Assembly: GCA_946479745.1 (NCBI GenBank)
Contig: CAMLGZ010000002.1
Coordinates: 62,001 to 126,000 of the forward strand
Reading direction: 5' to 3'
DNA: 64,000 bases
Source: an uncultured Pseudoxanthomonas sp.
GTDB lineage: Bacteria; Pseudomonadota; Gammaproteobacteria; Xanthomonadales; Xanthomonadaceae
The notes below the pieces were generated by a model. It worked only from the letters and a program-made list of their open reading frames with translations, was not told where the DNA came from and searched no databases. This document shows positions 1 to 64,000 of the stretch, piece after piece. Each line of letters starts with the position of its first letter. Position 1 is the stretch's first letter. Made by a program: the position numbers and the translations under genes.

Positions 1-293
1 AACAATACCGGTTGATCGGGTACGGCCATGCCCGATTCGGCGGCGTGGTCGGCGTAATTCAGGCCGACGCAGATGAACTTGCCGATCCGTCCTACTGCTG
101 CGCCCACCCGCACGCCCTCGGCGACCAGAGGCAAGGAAGCGATATCCAGCGCACGGAGCTTCTCCAAACCGGCCGCAGTAAGGCTCTCGCCAGCGATGTC
201 GTCGACGACATCGCCGAGGTCGCGCATCCGTCCTTCCTGATCCAGCAATCCGGGACGTTCCTGCCCGGCCGGTCCGTAACGCAACAATTTCAT
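1..293 (-). CDS. Fumarylacetoacetate hydrolase-family protein, N-terminal part (probable 2,4-diketo-3-deoxy-L-fuconate hydrolase)
   Basis: Only the first 97 codons are inside the window; the gene runs off the left edge. The protein starts MKLLRYGPAGQERPG and contains CVGLNYADHAAE, the typical entry motif of the FAH fold. The ATG has a good ribosome site (AAGGAGA, about 8 bases upstream). In Xanthomonas the last step of the oxidative L-fucose pathway is hydrolysis of 2,4-diketo-3-deoxy-L-fuconate to pyruvate and lactate by an FAH-family enzyme. The next genes upstream supply the preceding steps, so that role is inferred here. The family also includes ureidoglycolate lyases and fumarylpyruvate hydrolases, and the catalytic region lies outside the window. 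Confidence 0.8.
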   Translation of the reverse strand, partial: MKLLRYGPAGQERPGLLDQEGRMRDLGDVVDDIAGESLTAAGLEKLRALDIASLPLVAEGVRVGAAVGRIGKFICVGLNYADHAAESGMAVPDQPVL

Positions 294-319
294 CGTAGTG
301 TCTCCTTCTCTTTCATTCT

Positions 320-1066
320 TCAGTTCGACCAGCCGCCGTCGATGATGTGGGTTTGTCCGGTAGTGAAAGAGGACTCTTCCGAGGCCAGATAGACCACCAG
401 CGCCGCGATTTCCCGAGGCTCCCCCAGCCGACCCATCGGCTGACGATCGATGAAGCCCTTCCACACCGCTTCCTGGTCGCCGCCCAGCGCGGCGACGCGC
501 TGGGAAAGCGAAGGGGTCTTGATGGTTCCCGGACAGATGGCGTTGCAGCGCACGCCCTGGGTGACGTAATCGGCCGCAATCGCCTTGCTCAAACCGATCA
601 CCGCCGCCTTGGTGGTGGAATAGGCGAACCGGTTGGGAACACCTTTGATGCTCGAGGCGACCGAGGACATGTTGATGATGCTTCCCCGGCCTTGCGCCAG
701 CATGCCCGGCAGCACTGCGCGGCACAGCGAATACATGGCGTCCACGTTGATCGCGAAGGAACGCCGCCATGCCTCCGGATCGCAATCGAGAATGCTGCCT
801 TGATGCACGTATCCGGCGCAGTTGAAGAGCACGTCGAAAGCGTCCTGTGCGGACACCAACGCATCGATGTCCGTCGGATTGGTGACGTCCAGAACACGTG
901 TTTCGATCGAGCCTGACCCCGCCGAAAGCGAGGCCAAGGCCTGCGCATCGATATCGGTGGCCAGCACCCGCGCTCCTTCACGCGCACAAGCCAATGCGCT
1001 TTCGCGGCCGATACCTGCGCCGGCGGCAGTGATGAGGCAGCGCTTTCCCTGCAGACGGCCGCTCAT
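320..1066 (-). CDS. SDR-family 2-keto-3-deoxy-L-fuconate dehydrogenase
   Basis: A 248-residue classical short-chain dehydrogenase. It has the N-terminal cofactor motif TAAGAGIG, the NCAG-type motif (FNCAGYVHQG), a catalytic Ser in NMSSVASS, the YSTTK active site (Tyr, Lys), and a C-terminal IDGGWSN. The start MSGRLQGKRC was chosen because it gives the family's usual length; the frame stays open a further 62 codons upstream, over the next gene's end. By family and neighbourhood it oxidises 2-keto-3-deoxy-L-fuconate to the 2,4-diketo compound with NAD. It lies 26 bases ahead of the FAH gene in one minus-strand operon. Substrate assignment rests on context, since SDR sequences alone do not fix it. 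Confidence 0.85.
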   Translation of the reverse strand: MSGRLQGKRCLITAAGAGIGRESALACAREGARVLATDIDAQALASLSAGSGSIETRVLDVTNPTDIDALVSAQDAFDVLFNCAGYVHQGSILDCDPEAWRRSFAINVDAMYSLCRAVLPGMLAQGRGSIINMSSVASSIKGVPNRFAYSTTKAAVIGLSKAIAADYVTQGVRCNAICPGTIKTPSLSQRVAALGGDQEAVWKGFIDRQPMGRLGEPREIAALVVYLASEESSFTTGQTHIIDGGWSN

Positions 1067-1124
1067 CGCGCAACCGTCTGAAGAGGAGTTGAGAGTCGAG
1101 ACATCGTTTTTCTCCAGCGATTCA

Positions 1125-1973
1125 TTAGTGGGATTTCCGCTCCAGGCGATAGAAGCGCTGGGCGTTGTTGGCGAAGACGTCTTCCTGGTGGCCTGCGGCC
1201 AGACGTCCCACCAGCGCTTTGGCCAGCTCGAACCAGTGCAGGTAGTCGGCAACGGCGGTCAACACGGGCCAGTCGCTGCCCCACATGATCCGCCCGGGCC
1301 CGAAGCTGGCGAATAGATGCGATACGTAGGGTTCGATGTCTGCCGCCGAAGCCGAGCGCCCCGCTTCGGACAGCAGTCCGGACAATTTGCACATCGCGCC
1401 GGTCTGCCCGGCCAGGCGTGCGATCTGCTGCGCCCAGTCGTCGAATCCATCGCCGGCGATATCCGGTTTTCCGGCGTGGTCGAGTACGGCCCTCAATCGG
1501 GGATGACGGCGCAGCCGCTCGGCAAGCGCTGACAAGTGCATAGGCGCCACCAGAGCATCGAACGACAGATCGTTGGCTATCAGCGCATCGAATGCGGGAT
1601 CCAGGTCGGGTTTCAGCAGCCATTGCGTGTCCGGAATATCCTGGATCATCGGCCGCAATCCTTTCAAGCGACCTTGTGCGGCACGACAAAGCGAGGCTAT
1701 CTTCTGCGGCGCATCTTCGGCTTCGAAGTCGATCCATCCGACTACGCCTGCGATCACGGAGTGCTGGCGCGCAAGATCGAGGAGGTAGTGGGTTTCGGCT
1801 TCGGTCGCCGCTGCCTGGACCAACACCACCGACTCGATCCCGCATGCCTTCAATGCCGCATCGATGTCGCTCGGAGCGAAATCGCGATACAGCGCGGAAA
1901 GTTCAGGCGTCAGCCACGAATAGTCGCCGCGCGAGAGCTGCCAGAAGTGCAGATGCGAGTCGACGATCCTCAT
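1125..1973 (-). CDS. Amidohydrolase-family L-fuconolactonase
   Basis: A 282-residue amidohydrolase-2 family protein. The metal-binding start MRIVDSHLHFW is followed by a TIM-barrel sequence with conserved WGSDWPV near the C-terminus, where the family carries its last catalytic Asp. Its ATG overlaps the stop of the upstream aldo/keto reductase as ATGA, so translation is probably coupled. The expected reaction is hydrolysis of L-fucono-1,5-lactone, the product of L-fucose dehydrogenase, to L-fuconate. The next enzyme, L-fuconate dehydratase, is not in the window and probably lies beyond the left edge. Other lactonases of this family act on galactarolactone or rhamnonolactone; fucose is preferred because of the neighbours. 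Confidence 0.85.
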   Translation of the reverse strand: MRIVDSHLHFWQLSRGDYSWLTPELSALYRDFAPSDIDAALKACGIESVVLVQAAATEAETHYLLDLARQHSVIAGVVGWIDFEAEDAPQKIASLCRAAQGRLKGLRPMIQDIPDTQWLLKPDLDPAFDALIANDLSFDALVAPMHLSALAERLRRHPRLRAVLDHAGKPDIAGDGFDDWAQQIARLAGQTGAMCKLSGLLSEAGRSASAADIEPYVSHLFASFGPGRIMWGSDWPVLTAVADYLHWFELAKALVGRLAAGHQEDVFANNAQRFYRLERKSH

Positions 1974-3001
1974 GGCGTTGTCGACCAATCCTGCGTCAAT
2001 CCTTCAGCGCGAAGCTGTCGCCAGAATTCTGCAGGCACTTGCGCACGGTGTCGCAGCGAAGCACTTGCCGCTTCTTCCGCGTTGCGCATTCCGGCCACCA
2101 CGCTGGTCACGGCGGGATGGGCCAGGGGAAACTGCAAAGCGGCTGCGCCCACATCCACGCCATGTTCCGCGCCTATGGCATAGATCCGTTGAGCGCGTTG
2201 CAGGACGTTCGGTTCCACCGGTGCGTAGTCGTAGGTGCTGCCCGGCGCCCGCGCATCGCTCATCAGACCCGAGCTGTACGGGCCCGCCACCAGGATGCCG
2301 ACGTTCCACGCCTGCGCTTGCTGCATGATTCGTTGCGATGCGTGTTGTTCCAGCAAGGTATAGCGGCCGGCCAGCATCACGCAGTCCAGCGGAAACAACG
2401 GCATCAGTTCGACTGCGACGTCTTCTTCGTTGACGCCGATGCCGATGGCGCCGCATGCGCCGGAGGATTTCAGCTCCGCCATCGCCGGCAGCGCTTCGTC
2501 CAGCGCTTGCCGCAGCATGACCGGATGACGGTCGCCGTGGGTAAGCCGACCGATGTCATGCAGCAGCAGGATATCGACATGGTCGGTTCCCAGCCGCTGC
2601 AAGCTGGATTCGAACGAGCGCATCACTCCATCGCGGCTGTAATCGAACTCGGCTTTGTAGCCGGCTACGGCGAAGCCTTCCTGACCTGGCTGGCGGGTCG
2701 TGTCTTCATGAATCCGTCGCCCGACTTTGGTGGAGATACGGACGGTGTCGCGGCGCACGCCCTCGAGTCCCCGACCCAAGCGGGATTCGCTCAGGCCATA
2801 GCCGTAATACGGCGCTGTATCGAAAAAACGGATGCCCTGTTCAAGTGCGGTGTCTATCGCCCGCATTGCTTCGTCGTCAGTCACCTCGGTGTACAGATTG
2901 CCGATAGGCGCTGCGCCGAAGCCCAGCACAGGCAAATGGATGCCGGTGGCGCCCAGGCGGCGCTCTGCGATTTCGATGGCTGCAGACATCGTTCGCTTCA
3001 T
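1970..3001 (-). CDS. Aldo/keto reductase, probable L-fucose (D-threo-aldose) 1-dehydrogenase
   Basis: A 343-residue AKR (beta/alpha)8 barrel. The tetrad is visible: Asp and Tyr in FFDTAPYYGYG, Lys in STKVG, and His in LLLHDIG. The family member closest in layout is the L-fucose/D-threo-aldose dehydrogenase group, which oxidises the sugar at C1 to the lactone with NAD(P). It is the first gene of the minus-strand fucose operon and overlaps the lactonase by four bases. A second ATG four codons in (MSAAIEIAERR) is equally possible as the start. The two GH29 fucosidases at 24.3 and 30.3 kb would supply its substrate. Pyridoxal dehydrogenases share this fold and cannot be strictly excluded. Confidence 0.83.
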   Translation of the reverse strand: MKRTMSAAIEIAERRLGATGIHLPVLGFGAAPIGNLYTEVTDDEAMRAIDTALEQGIRFFDTAPYYGYGLSESRLGRGLEGVRRDTVRISTKVGRRIHEDTTRQPGQEGFAVAGYKAEFDYSRDGVMRSFESSLQRLGTDHVDILLLHDIGRLTHGDRHPVMLRQALDEALPAMAELKSSGACGAIGIGVNEEDVAVELMPLFPLDCVMLAGRYTLLEQHASQRIMQQAQAWNVGILVAGPYSSGLMSDARAPGSTYDYAPVEPNVLQRAQRIYAIGAEHGVDVGAAALQFPLAHPAVTSVVAGMRNAEEAASASLRHRAQVPAEFWRQLRAEGLTQDWSTTP

Positions 3002-3503
3002 TGCCTGGCAAATCGCAGCTGCAGCGGCAAGGACTTCTGGTTACGGACCATGGATCCGGGCATGGTGTCCCCTCCCAGGGAGTTAGAACCGTAGCGACGC
3101 TTGGACAGATAGCTTCATCTACCCTACAGACACTATCATTTCATATACGAATTTACAGCTCATATTTAAATAACACAAACTAAAGCGCATTATGCACAGC
3201 AAAAATAGCATTCAACCAATTGATATTTATGCACTTATATGCGCCTTTCCATCGGATCGACCGCCAGCAGGAGCTCCGAGATCGACGCGTACTCTCGGCG
3301 GGCAACCAACAACCCGACTTTCTGCTTCCGGTCTGCCTTTGGCCGATAGCAGAAGTTCGATGCAGAAAAATCCCAGTAAGTTCTCTCACTATCGATGACG
3401 GCCGGCGAAGATAGTGAGCATGCGCACTATTGAACGACAGCCATAAACCTTCAACGGCGTTCACTGCCATACCAACGCCCACCACTTCTTGCGAGTAAAG
3501 CTC
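3002..3503. other. Divergent control region between the fucose operon and the mannose isomerase gene
   Basis: This gap holds no convincing gene. It is AT-rich at 3110-3240. It contains TTCATATACGAA (3140-3151), nearly identical to a perfect palindrome upstream of glk, and a 9-base inverted repeat CTCACTATC/GATAGTGAG (3385-3393 and 3410-3418, 16-base spacer) about 85 bases before the isomerase start. Both are plausible regulator sites, but no regulator can be assigned from sequence. Confidence 0.5.
3385..3418. promoter_or_regulatory. Inverted repeat, candidate operator or hairpin
   Basis: CTCACTATC at 3385-3393 is matched exactly by GATAGTGAG at 3410-3418, with a 16-base GC-rich spacer. It sits in the intergenic region upstream of the mannose isomerase gene. 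It could be a protein-binding dyad or a leader hairpin. There is no T-run, so it is not an intrinsic terminator. Confidence 0.4.
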
Positions 3504-4724
3504 ATGAGTTCCGACGTTTCCGACCGGCAGAATTTCCGCACCGAAGATTTCCTGCGTGCGCACATCGCCAAGACCATGGCGTTCTACCACCCGCGGGCCA
3601 TCGATCCGGCAGGCGGGTTCTTCCATTACTTCCGCGACGACGGCACGGTCTACGATGCATCGCACCGCCACCTGGTCAGCAGCACGCGTTTTGTCTTCAA
3701 CTATGCGATGGCCTACCGCGAGTTCGGCAATGCCGAGTACCTGGACGCAGTGAAGCATGGCTTGCGCTACCTGCGGGAGGTCCATCGCAATCCGCTCACG
3801 GGCGGCTATGCCTGGACTCTGCGCGATGGGCGGGTGGAAGACGACATGAACCACTGCTACGGCGTGGCTTTCGTGCTGCTGGCTTATTCCTGCGGATTGA
3901 AAGCCGGCCTGGAAGAGGCGCGCGGCTGGATGGATGAAACCTGGGCCTTGCTGGAGCGCCATTTCTGGGAAGCCGAGTACGGCCTTTACAAGGACGAAGC
4001 GGATGCGAACTGGCACTTCAGCGACTATCGGGGACAGAACGCCAACATGCACATGTGCGAAGCGATGCTGGCTGCTTTCGAGGCCAGTGGCGAGCGTCGC
4101 TACCTGGATCGTGCGCTGACCCTGGCCGACCACATGACCCGGCGACAGGCCGCCAAGGCCGAGGGTCTGGTGTGGGAACACTACGACACGCAATGGAACA
4201 TCGATTGGAACTACAACCTCGACAATCCCAAGCACCTGTTCCGTCCGTGGGGATTCCAGCCCGGCCATCAGACCGAATGGGCGAAGCTGCTGCTGATCCT
4301 GGACGGTCACCTGCAAGCGCGCGGCGCCCCGGAAGCCTGGCTGCTGCCGACTGCGCGGCATCTGTTCGACACCGCGGTCTCGCGCAGCTGGGACCAAGCG
4401 CGCGGCGGGCTCTATTATGGTTTTGCGCCGGACGGCCGCGTCTGCGACGACGACAAGTATTTCTGGGTGCAGGCCGAATCGCTGGCGGCGGCCGCGCGGT
4501 TGGCGGTGCGCAGCGGCGACGCCGGTTACTGGGACTGGTACGACCGGCTGTGGGACTACGCCTGGAAGCATTTCGTCGATCACCGGTATGGCGCATGGTA
4601 TCGCCTGCTGGATGCGGACAATCGCAAGTACAGCGACGAAAAGAGTCCGGCCGGAAAGACCGACTACCACACCATGGGCGCGTGCTACGACGTCCTGCAC
4701 GTACTGCGGCAATCGTCGCCCTGA
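3504..4724 (+). CDS. AGE-family sugar isomerase (probable D-mannose isomerase)
   Basis: A 406-residue (alpha/alpha)6-barrel protein of the N-acylglucosamine 2-epimerase family. Family signatures include FYHPRAIDPAGGFFHYF near the N-terminus, NHCYGVAFVLLA, RGQNANMHMCEAMLAAFE (a family His in the centre), PGHQTEWAKLLL, and DYHTMGACYDVL at the end. The start MSSDVSDRQNF was preferred over a TTG five codons upstream. Within this family the sequence looks more like the mannose isomerase/YihS branch than the GlcNAc epimerases. Context agrees: two mannosidase families and a fructokinase lie in the same island, giving mannose to fructose to fructose 6-phosphate. Cellobiose 2-epimerase is the main alternative. 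Confidence 0.8.
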   Translation: MSSDVSDRQNFRTEDFLRAHIAKTMAFYHPRAIDPAGGFFHYFRDDGTVYDASHRHLVSSTRFVFNYAMAYREFGNAEYLDAVKHGLRYLREVHRNPLTGGYAWTLRDGRVEDDMNHCYGVAFVLLAYSCGLKAGLEEARGWMDETWALLERHFWEAEYGLYKDEADANWHFSDYRGQNANMHMCEAMLAAFEASGERRYLDRALTLADHMTRRQAAKAEGLVWEHYDTQWNIDWNYNLDNPKHLFRPWGFQPGHQTEWAKLLLILDGHLQARGAPEAWLLPTARHLFDTAVSRSWDQARGGLYYGFAPDGRVCDDDKYFWVQAESLAAAARLAVRSGDAGYWDWYDRLWDYAWKHFVDHRYGAWYRLLDADNRKYSDEKSPAGKTDYHTMGACYDVLHVLRQSSP

Positions 4725-4773
4725 GGAGAGTTCCAAGCGCTCTGCCCTTCGTGGAGGGCAGTCCAGTGCCCGG

Positions 4774-5856
4774 TTATCGGTCGCTCTGGACGGAAGGCGC
4801 GCGCGGACGATGCGGCGCGGTTGATCCACGCACCACCAGCTGCGGCAGGAAGCCCTGGTTGCGCAGCAGCGTCGGCTTTTCGGCAGAGGCGCGCTGGCGC
4901 AGGCCGGCGATCAGCAGGCGCGCAGCTTGTCTGGCGATGCTTTCGGTGGCCTGCTTGGCAGTAGTCAGCGGCGGCCACGACTGACGCGAGAACGGGCTGT
5001 CTTCGAAGCCGGCGATGGAAAGTCCGTACGGCACGTCAATGCCGGCGGACTTCGCCGCGGCCAGCACACCGGCGGCGATCTCGTCGTTACTGCCGAAGAT
5101 CGCAGTCGGCGGCTCGTGCACCGCGAGCAGGCACCGCGCTCCACGGAAGCCGTCGTCGAAGGTGTAGTCGCCAGACACCACCAGGTCCTTGTCGATTGCG
5201 ATGCCGTAATCCTTCAACGCCTTTTCGTAACCGGCATAGCGCTCGCTGCTGGAACGGTGTTGCGGGCCGCCCCACAGAAATCCGATGCGCTGGTGGCCGA
5301 GCTGGATCAGGTGCTCGGTGATTTCGTAGGCGGCATTGCGGTCATCGACATAGATGCACGGCAGGCCGTCGTCCGGGTCCTCGGTTGCGGCGACGATGCG
5401 CACCAGTGCGATGCCGCGTGCGGCCAGCGCGTCGACCAGATCCTTGCGTTCGGACATCGGCGCGGTCAGCACCAGCCCTGCCAGGCGGGAGCGCTGCACG
5501 AACTCGGCCAGTTCGTCGGCCAGCAGCGGCGAAGTCGAGTCCACCGGCTGGATCTGCAGGCCGAAGCCGGTCTCCCGGCAAGCGGCGAGCACGCCCTTCT
5601 GCATCGCGATGATGTGGTACGGGTTGGGGTTGTCGTAGACCAGGCCAATCACGAACGACAAGCCGTTGCGCAGGTTGCGCGCGGACGGGTCGGGTTCGTA
5701 GTCGAGCTCGGCGATCGCCTGCGCTACCCGCGCGCGCGTGGCCTGCGCCACCGACGGTTCGTTGTTGATCACCCGGGACACGGTCTTCAACGAGACCTTG
5801 GCGCGTTCGGCGACGTCTTTGATGGTGCATCTGCGCGTGGTGGCTTGCGTTGTCAT
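4774..5856 (-). CDS. LacI-family transcriptional regulator (first of two)
   Basis: A 360-residue repressor. The N-terminal helix-turn-helix (CTIKDVAERAKVSLKTVSRV, residues about 10-29) and the hinge region are followed by a type 1 periplasmic-binding-like effector domain (LIQLGHQRIGFLWGG, IFGSNDEIAAGVL). The start MTTQATTRR has a good ribosome site (CAGGAAA, about 6 bases upstream), while the open frame extends 37 codons further without support. It faces the mannose isomerase tail to tail and diverges from glk. A perfect LacI-type palindrome lies about 110 bases upstream of its start, so self-control and control of glk are likely. The effector is unknown; a sugar released from the glycans is a reasonable guess. 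Confidence 0.9.
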   Translation of the reverse strand: MTTQATTRRCTIKDVAERAKVSLKTVSRVINNEPSVAQATRARVAQAIAELDYEPDPSARNLRNGLSFVIGLVYDNPNPYHIIAMQKGVLAACRETGFGLQIQPVDSTSPLLADELAEFVQRSRLAGLVLTAPMSERKDLVDALAARGIALVRIVAATEDPDDGLPCIYVDDRNAAYEITEHLIQLGHQRIGFLWGGPQHRSSSERYAGYEKALKDYGIAIDKDLVVSGDYTFDDGFRGARCLLAVHEPPTAIFGSNDEIAAGVLAAAKSAGIDVPYGLSIAGFEDSPFSRQSWPPLTTAKQATESIARQAARLLIAGLRQRASAEKPTLLRNQGFLPQLVVRGSTAPHRPRAPSVQSDR

Positions 5857-5965
5857 AGCGTTTCCTGGTTCACCTCGTTCCGCCTGCCGCCTTACGCCCG
5901 TTACCGGCCTTTTTTGACGTCGATAAATGCGCTTTGATGATTGTGCAATGCCGCACGTTCGACGC

Positions 5966-5981
5966 ATTAGAACGTTCTAAT
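5966..5981. promoter_or_regulatory. LacI-type operator, perfect 16-base palindrome
   Basis: ATTAGAACGTTCTAAT is a perfect dyad with the central CG typical of LacI-family sites. It shares the frame TTAGAnCGnTC(T/C)AA with sites at 6099-6114 and 27115-27130. It lies between the divergent lacI-type gene and glk. Confidence 0.7.
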
Positions 5982-6098
5982 AGGCGAAAATACCAACAAA
6001 ATTGGATGTAATCCAGGACTTTTCATATATGAACAGGTGTTTCTGTTGCTTATGTGAGCTCTTTAGCAGAAACCAGTGACAAGTCATTGACATCGTTG

Positions 6099-6114
6099 TT
6101 TAGATCGATCCAAA
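6099..6114. promoter_or_regulatory. LacI-type operator upstream of glk
   Basis: TTTAGATCGATCCAAA, centred on CG, lies about 70 bases upstream of the glk start. Its reverse complement matches 15 of 16 bases of the site just before the second LacI gene (27115-27130). That supports a common regulator or overlapping regulons. Confidence 0.72.
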
Positions 6115-6182
6115 CTCGAATCAACAAGCCAGATTCCCGCCGGGTTTCATGGCGGATGCGGGGGCATTGGAGTGTGTTCGCA

Positions 6183-7187
6183 ATGATTGATCCACGCACA
6201 ACGGGTTCACTGGTGAACGGCAAGCCGTTCCTCGCTGCGGATGTCGGCGGCACCCACGCGCGCCTGGCCCTGGTGCGTGCCGGCGCCACCGCCGGGCGGC
6301 CGGTCGAAGTGCTGGCATTCCACAAGTACGACTGCACCGACCACGGGTCGCTCGTCGACTTCATTGCCGATTTTCTTGCCACACACGACGGCCGCGGCGT
6401 GGACCGTGGGGTGGTCGCCAGCGCCGGTTACGCACTGGACGACGGCACCGTCATCACCACCAATCTGCCGTGGCCGCTGTCGATCCGTGAGACCCGTGAG
6501 CACCTCGGCTTCGCCGACCTGCGTCTGGTCAACGATTTCGAAGCCGTGGCCTATGCCGCGGCCGCCCTCCCCGCCGCGGAAACCACCCGTATCACCGGAC
6601 CGGACGAAGCCCTGGCTCGCGGCCCGGTGCTGGTGCTGGGCCCGGGCACCGGTCTTGGCGCTGCGTTGTGGATTCCCCATGGCGAACGCCCGTTCGTGCT
6701 GGCCACCGAAGCCGGCCAGGCCTCGCTGGCGGCCAACAACGAACTCGAACTGGCGCTGCTGGCGCAACTGTTGAAACAGCATCCGCACGTGACCATCGAA
6801 CGCGTGCTGTCGGGCCCCGGCATTCTCAATCTGTACACCGCGCTCGCGGCGCTGCGCGGCGCGAAACCGCTGTTGTCCACACCAAGCCAGATCACTACGG
6901 CGGCGCAAGCCGGCAATGACGCGCTCGCGCGCGAAACCCTCGAAGTTTTCTGCGGCTTCCTGGGCAGTGTGGTCGGCGACATGGCACTGACCTACGGCGT
7001 GCAAGGCGGCATTCGCCTGGCCGGCGGCATCCTGCCGCAGATTCGCGACTTCCTGCCGAACAGCGACTTCGTCGCGCGCTACCTCAACAAGGGACCGATG
7101 CGCGCTGCGCTGGAGCGAATTCCCGTGCGTCTGGTCGAGCACGGACAGCTGGGCGTGGTCGGCGCAGCGCATTGGTATCTGCATTAG
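6183..7187 (+). CDS. glk: Glucokinase
   Basis: A 334-residue hexokinase-fold kinase of the proteobacterial Glk family. It phosphorylates glucose (possibly related hexoses) at O6 with ATP in the cytoplasm. Visible motifs are the phosphate-1 loop LAADVGGTHARLAL, LVNDFEAVAYAAA with the catalytic Asp, the GPGTGLGAAL loop, and the C-terminal GGIRLAGGILP. The start MIDPRTTG follows GGAG by 10 bases; the open frame extends 43 codons upstream but without family similarity. The next gene is the TonB receptor, 139 bases on, and the two may be co-transcribed from the operator-bearing promoter region. Its place in this island suggests it handles sugars taken up after glycan breakdown. Confidence 0.92.
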   Translation: MIDPRTTGSLVNGKPFLAADVGGTHARLALVRAGATAGRPVEVLAFHKYDCTDHGSLVDFIADFLATHDGRGVDRGVVASAGYALDDGTVITTNLPWPLSIRETREHLGFADLRLVNDFEAVAYAAAALPAAETTRITGPDEALARGPVLVLGPGTGLGAALWIPHGERPFVLATEAGQASLAANNELELALLAQLLKQHPHVTIERVLSGPGILNLYTALAALRGAKPLLSTPSQITTAAQAGNDALARETLEVFCGFLGSVVGDMALTYGVQGGIRLAGGILPQIRDFLPNSDFVARYLNKGPMRAALERIPVRLVEHGQLGVVGAAHWYLH

Positions 7188-7326
7188 GGAACAGAAGTTT
7201 TTAGCAATCGCAACACCACAGACACGGAGGGGGCGCATCCGGCGCCCAAGACGGAAATCACGGAGCGACACAGCTCGGCAACGACACAACCACCGCAGCA
7301 TCCAACAGATTGATCGGGAGAGTGGC

Positions 7327-9903
7327 ATGAATTACCGCAAGTCAGCACTATCGTCAGCCATCGTCGCCTGCATGGCATTCAGCGCCCATGCGCAGGAAGC
7401 CGGCCAGGCGCCCAGTACCAATGAGCAGGCCACGCAGTTGGACACCGTTACCGTTACCGGCTACCGCATGTCTTTGGAAAAAAGCCAGGCGGTCAAGCGC
7501 TCGGCCAATTCCATCGTCGATGCGATCAGCGCAGAAGATATCGGCAAGTTCCCTGACACCAATGCTGCCGAATCCTTGTCGCACCTGCCCGGTATTACCG
7601 TCGACCGCCAGTTCGGCGAAGGCGAGAAGGTCAGCATCAACGGCACCGATCCGGCGCTGAACCGGGTATTGGTGAACGGCCAGACCATCGCTTCCGGCGA
7701 TTGGGGCGGCAACCCCACCGACACCAGTGGCCGCACCTTCAACTACACCCTGCTCTCGCCGGAAATCATCGGCCTGATGGAGGTGTACAAGACCCCGGAA
7801 GCCCGCATCGACGAAGGCTCGATCGGCGGCACCGTGATCGTGCACACCCGCAAGCCGCTGGACCTGCCCAGCAACACCATCCGCGGTTCGGTCGGCTACA
7901 ACTACAACGACCGCTCGGAAGATGGAAATCCGCGCGGCTCGGTGTTGTGGAGTTGGAAGAACGACGCTGAGGACTTCGGCTTTCTGGTGTCGGGCACTCA
8001 CGACGAACAAAGCATTTCCCGTGCCGGTATCGAGTATTGGGGCTATACCACCGGCTTGCCCGCCACCGCTACGATCACCGGCGAAGGCGATCCCGCATTG
8101 GCCAAGCTGCCGGTCGGCATCAGCAGCTCCTATTTCCAGCAGGACCGCAAGCGCGACGGCTTGCAGGCGGCGCTGCAGTGGAAACCCAATGACCGCAACG
8201 AGTTCAACCTGACCGGTCTATATGTCAAGGGCAAGTACGACAACTTCAGCCAGGCGCGCTATGTCTGCCCGGCCTGCAGCCTGAGCCAGATCACCAGCGC
8301 CACCATTGAGGATGGCTATGTCGTAGCTGCCGATGTTGATGGCGACGCCTATGCGCAGCACGATTTCAACCTGCGCAAGAGCCAGGTCGAGACCAATAGC
8401 CTGAACCTGCGTCACGACTACTATGGCGATGCCTGGGTATTCACCACCCAGGCGGGTACTACCAGCGCCAAGGGCGGCAAGGATCCGGAGTATTTGATGA
8501 AGACGCTGCTGCTCAGCGGCGGATTCGACTTCGAGTACGACGCCAATCACACCATCGTGAACTACGACAACAACGACGCGTCCAATTGGGGTCTGACTCC
8601 CGGCCAGCAGTACGGCGGCCAGTACTACGAGACCAGCCGCGACAAGGAGCGCTACTTCCAGTTCGACGCCGAGCATGACGTGGAATGGGGTCCGATCAAC
8701 AAGATCCAATTGGGCTACAAGTACACCAATCACGACAACAGCGTGTCTTCGCGCGGAAATGCGGTGGACGTGGTATCGGCTCTGAACCTGACCGATATTC
8801 TCGGTGGCTTGGCGCCGAGCGGTCTTTACGACGGTCTCGGGGCGAGCGGAGATTTGACCAGTTGGCCAACGGCCGACTTGAACGCGGCTATCGCCTACTT
8901 CAATACACTGACGCCGCGCGGCCCCTACAACTACAACTACGGCCCTTCGTTCGCCGTCAAGGAAATCACCAACGCGTTCTACGCGCAGGCCAACTTCGAG
9001 TCCGGCAAGTGGCGCGGCAACCTGGGCGTGCGCTATGTCGACACGTCGGACAAGTCGCTGTATTGGGTCAACAACAGCACAGGCAGCTACGATAGGGCAC
9101 TGGCCAACCGCAGCTACTACAAGCCGCTGCCCAGCTTCAATCTGGCTTACGAAGTGAACGAGGACATGGTGGCGCGCTTCTCCGCCGCCAAGGTGATGGC
9201 CCGCCCGCGCTATGGTCAATTGGCAGGAACGTTGGATCTTAACGACGCGCAGTTTACGGGCGGCGGCGGCAACGTCGATCTCAAACCCTACGAAGCCACT
9301 AACTACGACCTGGCGTTCGAGTGGTACTTCGCGCCCAGCAGCATGCTCGCTGCCGAGGTGTTTCGTCGCGACATCAGCAACTATGTAGTGACCAACACCA
9401 CCGAACAGCAGTTGACCAATCCGATCTCCGGTGTGTCTGGCGTCTATTCCATCAGCCGTCCGATCAACGTCGCCGATGCCACTGCCACCGGCGTTGCGCT
9501 GATCTACCAGCAAGCGTTCGACAACGGTTTCGGCATCAACGCCAACTACACCTATACCGATACCAGCAGCAGTAGCGACCTGTTCCTGCCGTACGTCTCC
9601 AAGAATGCCTATACGCTGACCCCGTACTTCGAAAAAGGCCCGTTCAGCGTGCGCGTGAACTACAGCTATCGTTCGGAGTACTTCAATCAGATCGGGCGCC
9701 AGAACGCCACCGTGTTCGCCGATGCTTATAAGCAGCTCGACTTGATCGCCGGTTACCAGATCAACGACCTGCTTGGCGTCACCTTCAGCGCCACCAACCT
9801 GCTCGACGAAACTTATTATTGGTACGACACTCAGAAGCGCACTCCACTCGGTGTGTACAAGAGCGGACGCAACTACCAGTTGGCCCTCACCTTCAAGTTC
9901 TGA
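7327..9903 (+). CDS. TonB-dependent outer-membrane receptor (Xanthomonas/Caulobacter class)
   Basis: An 858-residue receptor. A Sec signal (MNYRKSALSSAIVACMAFSA, cut after AHA) is followed by a TonB-box-like LDTVTVTGYR at about 38-47, the plug domain (SAEDIGKFPDTNAAESLSHL, NRVLVNGQTIASGDW, EVYKTPEARIDEGSIGGTV) and a 22-strand-type barrel ending in the aromatic terminus LTFKF. Receptors of this class import carbohydrates in Xanthomonadaceae. Here it sits between glucokinase and the glycosidase array and would bring glycan fragments or glycopeptides into the periplasm. The ribosome site GGGAGAG is close to the ATG. A perfect 11-bp terminator follows, so the glycosidase genes are a separate transcript. 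The exact ligand is inferred from context only. Confidence 0.93.
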   Translation: MNYRKSALSSAIVACMAFSAHAQEAGQAPSTNEQATQLDTVTVTGYRMSLEKSQAVKRSANSIVDAISAEDIGKFPDTNAAESLSHLPGITVDRQFGEGEKVSINGTDPALNRVLVNGQTIASGDWGGNPTDTSGRTFNYTLLSPEIIGLMEVYKTPEARIDEGSIGGTVIVHTRKPLDLPSNTIRGSVGYNYNDRSEDGNPRGSVLWSWKNDAEDFGFLVSGTHDEQSISRAGIEYWGYTTGLPATATITGEGDPALAKLPVGISSSYFQQDRKRDGLQAALQWKPNDRNEFNLTGLYVKGKYDNFSQARYVCPACSLSQITSATIEDGYVVAADVDGDAYAQHDFNLRKSQVETNSLNLRHDYYGDAWVFTTQAGTTSAKGGKDPEYLMKTLLLSGGFDFEYDANHTIVNYDNNDASNWGLTPGQQYGGQYYETSRDKERYFQFDAEHDVEWGPINKIQLGYKYTNHDNSVSSRGNAVDVVSALNLTDILGGLAPSGLYDGLGASGDLTSWPTADLNAAIAYFNTLTPRGPYNYNYGPSFAVKEITNAFYAQANFESGKWRGNLGVRYVDTSDKSLYWVNNSTGSYDRALANRSYYKPLPSFNLAYEVNEDMVARFSAAKVMARPRYGQLAGTLDLNDAQFTGGGGNVDLKPYEATNYDLAFEWYFAPSSMLAAEVFRRDISNYVVTNTTEQQLTNPISGVSGVYSISRPINVADATATGVALIYQQAFDNGFGINANYTYTDTSSSSDLFLPYVSKNAYTLTPYFEKGPFSVRVNYSYRSEYFNQIGRQNATVFADAYKQLDLIAGYQINDLLGVTFSATNLLDETYYWYDTQKRTPLGVYKSGRNYQLALTFKF

Positions 9904-9913
9904 TGCGGTACGG

Positions 9914-9952
9914 GCGGGCCATCGTTCCCTCCACGATGGCCCGCTTTTTTTT
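9914..9952 (+). terminator. Rho-independent terminator after the TonB receptor
   Basis: A perfect 11-bp stem (GCGGGCCATCG / CGATGGCCCGC) with a 9-base loop is followed by eight T. It begins 10 bases after the receptor stop. Confidence 0.95.
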
Positions 9953-10277
9953 GCGAAGTCGCCAGCAAGAAGCTCTGCATTTTTCCAGGAGGAATGCTGT
10001 TCTCATGATGCCCGATAGCTACTGTTGCGCAACTGCTCTATTCCGCTGCCACATTGGAACCCTGTGCCGGACGCTACCACCACTGCTCCCACCTCTCCCC
10101 TTTTCCTCTGCCGCAACCGGTCGTCTGCGGAAACGACCACGACCAAACTATTGCTTCCCCTGCAACTGAGGCCCCAAGGCCCCTCTCGCAATCCGAACTC
10201 CTGATGCGCGAGACTGACATCTGCGCGTACGGCTGCCGGGCAATCATCCCCAAAATAGCGATGAAGAAAGCGACCGA
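9953..10277. other. Upstream region of the glycosidase array
   Basis: No credible gene is seen; short open frames here lack coding features. The promoter for the GH20-to-sialidase array should lie here, because a strong terminator precedes it. No copy of the TTAGAnCGnTCnAA operator and no obvious promoter boxes were found. Confidence 0.4.
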
Positions 10278-12728
10278 ATGATCACGACACCCGTCCGTTC
10301 CGCACGCATCAAGCCGCTGATGCGCGCATTGGCCCTGCTATTGGCTGCCGGCTTGTCCCTGCCTGGCTGCGCTGAGCGCACGGCTTCAGCCGCTGTCGCT
10401 ACTGCCGTGGACGCCAAAGTATTGCCGTTGATTCCCGCGCCAGCCGAGTTCGAACGCGGCAAAGGTAGTTTCCGGATCACTACCAAGACTGTCGTTTCTG
10501 TCGCACAGAACGATACCCCGGCGCGCGACGCTGCGAACCATCTGGTCCGGCTGCTGCGCGATACGCGTGGCTTGAACCTGACCCTGCGTGAGGAATCCAC
10601 CCCGTCACCGGCCAGCATCCGTTTGCAACTGGATCCCCAGTCGCCCGTGGCCCAAGCCGAGGGATATGCGCTGGACGTGGATGCGCAGGACCTGCGTATT
10701 CGCGCGCGCGACGCTGCGGGTCTGTTCTACGGTGCGATCAGCGCGTGGCAACTGGCCAGCGCCGGCGCCGGTCGCGGCGCTGCCGAAATACCCGCAGTGA
10801 CGATCCGGGATTGGCCGCGCTTCGGCTGGCGCGGCCAATTGCTGGACGTGGCCCGCCACTTCCACGACGTGGACACGGTCAAGCATGTGATCGACGCGAT
10901 GGCCTTGCACAAGCTCAACGTGCTGCATCTGCACCTGACCGACGACCAGGGCTGGCGCATCGAAATCAAGCGCTATCCGAAGCTCACCGAAATCGGCGCC
11001 TGGCGAACGCCACCGGGCGCTGGCCGTCACGGTACGCCGCAGCGCTACGGCGGCTTTTACACGCAGGAACAGATCCGCGAACTGGTCGCCTATGCCACCG
11101 CGCGTCACATCACCATCCTGCCCGAGATCGACATGCCCGGCCATGCACAGGCAGCGGTGGCGGCCTATCCTGAAGAAGTCGGAGTGACCGGCGAACGTCC
11201 ATCGGTAGCGGTGGATTGGGGCGTCAATCCCTATCTGTTCGACACCGACGAACGCAGCATGAAGTTCATCGAAGGTGTACTCGACGAAGTGCTGGAGCTG
11301 TTCCCCTCCCCTTTCATCCACATCGGTGGCGACGAGGCGGTCAAGGATCAGTGGGAAGAATCGCCGGCGATCCGCGCGCAGATGCGGAAGCTGGGCGTGA
11401 AAGACGCGCATGCCATGCAGGGCCGGTTCAATGCGCAACTGGCCAAGTACCTGACCGGCAAGGGCCGACGTTTGATCGGTTGGGACGAGATCCTGGAGGG
11501 CGGCCTGCCGGAAAGCGCTTCGGTAATGTCCTGGCGCGGCGTGGAAGGCGCCGTGGCCGCCGCCAAGCTCGGCCACGACGTGGTGCTGGCCCCGGCCGGC
11601 TGGATGTATCTCGACAACCTGCAGACCGAGCGCAGCGACGAGCCCAACGGCCGTCTGGCGGTGCTGCCGCTGTCGCGCGTCTACGAATTGGATCCCGTGC
11701 CAGCGGGGTTGACCGCCGACCAGGCCCGGCACGTGCTGGGCGCGCAGGGTGCGTTGTGGAGCGAATACATTTCTTCGCGCCGGCATGTCGACCATGCGCT
11801 GTTTCCGCGTTTGGCTGCGGTAGCCGAAGTGGCCTGGTCGCCGATGGCCGCACGCAACTGGAAGAGCTTCCTTGCGCGCTTGCCGGCGCAGTTGCAGCGC
11901 TACCGTGCACTGGGTATCGACTACAGCGACGGCGCTTTCGCCACCGATATCAAGGTCGAGAGCAGCCCCAGCGCGGTATCGGCCAATGCGGCATCGAACG
12001 GCGGCCCGGCCAAGATCGCGCTAAGCAACCAAACCGGCGTTGGCCAGATCCGCTATACCATTGATGGTAGCGAACCCACGTTGGAGTCTTCGCGCTACAG
12101 CGCGCCTTTCGCCGCGACGTTGCCGGTCACGGTCAAAGCCGCGGTCTTTGCCGAGGGTGGACAGCCGCTGGCCGCGGTGCGCAGCCGGCACTTCGACCGC
12201 CAAACGCTGCTGAGCGTCGACACCCAGGGCCTGCGCAATTGCCACAACGGAGGCCCGTTGGGTTTGCGTGTGCCGCTGCTGCCGGACATGCCGGGCATGG
12301 ACACCCCCGTCTACAACGTCGACCTGTTCTACGCCTGCTGGACCTATCCCCAGGCGCGGCTGGACGGTATCGCGGGAATCCGCGTCGACGCTGCGCGATT
12401 GGCGCGAAACTATGGCCTGGCGCACGACCAGTCGAAGGTGCATCAGTATCCTTCGAGTACACCTCAGGGAGAGCGGGCTCAGGGAGAGCAAGCACCTGGA
12501 GAGCTTGAAGTGCTGGACGGTTGCAACGGCAAGATACTGGTCAAAATGGCGTTACCGACCGGCGCTGCCTTGGGCGAACAGTTCACTCTGGAAGCGCCAT
12601 TGCCGCCGCAAGAGGGCGTCCACGAACTATGTCTACGCTTCACCGCCTCCATCGAAGGTCCGCTGTACGCGATAGGAGCGGTTCAACTGATCGAGGCCAC
12701 CGCGCAGTCGCCACCCGCCAAGCATTGA
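10278..12728 (+). CDS. GH20 beta-N-acetylhexosaminidase lipoprotein
   Basis: An 816-residue exo-beta-hexosaminidase that removes terminal GlcNAc/GalNAc by substrate-assisted catalysis. A lipoprotein signal (LSLPGC, lipobox Cys at about 31) places it on a membrane. Residues about 48-165 form the GH20b domain and about 180-530 the catalytic barrel, with the Asp-Glu pair in HIGGDEAV (D352, E353). A C-terminal chitobiase-type beta domain follows (IRYTIDGSEPT). A second ATG 14 codons in (MRALALLLAAG) could be the true start. It is the first gene of the array; the beta-mannosidase begins 11 bases after its stop. In N-glycan breakdown it would uncap the mannose antennae. Confidence 0.93.
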   Translation: MITTPVRSARIKPLMRALALLLAAGLSLPGCAERTASAAVATAVDAKVLPLIPAPAEFERGKGSFRITTKTVVSVAQNDTPARDAANHLVRLLRDTRGLNLTLREESTPSPASIRLQLDPQSPVAQAEGYALDVDAQDLRIRARDAAGLFYGAISAWQLASAGAGRGAAEIPAVTIRDWPRFGWRGQLLDVARHFHDVDTVKHVIDAMALHKLNVLHLHLTDDQGWRIEIKRYPKLTEIGAWRTPPGAGRHGTPQRYGGFYTQEQIRELVAYATARHITILPEIDMPGHAQAAVAAYPEEVGVTGERPSVAVDWGVNPYLFDTDERSMKFIEGVLDEVLELFPSPFIHIGGDEAVKDQWEESPAIRAQMRKLGVKDAHAMQGRFNAQLAKYLTGKGRRLIGWDEILEGGLPESASVMSWRGVEGAVAAAKLGHDVVLAPAGWMYLDNLQTERSDEPNGRLAVLPLSRVYELDPVPAGLTADQARHVLGAQGALWSEYISSRRHVDHALFPRLAAVAEVAWSPMAARNWKSFLARLPAQLQRYRALGIDYSDGAFATDIKVESSPSAVSANAASNGGPAKIALSNQTGVGQIRYTIDGSEPTLESSRYSAPFAATLPVTVKAAVFAEGGQPLAAVRSRHFDRQTLLSVDTQGLRNCHNGGPLGLRVPLLPDMPGMDTPVYNVDLFYACWTYPQARLDGIAGIRVDAARLARNYGLAHDQSKVHQYPSSTPQGERAQGEQAPGELEVLDGCNGKILVKMALPTGAALGEQFTLEAPLPPQEGVHELCLRFTASIEGPLYAIGAVQLIEATAQSPPAKH

Positions 12729-12739
12729 TAGGAGCCCGC

Positions 12740-15424
12740 ATGTTCGCGCTACACCTTCGTTTTCGTTCCTGCCACAAGTTGTACCTGATCGCGCTGCTGT
12801 GCCTTGCCTTGGCAATGCCGGCTTGGGCCGCTCCGCCCACCTCGCTGGATCTCGACGGCGCTTGGCAGGTTCGACTCGTCCCGGGACAGGTGCAGGCGAA
12901 GGAACATCCGCAAGCGGCTGTGTGGCTGGCGGCGCGGGTGCCAGGCACGGTGCAGACCGATCTGATGGCGGCCGGGCTGGTACCCGATCCGTTCGTAGGC
13001 AGCAACGAAGGTGCCATCCAATGGGTCGGTCTGAGCGACTGGCAATACCGCAGCCGTTTCAAGGTCGAAACGGCGACCTTGAAGCGCGGACACGTCGAAC
13101 TGGTGTTCGACGGGCTGGACACGCTGGCTGAGGTCCGCCTCAACGGCAAACCGTTGCTGGACGCGGACAACATGTTCCGGCGCTGGCGTGTGGATGCCAG
13201 GCCGTTGCTCAAGCGCGGCGAGAATGTGCTTGAAGTGACCTTGCGCTCGCCGATCAAGAAGATCCAGCCGTGGCTGGCGCAACAGCCGTATGCCCTGCCC
13301 GGCGGCTACGATTCGGCCTTCGGCGACGAGCCGGCGGGACGCCTAAGCTCCACTTATGTTCGCAAGGCACCCTACCACTTCGGCTGGGACTGGGGACCGC
13401 GCATCGTCACTGCCGGCATCTGGAAGAACGTGCGCCTGGAAGCCTGGGACGCGATGCGTGTGGAAAGCATGCACGTCGCCCAGCAGCGGGTGGACGCCCA
13501 GGCGGCACAGCTCGAAGCGCAGATCGAACTGGAAGCCGGCGCCAGCGGGCCGGTGCATGTCGTGCTGGAAGTGCGCAGCCCGGACGGCACCACGGTGGCG
13601 CGGATCGAACGTGATGCGGTAGTCGACCGTGGTCGCAACCGCATCGACTTGCCGTTGCGCATCGCCGATCCCAAGCGCTGGTTCCCCTTCGGCTATGGCG
13701 CCCAGGATCGCTATACCTTCGCCGCAACGCTGCACGACGCCAGTGGCGACCTGCACGCGGTCCAGCGCACCACCGGCTTGCGCACCGTCGAGCTGCGCCG
13801 CGAGAAGGACAAGTGGGGCAAGAGCATGGAGTTCGTGATCAACGGCATCCCGATCTTCGCCAAGGGCGCGAATCTGATCCCGCTGGACAGCTTCCCAACC
13901 CGTGTCGATGAGACGCGCATGCGCCGCACTCTGCTCGACGCGCGCGAAGCCAACATGAACATGCTGCGCATGTGGGGCGGCGGCCATTATCAGGACGACC
14001 GTTTCTACGAGCTTGCCGACGAACTGGGCATCATGATCTGGCAGGACTTCATGTTCGGCGGTGCGATCCCGCCATACGACGTGGATTTTCGCGAGAACAC
14101 CCGCCAGGAGGCGATCGAACAGGTCAAGCGGCTGCGCGATCACCCCAGCATCGTGATGTGGTGCGGCAACAACGAAGTGCAGACCGGTTGGGACCACTGG
14201 GGCGACCGGGTCAAGTTCAAGCAATCGATCGATCCCGAGGAACGCAGCCGCATCGAGCGCGGCATGACCACGCTGTTCGGTACCGTGTTCCGCGAAGTGG
14301 TCGCAATGCACGATCCGGATGTGCCGTACTGGGCGACGTCGCCCGGCACCGATTTCGACGGCGCCGCGGATGCAAGCGACGACGGCGACATGCACTACTG
14401 GCAGGTCTGGGGTGGCGAGGCCAAACCGGCCGAGGCGTATCTGGACGTCAACACCCGCTTCCTGTCCGAGTACGGCCTGCAATCCTTTCCTGACATGCGT
14501 ACCGTTCGCGCCTTCGCCGGTCCGCAGGACATGGATCCGGAATCGCCGGTGATGCGCGCGCACCAGAAGTTCGACAGCGGCAAAGGCAACCAGCGCCTGC
14601 TTCTCTACATCCGCCGCGAGTTCGGCGAGCCGAAGGACTTCGAAAGCTTCGTCTACCTGAGCCAGTTGATGCAGGCCGACGGCATCGGCCTGGCCGCCTC
14701 GCACCTGCGCGCGTCGCGTCCGCGGGCGATGGGTTCGCTGTACTGGCAGCTCAACGACGTGTGGCCGGGTGCATCGTGGTCCAGCGTGGACTACTACGGG
14801 CGTTGGAAAGCGCTGAACTACCACGCTCGCCGCTTCTACGCACCGGAGCTGGCCGCCGCGCTGCGCAAGGACGGTACGACCACGCTGTCGCTGATCTCCG
14901 ACCGTACCGCGCCGATGGCCGCGCGTTGGCGGTTGCGCGTAATGGATTTTGAGGGGAAGGAACTGAGTCGCCGCGAGCGGACCGCGACGCTGCCGCCGCT
15001 GAGCAGCACCTGGGTGGGCCAGTTCAGCGATGCGCAGTTGCTCGGCGCCGCCGATCCGAAACGAAGCTTTGCGTCGTTCGAGTTGCTCTATGGCGGACGC
15101 ATACTGTCGCGCCAGGTAGTGTTCTTCGATGCCGCCAAGCGTCTTGCGCTAACCGCACCGCAAATCCACAGCGAATGGAAGGTCGACGGAGACGGCTTTG
15201 CGCTGACCTTGTCCAGCGACACTCTGGCGCGCGATGTTTGGCTGTCGTTCGGCGATCTGGACACGCGTTTGTCGGACAACGCCTTCGACCTGCTGCCGGG
15301 CGAACCGTTGACCGTTCGCGTGCACAGCCAGGCAACGTTCGAGCAACTGCGCGCTGCGCTGCAGGTGCGCGAGCTGGCCGGCACACTGGCTGGCGCACCG
15401 GCTGAACCTGCGGAGACGAAATAA
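12740..15424 (+). CDS. GH2 beta-mannosidase
   Basis: An 894-residue exo-beta-mannosidase with a Sec signal (LIALLCLALAMPAWAAPP). The order is N-terminal sugar-binding domain (WLAARVPGTVQTDLMAAG), Ig-like domain, catalytic barrel and C-terminal beta domains. The acid/base Glu is E479 in WCGNNEV and the nucleophile Glu is E577 in LSEYGLQSFP. The motif HFGWDWGPRI is typical of GH2 mannosidases rather than galactosidases. It should cut the Man-beta-1,4-GlcNAc bond of the N-glycan core. The start is supported by GGAG 6 bases upstream and the 11-base gap from the GH20 gene. Its TAA stop shares a base with the next ATG (TAATG), so translation is coupled to the GH3 gene. Confidence 0.93.
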   Translation: MFALHLRFRSCHKLYLIALLCLALAMPAWAAPPTSLDLDGAWQVRLVPGQVQAKEHPQAAVWLAARVPGTVQTDLMAAGLVPDPFVGSNEGAIQWVGLSDWQYRSRFKVETATLKRGHVELVFDGLDTLAEVRLNGKPLLDADNMFRRWRVDARPLLKRGENVLEVTLRSPIKKIQPWLAQQPYALPGGYDSAFGDEPAGRLSSTYVRKAPYHFGWDWGPRIVTAGIWKNVRLEAWDAMRVESMHVAQQRVDAQAAQLEAQIELEAGASGPVHVVLEVRSPDGTTVARIERDAVVDRGRNRIDLPLRIADPKRWFPFGYGAQDRYTFAATLHDASGDLHAVQRTTGLRTVELRREKDKWGKSMEFVINGIPIFAKGANLIPLDSFPTRVDETRMRRTLLDAREANMNMLRMWGGGHYQDDRFYELADELGIMIWQDFMFGGAIPPYDVDFRENTRQEAIEQVKRLRDHPSIVMWCGNNEVQTGWDHWGDRVKFKQSIDPEERSRIERGMTTLFGTVFREVVAMHDPDVPYWATSPGTDFDGAADASDDGDMHYWQVWGGEAKPAEAYLDVNTRFLSEYGLQSFPDMRTVRAFAGPQDMDPESPVMRAHQKFDSGKGNQRLLLYIRREFGEPKDFESFVYLSQLMQADGIGLAASHLRASRPRAMGSLYWQLNDVWPGASWSSVDYYGRWKALNYHARRFYAPELAAALRKDGTTTLSLISDRTAPMAARWRLRVMDFEGKELSRRERTATLPPLSSTWVGQFSDAQLLGAADPKRSFASFELLYGGRILSRQVVFFDAAKRLALTAPQIHSEWKVDGDGFALTLSSDTLARDVWLSFGDLDTRLSDNAFDLLPGEPLTVRVHSQATFEQLRAALQVRELAGTLAGAPAEPAETK

Positions 15425-18144
15425 TGAGTAGCTCGTCATCCCCGCGCAGGCGGGGACTCAGCGACTTTGAGCACGGGAAGAACAAAAGGCACTGGATCCC
15501 CGCCTGCGCGGGGATGACGATATTGGCTGCCTTTGCCATCGCATCTGCTCCCGTCCGTGCCGACGAAGCCGAAGACCGCGCCGCCGCATTGGTGGCAAAG
15601 ATGACGCGCGAAGAGAAAATCGCCCAGACGATGAACGACGCCCCGGCGATTCCGCGTTTGAACGTGCCGGCGTATGAATGGTGGAACGAAGGCCTGCACG
15701 GCGTCGCCCGCAGCGGGCACGCCACGGTGTTTCCGCAGGCGATCGGACTGGCGGCGAGTTGGAACACCGGTCTGCTCGAACAGGTCGGCGTCGCGACCTC
15801 CACCGAGGCGCGCGCCAAATTCAACCTGGCCGGCGGTCCTGGCAGCGATCACAAGCGTTACGAAGGCCTGACCATCTGGTCGCCGAACATCAACATCTTT
15901 CGCGATCCGCGCTGGGGCCGCGGCATGGAAACCTATGGCGAGGACCCCTACCTCACCGGCCAACTGGCGGTCGGCTTCATCCGCGGTCTGCAGGGCGACG
16001 ACCCGCAGCACCCGCGCACGATCGCCACGCCCAAGCATCTGGCGGTGCACAGCGGTCCTGAGCCGGGCCGCCATGGCTTCGACGTCGACGTCTCCCCGCA
16101 AGACCTGGAAGCCACCTACTTGCCCGCGTTCCGCGCCGCGTTGGTAGAAGGCGGCGCGGGCTCGGTGATGTGCGCCTACAACTCGCTGCACGGCACCCCC
16201 GCCTGTGCTGCCGACTGGTTGCTCAACGGCCGCTTGCGCAAGGACTGGGGCTTCAAAGGTTTCGTGGCGTCCGACTGCGATGCGCTGTACGACATGACCT
16301 GGTTCCATTATTTCCGCGCCGACGAAGCCGGCTCGGCCGCCGCCGCCCTGAAGGCAGGGCACGATCTCAATTGCGGCAACACCTATCGCACCCTGGGCCA
16401 AGCGCTGGATCGCGGCGAAGCCGACGAAGCGTTGCTGGACCATTCGCTGGTACGAATGTTCGCCGCACGCTACCGCCTGGGCGAATTGGAACGGCCGCAA
16501 CGCGATCCCTATGCACGACTGGGCGCGGACGAGATCGATTCGCAGGCCAGCCGCAAGCTGGCGCTCGAAGCGGCATTGCAATCGCTGGTGCTGTTGAAGA
16601 ATCAGCACGCAACGTTGCCGCTGAAGCCGGACACACGATTGGCGGTGATCGGCCCGAACGCCGATTCCCTTGCTGCGCTGGAAGCCAACTACCAAGGCAC
16701 CTCGGTCGACCCGGTGACCCCTTTGCTGGGACTGCGGCAGCGCTTCGGCAACCAGCGCGTGAGCTATGCGCAAGGTGCGCCGCTGTCCGCCGGAGTGCCG
16801 GTGATGATCCCGGAGACGGCACTTCGCAACGGCGCGCAAACCGGCCTGAAGGGCGAGTACTTCGACAATCCCGATTTGGCCGGTGCTCCACGCCTGGTAC
16901 GCCAGGACCGCGTGATCAGCTTCAACTGGGATCAGGTGGCGCCTGCTCCCGGCGTGGACAAGGATCGTTACTCGGTGCGCTGGACCGGCGAGCTGCTGCC
17001 GCCCGGTCCTGGCGACTACACCTTGGCGGTACGCGTGGCGCGCTGTTTCGCCTGTACCCGCCACAACCCAGTGCGTCTGTATGTGGACGACAAATTAGTG
17101 ATCGCCGGCAACGCCGAAGACAAGCGCGTCGCCGCCGGCGTGAACAATGCCGACGGTCGCAATGTCGAAGTGCAGCTGCATTTCGAAGACACGCGACCGC
17201 GGAGTATCCGCTTGGAAGTCGAGCACCAGGGCCAGGATCAGGGACTGCGCCTGGAATGGCTGGCTCCGGCGGACGCGCAGCTGGCCGAGGCAGAACGCAC
17301 AGTGGCGCAGGCCGATGCGGTGGTGGCATTCGTCGGTTTGTCGCCTGACGTGGAAGGCGAGGAGCTGAAGGTGGATGTGCTCGGTTTCGACGGCGGCGAC
17401 CGCAATGCGATCGCTCTTCCGGCAATGCAGCAGACGCTGCTCGAGCGGGCCAGGGCCGGCGGAAAACCGTTGATCGTGGTACTGATGAGCGGCAGTGCGG
17501 TGGCGCTGAACTGGGCGCAGCAGCACGCCGATGCGATCCTCGCTGCGTGGTACCCCGGCCAGTCCGGCGGCACCGCCATCGCGCAGGCGCTGGCCGGCGA
17601 TTTCAATCCCGGCGGCCGCCTGCCGGTGACCTTCTACCGCTCGACCAAGGATCTGCCGGCCTACGTCAGCTACGACATGAAGGGCCGCACCTATCGCTAT
17701 TTCACCGGCAAACCGCTGTACCCGTTCGGCTACGGCTTGAGCTACACCAGCTTCGCTTATGACGCGCCAGTGCTGTCGACGCCGACATTGAAAGCCGGCG
17801 AGCCGTTGCGTATGAGCGTGCGGGTGCGAAACAGCGGCGAGCGTCGCGGCGACGAAGTGGTACAGGTGTATCTGGAGCGGATCCGCTCGGAGCAGCCACA
17901 ACAATCGCAGTCGCCGATCCGCAGCCTGGTCGGATTCAAGCGGGTGACGTTGCAACCAGGCGAATCGCACGAAGTGAGCTTCGAGCTGGATGCGCGCAAG
18001 CTCAGCGACGTCGATCGTGCTGGTGCGCGCGCGGTAGAGGCCGGCGATTACCGCGTATTCGTCGGCGGTGGCCAGCCCGGCACCGGCGCGCCGGGCGGCG
18101 AGGCGGCGTTCTCGATCCATGGCCGGATGCCGCTGCCCAGATAA
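15424..18144 (+). CDS. GH3 glycosidase with PA14 domain, probable beta-xylosidase
   Basis: A 906-residue GH3 enzyme. The N-terminal barrel carries the nucleophile Asp in VASDCDALYD (D284). The second domain is interrupted by a PA14 insert (starting about residue 475, LKGEYFDNPDLAG), and a fibronectin-III-like C-terminal domain follows. The GH3-PA14 architecture and its place between the GH2 and GH125 genes match NixI, the Xanthomonas campestris N-glycan beta-1,2-xylosidase. The N-terminus is odd: residues about 4-32 are encoded by a perfect inverted repeat (15434-15519), which splits the upstream start signal TAATG from the secretion signal MTILAAFAIASAPVRA. The ATG at 15514 could be a second start. 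Beta-glucosidase activity cannot be excluded. Confidence 0.88.
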   Translation: MSSSSSPRRRGLSDFEHGKNKRHWIPACAGMTILAAFAIASAPVRADEAEDRAAALVAKMTREEKIAQTMNDAPAIPRLNVPAYEWWNEGLHGVARSGHATVFPQAIGLAASWNTGLLEQVGVATSTEARAKFNLAGGPGSDHKRYEGLTIWSPNINIFRDPRWGRGMETYGEDPYLTGQLAVGFIRGLQGDDPQHPRTIATPKHLAVHSGPEPGRHGFDVDVSPQDLEATYLPAFRAALVEGGAGSVMCAYNSLHGTPACAADWLLNGRLRKDWGFKGFVASDCDALYDMTWFHYFRADEAGSAAAALKAGHDLNCGNTYRTLGQALDRGEADEALLDHSLVRMFAARYRLGELERPQRDPYARLGADEIDSQASRKLALEAALQSLVLLKNQHATLPLKPDTRLAVIGPNADSLAALEANYQGTSVDPVTPLLGLRQRFGNQRVSYAQGAPLSAGVPVMIPETALRNGAQTGLKGEYFDNPDLAGAPRLVRQDRVISFNWDQVAPAPGVDKDRYSVRWTGELLPPGPGDYTLAVRVARCFACTRHNPVRLYVDDKLVIAGNAEDKRVAAGVNNADGRNVEVQLHFEDTRPRSIRLEVEHQGQDQGLRLEWLAPADAQLAEAERTVAQADAVVAFVGLSPDVEGEELKVDVLGFDGGDRNAIALPAMQQTLLERARAGGKPLIVVLMSGSAVALNWAQQHADAILAAWYPGQSGGTAIAQALAGDFNPGGRLPVTFYRSTKDLPAYVSYDMKGRTYRYFTGKPLYPFGYGLSYTSFAYDAPVLSTPTLKAGEPLRMSVRVRNSGERRGDEVVQVYLERIRSEQPQQSQSPIRSLVGFKRVTLQPGESHEVSFELDARKLSDVDRAGARAVEAGDYRVFVGGGQPGTGAPGGEAAFSIHGRMPLPR
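15434..15519. repeat. Inverted repeat (REP/MITE-like) inside the start of the GH3 gene
   Basis: Perfect 23-base arms at 15434-15456 and 15497-15519 are separated by 40 bases. Each arm is itself a short hairpin (CCCCGC/GCGGGG). Translated, it yields the SSPRRRG...IPACAGMT peptide typical of a dispersed repeat that reads open in many proteobacteria. It is in frame with the GH3 gene. Confidence 0.9.
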
Positions 18145-18165
18145 CCCGCTCGACTCTGCGCTCTG

Positions 18166-18229
18166 GTAGAGCCGAGCTTGCTCGGCTGGAGCTTCCCCGA
18201 TAACAGCAGCCGAGCAAGCTCGGCTCTAC
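18166..18229. repeat. GTAG-type REP inverted pair between GH3 and GH125 genes
   Basis: The 22-base arm opening GTAGAGCCGAGC (18166-18187) is repeated exactly in inverse orientation at 18208-18229. The spacer is 20 bases. The GTAG head plus stem matches the REP class known from Stenotrophomonas and relatives. Confidence 0.88.
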
Positions 18230-18266
18230 AAATGAAAGCGCGCAGCAACAATCCAGGAACTCCGAC

Positions 18267-19712
18267 ATGCCCACCCGCCGCGACATCCTCCAGCTTCTTG
18301 GCGCCAGCGCCGGCACCGGCTTGCTCGCCGGTGCGCTGCCCGCCTTCGCCGCCGCATCGGCCACGAAGGGCGGCACGTTCTTCAGTAAGCGGCCGTCGAA
18401 GAGCGAACGTCGTTTCGTCAGCGCGGCGGTGGAACGCCAACTGACGCAGATCAAGTCAGGCATCGCCGATCCCGAACTTGCCTGGCTGTTCGAGAACTGC
18501 TATCCGAACACGCTGGACACCACCGTGCGCACCGGCACCCGCGACGGCAAACCGGACACCTTCATCATCACCGGCGATATCGAAGCGATGTGGCTGCGCG
18601 ACTCCTCCGCGCAAGTGCATCCTTACGTTCCGCTGGCCAAGCAGGACCGGGAATTGCAGCAAATGCTGCATGGCCTGATCCGGCGCCAGTCGCTGTGCAT
18701 CCGGCTCGATCCCTACGCCAACGCCTTTCTGCCCGACGGCACGACCCAGCGCCTGAAATGGTCGGTGAATGACATTACCGAGATGAAGCCCGGCGTGGGG
18801 GAACGCAAATGGGAAGTCGATTCGCTGTGCTACCCCATCAGATTGGCGCACGAATACTGGCGCGCCACCGGCGACACCGCGCCGTTCGATGACGGCTGGC
18901 GCGAGGCGATGCGTATCGTGCTGCGCACCTTCCGCGAACAGCAACGCCTGCACGATCGCGGCCCCTACACGTTCCAGCGGCCCTCAGCGCTCGCTACGGA
19001 AACCCTGGTGCTGGGAGGCTACGGCCAGCCGACCCGGCCCAACGGCATGATCCACTCGATGTTCCGGCCATCCGACGACGCCTGCCTGTATCCGCTGTTC
19101 GTGCCGGCCAACCTGTTCGCGGTAACGGTGCTGCGGCAGCTGGCGCAGATGAGCCAGGCAATCCACCACGACCGCGGCTTCGCGACCGACTGCCGCGCGC
19201 TCGCCGATGAGGTGGAAAAGGCAACGCACCAGCACGGCATGATGCGCGACACCGATGGCCAAGCGTTCTGGGCCTATGAGGTGGACGGATACGGCAACCA
19301 GTTGTTCATCGACGACGCCAACGCGCCAGGTCTGTTGAGCTTGGCCTACCTGGGATGCTGCGAGCGCGATGATCCGGTGTTCCAACGCACCCGGCGGTTG
19401 GCCTGGAGCGAGCGCAATCCTTACTTCTGTCGCGGTCGTGCTGCCGAGGGCGTCGGCAGCCCGCACAGCGGCCTGCGCACGATCTGGCCGATGGCCATCA
19501 TGCAGTACACACTGGCCAGCGACGACGATGCGCAGATCCGCCAGTGCTTGCATTGGCTCAAGACCACCCATGCCGATACCGGTTTCATGCACGAGGCCTT
19601 CGATCAGGACGATCCGGCGAAGTTCACCCGCGATTGGTTCGCATGGGCAAACACCTTGTTCGGCGAACTGATTGTCGATCTGGCGCAACGCAAGCCGAAG
19701 TTGTTGCGTTGA
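18267..19712 (+). CDS. GH125 exo-alpha-1,6-mannosidase, Tat-exported
   Basis: A 481-residue GH125 (former DUF1237) enzyme, an inverting alpha-1,6-mannosidase acting on N-glycan arms. Family hallmarks are DIEAMWLRDSSAQVHPY, LDPYANAF, MKPGVGERKWEVDSLCYP, and the late GFMHEAFDQDDP. The N-terminus carries a twin-arginine motif (TRRDILQLLG) and an Ala-rich h-region, so folded export through Tat to the periplasm is predicted. By order and family it corresponds to NixJ of X. campestris, which removes the alpha-1,6-mannose after xylose has been cleaved. It is separated from its neighbours on both sides by GTAG repeats, which could adjust mRNA stability within the array. Confidence 0.92.
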   Translation: MPTRRDILQLLGASAGTGLLAGALPAFAAASATKGGTFFSKRPSKSERRFVSAAVERQLTQIKSGIADPELAWLFENCYPNTLDTTVRTGTRDGKPDTFIITGDIEAMWLRDSSAQVHPYVPLAKQDRELQQMLHGLIRRQSLCIRLDPYANAFLPDGTTQRLKWSVNDITEMKPGVGERKWEVDSLCYPIRLAHEYWRATGDTAPFDDGWREAMRIVLRTFREQQRLHDRGPYTFQRPSALATETLVLGGYGQPTRPNGMIHSMFRPSDDACLYPLFVPANLFAVTVLRQLAQMSQAIHHDRGFATDCRALADEVEKATHQHGMMRDTDGQAFWAYEVDGYGNQLFIDDANAPGLLSLAYLGCCERDDPVFQRTRRLAWSERNPYFCRGRAAEGVGSPHSGLRTIWPMAIMQYTLASDDDAQIRQCLHWLKTTHADTGFMHEAFDQDDPAKFTRDWFAWANTLFGELIVDLAQRKPKLLR

Positions 19713-19722
19713 GACACTAGTT

Positions 19723-19789
19723 GTAGAGCCGGGCTTGCTCGGCTGCTTTTGCTCCAGAACGAAAAGCAGCGGAGCAAGCTCCGCTCTAC
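19723..19789. repeat. GTAG-type REP inverted pair between GH125 and GH92 genes
   Basis: Arms at 19723-19750 and 19762-19789 both start GTAGAGC on their own strand and differ at only a few positions, with compensating changes that keep the inner stems. It is the same subfamily as the pair at 18166. Confidence 0.85.
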
Positions 19790-19830
19790 AAGTATCGGAA
19801 CATCTTGCACCACCCGAGGACACACACCCG

Positions 19831-22173
19831 ATGACAACACGACGCGGATTCCTGCAAAGCGCCATTGCCCTGGCCCTGTTCGGTGGCAACGGCCTGTCCG
19901 GTCTCGCGTTCGCGCGCGCCGCCCGCTATGCGATGCCCGCCGACACTCGCGCCAAAGCAGACCTGATCCGCCACGTCGATGTATTCATCGGCACCGGCGG
20001 CCACGGCCATACCTTTCCCGGCGCCACGTTGCCGTTCGGCATGGTGCAGCTCAGCCCGGACACCTACAACGCGGTCTGGGATTCATGCAGCGGCTACCAT
20101 GAGTCCGACCGTTCGATCATGGGCTTCTCGCACACCCATCTGTCCGGCACCGGCATCGGCGACATGCTCGACTTCCTGGTAGTGCCGCGGACCGGCGAGG
20201 TCAGGCTGCAGCCCGGTCCGTTGAATGCGCCGGAAACCGGCTATCGCTCACGTTACGACCACGCTGACGAGGCTGCCTCTCCGGGCTATTACCGGGTGCT
20301 GCTCAAGGACACCGGGATCCACGCCGAACTGACCGCCACCGCGCGCACCGGCTTGCATCGCTATCACTTCCCCAAAGATCAGTCAGGCCATCTGCTGCTG
20401 GATCTTTGCCACGGCATGCAGGACAACACCTCCACTCCCACGCGCGTCAGCGATGCGCAGTTGCGCATCGTCGACGAACGCACTGTCATCGGCGGCCGCC
20501 GCGTCCACCAATGGGCGAAAGGCCGCTATATCTTCTTCGCGATGCGGCTGTCGCGTCCGTTCGCGCAGGCGCAGCTGTACAGCGACGATCAGCCGCTGGC
20601 AGAAGCTGCGCGCCAGGCCGATGGCACCCGGCTGAAAGCTGCCCTGCACTTCCCTGATGCCGACGCCGCGCCGCTGCTGGCCAAAGTCGGCATCTCCGCG
20701 GTCAGTGCCGAGAGCGCATTGGCGAACCTGGATACCGAGTTGCCCGACTTCGATTTCACTCGCGTGCACGCCGAAGCGGTCGCCGCCTGGGAGAAGGAGC
20801 TGGCGCGGGTACGCATAGAAACCGACGACGACGCACAGCGGCGCATCTTCTACACCGGTCTGTATCACTCGTTGTTGGCGCCCACGTTGTTCAGCGACGC
20901 CGATGGCCGCTACCGCGGCATGGACCTGCAGGTGCACACAGTGCCGGCGGGCTACCACAACTACAGCACCTACTCGCTGTGGGACACCTACCGCACACTG
21001 CATCCGCTATTGACTCTGGTGCAGCCCGAACGCGTTCCCGATCTGATTCAGGGTCTGGTGCGCGGAGCGGCGGAATGTCCGGACGGCGTCGGTATCTGGC
21101 CGCTGCAAGGCGTGGAGACCGGCACCATGATCGGCTACCACTCGGCGGTGGCGCTGGCCGAAGCGCACGCCAAGGGTTTCGATGGCATCGACTACGCCGC
21201 GGCCTGGCCGCTGTATCGCAAGCGAGCGATGGACGACGACTTCCATGGCCTGCCCTACTACCGCCGGCTCGGCTACATCCCCAGCGATAAGGTCAGCGAG
21301 GCGGCCAGCCGCACTTTGGAATATGCCTACGACGACTGGGCCTGTGCGCATCTGGCGCGCGCGGCCGGCGCCGAGGACGACTACCGCACCCTCCTCGCCC
21401 GTTCGCGCAACTACCGCAACCTGTTCAACCAGGAGAGCGGCTTCATCCAACCGCGGCTGGAAGACGGCAGCTGGGTCACGCCGTTCGATCCGCGCGCACT
21501 CGGCCACATGAAGCGTTGGCACGATTTCACCGAATCCAACGCCTGGCAGGCCACCTTCCTCAATCAGCACGACTTGCACGGTTACATGGAACGGTTTGGC
21601 GGCCGCGACGGTTTCGTGCGCAAGCTAGATGAACTTTTCAGTACCAGCTCCGACCTGCCGGCCGGCGCTCCACCCGACATCGACGGCATGGTCGGCCAGT
21701 ACGCGCACGGCAACGAGCCCAGCCACCATGTGGCTTATCTCTACGCTTATGCCGGGCAGCCATGGAAGACTCAGGCCATGGTGCGCCGATTGCTGCGCGA
21801 GCAATACCACGACGCCCGCGACGGCCTGTCCGGCAACGAGGACTGCGGACAGATGAGCGCCTGGTTCGTACTCAGCGCGCTGGGTTTCTACCCGGTCGAT
21901 CCGGTCAGCGGCAACTATGTGATAGGCAGCCCCTTGTTCCATCGCGCTGAACTGGATGTAGGCGGCAGCCGTGTCCTGCGCATCGTCGCCCGTCGCAATA
22001 GCGCGAAGAACCTCTATGTGCAACGCGTGCGCTGGAATGGAAAACCGTATACGCGCAGTTGGCTGCGCCACGCCGATCTGGCAGCGGGCGGAACTCTGGA
22101 ATTGGAGATGGGGCCGGAGCCCAATCGGGATTTCGGTAGCCGCCCGGAAGATCTGCCGCCATCGTTTGCTTGA
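19831..22173 (+). CDS. GH92 alpha-mannosidase, Tat-exported
   Basis: A 780-residue calcium-dependent exo-alpha-mannosidase. Characteristic sequences are DVFIGTGGHGHTFPGATLPF, MGFSHTHLSGTG, YSLWDTYRTLHPL, the central catalytic region around EYAYDDW, and the C-terminal NEDCGQMSAWFVLSALGFYP. The start MTTRRGFLQS is set by a GAGGA site and gives a clear twin-arginine signal. By family and order it corresponds to NixK, which in X. campestris removes the alpha-1,3-mannose before the xylosidase and GH125 enzyme can act. Linkage preference (1,2/1,3/1,4) varies within GH92 and cannot be read from sequence here. Confidence 0.93.
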   Translation: MTTRRGFLQSAIALALFGGNGLSGLAFARAARYAMPADTRAKADLIRHVDVFIGTGGHGHTFPGATLPFGMVQLSPDTYNAVWDSCSGYHESDRSIMGFSHTHLSGTGIGDMLDFLVVPRTGEVRLQPGPLNAPETGYRSRYDHADEAASPGYYRVLLKDTGIHAELTATARTGLHRYHFPKDQSGHLLLDLCHGMQDNTSTPTRVSDAQLRIVDERTVIGGRRVHQWAKGRYIFFAMRLSRPFAQAQLYSDDQPLAEAARQADGTRLKAALHFPDADAAPLLAKVGISAVSAESALANLDTELPDFDFTRVHAEAVAAWEKELARVRIETDDDAQRRIFYTGLYHSLLAPTLFSDADGRYRGMDLQVHTVPAGYHNYSTYSLWDTYRTLHPLLTLVQPERVPDLIQGLVRGAAECPDGVGIWPLQGVETGTMIGYHSAVALAEAHAKGFDGIDYAAAWPLYRKRAMDDDFHGLPYYRRLGYIPSDKVSEAASRTLEYAYDDWACAHLARAAGAEDDYRTLLARSRNYRNLFNQESGFIQPRLEDGSWVTPFDPRALGHMKRWHDFTESNAWQATFLNQHDLHGYMERFGGRDGFVRKLDELFSTSSDLPAGAPPDIDGMVGQYAHGNEPSHHVAYLYAYAGQPWKTQAMVRRLLREQYHDARDGLSGNEDCGQMSAWFVLSALGFYPVDPVSGNYVIGSPLFHRAELDVGGSRVLRIVARRNSAKNLYVQRVRWNGKPYTRSWLRHADLAAGGTLELEMGPEPNRDFGSRPEDLPPSFA

Positions 22174-22224
22174 GGTCGGAAATCGGGAATTGGAAATTTG
22201 AGAACGTCACAGCACTCCGCTTCT

Positions 22225-22243
22225 CTTCTCCCTCCGGGAGAAG
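22225..22243. repeat. Short hairpin between GH92 and GH35 genes
   Basis: CTTCTCCC and GGGAGAAG form an 8-bp stem with a 3-base loop. The stem is nearly the same as those at 45017-45208, so this is probably a fragment of that dispersed repeat. It is followed by A, not T, on the plus strand. Confidence 0.6.
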
Positions 22244-22300
22244 GGAAAAAAAGCCAAAGCAAGCAATCCGTCACTTATGCAACACACTAAAGAGACTTCC

Positions 22301-24154
22301 ATGTTACGCAACATCCTCGCATCACTCGCCATGACGCTCGCGCTGACGGCACCGGGCACAGGCATGGCCGCAGACGTCTGGCCCGTGTTCTCGACCAAAG
22401 CCACCGACTTCACCCGCGACGGCAAGCCCTACCGGATCGTCTCCGGCGCGATCCACTTCCAGCGCATACCGCGCGAGTACTGGAAGGACCGCCTGCAGAA
22501 GGCGCGCGCACTCGGCCTTAACACGGTGGAGACCTACGTCTTCTGGAATCTGGTGGAGCCGCGGCGCGGCAAGTTCGACTTCAACGGCGACAACGACGTC
22601 GCCGCCTTCGTGCGCGAAGCGGCTGCGCAGGGCCTGAATGTGATCCTGCGCCCTGGTCCCTACGTCTGCGCCGAATGGGAGGCGGGCGGCTATCCGGCCT
22701 GGCTGTTCGCCAATCCGGGCATGCGCGTGCGCAGCCGCGATCCGCGCTTCCTCGCCGCCAGTGGTGCGTACCTGAAAGCCGTCGCCGAACAAGTTCGCCC
22801 ACTGCTCAACGGCAACGGCGGCCCCATCATCGCGGTACAGGTGGAGAACGAGTACGGTTCCTACGACGACGACCATGCTTATATGCAGGCCAACCGCGAG
22901 TTGTTCGTGCAGGCCGGCTTCGACAAAGCATTGCTGTTCACTTCCGACGGCGCCGACATGCTGGCCAACGGCGCGCTCGCGAACGGTATGCCGCCCGACA
23001 CGCTGGCAGTGGTGAACTTCGCTCCCGGCGAAGCCAAAAGCGCATTCGAGAAACTGGAAAAGTTCCAGCCAGGCAGGCCGCGCATGGTCGGAGAATACTG
23101 GGCGGGCTGGTTCGACCATTGGGGCAAGCCGCACGCCAGCACCAACGCGAAGCAGCAGGCAGAAGAACTGGAATGGATGCTGCGGCAGGGCCATTCGGTG
23201 AATCTGTATATGTTCATCGGCGGCACCAGTTTCGGCTTCATGAATGGTGCCAACTTCCAGGGCAATCCCAGCGACCACTACGCGCCGCAGACCACCAGCT
23301 ACGACTACGACGCGGCTTTGGACGAGGCCGGACAGCCAACGCCGAAGTTCGCGCTGTTTCGCAACGCCATCGCACGCGCAACCGGGATGCAGCCACCGCC
23401 GCTGCCAACACCGACGCGATTCGCCACGTTGCCGCAGATCGTGCTGCGCGAATCGGCCTCGCTATGGGACAACCTGCCCGAACCGGTCGCAAGTGAAACT
23501 CCGTTGCCGATGGAAGCCTACGGCCAGGACTACGGCTACATCCTCTATCGCACCACCGTTACCGGCCCGCGCAGAGGTGAGTTGTACTTGGGCGAAGTGC
23601 GTGATTACGCACGTATCTATCTCGACCGCAAGGCGGTCGGCAATGTCGAGCGTCGCTTGCAGCAAGTGTCGGTGGAATTGGACGTACCCGCCGGAGAACA
23701 CACCCTCGACGTGCTGGTGGAAAACAGCGGACGCATCAACTACGGCCCGCGCATGGCGGACGGCCGCGCCGGACTGGTCGACCCAGTGCTGCTGCAGGGC
23801 AAACGGCTGCTGAGGTGGCAGGCATTCCCGCTACCGATGCGTTCACCCGACATGCTGCGGGGCTGGACCGCGGCCAAGGTGGAAGGTCCAGCGTTCCACC
23901 GTGGCGCTTTGCCCATCGCCACGCCGACCGATGTCTGGTTGGACATGGCAGCATTCGGCAAGGGCTTCGCCTGGGCCAACGGCCGCAATCTGGGCCGTCA
24001 CTGGAATATCGGCCCGCAGCGCACGTTGTATTTTCCAGCGCCGTGGCAACACCCAGGCGACAATCAGGTAGTGGTGTTCGACCTGGACAGCGCCGACGAC
24101 GTCAGCGTCCGCGGCACACCTGTGCCGTCGTGGAGCACCCCGACACATGACTGA
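22301..24154 (+). CDS. GH35 beta-galactosidase
   Basis: A 617-residue GH35 enzyme with a Sec signal (LASLAMTLALTAPGTGMAA). The family start region (SGAIHFQRIPREYWKDRL) leads to the acid/base E184 in QVENEYGSY and the nucleophile E265 in MVGEYWAGW. C-terminal jelly-roll domains include the late WANGRNLGRHWNIGPQ. It would remove terminal beta-galactose from complex-type antennae (Lewis-a type in plants, LacNAc type in animals). The start MLRNILASL has an AAGAGA site; the frame runs 8 codons further upstream. An open frame for the next gene overlaps its stop by 8 bases, but that gene's likely start is 115 bases on. Confidence 0.92.
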   Translation: MLRNILASLAMTLALTAPGTGMAADVWPVFSTKATDFTRDGKPYRIVSGAIHFQRIPREYWKDRLQKARALGLNTVETYVFWNLVEPRRGKFDFNGDNDVAAFVREAAAQGLNVILRPGPYVCAEWEAGGYPAWLFANPGMRVRSRDPRFLAASGAYLKAVAEQVRPLLNGNGGPIIAVQVENEYGSYDDDHAYMQANRELFVQAGFDKALLFTSDGADMLANGALANGMPPDTLAVVNFAPGEAKSAFEKLEKFQPGRPRMVGEYWAGWFDHWGKPHASTNAKQQAEELEWMLRQGHSVNLYMFIGGTSFGFMNGANFQGNPSDHYAPQTTSYDYDAALDEAGQPTPKFALFRNAIARATGMQPPPLPTPTRFATLPQIVLRESASLWDNLPEPVASETPLPMEAYGQDYGYILYRTTVTGPRRGELYLGEVRDYARIYLDRKAVGNVERRLQQVSVELDVPAGEHTLDVLVENSGRINYGPRMADGRAGLVDPVLLQGKRLLRWQAFPLPMRSPDMLRGWTAAKVEGPAFHRGALPIATPTDVWLDMAAFGKGFAWANGRNLGRHWNIGPQRTLYFPAPWQHPGDNQVVVFDLDSADDVSVRGTPVPSWSTPTHD

Positions 24155-24269
24155 AGCCCGATACGCGTTTTCCGCGGCAGCGACGGCACACCCGTCGGAC
24201 TGCGCCCTCTCATCCACTCTTTCCGACCCGCGTGGCCAACAGCCGCTCCATCGCTTGCGAGGTATCACG

Positions 24270-25649
24270 ATGTCCCGCCGCTTCCGTTCCCCGATCCGCC
24301 GATTGGCCGCGCTCGGTCTTTCACTCCTGGCTCTGCCGCTAGCCGCGCAGAACTTCTCCGAGGTGCGGCCGTCGCCACAACAAGTGGCGTGGCAGGATTT
24401 GGAGTTCGGGGTGATCGTCCACTTCAATCCCAACACCTGGCTGGACCAGGAATGGGGCGACGGTACCGCCAGTCCATCGGTGTTCAATCCCGATCAGGTC
24501 GATCCTGGACAATGGGCAAGGGCCGCTAAAGCGGCCGGTGCGAAATACCTGATTCTGGTCGCCAAGCACCATGACGGCTTCGCCTTATGGCCGACCGGAC
24601 AAAGCAGATACTCGGTCAAGAACAGTCCGTGGCTGGAAGGCAAGGGCGACCTGGTCAGAATGACCAGCGAGGCGGTCCGCAAGGAAGATATGGGCTTCGG
24701 CATCTACCTGTCGCCCTGGGACCGGCACGAACCCAAATACGCAGATCCCAAGGCCTACGACAAGTTCTACGCCGCGCAACTGGTAGAACTGGCACTTCAT
24801 TACGGACCGATCACCGAATGGTGGCTGGACGGCGCCGGTAGTGCCGGCCACGTCTACGACTTCGACAAATACATCGAGGAACTGCGCACCTACCAACCGA
24901 ACGCGATGGTGTTCGCCGACACCGCTCTGTTCGAGTACGGCGACATTCGCTGGGTCGGCAACGAAGACGGCTTCATCGTGGGCGAGAACTGGAATGTGAT
25001 CGACCGTCATGGCTTTCTGCGCTGGCGGCCGGTGGAGGTGGATACGCCGCTGCATCGCTTTCAATGGTTCTGGCACCCCAACAGCGATCAGACCCTCAAA
25101 AGCCTGGATGAGCTGATGGAGATCTGGGAGAAGAGCGTGGGCCTGGGCGGACAACTGGTGCTGGGCATCGCGCCGGATAAGCGCGGTCTGCTGCCGGAAG
25201 CCGATGTGCAGCGGCTGCGCGAGTTGGGCGAAGCGATCCAGACGCGATACGGGCCAGCCAGCAACCTGGTGCCGCGCAACCTGAAAAATGCGGGTACCGA
25301 TATCGCGGCGGCGGCCGATGGCGACCGCGATACCTTCTGGAGCGCACCGGACGGCTCGCACCATGCGACCCTGGAACTGAACTTCAAGCAGCCGGTGACC
25401 TTCGACAGCGCCTTGAGCATGGAATGGATCAACGCCGGCCAGCGTGTGCAGAAGTACGCGGTGGAGGCGTGGCAGGACGGCCGATGGGTGCGGCTGGCGC
25501 AAGCGCAGGCGATCGGAAGAATGAAGATAGATCATTTCGCTGCCGTCACTACCTCGCGCGTGCGTCTGAACATCCTGTCCAGTTACGATCCGGTGCACAT
25601 CCGCGAGTTCCAACTGTTCAACACCGGCAAGGGCGCCGCCACACGGTGA
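24270..25649 (+). CDS. GH29 alpha-L-fucosidase with C-terminal F5/8-type domain
   Basis: A 459-residue exported fucosidase. The signal MSRRFRSPIRRLAALGLSLL has cleavage near LAAQ. The GH29 barrel shows VKHHDGF-type KHHDGFALWPT and the nucleophile D187 in EWWLDGAGS. Residues about 330-455 form a discoidin-like carbohydrate-binding module (TFWSAPDGSHHATLELNF). GH29 enzymes with this layout often cut alpha-1,3/1,4 fucose. The start follows GAGG by 9 bases; an upstream ATG at 24147 would add 41 residues ahead of the signal and is less likely. Its stop TGA lies inside a possible GTG start of the next gene (GTGA). Released fucose would be used by the pathway at 1-3001. Confidence 0.9.
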   Translation: MSRRFRSPIRRLAALGLSLLALPLAAQNFSEVRPSPQQVAWQDLEFGVIVHFNPNTWLDQEWGDGTASPSVFNPDQVDPGQWARAAKAAGAKYLILVAKHHDGFALWPTGQSRYSVKNSPWLEGKGDLVRMTSEAVRKEDMGFGIYLSPWDRHEPKYADPKAYDKFYAAQLVELALHYGPITEWWLDGAGSAGHVYDFDKYIEELRTYQPNAMVFADTALFEYGDIRWVGNEDGFIVGENWNVIDRHGFLRWRPVEVDTPLHRFQWFWHPNSDQTLKSLDELMEIWEKSVGLGGQLVLGIAPDKRGLLPEADVQRLRELGEAIQTRYGPASNLVPRNLKNAGTDIAAAADGDRDTFWSAPDGSHHATLELNFKQPVTFDSALSMEWINAGQRVQKYAVEAWQDGRWVRLAQAQAIGRMKIDHFAAVTTSRVRLNILSSYDPVHIREFQLFNTGKGAATR

Positions 25650-25666
25650 CGGCATCCGGCAGCCTC

Positions 25667-26776
25667 ATGCATTCTCCACGAACCCGTGCCCTGCCCGCTT
25701 TTCCGTTGCTTGCCGTCATGGTCATCGCATCGTGCGGCACTCTGCCCTCACCTTCGCCAATCGTGTTGCAGGAATTCATCGCCACGCGGCCGCCTACGCC
25801 GCAAAGCCACGCCTCCACTCTGGTCGAAACCCGCGATGGCACCCTGCTCGCCGCCTGGTTTGGCGGCAAGCACGAAGGTGCGGCAGATGTGGGTATCTGG
25901 TTGGCCCGCAGAGGCGGCGAAGGCTGGCTGCCACCGCGGCGTGTGGCCGGCGGAGCGCAGGACGACGGCATCCAGAACGCAGGCATGCAGGGCAACGCCA
26001 GGCCGCAGCCGGCGTGGAATCCGGTGTTGTTCCAGTCCGCGCAAGGCCCACTGCAGCTGTACTACAAGGCTGGTCCAAACCCACGGCAATGGTGGGGAAT
26101 GCTCACCGTTTCCTCCGACGATGGCGCGCGCTGGTCGGTGCCCAGACGGCTGCCCGATGGCATCCTGGGGCCTATAAAGAACAAGTCGCTGCAATTGCCC
26201 AACGGCCGCATCCTTGCCCCGAGCAGCAGCGAGGACCAGGCCGACGGCTGGCGCGCGCACATCGAATACACCGACGATAACGGACAGCACTGGCGGCGTG
26301 GCGGAGCGCTCAACGATCCGGCGCATATCGGCGCCATCCAGCCCAGCTTGCTGCGCCATCGCAACGGCCGCCTGCAGGCGCTCGGGCGCAGCAAACAGAA
26401 CCGGGTGTTCAGTGTCTTCTCCAACGACAACGGCGACACCTGGGAGCCGATGACCTTGCTGGACGTCGAAAACCCGAATTCCGGCACCGATGCGGTGATG
26501 CTGCGCGACGGCCGCGCGTTGCTGGTCTACAACCCGACCCCGGCCGGCAAGGACTGGTGGGATGGCCGCGGCGTGCTGGCGGTGGCGCTGTCGGATGACG
26601 GCGTGCGCTGGCGGCGTGTGTTGACGCTGGAGGACAGTCCCAAGAACGAATTCTCCTATCCGGCGGTCATCCAGACCGGCGACGGACGGATACACGTCAG
26701 CTATACCTGGAAACGCCAGCGCATCAAACACGTGGTGCTGGATCCGCAGCTGCTTGCCGATGGCGTAGACGGATGA
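25667..26776 (+). CDS. Sialidase-like BNR-repeat lipoprotein of unknown specificity
   Basis: A 369-residue protein of the predicted-neuraminidase group (six-bladed propeller, COG4692-like). A lipoprotein signal ends VMVIASC. The N-terminal blade has STLVETRDGTLLAAWFGGKH, and four Asp-box-like turns are visible (SSDDGARWS, TDDNGQHW, SNDNGDTW, SDDGVRW). True sialidases need an Arg triad and a Tyr/Glu pair, and these cannot be confirmed here. Proteins of this group often lie in polysaccharide loci with no sialic acid link, so the substrate is open. A GTG at 25646 overlapping the fucosidase stop could be the start, adding 7 residues. It is the last gene of the plus-strand glycosidase array. Confidence 0.78.
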   Translation: MHSPRTRALPAFPLLAVMVIASCGTLPSPSPIVLQEFIATRPPTPQSHASTLVETRDGTLLAAWFGGKHEGAADVGIWLARRGGEGWLPPRRVAGGAQDDGIQNAGMQGNARPQPAWNPVLFQSAQGPLQLYYKAGPNPRQWWGMLTVSSDDGARWSVPRRLPDGILGPIKNKSLQLPNGRILAPSSSEDQADGWRAHIEYTDDNGQHWRRGGALNDPAHIGAIQPSLLRHRNGRLQALGRSKQNRVFSVFSNDNGDTWEPMTLLDVENPNSGTDAVMLRDGRALLVYNPTPAGKDWWDGRGVLAVALSDDGVRWRRVLTLEDSPKNEFSYPAVIQTGDGRIHVSYTWKRQRIKHVVLDPQLLADGVDG

Positions 26777-27135
26777 TCATCCCTAATGGCCCACGCGGTA
26801 TGCATGCGGGCGGCCGCATAAAAAGAGCTGGCGCGAATGGCTAACGGTCGCGCAATACCGGCCCTGGCGAATCCCAGGCGATCTGCGGAAATTGCGGCGT
26901 GCCTTGTTGGGCGATCTGTGACGAACGCCCACAAAACTCCATTGGCGTACTCGCACCGATCCAGGAACCGCGCCTATGCTTTGACGGTCCGGACACAGCA
27001 TCGCCCGGTCGATTTTTGGCCCCTGGCACACGCCATACGGGCACCCAACGCACAAGTGCGGCGAACCGGACGGTACGACTTGCAGGCATGCCCGGTTTGC
27101 CGCAGGATACGACGATTGGATCGATCTAAATCCGG
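26777..27135. other. Upstream region of the second LacI regulator
   Basis: No gene is supported. The only recognisable element is the LacI-type palindrome at 27115-27130, placed directly before the regulator start. Confidence 0.5.
27115..27130. promoter_or_regulatory. LacI-type operator immediately upstream of the second LacI gene
   Basis: ATTGGATCGATCTAAA ends 5 bases before the start codon. Its reverse complement matches the glk site at 6099-6114 at 15 of 16 positions. Binding here would block transcription of the regulator-fructokinase unit, so self-repression is predicted. Confidence 0.72.
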
Positions 27136-28188
27136 ATGGGTGACGTCTTGGAAAAACCGCGCAGGATCACCTTGAACGACATCGCACGCGCCTGCGGGGT
27201 TTCGCGCGCAACGGTGTCGTTGGTGCTGCGTCGCAGTCCGCTGGTGCATGCCAACATGCGTCAGCGGGTCGAAGCGGAAATGCAGCGTCAGGGCTACGTC
27301 TACAACCGTGCCGCCGCCAACCTGCGCCAGCGCGTATCCACAACGGTGGCGCTGGTCATCAACGATCTGTCGAATCCCTTCTTCGCCGAGTTCGCTACCG
27401 GCGTCGACGAGGCGCTTGGCGCCAAGGGATACGTCACCCTGCTCGGCAGCAGCAACGAGTCGCCCGCGCGGCAACGCCAGCTGCTGGGTTCGCTGATAGA
27501 GCACCATCCGGCCGGAATCATCCTGTCGCCGGCCGAGAACAGCGATGTCGCCGATGTGGAACTGGCGATCGGCCGGCATGCGCCGCTGCTGGTCTTCAAC
27601 CGTGAGCTCACCGGCACGCCGGAGCCTGGTTTCGAATACGACTTCCTTGGCCTGGACAATCGTGCCGGCACGCGTGCGGCGACTGCGCGGCTGTTGGAGT
27701 TGGGCCACCAGCGTATCGCCTTCTATGGAGGTCACGCCGATTCAAGCTCCTGCCGCGAACGCCGCCTGGGTTATCAGGACGCGTTGCGCGCGGCCGGGGT
27801 CCCGGTCGATCCGCGCCTGATGATCGAAACCGCGCCAACCCGTCTTGAAGCCAATGTGCACGCCGATGCCTTGTTCGCGCTCGACCCGGCACCGACCGCA
27901 GCGGTCTGCTACAACGACGCCGTGGCGCTGGGCCTGATGCTTGGGCTGGCCCGCGTGGGCCGCCATCCGGGCGTCGACTTCGCCGTCACCGGTTTCGACA
28001 ACATCCCCGAAGCCGCGGTTGGCGTCCCGCCGCTGACCACGTTGAACGCCGACCCACGCGCACGCGGGCGCCAGGCCGCCGAACTTCTTTTGCAACGCGC
28101 CGCTGCGCCGTCGTTGTTACGGCGGTCGGCGATCGCGCCCGCGCTGCTGACCGAACGAGAGAGCACCCCTTATGCGCTCAACGCCTGA
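27136..28188 (+). CDS. LacI-family transcriptional regulator (second)
   Basis: A 350-residue repressor with an N-terminal helix-turn-helix (ITLNDIARACGVSRATVSLV, residues 11-30), hinge, and effector-binding domain (VALVINDLSNPFFAEFA, LLELGHQRIAFYGG, VTGFDNIPEAAVGVPPLTT). The first ATG is used; a TTG four codons on (LEKPRRITL) is an alternative. It is followed after 33 bases by the fructokinase gene, and the two are probably one transcript. A predicted operator lies directly upstream, and the same site occurs before glk, so this protein is the best candidate regulator for that site. The inducer is unknown; mannose or fructose would fit the neighbouring kinase. Confidence 0.9.
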   Translation: MGDVLEKPRRITLNDIARACGVSRATVSLVLRRSPLVHANMRQRVEAEMQRQGYVYNRAAANLRQRVSTTVALVINDLSNPFFAEFATGVDEALGAKGYVTLLGSSNESPARQRQLLGSLIEHHPAGIILSPAENSDVADVELAIGRHAPLLVFNRELTGTPEPGFEYDFLGLDNRAGTRAATARLLELGHQRIAFYGGHADSSSCRERRLGYQDALRAAGVPVDPRLMIETAPTRLEANVHADALFALDPAPTAAVCYNDAVALGLMLGLARVGRHPGVDFAVTGFDNIPEAAVGVPPLTTLNADPRARGRQAAELLLQRAAAPSLLRRSAIAPALLTERESTPYALNA

Positions 28189-28221
28189 GCTCCGCCAATC
28201 ACGACAAACGGCGGCCGACCG

Positions 28222-29220
28222 ATGAGCGTCGCCAACAACGTCATACTCTGCTTCGGCGAAGCGCTGATCGACTTCCTTGCCGGCGAGCCCGCAGAGGGAC
28301 AGGCCCGCACCTTCCGCCAGTTCGCCGGCGGCGCTCCGGCCAACGCCGCGGTCGCGGTAGCGAAACTCGGCGGCCGGTGCGAATTCGTCGGCATGCTCGG
28401 CGAGGACATGTTCGGCGACTTCCTGCTGCATAGCCTGCATGAAGCCGGCGCCGGCGTACGCTATGTGCGCCGTACCGCAGCTGCGAATACCGCACTGGCT
28501 TTCGTCTCGCTGGACGCGCATGGCGAACGCAGCTTCAGCTTTTATCGACCGCCCGCCGCCGACCTGCTGTTCCGCGATGCGGATTTCGACGCCGACTGCT
28601 TCGCCGCCGCCAGCATCTTCCATGCCTGCAGCAACAGTCTGACCGATGCAGACATCGCGGCAGCGACGTTGTCGGGCATGGCCCGCGCGCGCGCCGCCGG
28701 CGCACTGGTCAGCTTCGACCTCAACCTGCGTCCCGCACTGTGGCCGGACGCGGCGCCAACGCTATCGGTGTTGTGGCGCGCGCTCGAAGCCGCCGACCTG
28801 ATCAAGCTGGCACGCGAGGAGCTCGAATACCTGAAGGAAGGCCGCTTCGGCGACGGCGACGTCATTGCCGGTCTGCTGCGAACCGCACGTCTGGTGCTGG
28901 TCACCGACGGCGCCGCGCCGATGCGCTGGTTCTCGCGCGGACGCAGCGGCGAACTGCCGACGATCCAGGTCAAGACGGTCGACACCACTGCCGCCGGCGA
29001 CGCCTTCATCGGCGGTCTGCTGTCGCAACTTCAACGCGAAGGCGTAGATGCGCGCAGCTTCGATGCCTTCCTCACCCGGTCTGCGGAACTCGAACGCTGC
29101 CTGCGCTACGCATCGGCCTGCGGCGCGCTGGCAGTAACCCGGCATGGCGCGTTTGCCGCGCTGCCGACGCACGCCGAAGCAGTCGCGCTGCTGGGTTCCC
29201 CCACTGCGGTGGAAGCCTAG
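28222..29220 (+). CDS. PfkB-family fructokinase
   Basis: A 332-residue ribokinase-fold kinase. The N-terminal sugar-binding signature (CFGEALIDFL, QFAGGAPANAAVAVAKLGG) and the C-terminal signature VDTTAAGDAFIGGLL, with the catalytic Asp at D260, are intact. The family resemblance is to bacterial fructokinases (fructose to fructose 6-phosphate). Together with the mannose isomerase at 3.5 kb it would bring N-glycan mannose into glycolysis without mannokinase or mannose-6-phosphate isomerase. It shares a transcript with the second LacI regulator and faces cutC tail to tail across 117 bases in which no terminator is evident. 2-keto-3-deoxygluconate kinase is a less likely alternative. Confidence 0.87.
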   Translation: MSVANNVILCFGEALIDFLAGEPAEGQARTFRQFAGGAPANAAVAVAKLGGRCEFVGMLGEDMFGDFLLHSLHEAGAGVRYVRRTAAANTALAFVSLDAHGERSFSFYRPPAADLLFRDADFDADCFAAASIFHACSNSLTDADIAAATLSGMARARAAGALVSFDLNLRPALWPDAAPTLSVLWRALEAADLIKLAREELEYLKEGRFGDGDVIAGLLRTARLVLVTDGAAPMRWFSRGRSGELPTIQVKTVDTTAAGDAFIGGLLSQLQREGVDARSFDAFLTRSAELERCLRYASACGALAVTRHGAFAALPTHAEAVALLGSPTAVEA

Positions 29221-29337
29221 GATGGCACCGGCCCCGCCACTGCCTGCGTCCGACGACGCACCAGTGCGGCAGTCTGCATTCGTTGTGCCCGCTCAGCGGC
29301 GCCTGCCCGCCGGCACCGTTGGCGATAAGGAAATCGC

Positions 29338-30105
29338 TTACGCCTCCGCTGCGGCAGCGTGCAACGCTTCGGCAAGGCGACGCACCTCGGCGACATCGCT
29401 GCGGGTTTCGCCGCCTCCCATGTCCAATGCGTCCGGCGGTGCGAATCGCATCCGCGAAGGCAACGCACGCTTGGCCGAAGCATGGAATTCGCGCGCGCCG
29501 GTCGCAGCCATGAGCGCGGCGATATTGCCGGCGTCGATGCCCGCGCCCGGCATGATCTCGATGCGGCCGGCGGCCTGCTCGATCAGTCGCCGCAGACCGG
29601 CGCTGCCCTTCATGGCGCTGGCCGCGCCGCCGGAACTGAGCACACGCGTGAAACCCAGGCCGATGACCGCCTCAAGCGCCGCTGCCGGGTCGCGACAGAC
29701 ATCGATGGCGCGATGGAAAGTCAGATCCAGCCGGCCGGCGGCGCCGACCAGTTCCCGGCAACGCGCCAGATCGACGTCGCCCTCGGCGGTCAGCGCGCCG
29801 ATTACCACGCCGTCGCAACCGGCGGCGGCGCAGTGCTCGATATCGGCGAGCATGATGGCGTGCTCCCCGTTTTCATATGCGAAATCGCCAGCGCGGGGAC
29901 GCACCAGTACATGCACGGGAATAGACAGGCTTTCGCGCACCAGTGCGATCTGCGCTTGCGACGGGGTAAGGCCACCCAGCTCCAATGCCGTACATAGTTC
30001 GATGCGCGAAGCGCCCCCTTCCTGCGCGGCCAGCGCAGAGGCGAGCGAGTTGGCTGCGATTTCCAGGGCGTACGTCGCACCCGCTTTTACGCTTTCCCGC
30101 TCCAT
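29338..30105 (-). CDS. cutC: CutC-family protein
   Basis: A 255-residue TIM-barrel protein of the CutC family. Signature stretches are LEIAANSLASALAAQEGGA, RIELCTALELGGLTPS, VHVLVRPRAGDFAYENGE, FHRAIDVC and RVLSSGGAASA. The family was named for copper tolerance, but no enzymatic reaction is firmly established. The ATG at 30105 was preferred because AAAGGA lies 6 bases upstream; another ATG two codons earlier touches that site. It diverges from the second fucosidase gene across 159 bases. Its position in a glycan-degradation island suggests a sugar- or glycopeptide-related role rather than copper handling, which is inference only. Confidence 0.88.
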   Translation of the reverse strand: MERESVKAGATYALEIAANSLASALAAQEGGASRIELCTALELGGLTPSQAQIALVRESLSIPVHVLVRPRAGDFAYENGEHAIMLADIEHCAAAGCDGVVIGALTAEGDVDLARCRELVGAAGRLDLTFHRAIDVCRDPAAALEAVIGLGFTRVLSSGGAASAMKGSAGLRRLIEQAAGRIEIMPGAGIDAGNIAALMAATGAREFHASAKRALPSRMRFAPPDALDMGGGETRSDVAEVRRLAEALHAAAAEA

Positions 30106-30264
30106 TGACATTCCTTTCACCCGTTGGCCCCTTGTGCTGGTTCGTACCGCAATGACGCCATCGCCAACGGCATTCGCTCGCGAAGATACGCACGTTAGCA
30201 CTGCCTCTCCTGCCGGGCCAATAGAGCCCAGCAGCGAAAACAATCCACCAATCGGGAACAACGA

Positions 30265-31704
30265 ATGAAACCGCTACGATTCGTATTGGCCGCGTTGCTG
30301 TGCGCAGCGCCACTGTCCGCCGTGCACGCCGAAAGCAACGGCGACTACGTGCCGGAAACCGACCCGTTGGTAGTGCGAAAACTGGAGCAATGGCAGGACT
30401 GGAAGTTCGGCTTCATGATGCACTGGGGTCCGTACAGCCAGTGGGGTGTGGTTGAATCGTGGTCGATCTGCTCGGAGGACGTGGACTGGTGCAAGCGTCC
30501 GGAGGGCGAGGCCTATGTCGACTACGTCAAGCGCTACGAGCAATTGCCGACCACATTCAATCCGGTCAAGTTCGATCCTGAGCAGTGGGCGGGCATTGCG
30601 AAGGATGCCGGCACGAAGTATGTGGTGTTCACCACCAAGCACCACGACGGCTTCAACATGTTCGACACGCGGCAGAGCGATTACCGCATCACCGCGCCAA
30701 ACGTACCCTTCCACACCAATCCGCGCGCCGACGTCACCAGGGAAGTGTTCAACGCGTTCCGCGCACAAGGCTTCGGCATCGGCGCCTACTTCTCCAAGCC
30801 CGACTGGCACAACGACAACTACTGGTCGCCGCAGTGGGCCACGCCAAACCGCCACAACAACTACGATACGCGCAAGCATCCGGATATCTGGAAACGCTTC
30901 GTCGACTTCACCCACGCGCAGGTCGGCGAACTGACGTCGCAATACGGGCCCGTCGATATCCTGTGGCTTGACGGCGGCTGGGTGCGCCCGACCAGGAATG
31001 AAGAATCGAAAGATGCCGCTGGCGTGCCGTGGCCGCAAGACGTGGATATGCCGGGACTCGCCGCGCTCGCTCGCAAGAACCAGCCCGGCCTGATCGTCGT
31101 CGATCGCGCGGTAGGCGGACGCTACGAGAACTACCGCACGCCAGAGCAGAAAATCCCCGACGAACCGCTGCCGTACCCGTGGGAAACCTGCATGACCCTG
31201 GGCGATTCCTGGTCCTACACGCCTAACGACAACTACAAGTCCGCCCGCAGCGTGGTGCAGATGCTGGTCGACGTGGTCGCGAAAGGCGGCAACTACCTGC
31301 TCAACGTCGGTCCCGACGCCAACGGCGAACTTCCTCCGGTCGCTGTACAGCGCTTGCACGAAATAGGCGCATGGATGAAGGTCAACGGCGAGGCGATCTA
31401 CGCCAGCCGTTCCGTCGCGCCTTACCGCGATGGCAAGTTCCGCTATACGCGGCTGAAAGACGGTACCGTTTACGCGCTCTACCTTCCCGACAAGAATGAA
31501 AAGGAACTGCCGAAGACGCTGCGCATTCCCGGTCCCGCACCTGCCAGCGGCGCGGAAATGAAACTGCTCGGCAACGATGCGCGGCTGGAATGGAGTCGCG
31601 ATGGCAACGTTACAGTGGTCCAGATCCCGGCATCGTTGCGCAAACAAACAGCCAATGCTTATGCCTGGGCTTTCCGTCTGCCTGGCGCGACGCCTTCCCA
31701 CTGA
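30265..31704 (+). CDS. GH29 alpha-L-fucosidase (second)
   Basis: A 479-residue fucosidase with a Sec signal (MKPLRFVLAALLCAAPLSAV, cut near VHA). It has the GH29 core FGFMMHWGPYSQWGVVESWS, FTTKHHDGFNMFDT, and the nucleophile D236 in DILWLDGGW, and ends with a short beta domain. It lacks the F5/8 module of the first fucosidase and its core sequence is clearly different, so the two probably cut different linkages (for instance core alpha-1,3 or 1,6 versus antenna fucose). It is transcribed divergently from cutC. It is the right-hand end of the glycan island. Confidence 0.92.
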   Translation: MKPLRFVLAALLCAAPLSAVHAESNGDYVPETDPLVVRKLEQWQDWKFGFMMHWGPYSQWGVVESWSICSEDVDWCKRPEGEAYVDYVKRYEQLPTTFNPVKFDPEQWAGIAKDAGTKYVVFTTKHHDGFNMFDTRQSDYRITAPNVPFHTNPRADVTREVFNAFRAQGFGIGAYFSKPDWHNDNYWSPQWATPNRHNNYDTRKHPDIWKRFVDFTHAQVGELTSQYGPVDILWLDGGWVRPTRNEESKDAAGVPWPQDVDMPGLAALARKNQPGLIVVDRAVGGRYENYRTPEQKIPDEPLPYPWETCMTLGDSWSYTPNDNYKSARSVVQMLVDVVAKGGNYLLNVGPDANGELPPVAVQRLHEIGAWMKVNGEAIYASRSVAPYRDGKFRYTRLKDGTVYALYLPDKNEKELPKTLRIPGPAPASGAEMKLLGNDARLEWSRDGNVTVVQIPASLRKQTANAYAWAFRLPGATPSH

Positions 31705-31985
31705 AACGGCAATGAGGACTGCACCGAACTCGACGCCATTTCGCTGGGTTGGGAAAGGCATGCTCAGATCCCGGGCAAGTCGATCGTCTCCCGATAGACG
31801 GCATCCGACTGGCCGAAGCCGCCTGGGTACCGATGTGTGCACTCTGGCGCATTCTATTTAGCTTCTATTTAGGCGCCTACGAATTTGCGACAGGCCTTTA
31901 ACGCACGGAGGGAAAGAATCACCGCTCCGGAAGGTTTCCAGCCTGCCGGATAGAGATTGGCGTCCAGCCCAATCAGGAGAATCCG

Positions 31986-32315
31986 ATGAGCGTGAATATG
32001 AAAAACATTCTGCCTCTCGCGATTGCGGCATGCTTTGCCGTGTCCGCACCCGTGATGGCGACCGTGCCCGACAACGGTCCTGCAGCCGAATCCGAAAAGC
32101 CTGTCACCGATACCTGGATCACCACCAAGGTAAAGGCCGACTTGCTTGCAACCAAGGATGTGTCCGGAACGGAAATCAAGGTGGAAACCGTGAACGGGAC
32201 CGTGAAGCTATCGGGGCGTGTGCCCAGCCAGGCCCAGAAAGAAAAGGCAGTTGAAGTGACCACAAAAATAAAGGGAGTGGTTTCCGTCGATGCCAGCGGG
32301 CTGACTGTCGGCTAA
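31986..32315 (+). CDS. BON-domain periplasmic protein
   Basis: A 109-residue exported protein. The signal peptide (NILPLAIAACFAVSAPVMA) is followed by one BON domain at about 40-108 (VTDTWITTKVKADLLATKDV, VNGTVKLSGRVPSQAQKEKA, VVSVDASGLTV). BON domains occur in OsmY-like and other envelope proteins and are thought to bind membranes or polymers; many are stress-induced. The start has AGGAGA 5 bases upstream, and a second ATG four codons in is also possible. It stands alone, with 281 bases upstream and a long non-coding stretch downstream. It has no evident link to the glycan island. Confidence 0.87.
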   Translation: MSVNMKNILPLAIAACFAVSAPVMATVPDNGPAAESEKPVTDTWITTKVKADLLATKDVSGTEIKVETVNGTVKLSGRVPSQAQKEKAVEVTTKIKGVVSVDASGLTVG

Positions 32316-32478
32316 AAAATCCTGCGTTGAACTTGCCGCTGCGGGGCTTCAAACAAGAGGCCTCGCAGCATCTGGCCGGAAACTCCCCTGCCCTGCTCCC
32401 GCCCCTACCTGCATGCCTCATGGACGGCATCGTCGAGTTTACGAAGCAGACCGAACGTCCGCTTCAATCCCATCGAGA

Positions 32479-32721
32479 TCAACTTGGCCTCGCGGCGTGC
32501 TTTGGCGGCTTTGCAACGATTGCCGGCCGCAACGATTGAGGAAACCGGCCCGGCGCGGCTTCCGGGCCGTGTCCGATTTTGCGGCTTGGAATCCGTCTCA
32601 TGCCGTCTCGGTTTGGCCTGATGAGGGCGAAGTTCGACCGCGGGCGGCTCAGGCTCCGGTGCTGCGCCTTTCCCGACGGGGCGATGAAAAGAATCGAAAA
32701 CAGAAGAATCGCGGTGCGCAT
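32479..32721 (-). CDS. Possible small secreted protein, unknown
   Basis: An 80-residue frame beginning MRTAILLFSILFIAPSGKAQ, which looks like a signal peptide with a cleavage site after GKA or AQ. The remainder is Arg/Pro-rich and low in recognisable structure, with no known domain. A purine-rich GGAGCAGGA precedes the ATG. Such basic, Pro-rich frames can arise by chance in GC-rich DNA, so the signal-like start is the main support. It is isolated in a poorly coding stretch. Confidence 0.3.
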   Translation of the reverse strand: MRTAILLFSILFIAPSGKAQHRSLSRPRSNFALIRPNRDGMRRIPSRKIGHGPEAAPGRFPQSLRPAIVAKPPKHAARPS

Positions 32722-33092
32722 GTCCTGCTCCATTGGCCCATATCGCCTTTCCTTGGGCGCTTCCTGAATATTAAGAAGAATCGGACCGACTCAAATACGG
32801 CTTCCCGGCCGGTCTCCATGGGCGGCTCACCCGCCTGCAGGTAGGTGAACTCCTAAAGGATTCCGGCCGTCGTGTCGCCCTGCCACAGGTAAGGGCCGCT
32901 CCAGCTGATCGCGCCCGGGAATGTGGGATGAGGTTGTCCCCATACCCTGGGGTGCGGCCCAAATCACAGATTCACCACCAGCGGTACTGTTACCTTTGGG
33001 ATCGCTTTGGGGAGCGGCCATGGGGCTATTCAGCTACAGCACACTGCGCCTTGCAAAACACCCGTCTGCCGTCCGGCGGAGCTACCGCATGA

Positions 33093-33266
33093 AATGCGTG
33101 GCCGTCGCTGCGGTTGTTTCTGGTCGTGCGCACGGTGCTGGCGTCTCTCTATCGCCTGACCGGCATTCCTTTAACAGAAGCGCAAGCGTTGCGCACAAGG
33201 GGCTGGAACTGCGCCAATTTCCAACGCATCACCCGTTTTTCAGTACCGCTTCCCCCGAAGCCTTGA
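33093..33266 (+). pseudogene. Remnant of a membrane protein C-terminus, DUF1295/steroid-reductase-like
   Basis: After an in-frame stop at 33090, the frame reads a hydrophobic stretch (LRLFLVVRTVLASLYRLT), then GIPLTEAQALRTRG and FQRITRFSVPLPPKP before a TGA 16 bases ahead of the CFA-like methyltransferase. The GIPL(T)E-x(n)-RSRG pattern followed by a Pro-rich end resembles the C-terminus of DUF1295 proteins, which often precede such methyltransferases. No start codon context and no upstream transmembrane part remain, so it looks like a decayed or truncated gene. The family call is from memory of the motif and needs a profile search. Confidence 0.4.
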
Positions 33267-33281
33267 TCCCCTGGAGCTTGC

Positions 33282-34352
33282 ATGTCAATAACGACCACTT
33301 CCCTGGCCGCCGATTCCGAAAAAGAGAGCCTTGCCACTCGCTTGGCGGAATCCGGCCGGCTTCCCGACAACCTGCTGCGGATGGGCATTCGCCGCCAATG
33401 CGCGCAACGCCTGAAAGACGAACGCAAGGGCGGCACGGACGAAGTATTCGCGCGCCAGCAGGCTTGGCTGGAAGGGTTGCGCAACAGCGATGCCGTCCAG
33501 ACACAGACAACCAATCGCCAGCATCACGAACTGCCGCCCGAGTTCTTCCAGCTATGCCTGGGCAGGCAGCTCAAATACAGCAGTTGCTATTGGGATGAGG
33601 CGACCACCAGCCTGAACATGGCCGAGGAACACATGTTGCGCCTGTACGGCGAGCGCGCAGAGCTGGCCAACGGCCAGCGCATCCTGGAGCTGGGTTGCGG
33701 CTGGGGCTCGCTGACCTTGTGGATGGCCAAGCAATACCCGGAATCCAGGATCACCGCAGTCTCGAATTCCAAGATGCAACGCGAGTACATCGAGGCCCGC
33801 TGCCTGGAACGCGCCATCTTCAACGTGGAAGTGGTCACTGCGGACGTGAACAGCCTGCGTATGCAGGACGAGAGCTACGACCGCGTGGTGTCGGTGGAAA
33901 TGTTCGAACATATGCGCAATTACCAGGACCTGCTGTCGCGCATCGCCGGCTGGCTGGTGCCTGGCGGCAAGCTGTTCGTGCACCTTTTCTGCCATCGCGA
34001 ATTGCTTTATCTGTTCGAAGCCAAGGGCGAAGGCAACTGGATGGGCCGGCATTTTTTCACCGGCGGGCTGATGCCATCGGCAGACACTTTGCTGCATTTC
34101 CAGGACAGGATTGCCATCGAACAACGCTGGCTGCTGTCCGGCACGCACTACGAAAAAACCGCCAATGCCTGGCTACAGAACCAGGACAACAACCGCGAGC
34201 AGGTCATGCGCGTGCTGCAGACCGTCTACGGCATGGTCGACGCGCCGGTCTGGTACCAGCGCTGGCGCATGTTCTGGATGGCGTGCGCGGAGTTGTTCGG
34301 CTATGACAACGGCAACGAATGGATGGTCGCCCACTACCGTTTCCGGCGCTGA
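33282..34352 (+). CDS. Cyclopropane-fatty-acid-synthase-like SAM methyltransferase
   Basis: A 356-residue class I methyltransferase. The SAM motif I is ILELGCGWGSLTLWMAKQYP, followed by a CFA-type region (EYIEARCLERAIFNVEVVTAD, VVSVEMFEHMRNYQDLLSRI) and the HLFCHRELLYLF segment. Relatives include short CFA-synthase-like proteins and coclaurine N-methyltransferase-like enzymes; methylation of unsaturated lipids is the usual guess. GGAG lies 7 bases before the ATG. The last 19 bases overlap, tail to tail, the end of ligD on the other strand. A decayed DUF1295-like partner lies just upstream, so the original two-gene unit may have lost a function. Confidence 0.82.
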   Translation: MSITTTSLAADSEKESLATRLAESGRLPDNLLRMGIRRQCAQRLKDERKGGTDEVFARQQAWLEGLRNSDAVQTQTTNRQHHELPPEFFQLCLGRQLKYSSCYWDEATTSLNMAEEHMLRLYGERAELANGQRILELGCGWGSLTLWMAKQYPESRITAVSNSKMQREYIEARCLERAIFNVEVVTADVNSLRMQDESYDRVVSVEMFEHMRNYQDLLSRIAGWLVPGGKLFVHLFCHRELLYLFEAKGEGNWMGRHFFTGGLMPSADTLLHFQDRIAIEQRWLLSGTHYEKTANAWLQNQDNNREQVMRVLQTVYGMVDAPVWYQRWRMFWMACAELFGYDNGNEWMVAHYRFRR

Positions 34353-36850
34353 CGGCCTGATGACGCCGGGTCTGCCTGGGTTCCGGGCAGATCCTGGCGC
34401 AGGTTTTCCACCCCTTCCCACGGATCGCTGCGCAATTTGCCAGCGCGTTGCAAGGCGCGAGCCATCGTATACATGCCGGGAGCGGTGACCTTCGCCAGCT
34501 CCTCCCACCGCAGCGGCATTGCCACGGTTGCCTCTTCGCGGGCGCGCAGCGACCAGGAGCAGACGCTGGTCGCGCCACGTGCATTGCGCAGCCAGTCGAT
34601 GAAGATCACGCCGTCGCGCTTGGCCTTGCTCATGGTGGCGACATATTTTTCCGGCGAATGCGCGGCCAGCGCTTCTGCGAAGGCGCCGCAGAAATCCTTG
34701 ACCTGGCTCCAGTCGGGGCCGGGCGTGATCGGCACGACTACATGCAGGCCCTTGCCGCCGGACAGGCGCAGATAACTCTGTAAACCCGCCTGCTGCAGGC
34801 GTTTGCGAATATCGCGCGCGGCCGCCTTGACCTTGGTCCAACCGACGCCAGGGCCGGGATCCAGATCGAAAACCAGGCGGTCGGGCTTTTCCGGCGCCGT
34901 TGTTCTTGACCCCCATGGATGAAACTCCAGGGTGTTCATTTGCACCAGTTCGAGCAATCCGGCTTGATCCTGCAGATACAGATAGTCCTCGCTTCCGCTT
35001 TTCTGCTTGAGCGTGATGGCCTTGATCGATTTTCCCAGCGACTCGCTGTAGTGCTTCTGGAAGAAGCATTGGCCTTGGGCGCCATCGGGGCAGCGGACCA
35101 GCGACAAGGGGCGCCCCGCCAGCTCCGGCAGTAGCCAGCGTGCGACCTGCCGATAGTAGGCGGCCACTTCTCCCTTGCTGATTTTTCCCTTCTTGTAAAC
35201 GATGCGATCGGGGTGGGTGATGGATACATCGTTCGAATCGGAATGGGGATCGAGATCCTGCATATTCTTGTCCTCGCGCAATCGTTTGAAGCTGGCTTGC
35301 CGCAGCAGCCCTTCTTTCGCCCAACCTCGGAAGGCCACCTCGGCGATGAGTACCGGTTTCACCCACCGCACGCTATGGGCGGAGAACGGCACGTGGCCCG
35401 GCAGTTCCACGTTTGCGGTGTCGATCCGCAATTCAGTCAAGGCGGTTTCCAGCGATTTCAACGTGGAGTCGTCGAAGCCCGTTCCCACCCTGCCCACGTA
35501 GCGCAAGACGCCGTTCTCCGGAATCGCCATCAATAGCGATCCGAATCCGCTGCGCGAACCCTTGGGCGCGGTATAGCCGATGATCACGAATTCATCGGTG
35601 TCTTCGTGTTTGACCTTGGCCCAGGCATTGGAGCGCGACTGGCTGTACCTGGAGTCGATACGCTTACTGACTATGCCTTCCAGGCCTTTGGCTTTGCTGG
35701 CTTCGAAAACCTCTTTGCCATGCCCCAGTACATGTTCGCTGTAAGCGATAACGCCGGCGCGCTTGCCGACGAGGTCCTTGAGCAGCGACTTCCGGTCGAT
35801 GAGCGCAGCATGGCTGAGGTCGATGCCGGCAATGCTGGGCATATCGAAGACGACATAGCGCAAGGGCTGTTTCGAAGTTCCATCGATAGCGCGTTGCAGC
35901 GCGCTGAAATCGCTACGGCCTTCCTGATCGATCACCACCAGCTCGCCGTCCAGGCGCACGTCCTTCACCGGCAACGCTTCCACGGCATGGGTAACTTCGG
36001 GAAATGTCTCGGTCCAGTCCAGCTTGCCGCGCGACCTCAGCTTGACCTTGCCACCGATCAGATCGGCCATCATCCGGTAGCCGTCCCATTTTATTTCGTG
36101 CAGCCAGTCGTCGCCGACCGGCGCGGTTTCGCGGCTGCTGGCCAGTTGCGGGGAAAACCCGGACGGATAGTCGCCCTTGCGTGCTCCCGGCATATCCAGG
36201 GCGCGCTGCCGCCACCTGTCTGATTTCAAAGACCCGCGCTGTTTGGCGGGCGCTGCGGCCTTCCTGTTTCCGGCCTTCTTCTGTGGCAAGCCCTGAGTCA
36301 GCAGGCCGTCCGCATCGGCATCGCCGGAATACTCGTCCTCGCGCTTGATAAGAAGCCATTGCTTCTGCTTGCCGCGCATGTTGGTGCGCACCAGTTTCCA
36401 TGCTCCATTGAGTTTTTCCCCATGCAGGACGAAGTCCAGCTTGCCCGCGGCAATGGCTTCAAGCGGATCGCCTTCCCCTGCCCAGGTGCCATGGTCGAAC
36501 ACCTCTACGTGCCCAGCCCCGTAGTTGCCTTCGGGAATGTCGCCCTCGAAGGTGGCGTAGGCTAGCGGGTGGTCTTCAACTTCGACGGCGAGCCGTTTCT
36601 CGCCGGTGCGTAACGAAGGTCCCTTGGGTACCGCCCAGCTTTTAAGCACGCCATCCGCTTCCAGTCTGAAATCGTAGTGCCGGGCAGTGGCATGATGCAG
36701 TTGCACCACGAATATCGGGCGATGCCGTGCGCTGGAAGCCGCACCCGGGCGTTTCGTGCCGGTTGTGCGTGGAGCGGGGGCGCCTGTATCGGAATCCGGC
36801 TCTGAGGTTTCGTTGAACCGCCGCTTGCGGCTGTAGTCGCGCAACGACAT
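34334..36850 (-). CDS. ligD: ATP-dependent DNA ligase D (NHEJ)
   Basis: An 838-residue, three-domain end-joining enzyme. Order: phosphoesterase (residues about 45-170; LHHATARHYDFRLE, EGNYGAGHVEVFD), ATP-dependent ligase (about 245-530; the adenylated Lys is K254 in HEIKWDGYRMM), and primase-polymerase (about 550-820; FDLDPGPGVGW carries the catalytic Asp pair). It repairs double-strand breaks with Ku. Its ATG lies 3 bases after the Ku stop and reuses the AAGG at that junction as ribosome site, so the two are co-translated. All key residues look intact. Its end overlaps the methyltransferase gene on the opposite strand. Confidence 0.95.
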   Translation of the reverse strand: MSLRDYSRKRRFNETSEPDSDTGAPAPRTTGTKRPGAASSARHRPIFVVQLHHATARHYDFRLEADGVLKSWAVPKGPSLRTGEKRLAVEVEDHPLAYATFEGDIPEGNYGAGHVEVFDHGTWAGEGDPLEAIAAGKLDFVLHGEKLNGAWKLVRTNMRGKQKQWLLIKREDEYSGDADADGLLTQGLPQKKAGNRKAAAPAKQRGSLKSDRWRQRALDMPGARKGDYPSGFSPQLASSRETAPVGDDWLHEIKWDGYRMMADLIGGKVKLRSRGKLDWTETFPEVTHAVEALPVKDVRLDGELVVIDQEGRSDFSALQRAIDGTSKQPLRYVVFDMPSIAGIDLSHAALIDRKSLLKDLVGKRAGVIAYSEHVLGHGKEVFEASKAKGLEGIVSKRIDSRYSQSRSNAWAKVKHEDTDEFVIIGYTAPKGSRSGFGSLLMAIPENGVLRYVGRVGTGFDDSTLKSLETALTELRIDTANVELPGHVPFSAHSVRWVKPVLIAEVAFRGWAKEGLLRQASFKRLREDKNMQDLDPHSDSNDVSITHPDRIVYKKGKISKGEVAAYYRQVARWLLPELAGRPLSLVRCPDGAQGQCFFQKHYSESLGKSIKAITLKQKSGSEDYLYLQDQAGLLELVQMNTLEFHPWGSRTTAPEKPDRLVFDLDPGPGVGWTKVKAAARDIRKRLQQAGLQSYLRLSGGKGLHVVVPITPGPDWSQVKDFCGAFAEALAAHSPEKYVATMSKAKRDGVIFIDWLRNARGATSVCSWSLRAREEATVAMPLRWEELAKVTAPGMYTMARALQRAGKLRSDPWEGVENLRQDLPGTQADPASSGRQRRKR

Positions 36851-36853
36851 CCT

Positions 36854-37753
36854 TCAGCTCGCCTTGCGCTTGGCCGCCTTCTTGGCTGGCGCTTTGGCGG
36901 CTGCCTTCTTTGTCGCTTTCCTGGGCTTGGCGGCCGTCTTCTTGGCTGGCGTTCTCTTTTTGCTGTCCAGGCTCTTCTGCAGCAAGGACATGAAGTCCAC
37001 CACATTGGTGGCCGCATCTTCGGGCTCGGTGCTGGATTCCGCGATCCTGGTGGTGGCGCCCTTGGACTTCACCCGCTTCTGGATGATGGCCTGCAGCCGT
37101 TCGCGGAATTCGTCGTGGTAATCGTCCGGCGACCACTTGCCCGACATGGAAGAGATCAGTTGTTTGGCCATTTCCATTTCCTTGGGCGTGATGCGGTAGT
37201 CGGAGGCTTTACCGGAGGGAAGTTTGTAGTCGGTGGGATCTACAAGTTCCTGCGGGTAACGCAGCAGGATCAGCACGATGGCATCGTCCTCAGGCATGAC
37301 CGTACACAGGTATTCGCGGGTGCGGATGACTACGCGGGCGATGCCGATCTTCTTGCTCGACTTCAGGGTTTCGCGCAACAGCACATAGCCCTTCTCCGCT
37401 TTCTTGCCCGGCACCAGGATGTAGGGCTTCTCGTAGTAGCGCTGGTCGATGCTGCCCGCGTCGATGAACGCTTCCACCTCTACCGATTCATGGCTCTCCG
37501 GCGCCGCGGACTGGATGTCCTCCTTTTCCACGGTGACGTAGTTGCCCTTGGAATATTCGAAGGCCTTGACGATGTCCTTCCAGGGGACTTCCTCGCCGGT
37601 CTCGGCGTTGACGCGTTCGAAACGGATCGGATTCTTGTCGCGGGAATCCAGCATGCGGAAATGCAGATCCACCTTGCGTTCGCCGGACATGAGCGAGACA
37701 GGGACATTCAGCAGGCCGAAGGAAAGCGTGCCGGTCCAGATGGGTCTTGCCAT
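36854..37753 (-). CDS. ku: Non-homologous end-joining protein Ku
   Basis: A 299-residue bacterial Ku. The core beta-barrel starts MARPIWTGTLSFGLLNVPVS and includes RYYEKPYILVPGKKAEKGY and LRYPQELVDP. The C-terminus from about residue 262 is a Lys/Ala-rich tail (PAKKTAAKPRKATKK) like those that bind DNA and LigD. The ATG has an excellent site (AAAGGAG, 6-7 bases upstream), which fixes the start ten codons inside the open frame. Ku threads on DNA ends and recruits LigD, encoded 3 bases downstream. No other repair genes are adjacent. Confidence 0.95.
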   Translation of the reverse strand: MARPIWTGTLSFGLLNVPVSLMSGERKVDLHFRMLDSRDKNPIRFERVNAETGEEVPWKDIVKAFEYSKGNYVTVEKEDIQSAAPESHESVEVEAFIDAGSIDQRYYEKPYILVPGKKAEKGYVLLRETLKSSKKIGIARVVIRTREYLCTVMPEDDAIVLILLRYPQELVDPTDYKLPSGKASDYRITPKEMEMAKQLISSMSGKWSPDDYHDEFRERLQAIIQKRVKSKGATTRIAESSTEPEDAATNVVDFMSLLQKSLDSKKRTPAKKTAAKPRKATKKAAAKAPAKKAAKRKAS

Positions 37754-37909
37754 GATGATCTCCTTTGACGGACGGCCCGTCATGCTTGCGGCGATCTGGA
37801 ACCGATACCGCCGCGGCCGTTATACAGGCGTGAGGAAGCGCAACGGCGCTTCACCTGTGGTTTCGCGCAGCCGCGCATCATGCGGAGAATCTTCAACGGA
37901 GTCGCACGG

Positions 37910-38320
37910 ATGAAACTCATAAGGACCTTCAACAAGCTGGCCCAGTCCACCGCCAAATTCACCGGAAATCCGCTCTGTTTCGGTCTGGCGGCGGCGATAG
38001 TCCTGGTATGGGCGGCCGCTGGCCCCTACTTCGGCTTCAGCGAGGTCTGGCAGCTGGTGATCAATACCGGCACGACCATCATCACTTTCCTGATGGTGTT
38101 CCTGATCCAGAACACGCAGAACCGCGATACCGAAGCCATGCAGATCAAGCTGGACGAGCTGATCTTCGTCACCCGGCTGGCCAATAACGAACTGCTGGAT
38201 CTGGAAGAGCTGGAAGAAGCGGAACTGGACCGGCTACGCCAGCGCTACGAAGACATGGCGAAAAAAGCGAAGGCGGAACGCGAGCGCAAGCTTGCAGGCA
38301 AGCGAGCGGACAAATCGTGA
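37910..38320 (+). CDS. Low-affinity iron permease-family small membrane protein
   Basis: A 136-residue protein with two transmembrane helices (about 20-40, LCFGLAAAIVLVWAAAGPYF, and 45-68, VWQLVINTGTTIITFLMVFL) and the family motif QNTQNRDTEAMQIKLDELI. From about residue 92 the C-terminus is strongly charged and predicted coiled coil (EELEEAELDRLRQRYEDMAK). The family name comes from yeast Fet4-type annotation, while the bacterial members are short and their transport role is unproven. The start has GGAG 9 bases upstream. It diverges from Ku; a perfect 10-bp palindromic hairpin follows it at 38324-38345. Confidence 0.82.
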   Translation: MKLIRTFNKLAQSTAKFTGNPLCFGLAAAIVLVWAAAGPYFGFSEVWQLVINTGTTIITFLMVFLIQNTQNRDTEAMQIKLDELIFVTRLANNELLDLEELEEAELDRLRQRYEDMAKKAKAERERKLAGKRADKS

Positions 38321-38323
38321 TGG

Positions 38324-38345
38324 CCGGCAGGAGTTCTCCTGCCGG
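38324..38345. repeat. Perfect hairpin between convergent genes
   Basis: CCGGCAGGAG, two bases, then CTCCTGCCGG. It lies between the iron permease-like gene and the end of the Fap-like operon. There is no T-run on either side, so terminator function is uncertain. Confidence 0.5.
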
Positions 38346-38374
38346 ACCGGAGCTTGCCTGCTTCGGTACCCGGG

Positions 38375-39706
38375 TCAGAACGTTACCGGGACGCGCACCG
38401 TAAAACTGAGATCCGGCGTATCGCGGGTCAGGCCGGCGCCCAAAGCGACATTCAGCGATGCCTTGTCGTTGAAGCGATAGGTTCCCCCCAACAGCAGCGT
38501 AGCCAGGGTCACGCGCACGGCGCCCGCCACGTCCTGGCCGTTCTGCTTGGTCTTGCCGATGATGTTCTGGTCGTAACCGATACTGATCGCGGCTTTCTCG
38601 TTGAGGGCTAGGCCCATGCCCAGGTTGAAGCCGATGATGTCGCCGGCTTCGACATCGCCCAGGAACTCCTTCTGTCCGCCTATGACGGTGCGCGAGACAT
38701 CGCTGCGCTCGAAGTTGTGCAAGTAGCTCAAGCTGCCGAAGAAGACCACGGGATCGGAAGGAAACAGCCAGGTGATGCCCGGTTGCAGAGCATTGAAGCC
38801 GCTGCCGGTGGGCAGATCCAGGGGAAGACCGGTGCCGGTGGTGTTGCCGATGCAGCGGGTGACGCAGTCGGTAGTCACCTCGAACAGATCGGTGCCGGTG
38901 CGGCTCTTGTAGCGCAGCCAGGCGACGTAATAGGGCTTGTCCGGACCTCCACGATTGAGTTGATAGCGGGCGGTCACTTCCACATCGCCCAGACCGCTGC
39001 CTCTTGCGTTGAACACACGATCCACCGCCGAACCGGTGAAAATTTCGCGACTGACCGTGTCGCTGTTGACGTAGACATAAGGCAACCTGGCTTCCATCTC
39101 GAAGCGGTTGCCCATGCCGTAGCGGGCGGTCAGCACAGCGGTCGCCGAGGTGGTCTTTACCTGGCGCACGTCGATCAGGCCGATCAGCAATGCGGGAATG
39201 ATGGTGTAGCCGACCAGGGCGACGCGATCGTTGGAGGCGTATCCGTATTGCAGTCCGGGTTCCAGCACCAGCGTTCCGGAAGGCGTCAGCACGCCGGGTT
39301 GATCGAAGATCTGCGCCACTTCCGGCGGCCTGTTCTGCGATTCCGGCGCCTGCCCCACGGGTTGCCGGGAAGGCTCCTGTGTGGCGGCGGCCTGTGCATA
39401 GGCAGGTACCTGCATGGTGCCAGTGGTAAGCACGGGTGCGGGCAGGCCGCGGGCGCGCGCATTGGCCAGCAGCTCTTCGTTCAAGGCCTGCTGCAACTGG
39501 GAAAGATTGCGCTGTTGCGTTTCCAGCGAACTGCGCATGTCGTCCAACTGGTGCGATTGCTCGTTGATCTGCCGTTGCAGGCCGTCCAGTCTGGATTCTT
39601 CAGTGACGGTACCGGTTTCCTGCGCGTGCAGCGATCCGCAGATCGCCAGCGCCAGACAAGCCATGGGTAGCAGAGCAAGCAGCTGCGGCGGTCCATTCCG
39701 TTTCAT
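38375..39706 (-). CDS. Outer-membrane beta-barrel with N-terminal coiled coil, FapF-like
   Basis: A 443-residue exported protein. The signal ends ICGSLHA. Residues about 38-85 form a coiled coil (ESRLDGLQRQINEQSHQL, MRSSLETQQRNLSQLQQALN), then a Pro/Gln-rich linker (to about 150), then a beta-barrel domain to the terminal Phe (VRVPVTF). This design matches FapF of Pseudomonas, a trimeric outer-membrane pore whose helical N-terminus plugs a 12-stranded barrel and exports amyloid subunits. It is the last gene of a five-gene operon, 22 bases after the preceding gene, with GGGGA before the ATG. Sequence similarity to FapF cannot be scored here; the assignment rests on architecture and neighbours. 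Confidence 0.72.
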   Translation of the reverse strand: MKRNGPPQLLALLPMACLALAICGSLHAQETGTVTEESRLDGLQRQINEQSHQLDDMRSSLETQQRNLSQLQQALNEELLANARARGLPAPVLTTGTMQVPAYAQAAATQEPSRQPVGQAPESQNRPPEVAQIFDQPGVLTPSGTLVLEPGLQYGYASNDRVALVGYTIIPALLIGLIDVRQVKTTSATAVLTARYGMGNRFEMEARLPYVYVNSDTVSREIFTGSAVDRVFNARGSGLGDVEVTARYQLNRGGPDKPYYVAWLRYKSRTGTDLFEVTTDCVTRCIGNTTGTGLPLDLPTGSGFNALQPGITWLFPSDPVVFFGSLSYLHNFERSDVSRTVIGGQKEFLGDVEAGDIIGFNLGMGLALNEKAAISIGYDQNIIGKTKQNGQDVAGAVRVTLATLLLGGTYRFNDKASLNVALGAGLTRDTPDLSFTVRVPVTF

Positions 39707-39728
39707 GCGTTATCCCCGTTGGCTGTTT

Positions 39729-40238
39729 TCAGGGTGATCCTGGCGAAGCGATAAGCGCGTTGTGCAGCGCGTCGTAAGTGTTTATTTCCTGCAGCATACC
39801 CAAGGTGCCCACACCTACGTTCAACGTGGTCAGCGCGGTGATGGTCTGGCCGTCGAGCGTGTTCTGGATCACCAGCGCATTGCCGCCAGCACCGGGATCG
39901 ATGCGATTGCCCTCGCCGATCTGCACCACCCTGCCCTCGTTGATGGCGGCCAGGGCGCTGGCTTGGTCGGCGGTCATGCGGCCCAGATCGGGGATCTGCA
40001 AGTTCGCGCTGGCGACGAGTTGTCCGTTGACGTAGACCAGCCGTTCGATTCCGAACGAGAGCACCATGCCGGACGGCATCATCAGGCCGCCCCTCATGTC
40101 GGCCAATCGCGCCGGATCCATCGGCACCCATTCTTCGCCGAGTGGCAAGCGCGAATCGACCTGCCCCATGGCGGGCAACGGCAGGCATGCGCTTATCGCA
40201 AGCGTGCACAGGGAAGCGAAAGCGGCGATGGCGTTCAT
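39729..40238 (-). CDS. Exported protein with double-glycine-like site, unknown
   Basis: A 169-residue protein with a Sec signal (MNAIAAFASLCTLAISACLP, cleavage near PAMG). It contains PARLADMRGG (Gly50-Gly51), similar in layout to leader sites cut by C39 peptidases, followed by a beta-rich part (MVLSFGIERLVYVNGQLVAS). Late in the protein is ALVIQNTLDGQTITALTTLN, which recalls the QN-x-G pattern of its operon neighbours. It sits 2 bases after the C39 peptidase gene. By operon position it could be the FapE-like accessory or minor fibre component. No known domain is recognised. Confidence 0.72.
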   Translation of the reverse strand: MNAIAAFASLCTLAISACLPLPAMGQVDSRLPLGEEWVPMDPARLADMRGGLMMPSGMVLSFGIERLVYVNGQLVASANLQIPDLGRMTADQASALAAINEGRVVQIGEGNRIDPGAGGNALVIQNTLDGQTITALTTLNVGVGTLGMLQEINTYDALHNALIASPGSP

Positions 40239-40240
40239 GA

Positions 40241-40933
40241 TCAGATGTCTCCCGGGCCGCGTCTGGGCATGGCGATATTGCGCAGTCCTTCGCGCTGGAT
40301 GCCCATGTCCAGCGGGGCCGGCGGCGCCGTGCGCCAATCGCGTGCCTGGTTGAAGCGCGCTATCCCACGCCGGTTGTGGATCACGAACAGCACCCTGTTG
40401 TCCCACAATGCTTCGAAGCGCGCGCGCGACATCGCGCGCGTGCCCCGCGCCGGATCGCCCAGCAGTACGCGACCGTTGCGCAGACCTTTGACCACGACGA
40501 AATGCCGATAGCCGCGGTCGTTCAACAACACGATCGCTGGCACGCCTTCCTCGGACAGCTTGTCCAGCGGCAGTTCGAACCCATCGGCCTCGAAACCCTG
40601 CGACTGCAGATAGCGCCGCATGTCCAGCATGGAGAAGCCTTCCTTGCGGATCTTGGCCTGGTCGCCATGCGTGTACATCTTCACGAAGACCTGTTCTTCG
40701 TTCACCGGCACGCCGTACTGATAACTCAACAGCGTGGCCGTAGCCGCCGATCCGCAACTGAAATCGTAACGCTGAGGCACGGTCGTTCTGAACCGTGCCT
40801 CCTTCAGGCTGGTGATGCGCAGACCATAGCTGCCGCCATAGGGCGCACGCACATCGATCCCGCCCGCGAGCACGGGAACGGCATATGCCAACGACAAGGC
40901 GGTGGCCACGATCATGGAAACGATCCGGGTCAC
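40241..40933 (-). CDS. C39-family cysteine peptidase, FapD-like
   Basis: A 230-residue exported peptidase without an ABC-transporter part. The signal MIVATALSLAYAVPVLAG is followed by the C39 triad: C60 in QRYDFSCGSAATATLL, H144 in GYRHFVVVKG, and D160 in LLGDPARG. Stand-alone C39 peptidases of this form serve Fap amyloid export and related systems. The start is GTG and overlaps the previous stop as GTGA; an ATG six codons in is the alternative. Two neighbouring gene products carry candidate double-glycine cleavage sites, which would make them natural substrates. The catalytic residues look intact. Confidence 0.85.
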   Translation of the reverse strand: MTRIVSMIVATALSLAYAVPVLAGGIDVRAPYGGSYGLRITSLKEARFRTTVPQRYDFSCGSAATATLLSYQYGVPVNEEQVFVKMYTHGDQAKIRKEGFSMLDMRRYLQSQGFEADGFELPLDKLSEEGVPAIVLLNDRGYRHFVVVKGLRNGRVLLGDPARGTRAMSRARFEALWDNRVLFVIHNRRGIARFNQARDWRTAPPAPLDMGIQREGLRNIAMPRRGPGDI

Positions 40934-41406
40934 GGCGGCGGTGCCACAAACTGTACGTTGACGACCATTCCGTTCTGGATCAGCACATTGCTGCCGGTGT
41001 TCTGGATCACTGTGTTGATGCCGTTGCCGTTGGCGAAAGATCCGTCGCTGATGACGTTGGCGCCGCTGACGATATGGTCGGCGGTGTTGCCTTCAACGGT
41101 TCCGTCTATCAGCACGTCGTTATCGACAGTGCTTTCCCCTCCGCGCAGGCTGTCCAGTTCTCCGGCATCGACCGGCGTTCCGATGCCGTCGACGCTGGCA
41201 TGCTCGACTGGTGCCGCAGGGGTTCTTTCTGCGTCGGCGGGCATGCCTTCCATGAGCGGGGCGTCCGCAATTACGATCGCTTCCGCACGGATCACGGACA
41301 ACTGATCGGCATCGGATGCCCGCGCAGAGATCTCCAGGTTGCCCGCGAAACAGGGACCCGTCGCAATAGCGCAGGCCAGTAAAGAAATAATGCGATTGAT
41401 GCGCAT
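40930..41406 (-). CDS. Exported protein with canonical double-glycine site and curlin-like C-terminus
   Basis: A 158-residue protein. After a Sec signal (IISLLACAIATGPCFAG) comes an acidic, Ala/Pro-rich stretch, then GELDSLRGG (Gly89-Gly90). Its spacing, Glu at -8, Leu at -7, Leu at -4 and Gly-Gly at -2/-1, equals the leader consensus of C39-processed peptides. The part after the site is Asn/Gly/Asp-rich and ends in VIQNTGSNVLIQNGMVVNVQ, much like amyloid repeat units. The ATG has GGGAGA about 8 bases upstream. It overlaps the C39 peptidase gene by 4 bases. No database family is recognised; a FapB- or FapE-like part is inferred. Confidence 0.72.
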   Translation of the reverse strand: MRINRIISLLACAIATGPCFAGNLEISARASDADQLSVIRAEAIVIADAPLMEGMPADAERTPAAPVEHASVDGIGTPVDAGELDSLRGGESTVDNDVLIDGTVEGNTADHIVSGANVISDGSFANGNGINTVIQNTGSNVLIQNGMVVNVQFVAPPP

Positions 41407-41515
41407 GGTGGTTTCTCCCTTTCCACGCGTTCCGCACGCGCTGCCGCCCATTCCGGGGCGATTGCGCGTAATGCACCAGGCCGCCGTAACGGCCCGGTGC
41501 ATCGTTGCGAACCGC

Positions 41516-42844
41516 TTACGGACCTACGGTCAGGTTGGCCTGCACGGTGATGCCCTGCTGGATCAGCGAAGCCGCGCCGCTGTTCTGAGCCGCCACCATG
41601 ACGCCTGCGGCCGATTGGCCAACACTGGTCATGTTGTTGGACATGTCGAAGGCGCCTGCGTCGTTGGCGACTGATCCGCCGTTTCCGCCCGCACCACCGA
41701 CCGCTCCGTTGCCGACACCGCCATTGCCGGTGCCTCCATTGCCGTCGCCGCCCACGCCGCCTTCGGCGCCTACCGCGCCCATGGCGCCATCGCCGGCTGT
41801 CGCATCGCCATTGGTCGCGCTGGAGGACGCGCCGCCGTTGGTGGCATCGCCATTGGTGGCCGAACCGCCATCGCCGCCGTTGCCCGCAGTGCTGGCCACG
41901 TCGCCACTGTTGCCGCCCGTGCCGGAGCCCGCGCCGCCGGTAGCAGTCGCCGCACCTGCAGTGCCAGCGCCGCCGGTTGCCGTGCCGGATCCGCCGGTGC
42001 CGGTGCCGTCGCCCGAAGTGCCGGCGCCGCCGGTACCTGTGGCATCGCCGCTGCTGCCGTTACCGGCGCCGCGCTCGCGTACCCAACCGCTCTGGCCACT
42101 GCCATCGCCGCCGCCGGCCGCGCTCAACCCGCCGCCATCGCCGCCGCCCGCAGAACCATCGCCGCCGCCGGCCGCGCTGATACTGCCGGCATCGCCGCCG
42201 TAGCCATCGCCATCGCCGCCGCGACCGCTATCGTTGTGATCGGAACGCCCGCCACGGCCACCGTTGCCGGCGACTGCGTCACCGATCGAGGCGCTGCCGT
42301 TGCTGGAATCGCCAGCCGATGCGCTGCCGTTGTTGGCATCGCCGCCGGAACCGCCATTGCCGCCGTCGCCGCCGGCACCGCCATTGCCGCCATTGCCTTC
42401 GCCACCGTAGCCGTCGCCGCCGTAGCCGTCGCCGCCCGCGCCGCCTCTTGCACCATTGGCATCGCCCCAGTTGTTGGCGACATTGCCGATATCGTGCACG
42501 CGCACATCGGTGACGTAGCCATCGAGTCTGGTCGTGGCAACGGCTTTACTGTGGTTGAAGGAATTCGAGAAAGTGGCCGTGGCCGTTCCGCCGTTGTTGG
42601 CGGCTGCCGTGCCGTAACCGTCCGCATAAGCGACGCCGTTGGCGCTGTTGTCACTGTTGTCGCTGTTATCGCTATTGTCGCTGTTGTCACTGTTATCGCT
42701 GTTGTCTGTAAGAGTGATCGTGTCGATCGCTACCTGCAGATTTTCGCCAGCGCCGTTCTCGGTATTTTCCGCGGCAAACGCCTGGCCGCCCAATCCCAGG
42801 CCGAGCGCGACCGCAGATGCTATCAAGGTCTTTTTTGTACTCAT
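41516..42844 (-). CDS. Secreted Gly/Asn/Asp-rich repeat protein, candidate fibre or matrix subunit
   Basis: A 442-residue protein and the first gene of the Fap-like operon. The Sec signal (TLIASAVALGLGLGGQAFA) is followed by TITLT and seven exact Asp-Asn-Ser triplets, a short unique region, and about 280 residues of irregular GG-x-GG and (N/D)G-rich low complexity reminiscent of PGRS or glycine-rich matrix proteins. A distinct C-terminus follows (VGQSAAGVMVAAQNSGAASL, then IQQGITVQANLTVGP). No Cys is seen. The ATG is chosen because AGGAGA lies 6 bases upstream; a nearer ATG touches that site. It occupies the position of the main amyloid subunit in Fap loci, but its composition is unlike FapC, so the role is inference. 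Confidence 0.78.
   Translation of the reverse strand: MSTKKTLIASAVALGLGLGGQAFAAENTENGAGENLQVAIDTITLTDNSDNSDNSDNSDNSDNSDNSANGVAYADGYGTAAANNGGTATATFSNSFNHSKAVATTRLDGYVTDVRVHDIGNVANNWGDANGARGGAGGDGYGGDGYGGEGNGGNGGAGGDGGNGGSGGDANNGSASAGDSSNGSASIGDAVAGNGGRGGRSDHNDSGRGGDGDGYGGDAGSISAAGGGDGSAGGGDGGGLSAAGGGDGSGQSGWVRERGAGNGSSGDATGTGGAGTSGDGTGTGGSGTATGGAGTAGAATATGGAGSGTGGNSGDVASTAGNGGDGGSATNGDATNGGASSSATNGDATAGDGAMGAVGAEGGVGGDGNGGTGNGGVGNGAVGGAGGNGGSVANDAGAFDMSNNMTSVGQSAAGVMVAAQNSGAASLIQQGITVQANLTVGP
42644..42706 (-). repeat. Tandem 9-base repeat, seven copies, coding (Asp-Asn-Ser)7
   Basis: Seven 9-base units encode exact Asp-Asn-Ser triplets with synonymous variation (AGC/AGT, GAC/GAT, AAC/AAT). 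The protein repeat is therefore conserved beyond the DNA repeat. Slipped-strand length change is possible. Confidence 0.9.
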
Positions 42845-43187
42845 CTCCATTCTCCTGACACGTCGGCCCGATACCCAGGGGAGGCATCGATCAAGCGACG
42901 TTTGTCGCATTAACAATGGGATTTGTTATGAGTACGCTTGCATCGCGTGAAGAAAAACTAATAACTCGGAGTACAGGAATCCCCGTAAATTGTTTGTATC
43001 GGTGATTACACTCGTTCACGCCAATAAACGCAGCCAAAATAAGCTACCGGACAAATCCGATGAAATACGCCGGAAAAGAACGCCGGAAAACATGCGCTTC
43101 GGAGTTAACAAAAAAGGCCCGGCGTGAATTCAGGCTGGCCGTTTTCGAGGCGATTTCAGGCGTAGGAACAAGCCGGATTGCGCAGCC
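42845..43187. other. Promoter region of the Fap-like operon and 3' region of crcB
   Basis: A relatively AT-rich stretch (42900-43110) with no gene. It should contain the promoter for the minus-strand operon starting at 42844. A possible crcB terminator lies at 43112-43140. No repeat or operator is recognised. Confidence 0.45.
43112..43140 (-). terminator. Possible terminator after crcB
   Basis: On the minus strand, GGCC and GGGCC flank an imperfect stem around the palindrome TGAATTCA, followed by six T. It lies about 50 bases after the crcB stop. The stem is weak. Confidence 0.45.
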
Positions 43188-43586
43188 TCATCCGGGCAGC
43201 GGCCAAGTCGATTGACCTATCCGCCAGCCCGCCAGCACCGCTATCAGGCCCAATGCGACGTGCAGGAAAACGGTCAGGCCCAGCCATGCCCAACGCTCCG
43301 CGCGCACCAGCAGCAACAAGTCCAGCCCGAAGGCGGAAAACGTGGTCAGGCCGCCCATCAAGCCGGTCAGCAGCAGTGCGCGCCAGAAATCCGTTTCGCT
43401 GCGCTGCAATATCCAGACCAGCAATAGACCCGCGAAAAAGCAGCCGACAACGTTCACCGTCAGGGTGGAAACAGAGAATGCATGTTGCGTGGATCTGGGC
43501 AGCAGCAGGTTCACGCCGTGACGCAATAGCGCACCGGCGGCACCGCCTATCGCCACCGCGGCGGCCTGCATCAAAGCCGTGCTCAT
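43188..43586 (-). CDS. crcB: CrcB (Fluc) fluoride channel
   Basis: A 132-residue protein with four transmembrane helices. It shows the family motifs GGAAGALLRHGVNLLL, TLTVNVVGCFFAGLLL (Asn in the second helix) and GLMGGLTTFSAFGLDLLLL (the TTFS stretch that lines the fluoride path). It exports F- as an antiparallel dimer in the inner membrane. Its ATG overlaps the rarA stop as ATGA, so it is translationally coupled. No fluoride riboswitch can be expected here since it is inside an operon. Very confident from motifs and length. Confidence 0.93.
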   Translation of the reverse strand: MSTALMQAAAVAIGGAAGALLRHGVNLLLPRSTQHAFSVSTLTVNVVGCFFAGLLLVWILQRSETDFWRALLLTGLMGGLTTFSAFGLDLLLLVRAERWAWLGLTVFLHVALGLIAVLAGWRIGQSTWPLPG

Positions 43587-44971
43587 GTTTCCGAGTTCCT
43601 GCCGCCGCGCGGCTTGTTGCCATTGCGCCGCGCTTCGCTGCGGGCCGCACGCAAGCGGTCGATCTTTTCTTTCAACTTGATCTCCATCCCCCGCTCCACC
43701 GGCTCGTAGTACACACGTTCGCCCATTGCATCGGGAAACGCAGTCTGGTCCAGGGCGATGCCGCCTTCTGCGTCGTGATCGTACTGGTAGCCGGTACCAT
43801 AACCCAGCTCCTTCATCAGTTTGGTCGGCGCATTGCGCAGATGCAGTGGCACGTCCTGCGTTCCGTATTCGCGCACGTCGCGTTTGGCGGCGCCGAACGC
43901 CATGTACCCGGCATTCGACTTGGCGGTGCTGGCCAGGTAGATCACCAACTGGGCCAGGGCGAGCTCGCCTTCGGGACTGCCCAGGCGATCGTAGGTTTCC
44001 CAGGCTTCGATGGCCATCTGCAAAGCGCGTGGATCGGCCAGGCCCACATCCTCCACCGCCATGCGGGTCATGCGCCGCGCCAGGTAGCCGGGGTCGCAAC
44101 CTCCGTCCAGCATGCGGGTAAGCCAGTACAGGGCGCCATCGGGGTTGGAGCTGCGCACCGATTTGTGCAAAGCCGATATTTGGTCGTAGAACTGCTCGCC
44201 GCCTTTGTCGAAGCGCCGGGTGCGGTCCGCTAGCACCTGCAGCAGGGTTTGCTCGGTGATTTCGCCACCCTCGCCGAGTGCGAGCTCGGCCGCGATCTCC
44301 AGCAGAGTGAGTGCGCGACGCACATCGCCATCGGCCGCGCCGGCGATTTCGCCCAGCAGGTTTTCCGGCACCTGGATGCCCTGCCCTCCCAGGCCACGTT
44401 CCTCGTCGGCCAGCGCATGCCCGAGCGCTTCCATGATGTCCTCGCGCGATACCGCTTCCATCACGTGCACGCGGCACCGCGAGAGCAGCGCGGAATTCAA
44501 TTCGAAGGAAGGGTTTTCGGTGGTTGCGCCCACGAAGATGATGGTGCCGCGTTCGATATGCGGCAGGAACGCATCCTGCTGGGCCTTGTTGAAGCGATGC
44601 ACCTCGTCCACGAACAGCACGGTGTGGCGCCCCTCTGCGAAACGGTGCGCGGCTTCGGCCAACACCTGCCGTACTTCCGGCAATCCCGAGAGCACCGCGG
44701 AGATCGCCTTGAATTCGGCGTCGGCGTATTTGGCCAGCAGCAGCGCCAGCGTGGTCTTGCCGCAGCCCGGCGGACCCCACAGGATCATCGAATGCACATG
44801 GCCCGATTCGACCGCGCGGCGCAGCGCGCTGCCCGGTGCGAGCAAACGGCGCTGACCGACCATTTCATCCAGCGTGCGGGGCCGGATGCGCTCGGCCAGT
44901 GGACGCATCGCGGTGCGGTCCACGCTGAGCAGGTCGGGTTCGTCGGTCAGTTTGTTCTTCGGCTTGGCCAC
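43583..44971 (-). CDS. rarA: Replication-associated recombination protein A (AAA+ ATPase)
   Basis: A 462-residue MgsA/RarA protein acting at stalled forks. Walker A is WGPPGCGKTT (residues about 65-74), Walker B is TVLFVDEVHRF (about 117-127), sensor 1 is VGATTENPSFELN, and the C-terminal tetramerisation domain includes GCDPGYLARRMTRMAVEDVG and NAGYMAFGAAKRDV. The start is a GTG (VAKPKNKLTD). It lies downstream of lolA and overlaps crcB, an order shared with Xanthomonas genomes. All ATPase motifs appear intact. Confidence 0.94.
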   Translation of the reverse strand: MAKPKNKLTDEPDLLSVDRTAMRPLAERIRPRTLDEMVGQRRLLAPGSALRRAVESGHVHSMILWGPPGCGKTTLALLLAKYADAEFKAISAVLSGLPEVRQVLAEAAHRFAEGRHTVLFVDEVHRFNKAQQDAFLPHIERGTIIFVGATTENPSFELNSALLSRCRVHVMEAVSREDIMEALGHALADEERGLGGQGIQVPENLLGEIAGAADGDVRRALTLLEIAAELALGEGGEITEQTLLQVLADRTRRFDKGGEQFYDQISALHKSVRSSNPDGALYWLTRMLDGGCDPGYLARRMTRMAVEDVGLADPRALQMAIEAWETYDRLGSPEGELALAQLVIYLASTAKSNAGYMAFGAAKRDVREYGTQDVPLHLRNAPTKLMKELGYGTGYQYDHDAEGGIALDQTAFPDAMGERVYYEPVERGMEIKLKEKIDRLRAARSEARRNGNKPRGGRNSET

Positions 44972-45016
44972 CTGTGCATTCTAACGGCCAGTGTCGCAGG
45001 CGATGCGAAGAGCTTC

Positions 45017-45208
45017 ACCTCTCCCCTTGCGGGAGAGGTCGACGCGCTTGCGCGGCGGGAGAGGGGCGAGCGGAGACAGCAGAGTTGACCCATTAATGCG
45101 GCAGCCGCATTCGATATCGACCGCTGCGCCGACCACATCGGCCATGAATTGCCCCTCCGTTTACCCCTCATCCGCCCTTCGGGCACCTTCTCCCGCAAGG
45201 GGAGAAGG
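45017..45208. repeat. Pair of related hairpins (CTCTCCC/CTTCTCCC type) between rarA and lolA
   Basis: Stem ACCTCTCCC/GGGAGAGGT (45017-45039) and stem CCTTCTCCC/GGGAGAAGG (45186-45208) lie in inverse orientation to one another, forming a repeat unit of about 190 bases. A related hairpin occurs at 22225. The right one lies just past the lolA stop and could help end transcription. Confidence 0.75.
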
Positions 45209-45217
45209 GTCAGACGG

Positions 45218-45856
45218 TCAGATGTCGCCGACCACATCCACGCCCTTGGCCGGGGTGTACTTGAAGGTAGTGCCGGCAAACGCCGGATTGCGCTTCCAGC
45301 CGCTGAAGCTGATCCTGGTGTTCTGCCCGACGGCATCAAGCACTTCCATCCGGCTCAATCCACCCTTGCCGAAGCCCAGGCGCGCGGACTGGAAGCTGGC
45401 CTCGCCCTCGCTCTTGGGCGTCAGGGTCAGCCACTGCAGGCCGTCGGCGGTGCCGGACTCCTTGACGTTGAACTGCTGGTCCAACTTGGCTGGATCGATC
45501 AGCGCCGACAGCGGGCTGTTCTGTTCTTCGCTGCCTTGCTCGCGCACGGTGACCTGTTGCAGGTCGGGGTCGTAGACCCACACCTTTTTGCCATCGGCGA
45601 CGATGAGTTGCGGGTACGGCTTGGCGTATTCCCAGCGGAACAGGCGCGGCGCGGACAAAGCCACGCGACCGCTGGAGGTTTCCTTGAGTTTGCCCTTGGC
45701 GTCGTAGACCTGCTGGCTGAACTGCCCGTCCAGGCCCTTGAGGCCGGCGGTAAATGATTTCAGATCGTCGCGTGCCCCGGCGAAGGCATTGCCTGCCAGC
45801 AACACGGTGCCGAGAAGGAGACTACTGAAGGGAAGCGTACGGAAGGGCTGTTTCAT
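45218..45856 (-). CDS. lolA: Outer-membrane lipoprotein carrier protein LolA
   Basis: A 212-residue periplasmic chaperone that ferries lipoproteins from LolCDE to LolB. The Sec signal (LLLGTVLLAGNAFAGA) is followed by the LolA fold: LKGLDGQFSQQVYDAKGKLK, RLFRWEYAKPYPQLIVADGK, and KVWVYDPDLQQVTVR. The start MKQPFRTLPF is set by a CAGGGA site, whereas the open frame extends 79 codons upstream through a dispersed repeat. It lies between the DUF3857 gene and rarA. Length and motifs are typical. Confidence 0.93.
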   Translation of the reverse strand: MKQPFRTLPFSSLLLGTVLLAGNAFAGARDDLKSFTAGLKGLDGQFSQQVYDAKGKLKETSSGRVALSAPRLFRWEYAKPYPQLIVADGKKVWVYDPDLQQVTVREQGSEEQNSPLSALIDPAKLDQQFNVKESGTADGLQWLTLTPKSEGEASFQSARLGFGKGGLSRMEVLDAVGQNTRISFSGWKRNPAFAGTTFKYTPAKGVDVVGDI

Positions 45857-46016
45857 GGGTATCCCTGAAAAGCGGGCAACTGTGGAGATATGGCGATAGT
45901 GTCGCGAGTTGAAGCTGAATACGCACCGATTTGACTGGACCTTCGATGAACCACCCCAATTGATCGGTAGCCGGATTGAGGAAACCGCTTGCAGCGGGCC
46001 TGTCGAAGACTCCGTT

Positions 46017-46122
46017 CGTGGTGAGCCTGTCGAACCACGCTTTTTGCGCATCAGTACGGATGTGGCAGACCGGCCGGACCTGAAGCATTGCACCAGGAGC
46101 GTGGTTCGACAGGCTCACCACG
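46017..46122. repeat. Inverted repeat of the GTTCGACAGGCTCACC type
   Basis: Arms of about 24 bases at 46017-46040 and 46099-46122 are perfect inverse copies (core GGTGAGCCTGTCGAACCACG). A second copy of the family is at 50690-50796. It fills most of the gap between the DUF3857 gene and lolA. Confidence 0.88.
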
Positions 46123-46176
46123 CGGGATTTTTCTGATTTTTATTCTTGGATGCCGAATCAAGCCAGATGGATGGTT

Positions 46177-48132
46177 CTAGCGTACCGCTCCATCCGAAAT
46201 CTGCACCGTATTCAAATCCCCGTACACGATCTGCGCGCGGAATCCACGGCGGACGTACTGGTAGAGTTCGCGGAAAGCGGGATAGTCCGCCGGCAGGCAC
46301 AGCTTGTCGGTTCCGTGAATGGCGTTGAGGCTGAGGCGATGCGTGGTGGTCACCACCTGTCCTTCCCGCTTCCAGCTGGCTTCGTATTCGCCGGCGGCGT
46401 TGCTGAAACGGCTGCTGCGCGGAATGGCGATGAGCGGGACGGTCTCGGGAAATTTCAACGTATAGGTCTCTTCCCGCAAGCTGTCGTTGCAATAGAACGG
46501 TGTGGCGTTGGTTTCACTGGAAGCGGAAGCGTAGATGCCGCGCATGGAGTCGGCGCCCGGCGGATCCGGCAGCGTCATCCCGCCGACCACGCTGAAATCG
46601 ACGTAGTCGGTAGCGTCGAACTCGAACGAGTAACCGAATGGCCTGCGCAGATCGTCCACATCGCCTTTCAGTTTCAGGCGTCCCAAGCCATTGAAGCCGG
46701 AAGCGGACATGATGGACTCTTCCACACGCGCCCGGTTCTGCGAGGTGAGTTGCGAGAACGCGCCGCGCAAGCCGATTTCACCCGAAGCGCCGCTGTCCTG
46801 CAGCGTGTGCCCGCTGACGTTGCCGTCGGCGCTGAAGGTATAGAAACTGTCGGCCCGGTAGGCGCTCACCGCAGGGCTGTTGGCCGGCGTGCGCGAGAGC
46901 TTTCCATCCACCGTGTGCACCACCGGCGCGCCCAGATCGCTGGCGGGCAATTGACCGAAGCGTGCGTAGGGGCTGGTGGAATCCAGGTAGAGATCGAATT
47001 CCGGCAGGTAGTTGATCGCGTGGTTGAAGCGGCCCAGCACCGCGACCGGCGGCAGAGTCGGCCCACCGCCCGCCCCAATCAGCACCGGCGTGCTGGCGAT
47101 GCCTTTGGCGGCCAGCAGCGCTTCCAGGATCACGGTGTGATCTTTGCAATCGCCGTAACGGTTGGCGAGGATGCTGTCGGCAGAGTTCGGTTCCAGGCCG
47201 CCGTTGCCCAGATAGACAGCGACGTAACGGATGTTCTTGGCCACCCATTCGTAGATGGCGGCGGCCTGTGCGCGACGATCGCCGATCCCTTTTGTGATTT
47301 CGTCGGCACGCGACCGCAGCGCCGGGGTGAGCGCGGCCGCTTCGGCGCCTTTGAGTTGGTAGGCCCGGCCCATCGCTGAAAAATCCGGATAGGTACTGGC
47401 CATGATCGTAGGGCCGTATTCCCAGCCCGCTGCAGTCCAGTTCTGGTTCTGCATGGGGGTCTTGCGCTGGTAGGTCCACGACCAATGCGCGGTGTCGCCT
47501 TCCATTCTGGGCCGATCGCTGCCCTGTACGTCGCGGGTATACAGATGCATGGGCAGGCTTTTCGGCGCGCTCAGGGTGATCCTGGCGTCGTCGTACTGGG
47601 TGAACAGACTCAGGTTTTCCCACAGGCCGAAATATCCGGGGAAATACGGGATGTTCTGGCTCTGCCGATAGCGGTAGACCAGGCGCGTGCCGGGCGAAAG
47701 GTTGGGGAATACGATGACCTTGACCTTACGGTCGGCGTACATCGCGGCAGAAGCGCTGGAGTAGCTTTCCTGGGTGTAGATCTTGTCGGCCGGCACATCG
47801 TGACGCTCGCCGTCGGCCGTAAGGGTGTAGGCAGCCAGAACCTCCAGCGTCTCCATCTTCTCGCTATAGCTCAGGCGCACCTGGCTGAAATTGTCCACGC
47901 CTGCCTTGGTCTTGATCAGGATCTCGTATTCGTTGGTTTCGACGCTGGTGGCATCGGCCTTCACTTCATAGTCGGCGCGGTAGCGGACGAAGCTGAAGCT
48001 GTTGACGGGTTCCTGCGCCGCAGCGGGCTGCGGTTCCGTCGGAGTGGTCGTCTGGGTTGAACTCGCCGGCTCCTGCGCGAAGCTCAAGACAGGAAAAAAG
48101 ACGATCAATAGCAGTGCAGCGATAGGACGCAT
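46177..48132 (-). CDS. DUF3857 / transglutaminase-like exported protein
   Basis: A 651-residue protein. After a Sec signal (LLLIVFFPVLSFAQEP) comes an N-terminal DUF3857 domain (about 45-225; YEILIKTKAGVDNFSQVRLS, SPGTRLVYRYRQSQNIP). A papain-fold transglutaminase-like domain follows with a complete triad: C329 in RYGDCKDHTVIL, H371 in RFNHAINYL, and D384 in YLDSTSP. The remaining beta-rich part is DUF3858-like. The family's substrate is unknown; envelope peptidase or crosslinking roles have been suggested from the fold. It sits between ftsK and lolA. The long open frame that continues upstream over ftsK is out of phase with ftsK and not real. Confidence 0.85.
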   Translation of the reverse strand: MRPIAALLLIVFFPVLSFAQEPASSTQTTTPTEPQPAAAQEPVNSFSFVRYRADYEVKADATSVETNEYEILIKTKAGVDNFSQVRLSYSEKMETLEVLAAYTLTADGERHDVPADKIYTQESYSSASAAMYADRKVKVIVFPNLSPGTRLVYRYRQSQNIPYFPGYFGLWENLSLFTQYDDARITLSAPKSLPMHLYTRDVQGSDRPRMEGDTAHWSWTYQRKTPMQNQNWTAAGWEYGPTIMASTYPDFSAMGRAYQLKGAEAAALTPALRSRADEITKGIGDRRAQAAAIYEWVAKNIRYVAVYLGNGGLEPNSADSILANRYGDCKDHTVILEALLAAKGIASTPVLIGAGGGPTLPPVAVLGRFNHAINYLPEFDLYLDSTSPYARFGQLPASDLGAPVVHTVDGKLSRTPANSPAVSAYRADSFYTFSADGNVSGHTLQDSGASGEIGLRGAFSQLTSQNRARVEESIMSASGFNGLGRLKLKGDVDDLRRPFGYSFEFDATDYVDFSVVGGMTLPDPPGADSMRGIYASASSETNATPFYCNDSLREETYTLKFPETVPLIAIPRSSRFSNAAGEYEASWKREGQVVTTTHRLSLNAIHGTDKLCLPADYPAFRELYQYVRRGFRAQIVYGDLNTVQISDGAVR

Positions 48133-48191
48133 GCGCGGTTTCCGGTTGTTCGATGGATTGCTGCAGGACTGCGCAGTGACCACAGGCAGCA

Positions 48192-50573
48192 TCAGTCGCG
48201 CGGCGGCGGCGCCAGCACGCTGCGGTCGCCGTTGTGTTCGGGCGGAGTGACTACGCCGGCCGCTTCCATGGCTTCGACCAGACGCGCGGCGCGGTTGTAG
48301 CCGATCTTCAACCGGCGCTGCACGCCGGAGATGGAGGCCCGGCGCGTTTCGGTGACGATGCGCACCGCTTCGTCGTAGAGCGGATCGCTTTCGGCATCGC
48401 CCGACCCTGCTGCGGCTTCGGGCAGGCCGGTGGCTCCGACCACGGTGCCGTCGCCCATGGTCTGGATTTCCTCCAGCACGCCTTCGATGTAGTCGGCCTT
48501 GCCGGTGGCCTTCAGGTGTTCGACCACGCGGTGCACTTCTTCGTCGCTGACGAAGGCGCCGTGGATGCGCTCGGGCATGGCGGTGCCGGGCGGCAGATAA
48601 AGCATGTCGCCCATGCCGAGCAGCGTTTCGGCGCCCGACTGGTCCAGGATGGTGCGTGAGTCGATCTTGCTGGAGACCTGGAAGGCGATGCGCGTAGGGA
48701 TATTGGCCTTGATCAGGCCGGTGATCACGTCCACCGACGGGCGCTGTGTGGCCAGGATCAGGTGCATGCCGGCCGCGCGCGATTTCTGCGCAAGACGGGC
48801 GATCAGTTCTTCCACCTTCTTGCCGACGATCATCATCATGTCGGCGAATTCGTCGATGAAGATGACGATGAACGGCAGCGTTTCCAACGGCATAGGAGCA
48901 TCGCCCAGATCGGCGAACCCCGTATTGGAGCCGGGCTTGAACAACGGGTCCATCAACGGCTGGCCGGCGTCCTGCGCGTCCTTCACCTTTTTGTTGAAAC
49001 CGCCCAGGTTGCGCACGCCCACCGCGCTCATCAGCTTGTAGCGACGCTCCATTTCCGCCACGCACCAGCGCAGGCCGTTGGCGGCCTCCTTCATGTCGGT
49101 GACCACTGGCGCCAGCAAGTGCGGGATGCCCTGGTAAACCGACAGTTCCAGCATCTTCGGGTCGATCATCAGAATGCGCACGTCCTTGGCGCTGGCCTTG
49201 TACAACAGGCTCAACACCATGGCGTTCACCGCCACCGACTTGCCCGAACCGGTGGTGCCGGCGACCAGCAAGTGCGGCATGCGCGCCAGATCGGCCACGG
49301 TGGGCCGGCCGGCAATGTCCTTGCCCAAGGCAATCGTCAGCGGGCTGGGCGATTTGTCGTATTCCTTGGAGCGCAGCAGTTCGCTGAGGTAGATCATTTC
49401 GCGGCTGGTATTGGGAATTTCCAGACCGATCACCGACTTGCCCGGGATCACGTCCACCACGCGCACCGATTTCACGCTGAGGCCGCGGGCGATGTCCTTG
49501 TCCAGGGAATTGACCTGGCTGACTTTCACACCCGGTGCCGGTTCCATCTCGAAACGTGTGATCACCGGCCCCGGATAGGCGCCGACCACCTGCACATCGA
49601 TGCGGAAGTCTTTGAGCTTGAATTCGATCTGGCGCGACAGAGTCTCCAGTGTTTCTTCGGAATAACCCCGGGTCTGCGGCTTGGGATCGTCCAGCAGCGA
49701 CAGCGGCGGAATGCCGGTGTCGTCGCCGCCAGTACCGTGGAACAACGGGATCTGCTGTTCGCGCTTGGCGCGGTCGCTCTTTTCGATGACTGGCGCCGGC
49801 GGCGGCTCTATATGCACCGGTTCGCGACGGGCGCGCTGCACGGCGTCGACCTTGCGCACTTCCTCGCGCTCCTCGCGCAGTACGCGGGTCTGTTGCCATT
49901 CCGCCGCCTGGTGGGTGCCGCGGCGGAACAGCGCAGGCAGTGCCATCACCCCCTTGCCGATGCGTTCCATCACCGCAAACCAGGACAGGCCGGTGGCCAA
50001 TGTCACCGAGACCAGGAACAAAGCCAGCAGGAAAAGATTGCCGCCCAGGCTGCCGAACAGGGTGTTGAGCGAACTACCCACCAGCTTGCCGAGGATGCCG
50101 CCCGGCCCTGCGGAGAAATCCGCGGCGGGCAAGTCGCGCATGAACAGCAATCCCGTCGATGAAATCAGGAAGCCCACGATGCCGACCAGGCGCAGCGCCG
50201 GCCCCAGGTCGGCCTCGCCATCGCCATCGGTATCCATGCCGAACAGCGCTATCCACGCGACCACGCCCAGCATGATCGGCAACAGGAAAGCCACATAGCC
50301 ACAGAACGAAAGCAGCAGTGCCGCTACCCAGGCCCCTACTCGTCCGCCCAGATTGTGGATGGGTGCGGTCAAACTGCCGGACTGCGTCCAGCTGGGATCA
50401 TCGGGCGAATAGGTGAACAGACTCGCCAGCAGATAAAGGAGCAAAGGCGCGATGGCGATAAGCGCAAGATCGCGCCACAGACGCTGGCGACGCGGATTGG
50501 CCGTCGACGCCTGCTTACGGGCCGCCGAATTGGCGCCCTTGGCTTTAGAAGTTGCCGGAAGCTGCTTTGCCAC
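48192..50573 (-). CDS. ftsK: DNA translocase FtsK
   Basis: A 793-residue septal DNA pump for chromosome dimer resolution. It has four to five N-terminal membrane helices (about 33-55, 80-130, 150-170, 190-215), a fairly short linker (about 230-310), the RecA-like motor with Walker [20 protein letters not shown] and Walker [13 protein letters not shown], and the gamma winged-helix domain at the end ([40 protein letters not shown]) that reads KOPS. The start is GTG. It diverges from trxB. Length is normal for Xanthomonadaceae, where the linker is much shorter than in E. coli. Confidence 0.96.
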
Positions 50574-51894
<1,321 letters not shown>

Positions 51895-51927
51895 CCAGCC
51901 GCATCCTCGCAACGGCCGCGCAAGGCT

Positions 51928-52824
51928 ATGGACAAGATCCTGATCAAGCACTGCCTGTTCTACGGCAGTTATCTCGCGTTTCCGTTCATTGCTTATCTGC
52001 TTTGGCGGATGCGCAAGTCGGGAAGGCGCGTACGCGTGTTCGGGGGCTGCCTTTTGGCGCTAAGCCTGTTGTTCGTATGGGCCCGGTTCGTCGAACCGCA
52101 GATGATCCGGGTGCAGGAAACCACGCTTTCCGGAACCGGCGCGAATGCCAATATCGTTCTCATCAGCGACATCCATCTTGGAATCTACAAGGACTCTGAA
52201 TTTCTCGAACGCGTTGTCAGCCGTATCAATACCTTGCCCGCCGACGCAGTCGTGATTGCGGGCGATTTGACCTATGAACCAGAACCAGGCGCATTGCCTG
52301 CGCTTTTCGCCCCGCTCGCCCGGCTGCGCGCGCCGGTCTATGCCGTGCTGGGCAACCACGACCAGCAGGCCCCCGGCCCGGATATCGACCATGCCTTGCG
52401 CCAGGCGCTGACCAATCATGGGGTGGAGATCCTCGAAGGTCGTCTTGTCGATACCCGATTCGGCTATCGCTGGGCGGGACTGGGCGATCGCTGGGCAGGC
52501 AAGGACGATCCTGCCTTCCTCAAGGCCAGGCCCGCCGCCGTGCCCACGATCGTGGTCGCGCACAACCCGGACAGCGCGATGCGACTGGCACCGACCGATG
52601 CAGCGATCGTGCTGGCCGGACATACGCACGGTGGACAGATCCGGATTCCCTGGTTGTACCGTCGCGTCATACCCAGTGCCTATGGGTTCGACCGTTCCGA
52701 GCAATTTGCCCACACCCGGGAAGGAGACGTACGCGTCTTCGTTACCACAGGAGTCGGAGAGATCGGGCTGCCCATGCGCTTGTTCAATCCGCCCACCATC
52801 GATCTAGTGCATCTGCGCCCTTGA
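51928..52824 (+). CDS. Membrane-anchored metallophosphoesterase (YkuE/YaeI type)
   Basis: A 298-residue protein with two N-terminal membrane helices (about 8-26 and 38-53) and a calcineurin-like domain. The metal-binding motifs appear in order: ISDIHLG, AGDLTY, GNHDQQ, a His in VAHNPD, and GHTHGGQ. Relatives act on UDP-diacylglucosamine or other phosphodiesters at the membrane surface. The last four bases of the coding frame overlap the next start (TGATG), so the acyltransferase-like gene is translationally coupled. Substrate unknown. Confidence 0.88.
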   Translation: MDKILIKHCLFYGSYLAFPFIAYLLWRMRKSGRRVRVFGGCLLALSLLFVWARFVEPQMIRVQETTLSGTGANANIVLISDIHLGIYKDSEFLERVVSRINTLPADAVVIAGDLTYEPEPGALPALFAPLARLRAPVYAVLGNHDQQAPGPDIDHALRQALTNHGVEILEGRLVDTRFGYRWAGLGDRWAGKDDPAFLKARPAAVPTIVVAHNPDSAMRLAPTDAAIVLAGHTHGGQIRIPWLYRRVIPSAYGFDRSEQFAHTREGDVRVFVTTGVGEIGLPMRLFNPPTIDLVHLRP

Positions 52825-53948
52825 TGCCTTCTGTGCGCACGCTCGACGCTTTGAGCCGCATCCCTGCAGCACAGTGGGACTCGCTGCACGATGGCCGGAA
52901 CCCATTCGTTCGCCATGCCTTCTTGTGCGGTCTTGAGGAGCACGGCTGCCTTCGAGAGGACTGGGGTTGGATTCCACACCACGTCACTTTGTGGGAAGGC
53001 GATGACCTGGTCGCTGCTTCACCCGGCTATCTGAAAACCAACTCGCATGGCGAATTCGTCTTCGACCATGCCTGGGCGCACGCCTACGCGCAGCACGGAC
53101 GGGACTACTTCCCCAAATGGCTGGGAGCGGTGCCCTACTCGCCCGTCACCGGCCCGCGCCTGCTCGCGCGCACGCAGGCACATAGACATGCCCTGCTGGA
53201 TGCGGCTATTGCCCAGGCACGCGACAGCCGCTTGTCTTCGGCCCACATCAATTTCCACACGGCCGAGGAAGATTCCGCCTTCGGCCCCGACTGGCTGGTC
53301 CGTACCGACGTGCAATACCACTGGCGCAACGAGGCGGGCTGGCAGGACTTCGACGGCTTCCTTGCCGCCTTCGACCACAAGCACCGCAAGAACATCCGCC
53401 AGGAACGCGCCAAGGTGCAACGCGCCGGCATCGGTTTCCGCGTCGTCCACGGCGATGAAGCCAGCGATGAAGACCTGGCGACTATGTTCGCCTTCTACCT
53501 GCTGACGTTCCGCGACTACGGCAATTCGCCGGCGTTGACGCTGGAATTCATTCGCCACCTGGCTCGGGAGACGCCGCGCAATCTGGTGTTATTCCTGGCC
53601 GAACGCGAAGGCAGACCCGTGGCCGGTGCGATGTGCCTGCGCGGCGGCGATACGCTCTATGGCCGTTACTGGGGCGCCAGCGAAACCTCGCCCGGCCTGC
53701 ATTTCGAAACCTGCTACTACCAGGGCATCGAATATTGCCTGCGCGAAGGCCTGAAGGTCTTCGAACCCGGCGCGCAAGGCGAGCACAAGCTGGCGCGCGG
53801 CTTTTTGCCCACCTTCGTGCGTAGCCGGCATTGGATAGCCGATGCGGATTTCGCCGACGCGCTGAAGCATTGGTGCGCCGAGGAAACCCGCTCGGTACAG
53901 CGCTATGCGGCCACCCTGGCCTCTCATTCCCCGTTCCGTCACGCGTAG
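52824..53948 (+). CDS. GNAT/FemAB-like N-acyltransferase (COG3146 type)
   Basis: A 374-residue protein of the group annotated as GNAT-family or peptidogalycan biosynthesis proteins. Signatures are NPFVRHAFLCGLEEHGC, WIPHHVTLWEGDDLVAASP, HKHRKNIRQERAKVQRAGI, and the long ETCYYQGIEYCLREGLKVFE / GAQGEHKLARGF motif near the end. The ATG overlaps the previous stop as TGATG. The stop codon TAG is itself part of the GTAG head of a repeat (53945). Function is unknown beyond probable aminoacyl or acyl transfer. Confidence 0.85.
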   Translation: MPSVRTLDALSRIPAAQWDSLHDGRNPFVRHAFLCGLEEHGCLREDWGWIPHHVTLWEGDDLVAASPGYLKTNSHGEFVFDHAWAHAYAQHGRDYFPKWLGAVPYSPVTGPRLLARTQAHRHALLDAAIAQARDSRLSSAHINFHTAEEDSAFGPDWLVRTDVQYHWRNEAGWQDFDGFLAAFDHKHRKNIRQERAKVQRAGIGFRVVHGDEASDEDLATMFAFYLLTFRDYGNSPALTLEFIRHLARETPRNLVLFLAEREGRPVAGAMCLRGGDTLYGRYWGASETSPGLHFETCYYQGIEYCLREGLKVFEPGAQGEHKLARGFLPTFVRSRHWIADADFADALKHWCAEETRSVQRYAATLASHSPFRHA

Positions 53949-54030
53949 GAGCGGGCCCTGCCCGCGAGAGATTTACGACCCGAACAGATTTACGGCCCGA
54001 AAGGCGGTCGCGCGCAGGGCCCGCCCCTAC
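53945..54030. repeat. GTAG-type REP inverted pair overlapping a stop codon
   Basis: The left arm (53945-53968, GTAGGAGCGGGCCCTGCCCG) supplies the TAG stop of the acyltransferase gene. The right arm (54007-54030) is its near-inverse copy and ends 9 bases before the aat start. It is the same subfamily as the outer pair at 61512-61686. Confidence 0.88.
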
Positions 54031-54039
54031 AATGGAAAG

Positions 54040-54801
54040 ATGAGTCGCCGCCCCGCTTTGCTTGCCGCCGATCCGGACTCGCCCTTTCCGCAAGCCGACG
54101 CTGCGCTGCGCCAACCTGACGGATTGCTGGCCGTGGGCGGCGATCTTTCCCCTCAGCGCCTGCTCAACGCCTATCGCCACGGCATCTTTCCCTGGTATTC
54201 GGAGGGCCAGCCGATCCTGTGGTGGACGCCGGATCCGCGCATGGTGTTCGCTACGGAAAACGTCCGGCTGTCCTCGCGTTTCCGGCGGCAGTTGCGCCGA
54301 AGCACGTGGCAAGTCCGTGCCGACACCTCGTTCGCCAGTGTGGTCGCAGCCTGCGCCAGCACGCCGCGACCTGGACAGGACGGCACCTGGATCACCGAAG
54401 ACATGCAGGCCGCTTACCGGGAGCTGCATCGGCTGGGGCATGCGCATTCGGTCGAGGTCTTCGACGTTGGCCACTCGGGTGAAAACCTTCTGGTCGGCGG
54501 TATTTACGGGGTAGCGATCGGCCGGATGTTCTTCGGCGAAAGCATGTACAGCGGGGAGTCCGGCGGCTCCAAGACCGCGCTGGCCGCGCTGGCATTGCGT
54601 TTGCGCGAATGGGAATGGCCGCTGATCGATGCCCAGGTGGAAAATCCGCACCTGATCAGCCTGGGAGCGGAAAGCTGGCCTCGCTCTCGCTTCCTGGCCA
54701 AAGTGGACCTTCTTGCGGGAATCCCGGAAGCTCCGGGCAGCTGGACCCAGCGCTTCGGCACGATCCAGGCCGCCGCACTGGCCGAAGCCGGCGCCAATTA
54801 A
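54040..54801 (+). CDS. aat: Leucyl/phenylalanyl-tRNA--protein transferase
   Basis: A 253-residue enzyme that adds Leu or Phe to N-terminal Arg/Lys of proteins, marking them for ClpS-ClpAP degradation in the N-degron pathway. Motifs include GLLAVGGDLSPQRLLNAYRH, GIFPWYSEGQPILWWTPDPR, HSVEVFD, GGIYGVAIGRMFFGESMYS and LIDAQVENPHLISLGA. The start MSRRPALL has GGAAAG just upstream, within the end of a REP. Its functional partners clpA and clpS lie only 1-4 kb downstream, which is a meaningful linkage. Confidence 0.95.
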   Translation: MSRRPALLAADPDSPFPQADAALRQPDGLLAVGGDLSPQRLLNAYRHGIFPWYSEGQPILWWTPDPRMVFATENVRLSSRFRRQLRRSTWQVRADTSFASVVAACASTPRPGQDGTWITEDMQAAYRELHRLGHAHSVEVFDVGHSGENLLVGGIYGVAIGRMFFGESMYSGESGGSKTALAALALRLREWEWPLIDAQVENPHLISLGAESWPRSRFLAKVDLLAGIPEAPGSWTQRFGTIQAAALAEAGAN

Positions 54802-54809
54802 CGCATTTT

Positions 54810-54838
54810 TTGCATGCGCGGCGGCCGACGCGTAGAAT
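54810..54838 (+). promoter_or_regulatory. Sigma70-type promoter for infA
   Basis: TTGCAT and TAGAAT separated by exactly 17 bases, with the -10 box about 44 bases upstream of the infA ATG. It lies directly after the aat stop. Confidence 0.7.
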
Positions 54839-54882
54839 CCCCGCTCTTACGGCTTGTGCCGCTCGCTACACCGCAGGTTTAC

Positions 54883-55101
54883 ATGTCGAAAGACGACTCA
54901 ATCGAATTCGAAGGCACCGTCACCGAGACGCTGCCCAATACCATGTTCCGGGTCAAGCTGGAGAACGGGCACGAGATCATCGCCCACATCTCCGGCCGCA
55001 TGCGCAAGAACTACATCCGCATCCTGACAGGCGACAAGGTAAAGGTCGAAATGACGCCCTACGATCTGACCAAGGGCCGGATCACCTACCGCATGAAATG
55101 A
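54883..55101 (+). CDS. infA: Translation initiation factor IF-1
   Basis: A 72-residue S1/OB-fold protein, nearly invariant in the family: [40 protein letters not shown] and [19 protein letters not shown]. It blocks the ribosomal A site during initiation. The start is fixed by family length; AGG lies before the ATG and a clear promoter is 44 bases upstream. It is transcribed alone after aat. Confidence 0.97.
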
Positions 55102-55494
55102 GCCGCGCGGCTCAGCTCCAGTAGTCATTCCCTGCTTGCGCCGACGGCCGGCTTGTAGCCGCTCGGTCGCAGAAGCCGAAACAAGCCCCAAATTCCAAAT
55201 CGACAGATCGACGCGCCGCCGTCGACTAGCGCCGCATGCCCGTAGGAGCGACGTCAGTCGCGACCGAATCCTCCTCAGGCATTCCTCAGAAAGCGCCTCA
55301 GTCGCGACTGACGTCGCTCCTACGTCAGCGGTCCCGGATCGGCGAATCCACGATGGATCCACCGCGCGGGCTTTGCGAAGTTTGGCCTGACCACGTGCGA
55401 TTGGTCATTGACACTTCAAGCAGATTCGAGCCATGCCGCGTTTGCCTAACCTGACCTCAGCCCAATTCCGGGCTGTCATCCTGGTCAGGCTCAG
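55102..55494. other. Intergenic region after infA with a REP pair
   Basis: No gene is seen. It contains the GTAG repeat pair 55242-55323. The remaining sequence shows no RNA gene; the promoter of the small exported protein downstream is expected in 55390-55490. Confidence 0.5.
55242..55323. repeat. GTAG-type REP inverted pair
   Basis: The arm GTAGGAGCGACGTCAGTCGC... (55242-55264) is repeated perfectly in inverse orientation over 23 bases at 55301-55323. Same subfamily as the inner pair at 61568-61628. Confidence 0.9.
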
Positions 55495-55860
55495 ATGTTC
55501 AAGTTCAAATCGACATTGATTCTCGTGGCCCTTTTTGGTTTCGCGACCGCGGCCCACGCTCAGCAGGAAAACGAAAAGTTGGCGGATTGCGTCGACCTGC
55601 CTGCCGACTACCAGGCCACGCGTTTCGGTTCCCAGTACCTGCTGGTCAAAGACGGCGACAACTACTACCGGCTCGGATTCGGCGGCAGCTGCAGCGCCAT
55701 TTCCCTCTCCTCAAGCGTCAAGATCAGCACTGAGGGCCAGGCCAACCGCCTATGTCCGAAGGAAACAAAAATCTCGACCAAGCGCGACAGCTGCAATGTG
55801 CGCGAAGTGATACGTGTGGACGAGCACGAATACCAGCAATACTCGCGCAAGAATCGATGA
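55495..55860 (+). CDS. Small exported protein, unknown (possibly DUF6491-like)
   Basis: A 121-residue protein with a clear Sec signal (MFKFKSTLILVALFGFATAA, cut after AHA). The mature part has four Cys (ADCVDL, GGSCSAI, NRLCPK, DSCNVRE) that could form disulfides in the periplasm, and a short charged C-terminus. The RLGFGGSC...LCPK pattern resembles small periplasmic proteins common in Xanthomonadaceae, but I cannot confirm a family. A perfect bidirectional terminator follows, shared with clpA on the other strand. Confidence 0.75.
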   Translation: MFKFKSTLILVALFGFATAAHAQQENEKLADCVDLPADYQATRFGSQYLLVKDGDNYYRLGFGGSCSAISLSSSVKISTEGQANRLCPKETKISTKRDSCNVREVIRVDEHEYQQYSRKNR

Positions 55861-55887
55861 TGGCGGAATAAAGCCAGCATTGCGGAC

Positions 55888-55917
55888 AAAAAAAGGCGGC
55901 CGATCGGCCGCCTTTTT
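55888..55917. terminator. Bidirectional rho-independent terminator
   Basis: The perfect palindrome GGCGGCCGATCGGCCGCC (55895-55912) is flanked by A7 on the left and T5 on the right. It lies between the convergent exported-protein gene and clpA and should stop both. Confidence 0.92.
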
Positions 55918-55938
55918 CATCCGTGGCTGGATTGTCGC

Positions 55939-58221
55939 CTAGACCGTCGCAGGCAACAGCCGCTCCGGTTCGGATTGGGCGACCACCACAAGCTCGTCGT
56001 CCTTCACGTCGATGCTGACGCGGCCGCCACCGACCAGTTTGCCGAACAGCAGTTCGTCGGCCAGCGGGCGCTTGACCTTGTCCTGGATCAGGCGGGACAT
56101 CGGGCGCGCGCCCATCAGCGGGTCGAAACCGTGCTTGGCCAGCCAGTCGCGTGCGGCCGGCGTGCTGGACAGGCTTACGTGCTTCTCCTGCAACAGCATT
56201 TCCAGTTCGATCAGGAACTTGTCCACCACCCGCTGGATGTGATCGAAGCCCAAGCCCTGGAACTGCACCACCGCGTCCAGACGGTTGCGGAATTCCGGGG
56301 TGAAGCTCTTGCGGATCACTTCCATCGCATCGGTGGAATGGTCCTGCTGGGTAAAACCGATCGTGCGCCGCGCTGCCTGGGTGGCGCCGGCATTGGTGGT
56401 CATCACCAGGATCACGTTCTTGAAGTTGGCTTCGCGCCCGTTGGTGTCGGTGAGAATGCCGCGGTCCATGACCTGCAACAGGATGTTGAAGATATCCGGG
56501 TGCGCCTTTTCCACCTCATCCAGCAGCAGCACGCAGTGCGGGGTCTTGACGATCTTCTCGGTCAGCAGGCCGCCCTGGTCGAAACCGACATAGCCCGGAG
56601 GCGCGCCGATCAGGCGGCTGACCGAATGCGATTCCATGTATTCGCTCATGTCGAAGCGCACCAGTTCGATACCCAGTTGCAGCGCCAGCTGCTTGGTCAC
56701 CTCGGTCTTGCCCACGCCGGTGGGGCCTGCGAACAGGAAGTTGCCGATCGGCTTGTCCGGATTGGCCAGGCCCGAGCGCGCCAGCTTGATCGCCGAGGCC
56801 AGCGTCTCGATAGCCGGATCCTGGCCGAAGATCACCATCTTCAGGTTGCGCTCCAGGTGCTGCAGCACGTCCTTGTCGGACGAAGAGACCTGCTTGGCCG
56901 GAATGCGCGCCATCTTGGCCACGATGGTCTCGATCTCCTCGACGTCGATCAGGCTCTTGCGTACGCCTTCGGGCAGCAGTTGCTGGCGCGCGCCGGCCTC
57001 GTCGATGACGTCGATGGCCTTGTCCGGCAACAGACGGTCGCCGATATGCTTGACCGACAGGTCTACCGCCGCCTGCAACGCATCGTCGGCGTAGGTGACG
57101 TGGTGGTGGGCTTCGTACTTGGGCTTGAGGCCCTGCAGGATTTCGAAGGTTTCGCCGACGGTGGGCTCGACGATATCGATCTTCTGAAAGCGGCGCGCCA
57201 GAGCGCGGTCCTTCTCGAAGATGCCGCGGTATTCCTGGAAGGTGGTGGAGCCGATGCAGCGGAGCTCACCCGAAGCCAGCGCGGGTTTGATCAGATTGCT
57301 GGCGTCCATGGTGCCGCCGCTGGCTGAGCCGGCGCCGATGATGGTGTGGATCTCGTCGATGAACAGGATCGCGCCCGGCAGCTTCCTGATGGCCGACAGC
57401 ACTCCCTTCAGGCGCTTTTCGAAGTCGCCGCGGTACTTGGTGCCCGCCACCAGCGCGCCCAGGTCCAGGGAGAAAATGGTCGCATCCAGCAGCACCTCGG
57501 GCACCTGCCCTTCGACGATGCGCTTGGCCAGACCCTCGGCCAGGGCGGTCTTGCCCACGCCGGCTTCGCCCACGTAGAGCGGATTGTTCTTGCGGCGACG
57601 GCACAGGACCTGGATGGTGCGCTCGACTTCATCGGCTCGGCCCACCAGCGGATCGATCTTGCCGTTGCGCGCCAGTTCGTTGAGGTTGCTGGCGAATTCG
57701 GCCAGCGCGTCGCCCTTGCCCTCGCCCTCTGCGCCCTCGCCGGTCTTGCCCTCGCCTTCGGGGTGGCTGCCGGATTCGTGTTCCTCGCCCTGCTTGGCGA
57801 TGCCGTGCGACAGGTAATTGACCACGTCCAGGCGGGTGACGTCCTGCTGGGTCAGGAAATAGACCGCATGGGAGTCTTTTTCGCCGAAAATCGCGACCAG
57901 CACGTTGGCGCCGGTGACTTCCTTCTTGCCCGAGGACTGCACGTGATACACCGCGCGCTGAAGCACACGCTGGAAACCCAGGGTGGGCTGGGTGTCGCGT
58001 CCGTCGTCTTCGGCCAGGCGCGAAACGGAGGCCTCGATGGCCTGCTCCAGGTCGTTGCGCAAGCGAGGGGCGTCGCCACCGCAGGCCTTGAGCACCGCCT
58101 GGGCCGAAGTGTTGTCCAGCAGAGCCAGCAGCAGGTGTTCCACGGTCATGAATTCATGCCGGGCCTCACGGGCGCGCTTGTAGCACTGGCCGATGGTTTG
58201 CTCTAGATCTTTGCTGAACAT
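55939..58221 (-). CDS. clpA: ATP-dependent Clp protease ATP-binding subunit ClpA
   Basis: A 760-residue AAA+ unfoldase that feeds ClpP. The N-domain ([20 protein letters not shown]) binds ClpS. The first AAA domain has [20 protein letters not shown] and the second [20 protein letters not shown]; the IGF-type loop for ClpP contact lies in TIGFTQQD. The start is set by GGAG 8 bases before the ATG, 19 codons inside the open frame. clpS lies upstream on the same strand across 188 bases. Length and motifs are typical. Confidence 0.96.
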
Positions 58222-58409
58222 GGGTTGCTCCGACTGCTGTTCCCCACAATATGAGGCCTGTCCGGCGGATTTCCACAACCCTTTCGGGTTTCAGTGTTCA
58301 GGATATGGAAAGCAGCGAAGGCCGGAAGTTCAAGCGGGAAGCGATATCCAGGCACTCCCGCCGTTTTGTTTCTCCTTCGCCCCCCTTACCTTCCCCCCTC
58401 CCCGCTCTT

Positions 58410-58730
58410 TTACGCCTTTTCCATCGTGCACAGTAGAGGGTGCTGGCTCATCCGCGCATATTCGTTGACCTGTGAGACCTTGGATTCGGCCACTTCGCGG
58501 GTATAGACCCCGCAAACGCCGCGGCCCCGGGTATGGACGTGCAGCATGACCTGGGTGGCTTTTTCGATATCCATGGCGAAGAACTGCTGCAGCACCAGCA
58601 CCACGAAATCCATCGGGGTGTAGTCGTCGTTGAGCAGCAGCACCTGGTACAGGGGTGGGCGCGCCACCTCCGGCTTGCTGGTTTCCACCAATACGCCGTG
58701 GTCGCGTTCGTTTTCGTTATTGCGGGGCAT
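58410..58730 (-). CDS. clpS: ClpS, N-degron adaptor of ClpAP
   Basis: A 106-residue adaptor that hands N-degron substrates to ClpA. The conserved core reads [20 protein letters not shown] (Asn-Asp pair and Met gate of the binding pocket), [20 protein letters not shown] (His), and ends [18 protein letters not shown]. The ATG lacks a ribosome site, but a perfect TATAAT stands six bases before it, so the mRNA may be leaderless. Together with aat (54 kb) and clpA it completes a clustered N-degron pathway. Confidence 0.95.
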
Positions 58731-58736
58731 GGGAGA

Positions 58737-58742
58737 ATTATA
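58737..58742 (-). promoter_or_regulatory. Consensus -10 box for clpS, predicting a leaderless mRNA
   Basis: On the minus strand TATAAT is followed by six bases and then the clpS ATG. With usual spacing transcription would start at or next to the A of the ATG. No clear -35 hexamer was seen. Confidence 0.5.
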
Positions 58743-58800
58743 CGGATTGGACGGGCCGCATCGCTGCCCGCACAATTCATACAATCATTGGAGAACCGCC

Positions 58801-59307
58801 TTGCACAGGAAACCGCCCCTGAAGTCCCTATCGCTGATCCTCGGTATCGGCCTGGCCCTGTCCGTGCCGTTGAGCGCCCAGGAAACGGAAAAGACCGTTC
58901 CGGATGCGCGCATCAAGGCCCAGCTGACGGAGCTGGGCTACAAGTACGAACTGGATGACGACAACGATTTCAAGCTGGTCTTCGAAGTCGGCGACGAGGG
59001 GCGCAGTCAGATCGTATATGTGCTGTCCGCGGTGGAAACCTATGGCGAGCACTCGGTGCGCGAAGTCTGGTCGCCGGCCTATGAATCGCCCACCGAGAAT
59101 TTCTCCGGCCCTGTAGCCAATCGCCTGCTGGAGGCTTCCAACATCGCCAAGCTGGGCGCCTGGGTGAAACAGGGGAAGAACGCGACATTCGTGATCAAGA
59201 TTCCGTCCGACGCCAGCAAGGAAGAGCTGGACGACGCCATCGACGCGGCCATCAAGCTTGCCGACGAGATGGAGAACGAACTCACCCCCGGCCAGGACGA
59301 TCTCTAA
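58801..59307 (+). CDS. Exported YbjN-like protein
   Basis: A 168-residue protein starting at TTG, with GGAGA 7 bases upstream; the open frame upstream overlaps clpS antisense and is unlikely. A signal peptide (SLSLILGIGLALSVPLSAQE) is followed by a single alpha/beta domain (IKAQLTELGYKYELDDDNDF, GRSQIVYVLSAVETYGEHSV, LLEASNIAKLGAWVKQGKNA, LDDAIDAAIKLADEMENEL) of YbjN/type III chaperone-like shape. The function of exported YbjN proteins is not known. It diverges from clpS and is followed directly by the NUDIX gene. Confidence 0.8.
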   Translation: MHRKPPLKSLSLILGIGLALSVPLSAQETEKTVPDARIKAQLTELGYKYELDDDNDFKLVFEVGDEGRSQIVYVLSAVETYGEHSVREVWSPAYESPTENFSGPVANRLLEASNIAKLGAWVKQGKNATFVIKIPSDASKEELDDAIDAAIKLADEMENELTPGQDDL

Positions 59308-59769
59308 GTGAGTTACCGCGAAGGCCGCTTCTGGCAGCCCGACGTGACTGTGGCCACCGTGGTGGTGCGCGACGGACGCTTGTTGATGGTGGAGGAGCGG
59401 GCCCAGGGCAGGCTGGTGTTCAATCAGCCCGCCGGCCATCTGGAGCCGGATGAAAGCTTGTCCGAAGCAGCCTTGCGCGAGACCCGCGAAGAAACCGGTT
59501 GGGAAGTGAAGCTGACGGCGTTCATCGGCGCCTATCAGTGGAAAGCCGAAACCGACCGGCATTACCTCCGCTTCGCCTTCGCCGCAGAGCCGTTGAGCCA
59601 CGACGCGGCGCGTGAACTGGACGAAGGCATCGTGCAGGCGCTGTGGATGACGCCCGCGGAATTGCAGGAACAGCAGGCGCGCCACCGCAGCCCGCTGGTC
59701 TGGCAGGTAGTGCAGGATTACCTGGCGGGCCGCCGCTCGCCGCTATCGATGCTGCAGCAGATCGCATGA
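59308..59769 (+). CDS. nudJ: NUDIX hydrolase, NudJ-like phosphatase
   Basis: A 153-residue protein starting at GTG immediately after the preceding stop (TAAGTG). The Nudix box is complete: [20 protein letters not shown] followed by TGW. NudJ-type enzymes hydrolyse nucleoside tri- and diphosphates and thiamine-related pyrophosphates, and lie next to mnmA in many gammaproteobacteria, as here. Its stop overlaps the mnmA start as ATGA. Substrate choice cannot be read from sequence. Confidence 0.88.
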
Positions 59770-60896
59770 ACGCGCCTCGCGTCATCGTGGGCGTCTCGGG
59801 CGGCGTTGATTCATCGGTGGCCGCCTTGCAATTGGTGAGAGAAGGCGAAGGCACCGGCGATTCGGTAGCTGGGTTATTCATGCAGAATTGGGCCGACGAC
59901 GGCAGCGGCGATTGTCGCGCCGAAGAGGATCGCCGGGATGCGGTGGCGGTCTGCGGGAAGTTGGGCATTCCCTTCCATTTTCGCGATTTTTCCGCCGAAT
60001 ACTGGCAAGGGGTGTTCTCGCATTTCCTTGCCGAATACGCCGCCGGCCGCACGCCCAATCCGGATGTGCTGTGCAACCGCGAAGTGAAGTTCAAGCATTT
60101 CCTGGACGCTGCGCGCGAGTTGGGTGCCGAGAAGATCGCCACCGGCCACTACGCCCGCATCGTCCACGAACGCGGCGTGTCCAGATTGCTGCGCGCGGTG
60201 GACCGCAACAAGGACCAGAGCTACTTCCTGCACCAGCTGGGCCAGGCCCAGTTGTCGGCAACCCTGTTTCCGGTGGGTGAGCTGCAGAAATCGGATTTGC
60301 GCGATATCGCGCGCCAGGCCGGATTGCCTACGCACGACAAAAAGGATTCCACTGGCATCTGCTTCATAGGAGAGCGTGATTTCCGCGAGTTCCTGGGCCG
60401 CTACCTGCCCGCCAAGACCGGCGAGATGCAGGACCCCAATGGACAGAAGATCGGCGAACACCCGGGCGTTTTCTACTTCACTCTCGGCCAGCGCGAAGGC
60501 CTGCAGATCGGCGGCGTCCGCGGCCGCGCGGCTGCACCGTGGTATGTGGTCGGCAAGGACGTGGCCAGCAATGTGCTGTATGTGGATCAGGACACGGCGA
60601 GCCCTTACCTGCAATCCACAACGTTGTGGTCGGAAAGCGCGCATTGGGTAGAAGGTGCCCCCCCTGCCGATGAGTTCGAATGCACGGCGCAAACGCGCTA
60701 TCGGCAGACCGATGAACCTTGCCGCGTAAAGCTGGCCCACGACGGCGCGCTGCAAGTCCATTTCCCAAATCCGCAACGGGCCGTGACCCCGGGGCAATCG
60801 GTAGTGCTTTACCAGGGCGATGTATGCCTGGGCGGCGCAGTGATCGCGCGCACCAATGCGCCCCTGGAACAGAAATTAGCGGAGCAGGCAGCTTGA
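59766..60896 (+). CDS. mnmA: tRNA 2-thiouridine(34) synthase MnmA
   Basis: A 376-residue PP-loop enzyme that thiolates wobble uridine of tRNA-Lys, -Glu and -Gln with sulfur from the Tus relay. The PP-loop is [16 protein letters not shown]. The two catalytic Cys are in [12 protein letters not shown] and [13 protein letters not shown], and [10 protein letters not shown] is conserved. Its start overlaps the NUDIX stop and its stop overlaps the hflD start (TTGA), so three genes are coupled. All catalytic residues are present. Confidence 0.96.
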
Positions 60897-61504
60897 GCAG
60901 ACCCCTTTCAGAACGCGTGCTGGCCTTGGCCGGCGTGGTCCAGGCACTGGCCCAGGTGCGGCGTATCGCCGAAACCGGGCAGTCCGATGCCGGTGCGGTG
61001 CAAACAGTGTTGGACAGCGTGTTCCGCATCGACGCCGATACGCCGCAGGCCGTCTACGGCCACGCCGCCGATCTTGCGCCCGGCCTGCGCCTGCTGCGCG
61101 AATATTTCAATAAGGAAACCGCCGACGATGGCCTGCCCCGCCTTGCGCTGGCGGTACTGCAGTTGGAAAGGCGTTTCGTCGGCGAAGCCAATACCGTGGC
61201 GGCAGTCGCCGGCGGAATAAGCGAGATCGCGGCCCAGGCAGAGACCGCCGGCAGCACGCATCCGGAAGTGCTTTCCGCATTGGGCGCGCTGTATGCGGAC
61301 ACCATCAGCCACTTGCGTCCGCGCGTGATGGTGCAGGGAAACCCGCACTATCTGGGCCAGCCCGGCGTGGTGGCGGAGATCCGTGCCATTCTGCTGGCGG
61401 CGGTGCGTTCGGCGGTGCTGTGGCGGCAACTCGGCGGCAGCTATTGGGATTTTCTGTTCTCACGCCGGTCGATGGCCGATGCGGCGAGCGAGTGGCTGCG
61501 TTAG
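60893..61504 (+). CDS. hflD: High-frequency lysogenization protein HflD homologue
   Basis: A 203-residue helical protein starting at TTG, overlapping the mnmA stop by four bases. HflD follows mnmA in many gammaproteobacteria. Family stretches are [68 protein letters not shown] and [20 protein letters not shown]. In E. coli it is a peripheral membrane protein that interacts with phage lambda CII; its cellular role is unclear. A nested repeat follows its stop. Confidence 0.9.
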
Positions 61505-61511
61505 CGCTCTT

Positions 61512-61686
61512 GTAGGAGCGGGCCCTGCCCGCGAGCTCTTGCCGAAAAATCAGAATCCAAGAATGCCGTAGGAGCGACGTAAGTCGCGAATATCCCTGTA
61601 AAGCGTTCGCGACTTACGTCGCTCCTACCGCTACAAATCATGCGGCTGTGGCGCTGAAAAAGCTCGCGGGCAGGGCCCGCTCCTAC
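61512..61686. repeat. Nested GTAG-type REP pairs
   Basis: The outer perfect inverted repeat has 26-base arms at 61512-61537 and 61661-61686 (GTAGGAGCGGGCCCTGCCCG...). The inner perfect inverted repeat has 23-base arms at 61568-61590 and 61606-61628 (GTAGGAGCGACGTAAGTCGC...). One pair lies wholly within the other. It fills the gap between hflD and the acnB terminator. Confidence 0.92.
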
Positions 61687-61692
61687 AGAAGC

Positions 61693-61716
61693 AAAAAACC
61701 CGGCTTTCGCCGGGTT
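61693..61716 (-). terminator. Rho-independent terminator after acnB
   Basis: On the minus strand, the stem AACCCGGC/GCCGGGTT (8 bp, loop of 4) is followed by six T. It begins about 10 bases after the acnB stop. Confidence 0.88.
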
Positions 61717-61725
61717 CGTTTTTGA

Positions 61726-64000
61726 TCAGGCGGATACAGTGTCGGCCACTTCTCTGTAATCCTCGATCTGGTCGAAGTTCATGTAACGGTAGATCTCGGC
61801 ACCGTTGGCGCTAAGCACACCCATGTCTGCCATGTACTCGGCCTTGGTGGGAATACGGCCCAGGCGCGAGCAGATCGCGGCCAGTTCCGCCGAACCCAGG
61901 TACACGTTCGAGTTCTTGCCCAGGCGATTGGGGAAGTTGCGCGTGCTGGTCGAGAACACGGTGGCGCCTTCGCGCACCTGCGCCTGGTTGCCCATGCACA
62001 GCGAGCAGCCGGGCATTTCCATGCGCGCGCCAGCGGTGCCGAAGGTGCCGTAATGCCCTTCCTTGGTCAGCTCGGCCGCGTCCATCTTGGTCGGCGGCGC
62101 GACCCACAGCTTGGTCGGAATATCGCGCTTGCCTTCCAGCAGCTTCGATGCGGCGCGGAAGTGGCCGATGTTGGTCATGCAGGAACCGATGAAGACTTCT
62201 TCGATTACCGCGCCCGCGACTTCCGACAGCGTCTTCACGTCGTCCGGGTCGTTCGGGCAGGCGACGATGGGCTCGTGCACATCGGCCAGATCGATGTCGA
62301 TGATCGCAGCGTATTCCGCATCGGCATCGCGCTCCAGCAGTTGCGGATTCGCCAGCCACGCTTCCATCGCCTTGATGCGGCGGGTGATGGAACGCACGTC
62401 CTGATAGCCCTCGGCGATCATCCACTTCAGCATCACGATGTTGCTGTTGATGTATTCGATGATCGGCGCTTTGTCCAAATGCACGGTGCAACCGGCGGCA
62501 GAGCGCTCGGCCGAGGCGTCGGACAGTTCGAACGCCTGCTCCACTTTCAGGTTGGGCAGCCCTTCGATCTCCAGGATGCGGCCTGAGAAGATGTTCTTCT
62601 TGCCCTGCTTGGCGACGGTCAGCAGACCGGACTTGATGGCGTATAGCGGGATGGCGTTGACCAGGTCGCGAAGAGTCACGCCCGGCTGCAATTCTCCCTT
62701 GAAGCGCACCAGCACCGATTCGGGCATGTCCAAAGGCATCACGCCGGTGGCTGCGGCGAAGGCGACCAGGCCCGAACCGGCCGGGAACGAAATGCCGATC
62801 GGGAAGCGCGTATGCGAGTCGCCGCCGGTGCCGACCGTGTCAGGCAGCAGCATGCGGTTGAGCCAGCTGTGGATGATGCCGTCGCCCGGACGCAACGGAA
62901 TGCCGCCGCGTGTGCTGATGAAAGCCGGCAGCTCGTGATGCGTTTTCACATCCACCGACTTCGGATACGCGGCGGTGTGGCAGAACGACTGCATCACCAG
63001 ATCGGCGGAGAAGCCCAGGCACGCCAGATCCTTCAATTCATCGCGCGTCATCGGACCGGTGGTGTCCTGCGAACCTACCGAAGTCATCTTCGGCTCGCAA
63101 TACGTGCCCGGACGCATGCCCTTGCCTTCCGGCAGACCGCAGGCGCGGCCGACCATCTTCTGCGCCAGGGTGAAACCCTTGCCGGTGTCGGCGGGTACCT
63201 GCGGCAGGCGGAACAGCGTGGACGGCGGTAGGCCCAGCGCTTCGCGCGCCTTGGCGGTCAGGCCGCGGCCGATGATCAGCGGAATGCGGCCGCCGGCGCG
63301 CACTTCGTCGAACAGCACTTCGGATTTGACCTGGAATTCGGCGATCACCTTGCCGTCCTTCAAAGCCTTGCCGTCATAGGGACGCAGTTCGACCACGTCG
63401 CCCATGTTCATCTGCGTTACGTCGAGTTCGATCGGCAATGCGCCGGCGTCTTCCATCGTGTTGTAGAAGATGGGCGCGATCTTGCTGCCCAGGCACACGC
63501 CGCCGAAGCGCTTGTTGGGAATGAAAGGGATGTCTTCGCCGGTGAACCACAGCACCGAGTTGGTGGCGGATTTGCGGCTGGAACCGGTGCCGACCACGTC
63601 GCCTACATAGGCGACCAGGTTGCCTTTCTCTTTAAGCGACTCGATGAACTTCACCGGGCCGCGCTTGCCGTCTTCTTCCGGGGTGATGCCTTCGCGCTTG
63701 TTTTTCAGCATGGCCAGCGCGTGCAGCGGGATATCCGGGCGCGTGGTGGCGTCAGGCGCGGGCGACAGATCGTCGGTGTTGGTCTCGCCGGTCACCTTCA
63801 GCACGGTGACGGTGAGGCTTTGCGGCACTTCGGGGCGGCTGGTGAACCATTCGGCCTCGGCCCAGCTCTCGATCACGCCCTGCGCGTGGGCATTGCCGGC
63901 ATCGGCCTTGTCCTTTACGTCGTGGAAGGCGTCGAACATCAACAGCGTCTTCTTCAGCGCTTCGGCGGCGACGGCGCCCAGCTGCGCGTCGTCCAACAGC
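61726..64000 (-). CDS. acnB: Aconitate hydratase B, N-terminus outside window
   Basis: The C-terminal 758 or so residues of the TCA-cycle aconitase B; the gene continues past the right edge (full proteins are about 860 residues, so roughly 100 are missing). The swivel domain ([38 protein letters not shown]) comes first, as in AcnB. Then come the catalytic domains with iron-sulfur cluster Cys in [12 protein letters not shown] and [11 protein letters not shown], and [18 protein letters not shown]. It is followed by its own terminator. No truncation or frame break is seen in the visible part. Confidence 0.96.

Follow-up and report, generated by a model that had tools for sequence, protein, structure and literature searches.

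Which export system is encoded by five tightly packed minus-strand genes of an uncultured Pseudoxanthomonas sp., and which proteins does the peptidase among them act on? The window, i.e. the whole stretch of 64,000 nucleotides analysed, contains all five open reading frames where the original prediction had placed them; their order is cargo, small exported protein 1, C39 peptidase, small exported protein 2 and barrel, with the peptidase between both small proteins. The cargo (41516..42844, on the minus strand like all features below) is a secreted, Gly/Asn/Asp-rich protein of 442 aa without a Pfam or NCBIfam match. Small protein 1 (40930..41406, 158 aa) has 239 homologues; small protein 2 (39729..40238, 169 aa), with 223 homologues, is by its profile match a short homologue of FapE. 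The stand-alone peptidase (40241..40933, 230 aa) is a relative of FapD, and the last gene (38375..39706) encodes a FapF-type outer-membrane barrel of 443 aa with an N-terminal coiled-coil-like segment. Signal-like segments and the coiled coil were assigned by eye and by alignment. The promoter scan at the locus yielded no promoter, and terminator signals were near background. Because the full five-gene order is kept in 43 of the 56 loci compared, the arrangement exceeds chance. Loci omitted from some of the alignments are L053 (frameshifted), L055 and L056 (canonical Fap), L011 and L031 (cut cargo), L051, L054 and L039.

The peptidase gene starts with GTG, overlaps its neighbour by 4 nt and encodes a signal-like N-terminus. 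The protein matches Pfam Peptidase_C39 (PF03412, E 1.1e-22) and the NCBIfam FapD model NF058616 (E 9.9e-42) with 142.7 bits, below the cut-off of 330, which the canonical family member L089 also misses (260.9 bits); profile-profile comparison with FapD gives a probability of 100. Residues Q54, C60 (40754-40756), H144 (40502-40504) and D160 (40454-40456) are near-invariant (≥97%) across 51 aligned peptidases. We take Q54 to be the oxyanion residue and the other three to be the catalytic triad; the intact triad that had been read from the sequence holds. The barrel matches the FapF model NF058560 (E 9.8e-50) with 169.5 bits, again below a cut-off (700) under which L089 also remains with 378.3 bits, and profile-profile comparison with FapF likewise reaches a probability of 100. 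The model covers barrel residues 44-443, coiled-coil part included, in agreement with the predicted barrel architecture, and the PDB sequences of the FapF crystal structures 5o67, 5o65 and 5o68 match at E 1.8e-28 to 3.2e-27. Membership of barrel or peptidase in an unrelated family, which the original prediction had named as one of its two points of failure, was checked; both are relatives of FapF and FapD instead. A C39 peptidase with intact catalytic residues thus stands beside a FapF-type barrel, which places the locus in the Fap superfamily in the wide sense. Such a barrel lies within the fetched region at all 20 peptidase loci retrieved (20 of the 51 C39 matches) and at 4/4 outgroup loci.

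The cargo consists of 30.0% G, 15.3% A, 9.9% S, 9.5% N and 8.4% D and has 33 relatives. From N- to C-terminus it contains a signal-like segment, seven DNS tripeptide repeats (42644..42706), a conserved middle, a Gly-rich spacer (41650..42466, approximate limits set by eye) and a conserved C-terminus. Profile-profile comparison shows this C-terminal module (41519..41647), of which the cargo has one copy, to be a homologue of mature small protein 1 (probability 95.3, E 2.1e-8; reversed controls stayed at background). In two genomes, three distant cargos encoded at the same operon position carry four module copies each. The link between small protein 1 and the cargos is uneven at sequence level: the small-protein-1 HMM detects at E<1e-3 12 of 48 cargos, the window's own cargo not among them, 1/52 small protein 2 sequences, 0/22 FapE, 0/10 FapB and 0/16 FapC. 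That mature small protein 1 and the C-terminal end of the cargo have a repeat-like module in common, arranged in tandem in some distant cargos, looks new. FapC was considered as an identity for the cargo and rejected, as neither HMM nor profile-profile comparison matched it to FapC or FapB. The proposed resemblance to PGRS-type proteins is not the best description of the cargo: the Gly-rich stretch is variable, cargo orthologues of Ectothiorhodospira and Thioalkalivibrio being Ser/Asn/Asp-rich with 6-8% Gly, and conservation lies in the Gln/Asn-rich module that small protein 1 also has.

These features bear on whether the cargo forms a fibre at all. It could instead form a hydrated surface coat or an adhesin, rich in Gly/Asn and not amyloid in nature, for which small proteins 1 and 2 would serve as anchors and not as nucleators. 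The single C-terminal module and the lack of a FapC match speak for this, as does the dominance of the Gly-rich stretch in Lysobacteraceae cargos (median 30% Gly over 43 complete loci, the cargo being picked as the most Gly-rich long reading frame ending near small protein 1, a choice biased to Gly-rich genes). Conservation, however, sits in the Gln/Asn-rich module and not in the spacer, and the distant four-module cargos have no Gly-rich spacer, which makes a pure coat or adhesin rather unlikely. The cargos of L049, L050 and L052, from which the spacer is missing, are Gly-poor despite the Gly-favouring selection.

Small protein 1 comprises a signal-like segment, a poorly conserved propeptide-like stretch, the motif LDSLRGG (residues 84-90; 41137..41157) and a conserved part of 68 aa. 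Small protein 2 carries LADMRGG at residues 45-51 (40086..40106). Alignments A1 and A2 comprise 57 and 42, respectively, of 120 listed homologues, out of totals of 239 and 223, together with the window sequence. The search patterns were defined only after the site had been noticed. Strict LxxxRGG occurs in 50/53 rows of small protein 1, the other three reading LxxxRAR, and in 53/53 rows of small protein 2; in 51 aligned rows of small protein 1, L84 and R88 are conserved at 100% and each G at 94%. A broader pattern is found in 53/53 sequences of either small protein, in 0/57 peptidases, 0/50 cargos and 0/26 FapB and FapC, and in 12/1370 control frames. Among distant relatives, all ten small-protein-2 genes found by BLAST have [LM]xxxRGG, and two of eight small-protein-1 rows are without L..xR[GA]. 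The barrel was considered as a further peptidase substrate and discarded: 36/51 barrels of this type show the broad pattern (26 of the 36 with Ala at -4) and none the strict one; canonical FapF shows the broad pattern in 3/22. In its broad form, the pattern is not exclusive to the small proteins, which counts against the cut reading.

Double-glycine leaders of C39 substrates have Gly at -2 and -1, preceded by hydrophobic residues at -7 and -4, a form with which LxxxRGG complies. Mean conservation of small protein 1 is 0.21 on the N-terminal side of the site and 0.65 on the C-terminal side; for small protein 2 the corresponding values, 0.41 and 0.63, differ little. Predicted models place a helix directly before the site (residues 81-87 and 42-48, respectively) at low confidence, both models being poor (pLDDT 51 and 58). 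Foldseek found no match to the small-protein-1 model, and small protein 2 matched nothing among PDB sequences below E 0.5. Small protein 1 was rejected as a FapB: its match to the NCBIfam FapB model is weak and local (16.8 bits, cut-off 190; profile-profile probability 36), and 2 of 58 family members match FapB at E≤0.1.

A corresponding site, [LM]xx[hydrophobic or Q]xG[RK], i.e. LxxxRG[RK] or close to it, is present in 29/29 canonical FapE sequences (at least 160 bits, deduplicated on the last 60 residues), including the four above the NCBI FapE cut-off, in which it lies near residue 38 as counted by eye; for L055 and L056, which the automatic pattern missed, it was also assigned by eye. The R is absent in 3/29, and R or K replaces the second Gly. 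An earlier count of 13/22 was an undercount caused by trimmed starts and a narrower pattern. Small protein 2 matches FapE around the site in profile-profile comparison (probability 88-90), and 0/43 small-protein-2 members match the NCBIfam FapE model NF058559 at E≤0.1.

FapD activity is needed for amyloid secretion, and the question of its substrate gives such a site its importance. In the available text of PMC5557850, FapD C38A stops secretion, the FapD target is called unclear and the linker of FapF is also proposed as a target. One paper draws FapD as a modifier of FapC (PMC10638192, in the part available), a 2018 review leaves the substrate still to be determined (PMC6173800, excerpt) and a 2025 review, as far as its text is available, has FapD thought to process FapE and FapF (PMC12822426). 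Because both small proteins of the present class have retained an overt double glycine, a candidate cut site can be named, FapE included: we regard LxxxRGG and the matching FapE site as a putative, apparently new FapD-type cut site. The accessible part of PMC5557850 also describes the N-terminus of FapE as unseen by mass spectrometry, which speaks for a cut in this protein; this gap runs to about residue 70, yet the site lies near residue 38, which counts against the cut reading, as do FapF and FapC as other proposed targets.

LxxxRGG could alternatively be an uncut docking element for the peptidase, the barrel or an assembly partner. Inactive C39-like domains, which exist in some type 1 systems (PMC5557850, available part), would fit this, as would the R or K of FapE and the slight conservation drop before the site in small protein 2. 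Against docking stand the near-invariant catalytic Cys, His and Asp, the fit to the double-glycine leader with its hydrophobic positions, the steep conservation fall in small protein 1 and the need for the catalytic Cys of FapD in secretion, and we consider it unlikely.

The locus resembles fapABCDEF in its FapD-type peptidase, FapF-type barrel, FapE-like protein with LxxxRG site and adjoining genes. It differs in that the scores of peptidase and barrel do not reach half of the NCBI cut-offs and that NCBIfam models recognise none of the five proteins as FapA, FapB or FapC, the three-repeat FapB/FapC subunits included; cargo and small protein 1 belong to another family. It might be a drifted canonical fap operon minus fapA, as the gene order parallels B/C-D-E-F and FapA loss is, in the excerpted review PMC6173800, the commonest variant among known operons. 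In 297 Lysobacteraceae genomes, however, the barrels fall into two score classes, canonical in 77 genomes and low-scoring in 55 (a count of barrels alone, with fragments of G535, G661, G521 and G616 set aside), with both in 14, and the barrel tree separates the two with support 100/100. Because of this double separation, drift is not favoured; with FapB/FapC repeats absent by HMM and NCBI FapE matching no small-protein-2 member, it is quite improbable. The results support the operon as a second, long-diverged Fap-type export class, sister by sequence to the Pseudomonas system and with another cargo, and, to the extent that sequences allow, bear out the predicted "related but distinct" system.

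An antimicrobial exporter with bacteriocin-like double-glycine peptides as small proteins, to which the site and the C39 peptidase could belong, is very improbable given the signal-like N-termini, the FapF-type barrel and the module common to small protein 1 and the large cargo. C39-containing ABC transporters (bacteriocin exporters) share the family, catalytic residues and double-glycine-type site of substrates with the locus; here the peptidase is separate and exported, the proposed substrates have signal-like N-termini, and none of the five genes matches an ABC transporter profile of Pfam or NCBIfam. In the putative Fil pilus system (FilB, FilC), a stand-alone C39 peptidase is likewise encoded next to a FapF-like barrel, but the window proteins remain far below the FilB (126.7 bits, cut-off 475) and FilC (40.1 bits, cut-off 630) thresholds; the script detected no small RGG protein at the five Fil-like loci L103-L107, and a literature search for Fil found no papers. 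Curli (csg) combine a nucleator with a major subunit and have Gln/Asn-rich repeats, features comparable to those discussed here, whereas the present locus has a FapF-type barrel and a C39 peptidase, and NCBIfam profiles gave no curli match.

Taken as a whole, a second, long-diverged Fap-type amyloid export class with a cut at RGG, export through the barrel and a module-based fibre is the probable explanation. The exported proteins would reach the periplasm via Sec, where the peptidase would cleave both small proteins at the LxxxRGG site or directly behind it with loss of a disposable propeptide, a step modelled on cytosolic C39 domains and their double-glycine leaders. The FapF-type barrel would then export the cargo, which stays uncut, together with the matured small proteins. 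On the cell exterior, small protein 1, in a FapB-like role, may nucleate or co-assemble with the cargo through the common module, with small protein 2 in the role of FapE; the cargo C-terminal module would form the fibre core and the Gly/Asn/Asp-rich region a hydrated coat.

More tentatively, and with the balance close to even, a widespread second Fap-type amyloid class may have been overlooked by repeat-based surveys, with LxxxRG[G/R/K] as the general FapD-type cut site, Sec-exported precursors matured by periplasmic double-glycine processing before FapF exit, and nucleator and cargo built on one assembly module, lineages varying spacer or module number. The 2025 genome survey, according to its available text, demanded FapB/FapC repeat homologues at most 5 kb from other fap genes (PMC12822426), and the class is therefore expected to escape it. 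The excerpted 2018 review reports fapD-fapF neighbours without the remaining genes in five further phyla (PMC6173800). The literature searched, mostly outside subscription journals and in part as excerpts, does not describe this operon type or the LxxxRGG site. PMC7716237 was set aside as a source for a Lysobacter FapC, as its available text treats Lysobacter only for exopolysaccharides. Relatives of small protein 2 occur in 13 and FapE in 15 of the same 369 gammaproteobacterial genomes, counted at unequal E limits (1e-3 and 1e-5, respectively). In 13/13 of the former, the small-protein-2 gene lies at most 957 nt from a FapD/FilB-type C39 gene found in a separate search.

The five reading frames of the original prediction were confirmed on the minus strand, in the order cargo (41516-42844), small protein 1 (40930-41406), C39 peptidase (40241-40933), small protein 2 (39729-40238) and barrel (38375-39706). 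The GTG start of the peptidase lies within the 3' end of small protein 1 (overlap 4 nt) and its stop is 2 nt from the start of small protein 2, spacing that would fit a single transcript. Among NCBIfam models the peptidase is closest to FapD (E 9.9e-42) and the barrel to FapF (E 9.8e-50), with FilB and FilC of Fil, a putative pilus system, as runners-up. The barrel also matches FapF crystal structures (E 1.8e-28), and the profiles of peptidase and barrel match those of canonical FapD and FapF, respectively, with a probability of 100 each. Every NCBIfam score of the two window proteins is far below the curated cut-offs. At L089, a locus from the same bacterial family, canonical FapA to FapF are all recognised yet miss the cut-offs, with FapD and FapF scores about twice those of the window proteins.

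A FapF search covered 297 genomes from the family to which G001, the source of locus L001, belongs, and 120 gave matches. Fragments set aside, barrels scored at least 320 bits in 77 genomes and 125-169 bits in 55, with both in 14. A tree of 73 barrels, rooted by midpoint and subject to a long-branch warning, has a 100/100 split between 22 canonical barrels and 48 window-type ones joined by three outgroups (Ectothiorhodospira, Thioalkalivibrio and an alphaproteobacterial MAG). The two score classes, the 14 genomes with both and the tree split argue against a decayed canonical fap operon and for what, judged by sequence, is a sister system. The original prediction of a system related to Fap yet distinct was right in substance, given the homology to FapD and FapF, the separate clade of the barrels and the 14 genomes with both classes. 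Fap is a known kind of system; new is a proposed Fap-like secretion system with a cargo of its own.

The main value of the operon is that it exposes a candidate cut site, probably that of FapD-type peptidases. Of the small protein 1 rows, 53 in number and drawn from the window and 52 loci, 50 contain LxxxRGG, while L049, L050 and L052 have LxxxRAR. Small protein 2 has LxxxRGG in 53 of 53. The broader L..[LMIVQA]R[GA][GRK] covers all 53 rows of each and is absent from 57 peptidases, 50 cargos and 26 FapB and FapC rows; a tight pattern is found in 12 of 1370 control frames. LxxxRGG has a hydrophobic residue at -7, in most rows another at -4, and Gly at both -2 and -1, features that it shares with the double-glycine leaders cut by C39 peptidases; the Arg at -3 is additional in the small proteins. 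Averaged over positions, the share taken by the commonest residue rises across the site from 0.21 to 0.65 in small protein 1 and, with weaker contrast, from 0.41 (over only 15 residues) to 0.63 in small protein 2. In structure models, poor overall, a seven-residue helix is predicted to stop just ahead of the Arg (81-87 in small protein 1, 42-48 in small protein 2). The broad pattern also occurs in 36 of 51 window-type barrels, by chance within an Ala-rich helix or as a barrel cut site. There it lies in the linker past the coiled coil, mostly with Ala at -4.

Small protein 2 is taken as a short FapE homologue, its profile aligning with those of FapE at the site (probability 90, E 1.8e-6, 31 columns). 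All 29 FapE sequences compared (22 distinct ones from Lysobacteraceae and other Gammaproteobacteria, seven added by an order-level search) contain [LM]xx[hydrophobic or Q]xG[RK], and in 26 of them Arg precedes the Gly. Four exceed the NCBI FapE cut-off (336-348 bits); their site reads, e.g., ELAQLRGKYVMPGRVISFGI, that of window small protein 2 RLADMRGGLMMPSGMVLSFGI. According to a study of Pseudomonas sp. UK4, FapD works in the periplasm, secretion requires its catalytic Cys, the first ~70 residues of FapE are missing from the MS data, and the FapF linker is proposed as a further candidate target; its authors state that sequences canonical for C39 are missing from the Fap proteins (PMC5557850). 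In the FapE proteins above the cut-off the site is near residue 38 (counted by eye), and a site at that position would account for only part of the ~70-residue gap. Canonical FapA of L083, L086 and L089-L092 has a leader-like stretch in six of six rows (ELSDEEYASLGAG in two, variants elsewhere); against a FapA leader, that study has FapA peptides detected along the whole protein (PMC5557850).

The cargo is conserved at both ends and poorly so over much of its middle; of the 43 complete loci, 42 retain QNSG..LIQQ close to the C-terminus. When profiles are compared, the C-terminus matches mature small protein 1 with a probability of 95 (E 2e-8), against ~0 for reversed controls. L113 and L122 cargos consist largely of four copies each of this module (small-protein-1 HMM, E 5e-22 to 5e-26), and none of 1070 shuffled sequences scores at 1e-3 or better. 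The HMM matches only 12 of 48 individual cargos and misses that of the window, whose link to the module therefore depends on profiles and intermediates such as the L049 cargo (E 4e-8). Neither FapE nor most small protein 2 rows taken singly gave a match to the module. In Ectothiorhodospira and Thioalkalivibrio the cargos are rich in Ser, Asn and Asp and lack the Gly spacer. We infer that assembly would depend on the module, with the variable Gly-rich stretch serving as spacer or coat. The cargo-like proteins P0269 (named as from a Nitrospira MAG), P0270 and P0272 combine a Gly-rich spacer with a similar C-terminus, a hint that the class extends past Proteobacteria. In L113 a second module-repeat cargo (6021-6944) lies past small protein 2; one operon may serve two cargos.

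We consider it fairly probable that the operon represents a second Fap-type class in which the C39 peptidase would cut small proteins 1 and 2 at or just after LxxxRGG, and these and the cargo would leave through the FapF-type barrel, the cargo forming a module-based fibre outside. The wider reading, a widely spread class with LxxxRG[G/R/K] as general FapD-type cut site and a module common to nucleator and cargo, is tentative, at slightly under even chances. Both estimates are slightly reduced because the module search missed FapE and most small protein 2 sequences taken singly, and because the strict-site count of small protein 1 is 50, not 53.

In 369 gammaproteobacterial genomes, relatives of small protein 2 were found in 13 (alignment search, E<=1e-3) and NCBI FapE matches, at the different threshold of E<=1e-5, in 15, with one genome having both. 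In all 13, a FapD/FilB-type C39 gene, located by an independent search, is at most 957 nt from small protein 2. Among 20 of 51 C39 matches inspected as loci, a choice biased to genomes without a FapE match, all have a FapF-type barrel; the small-protein-2 gene was found by BLAST in ten and by position and site in two more (L109, L116), and five are Fil-like. In the other three (L114, L120, L121) the place of small protein 2 is taken by proteins whose signal segment is directly followed by an [LM]xxxTAG leader; they may be another group of double-glycine-type substrates in the periplasm. The C39 peptidase of these loci is near the FapF-like barrel.

The complete five-gene order is kept in 43 of 56 loci. 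The remainder comprises five ending at a contig edge ahead of the cargo, one frameshifted, two canonical Fap, three outgroups with the barrel on the other strand, and L051 and L054, peptidase only in the script used. In L049-L052, L109-L113 and L122 the barrel is near the rest of the locus on the opposite strand. Upstream, 31 of the 56 loci have genes that we take to be rarA-like and lolA-like, several loci being too short to reveal them, and the operon thus looks like a fixed chromosomal locus, not a mobile one. The host is a near relative of Pseudoxanthomonas sacheonensis, the barrels of the window and L001 sharing 95% identity. After the operon (34334-37783) are genes presumably resembling Ku and LigD of non-homologous end joining; such genes are also near the operon in L001 and L002, and at greater distance in L033 and L034.
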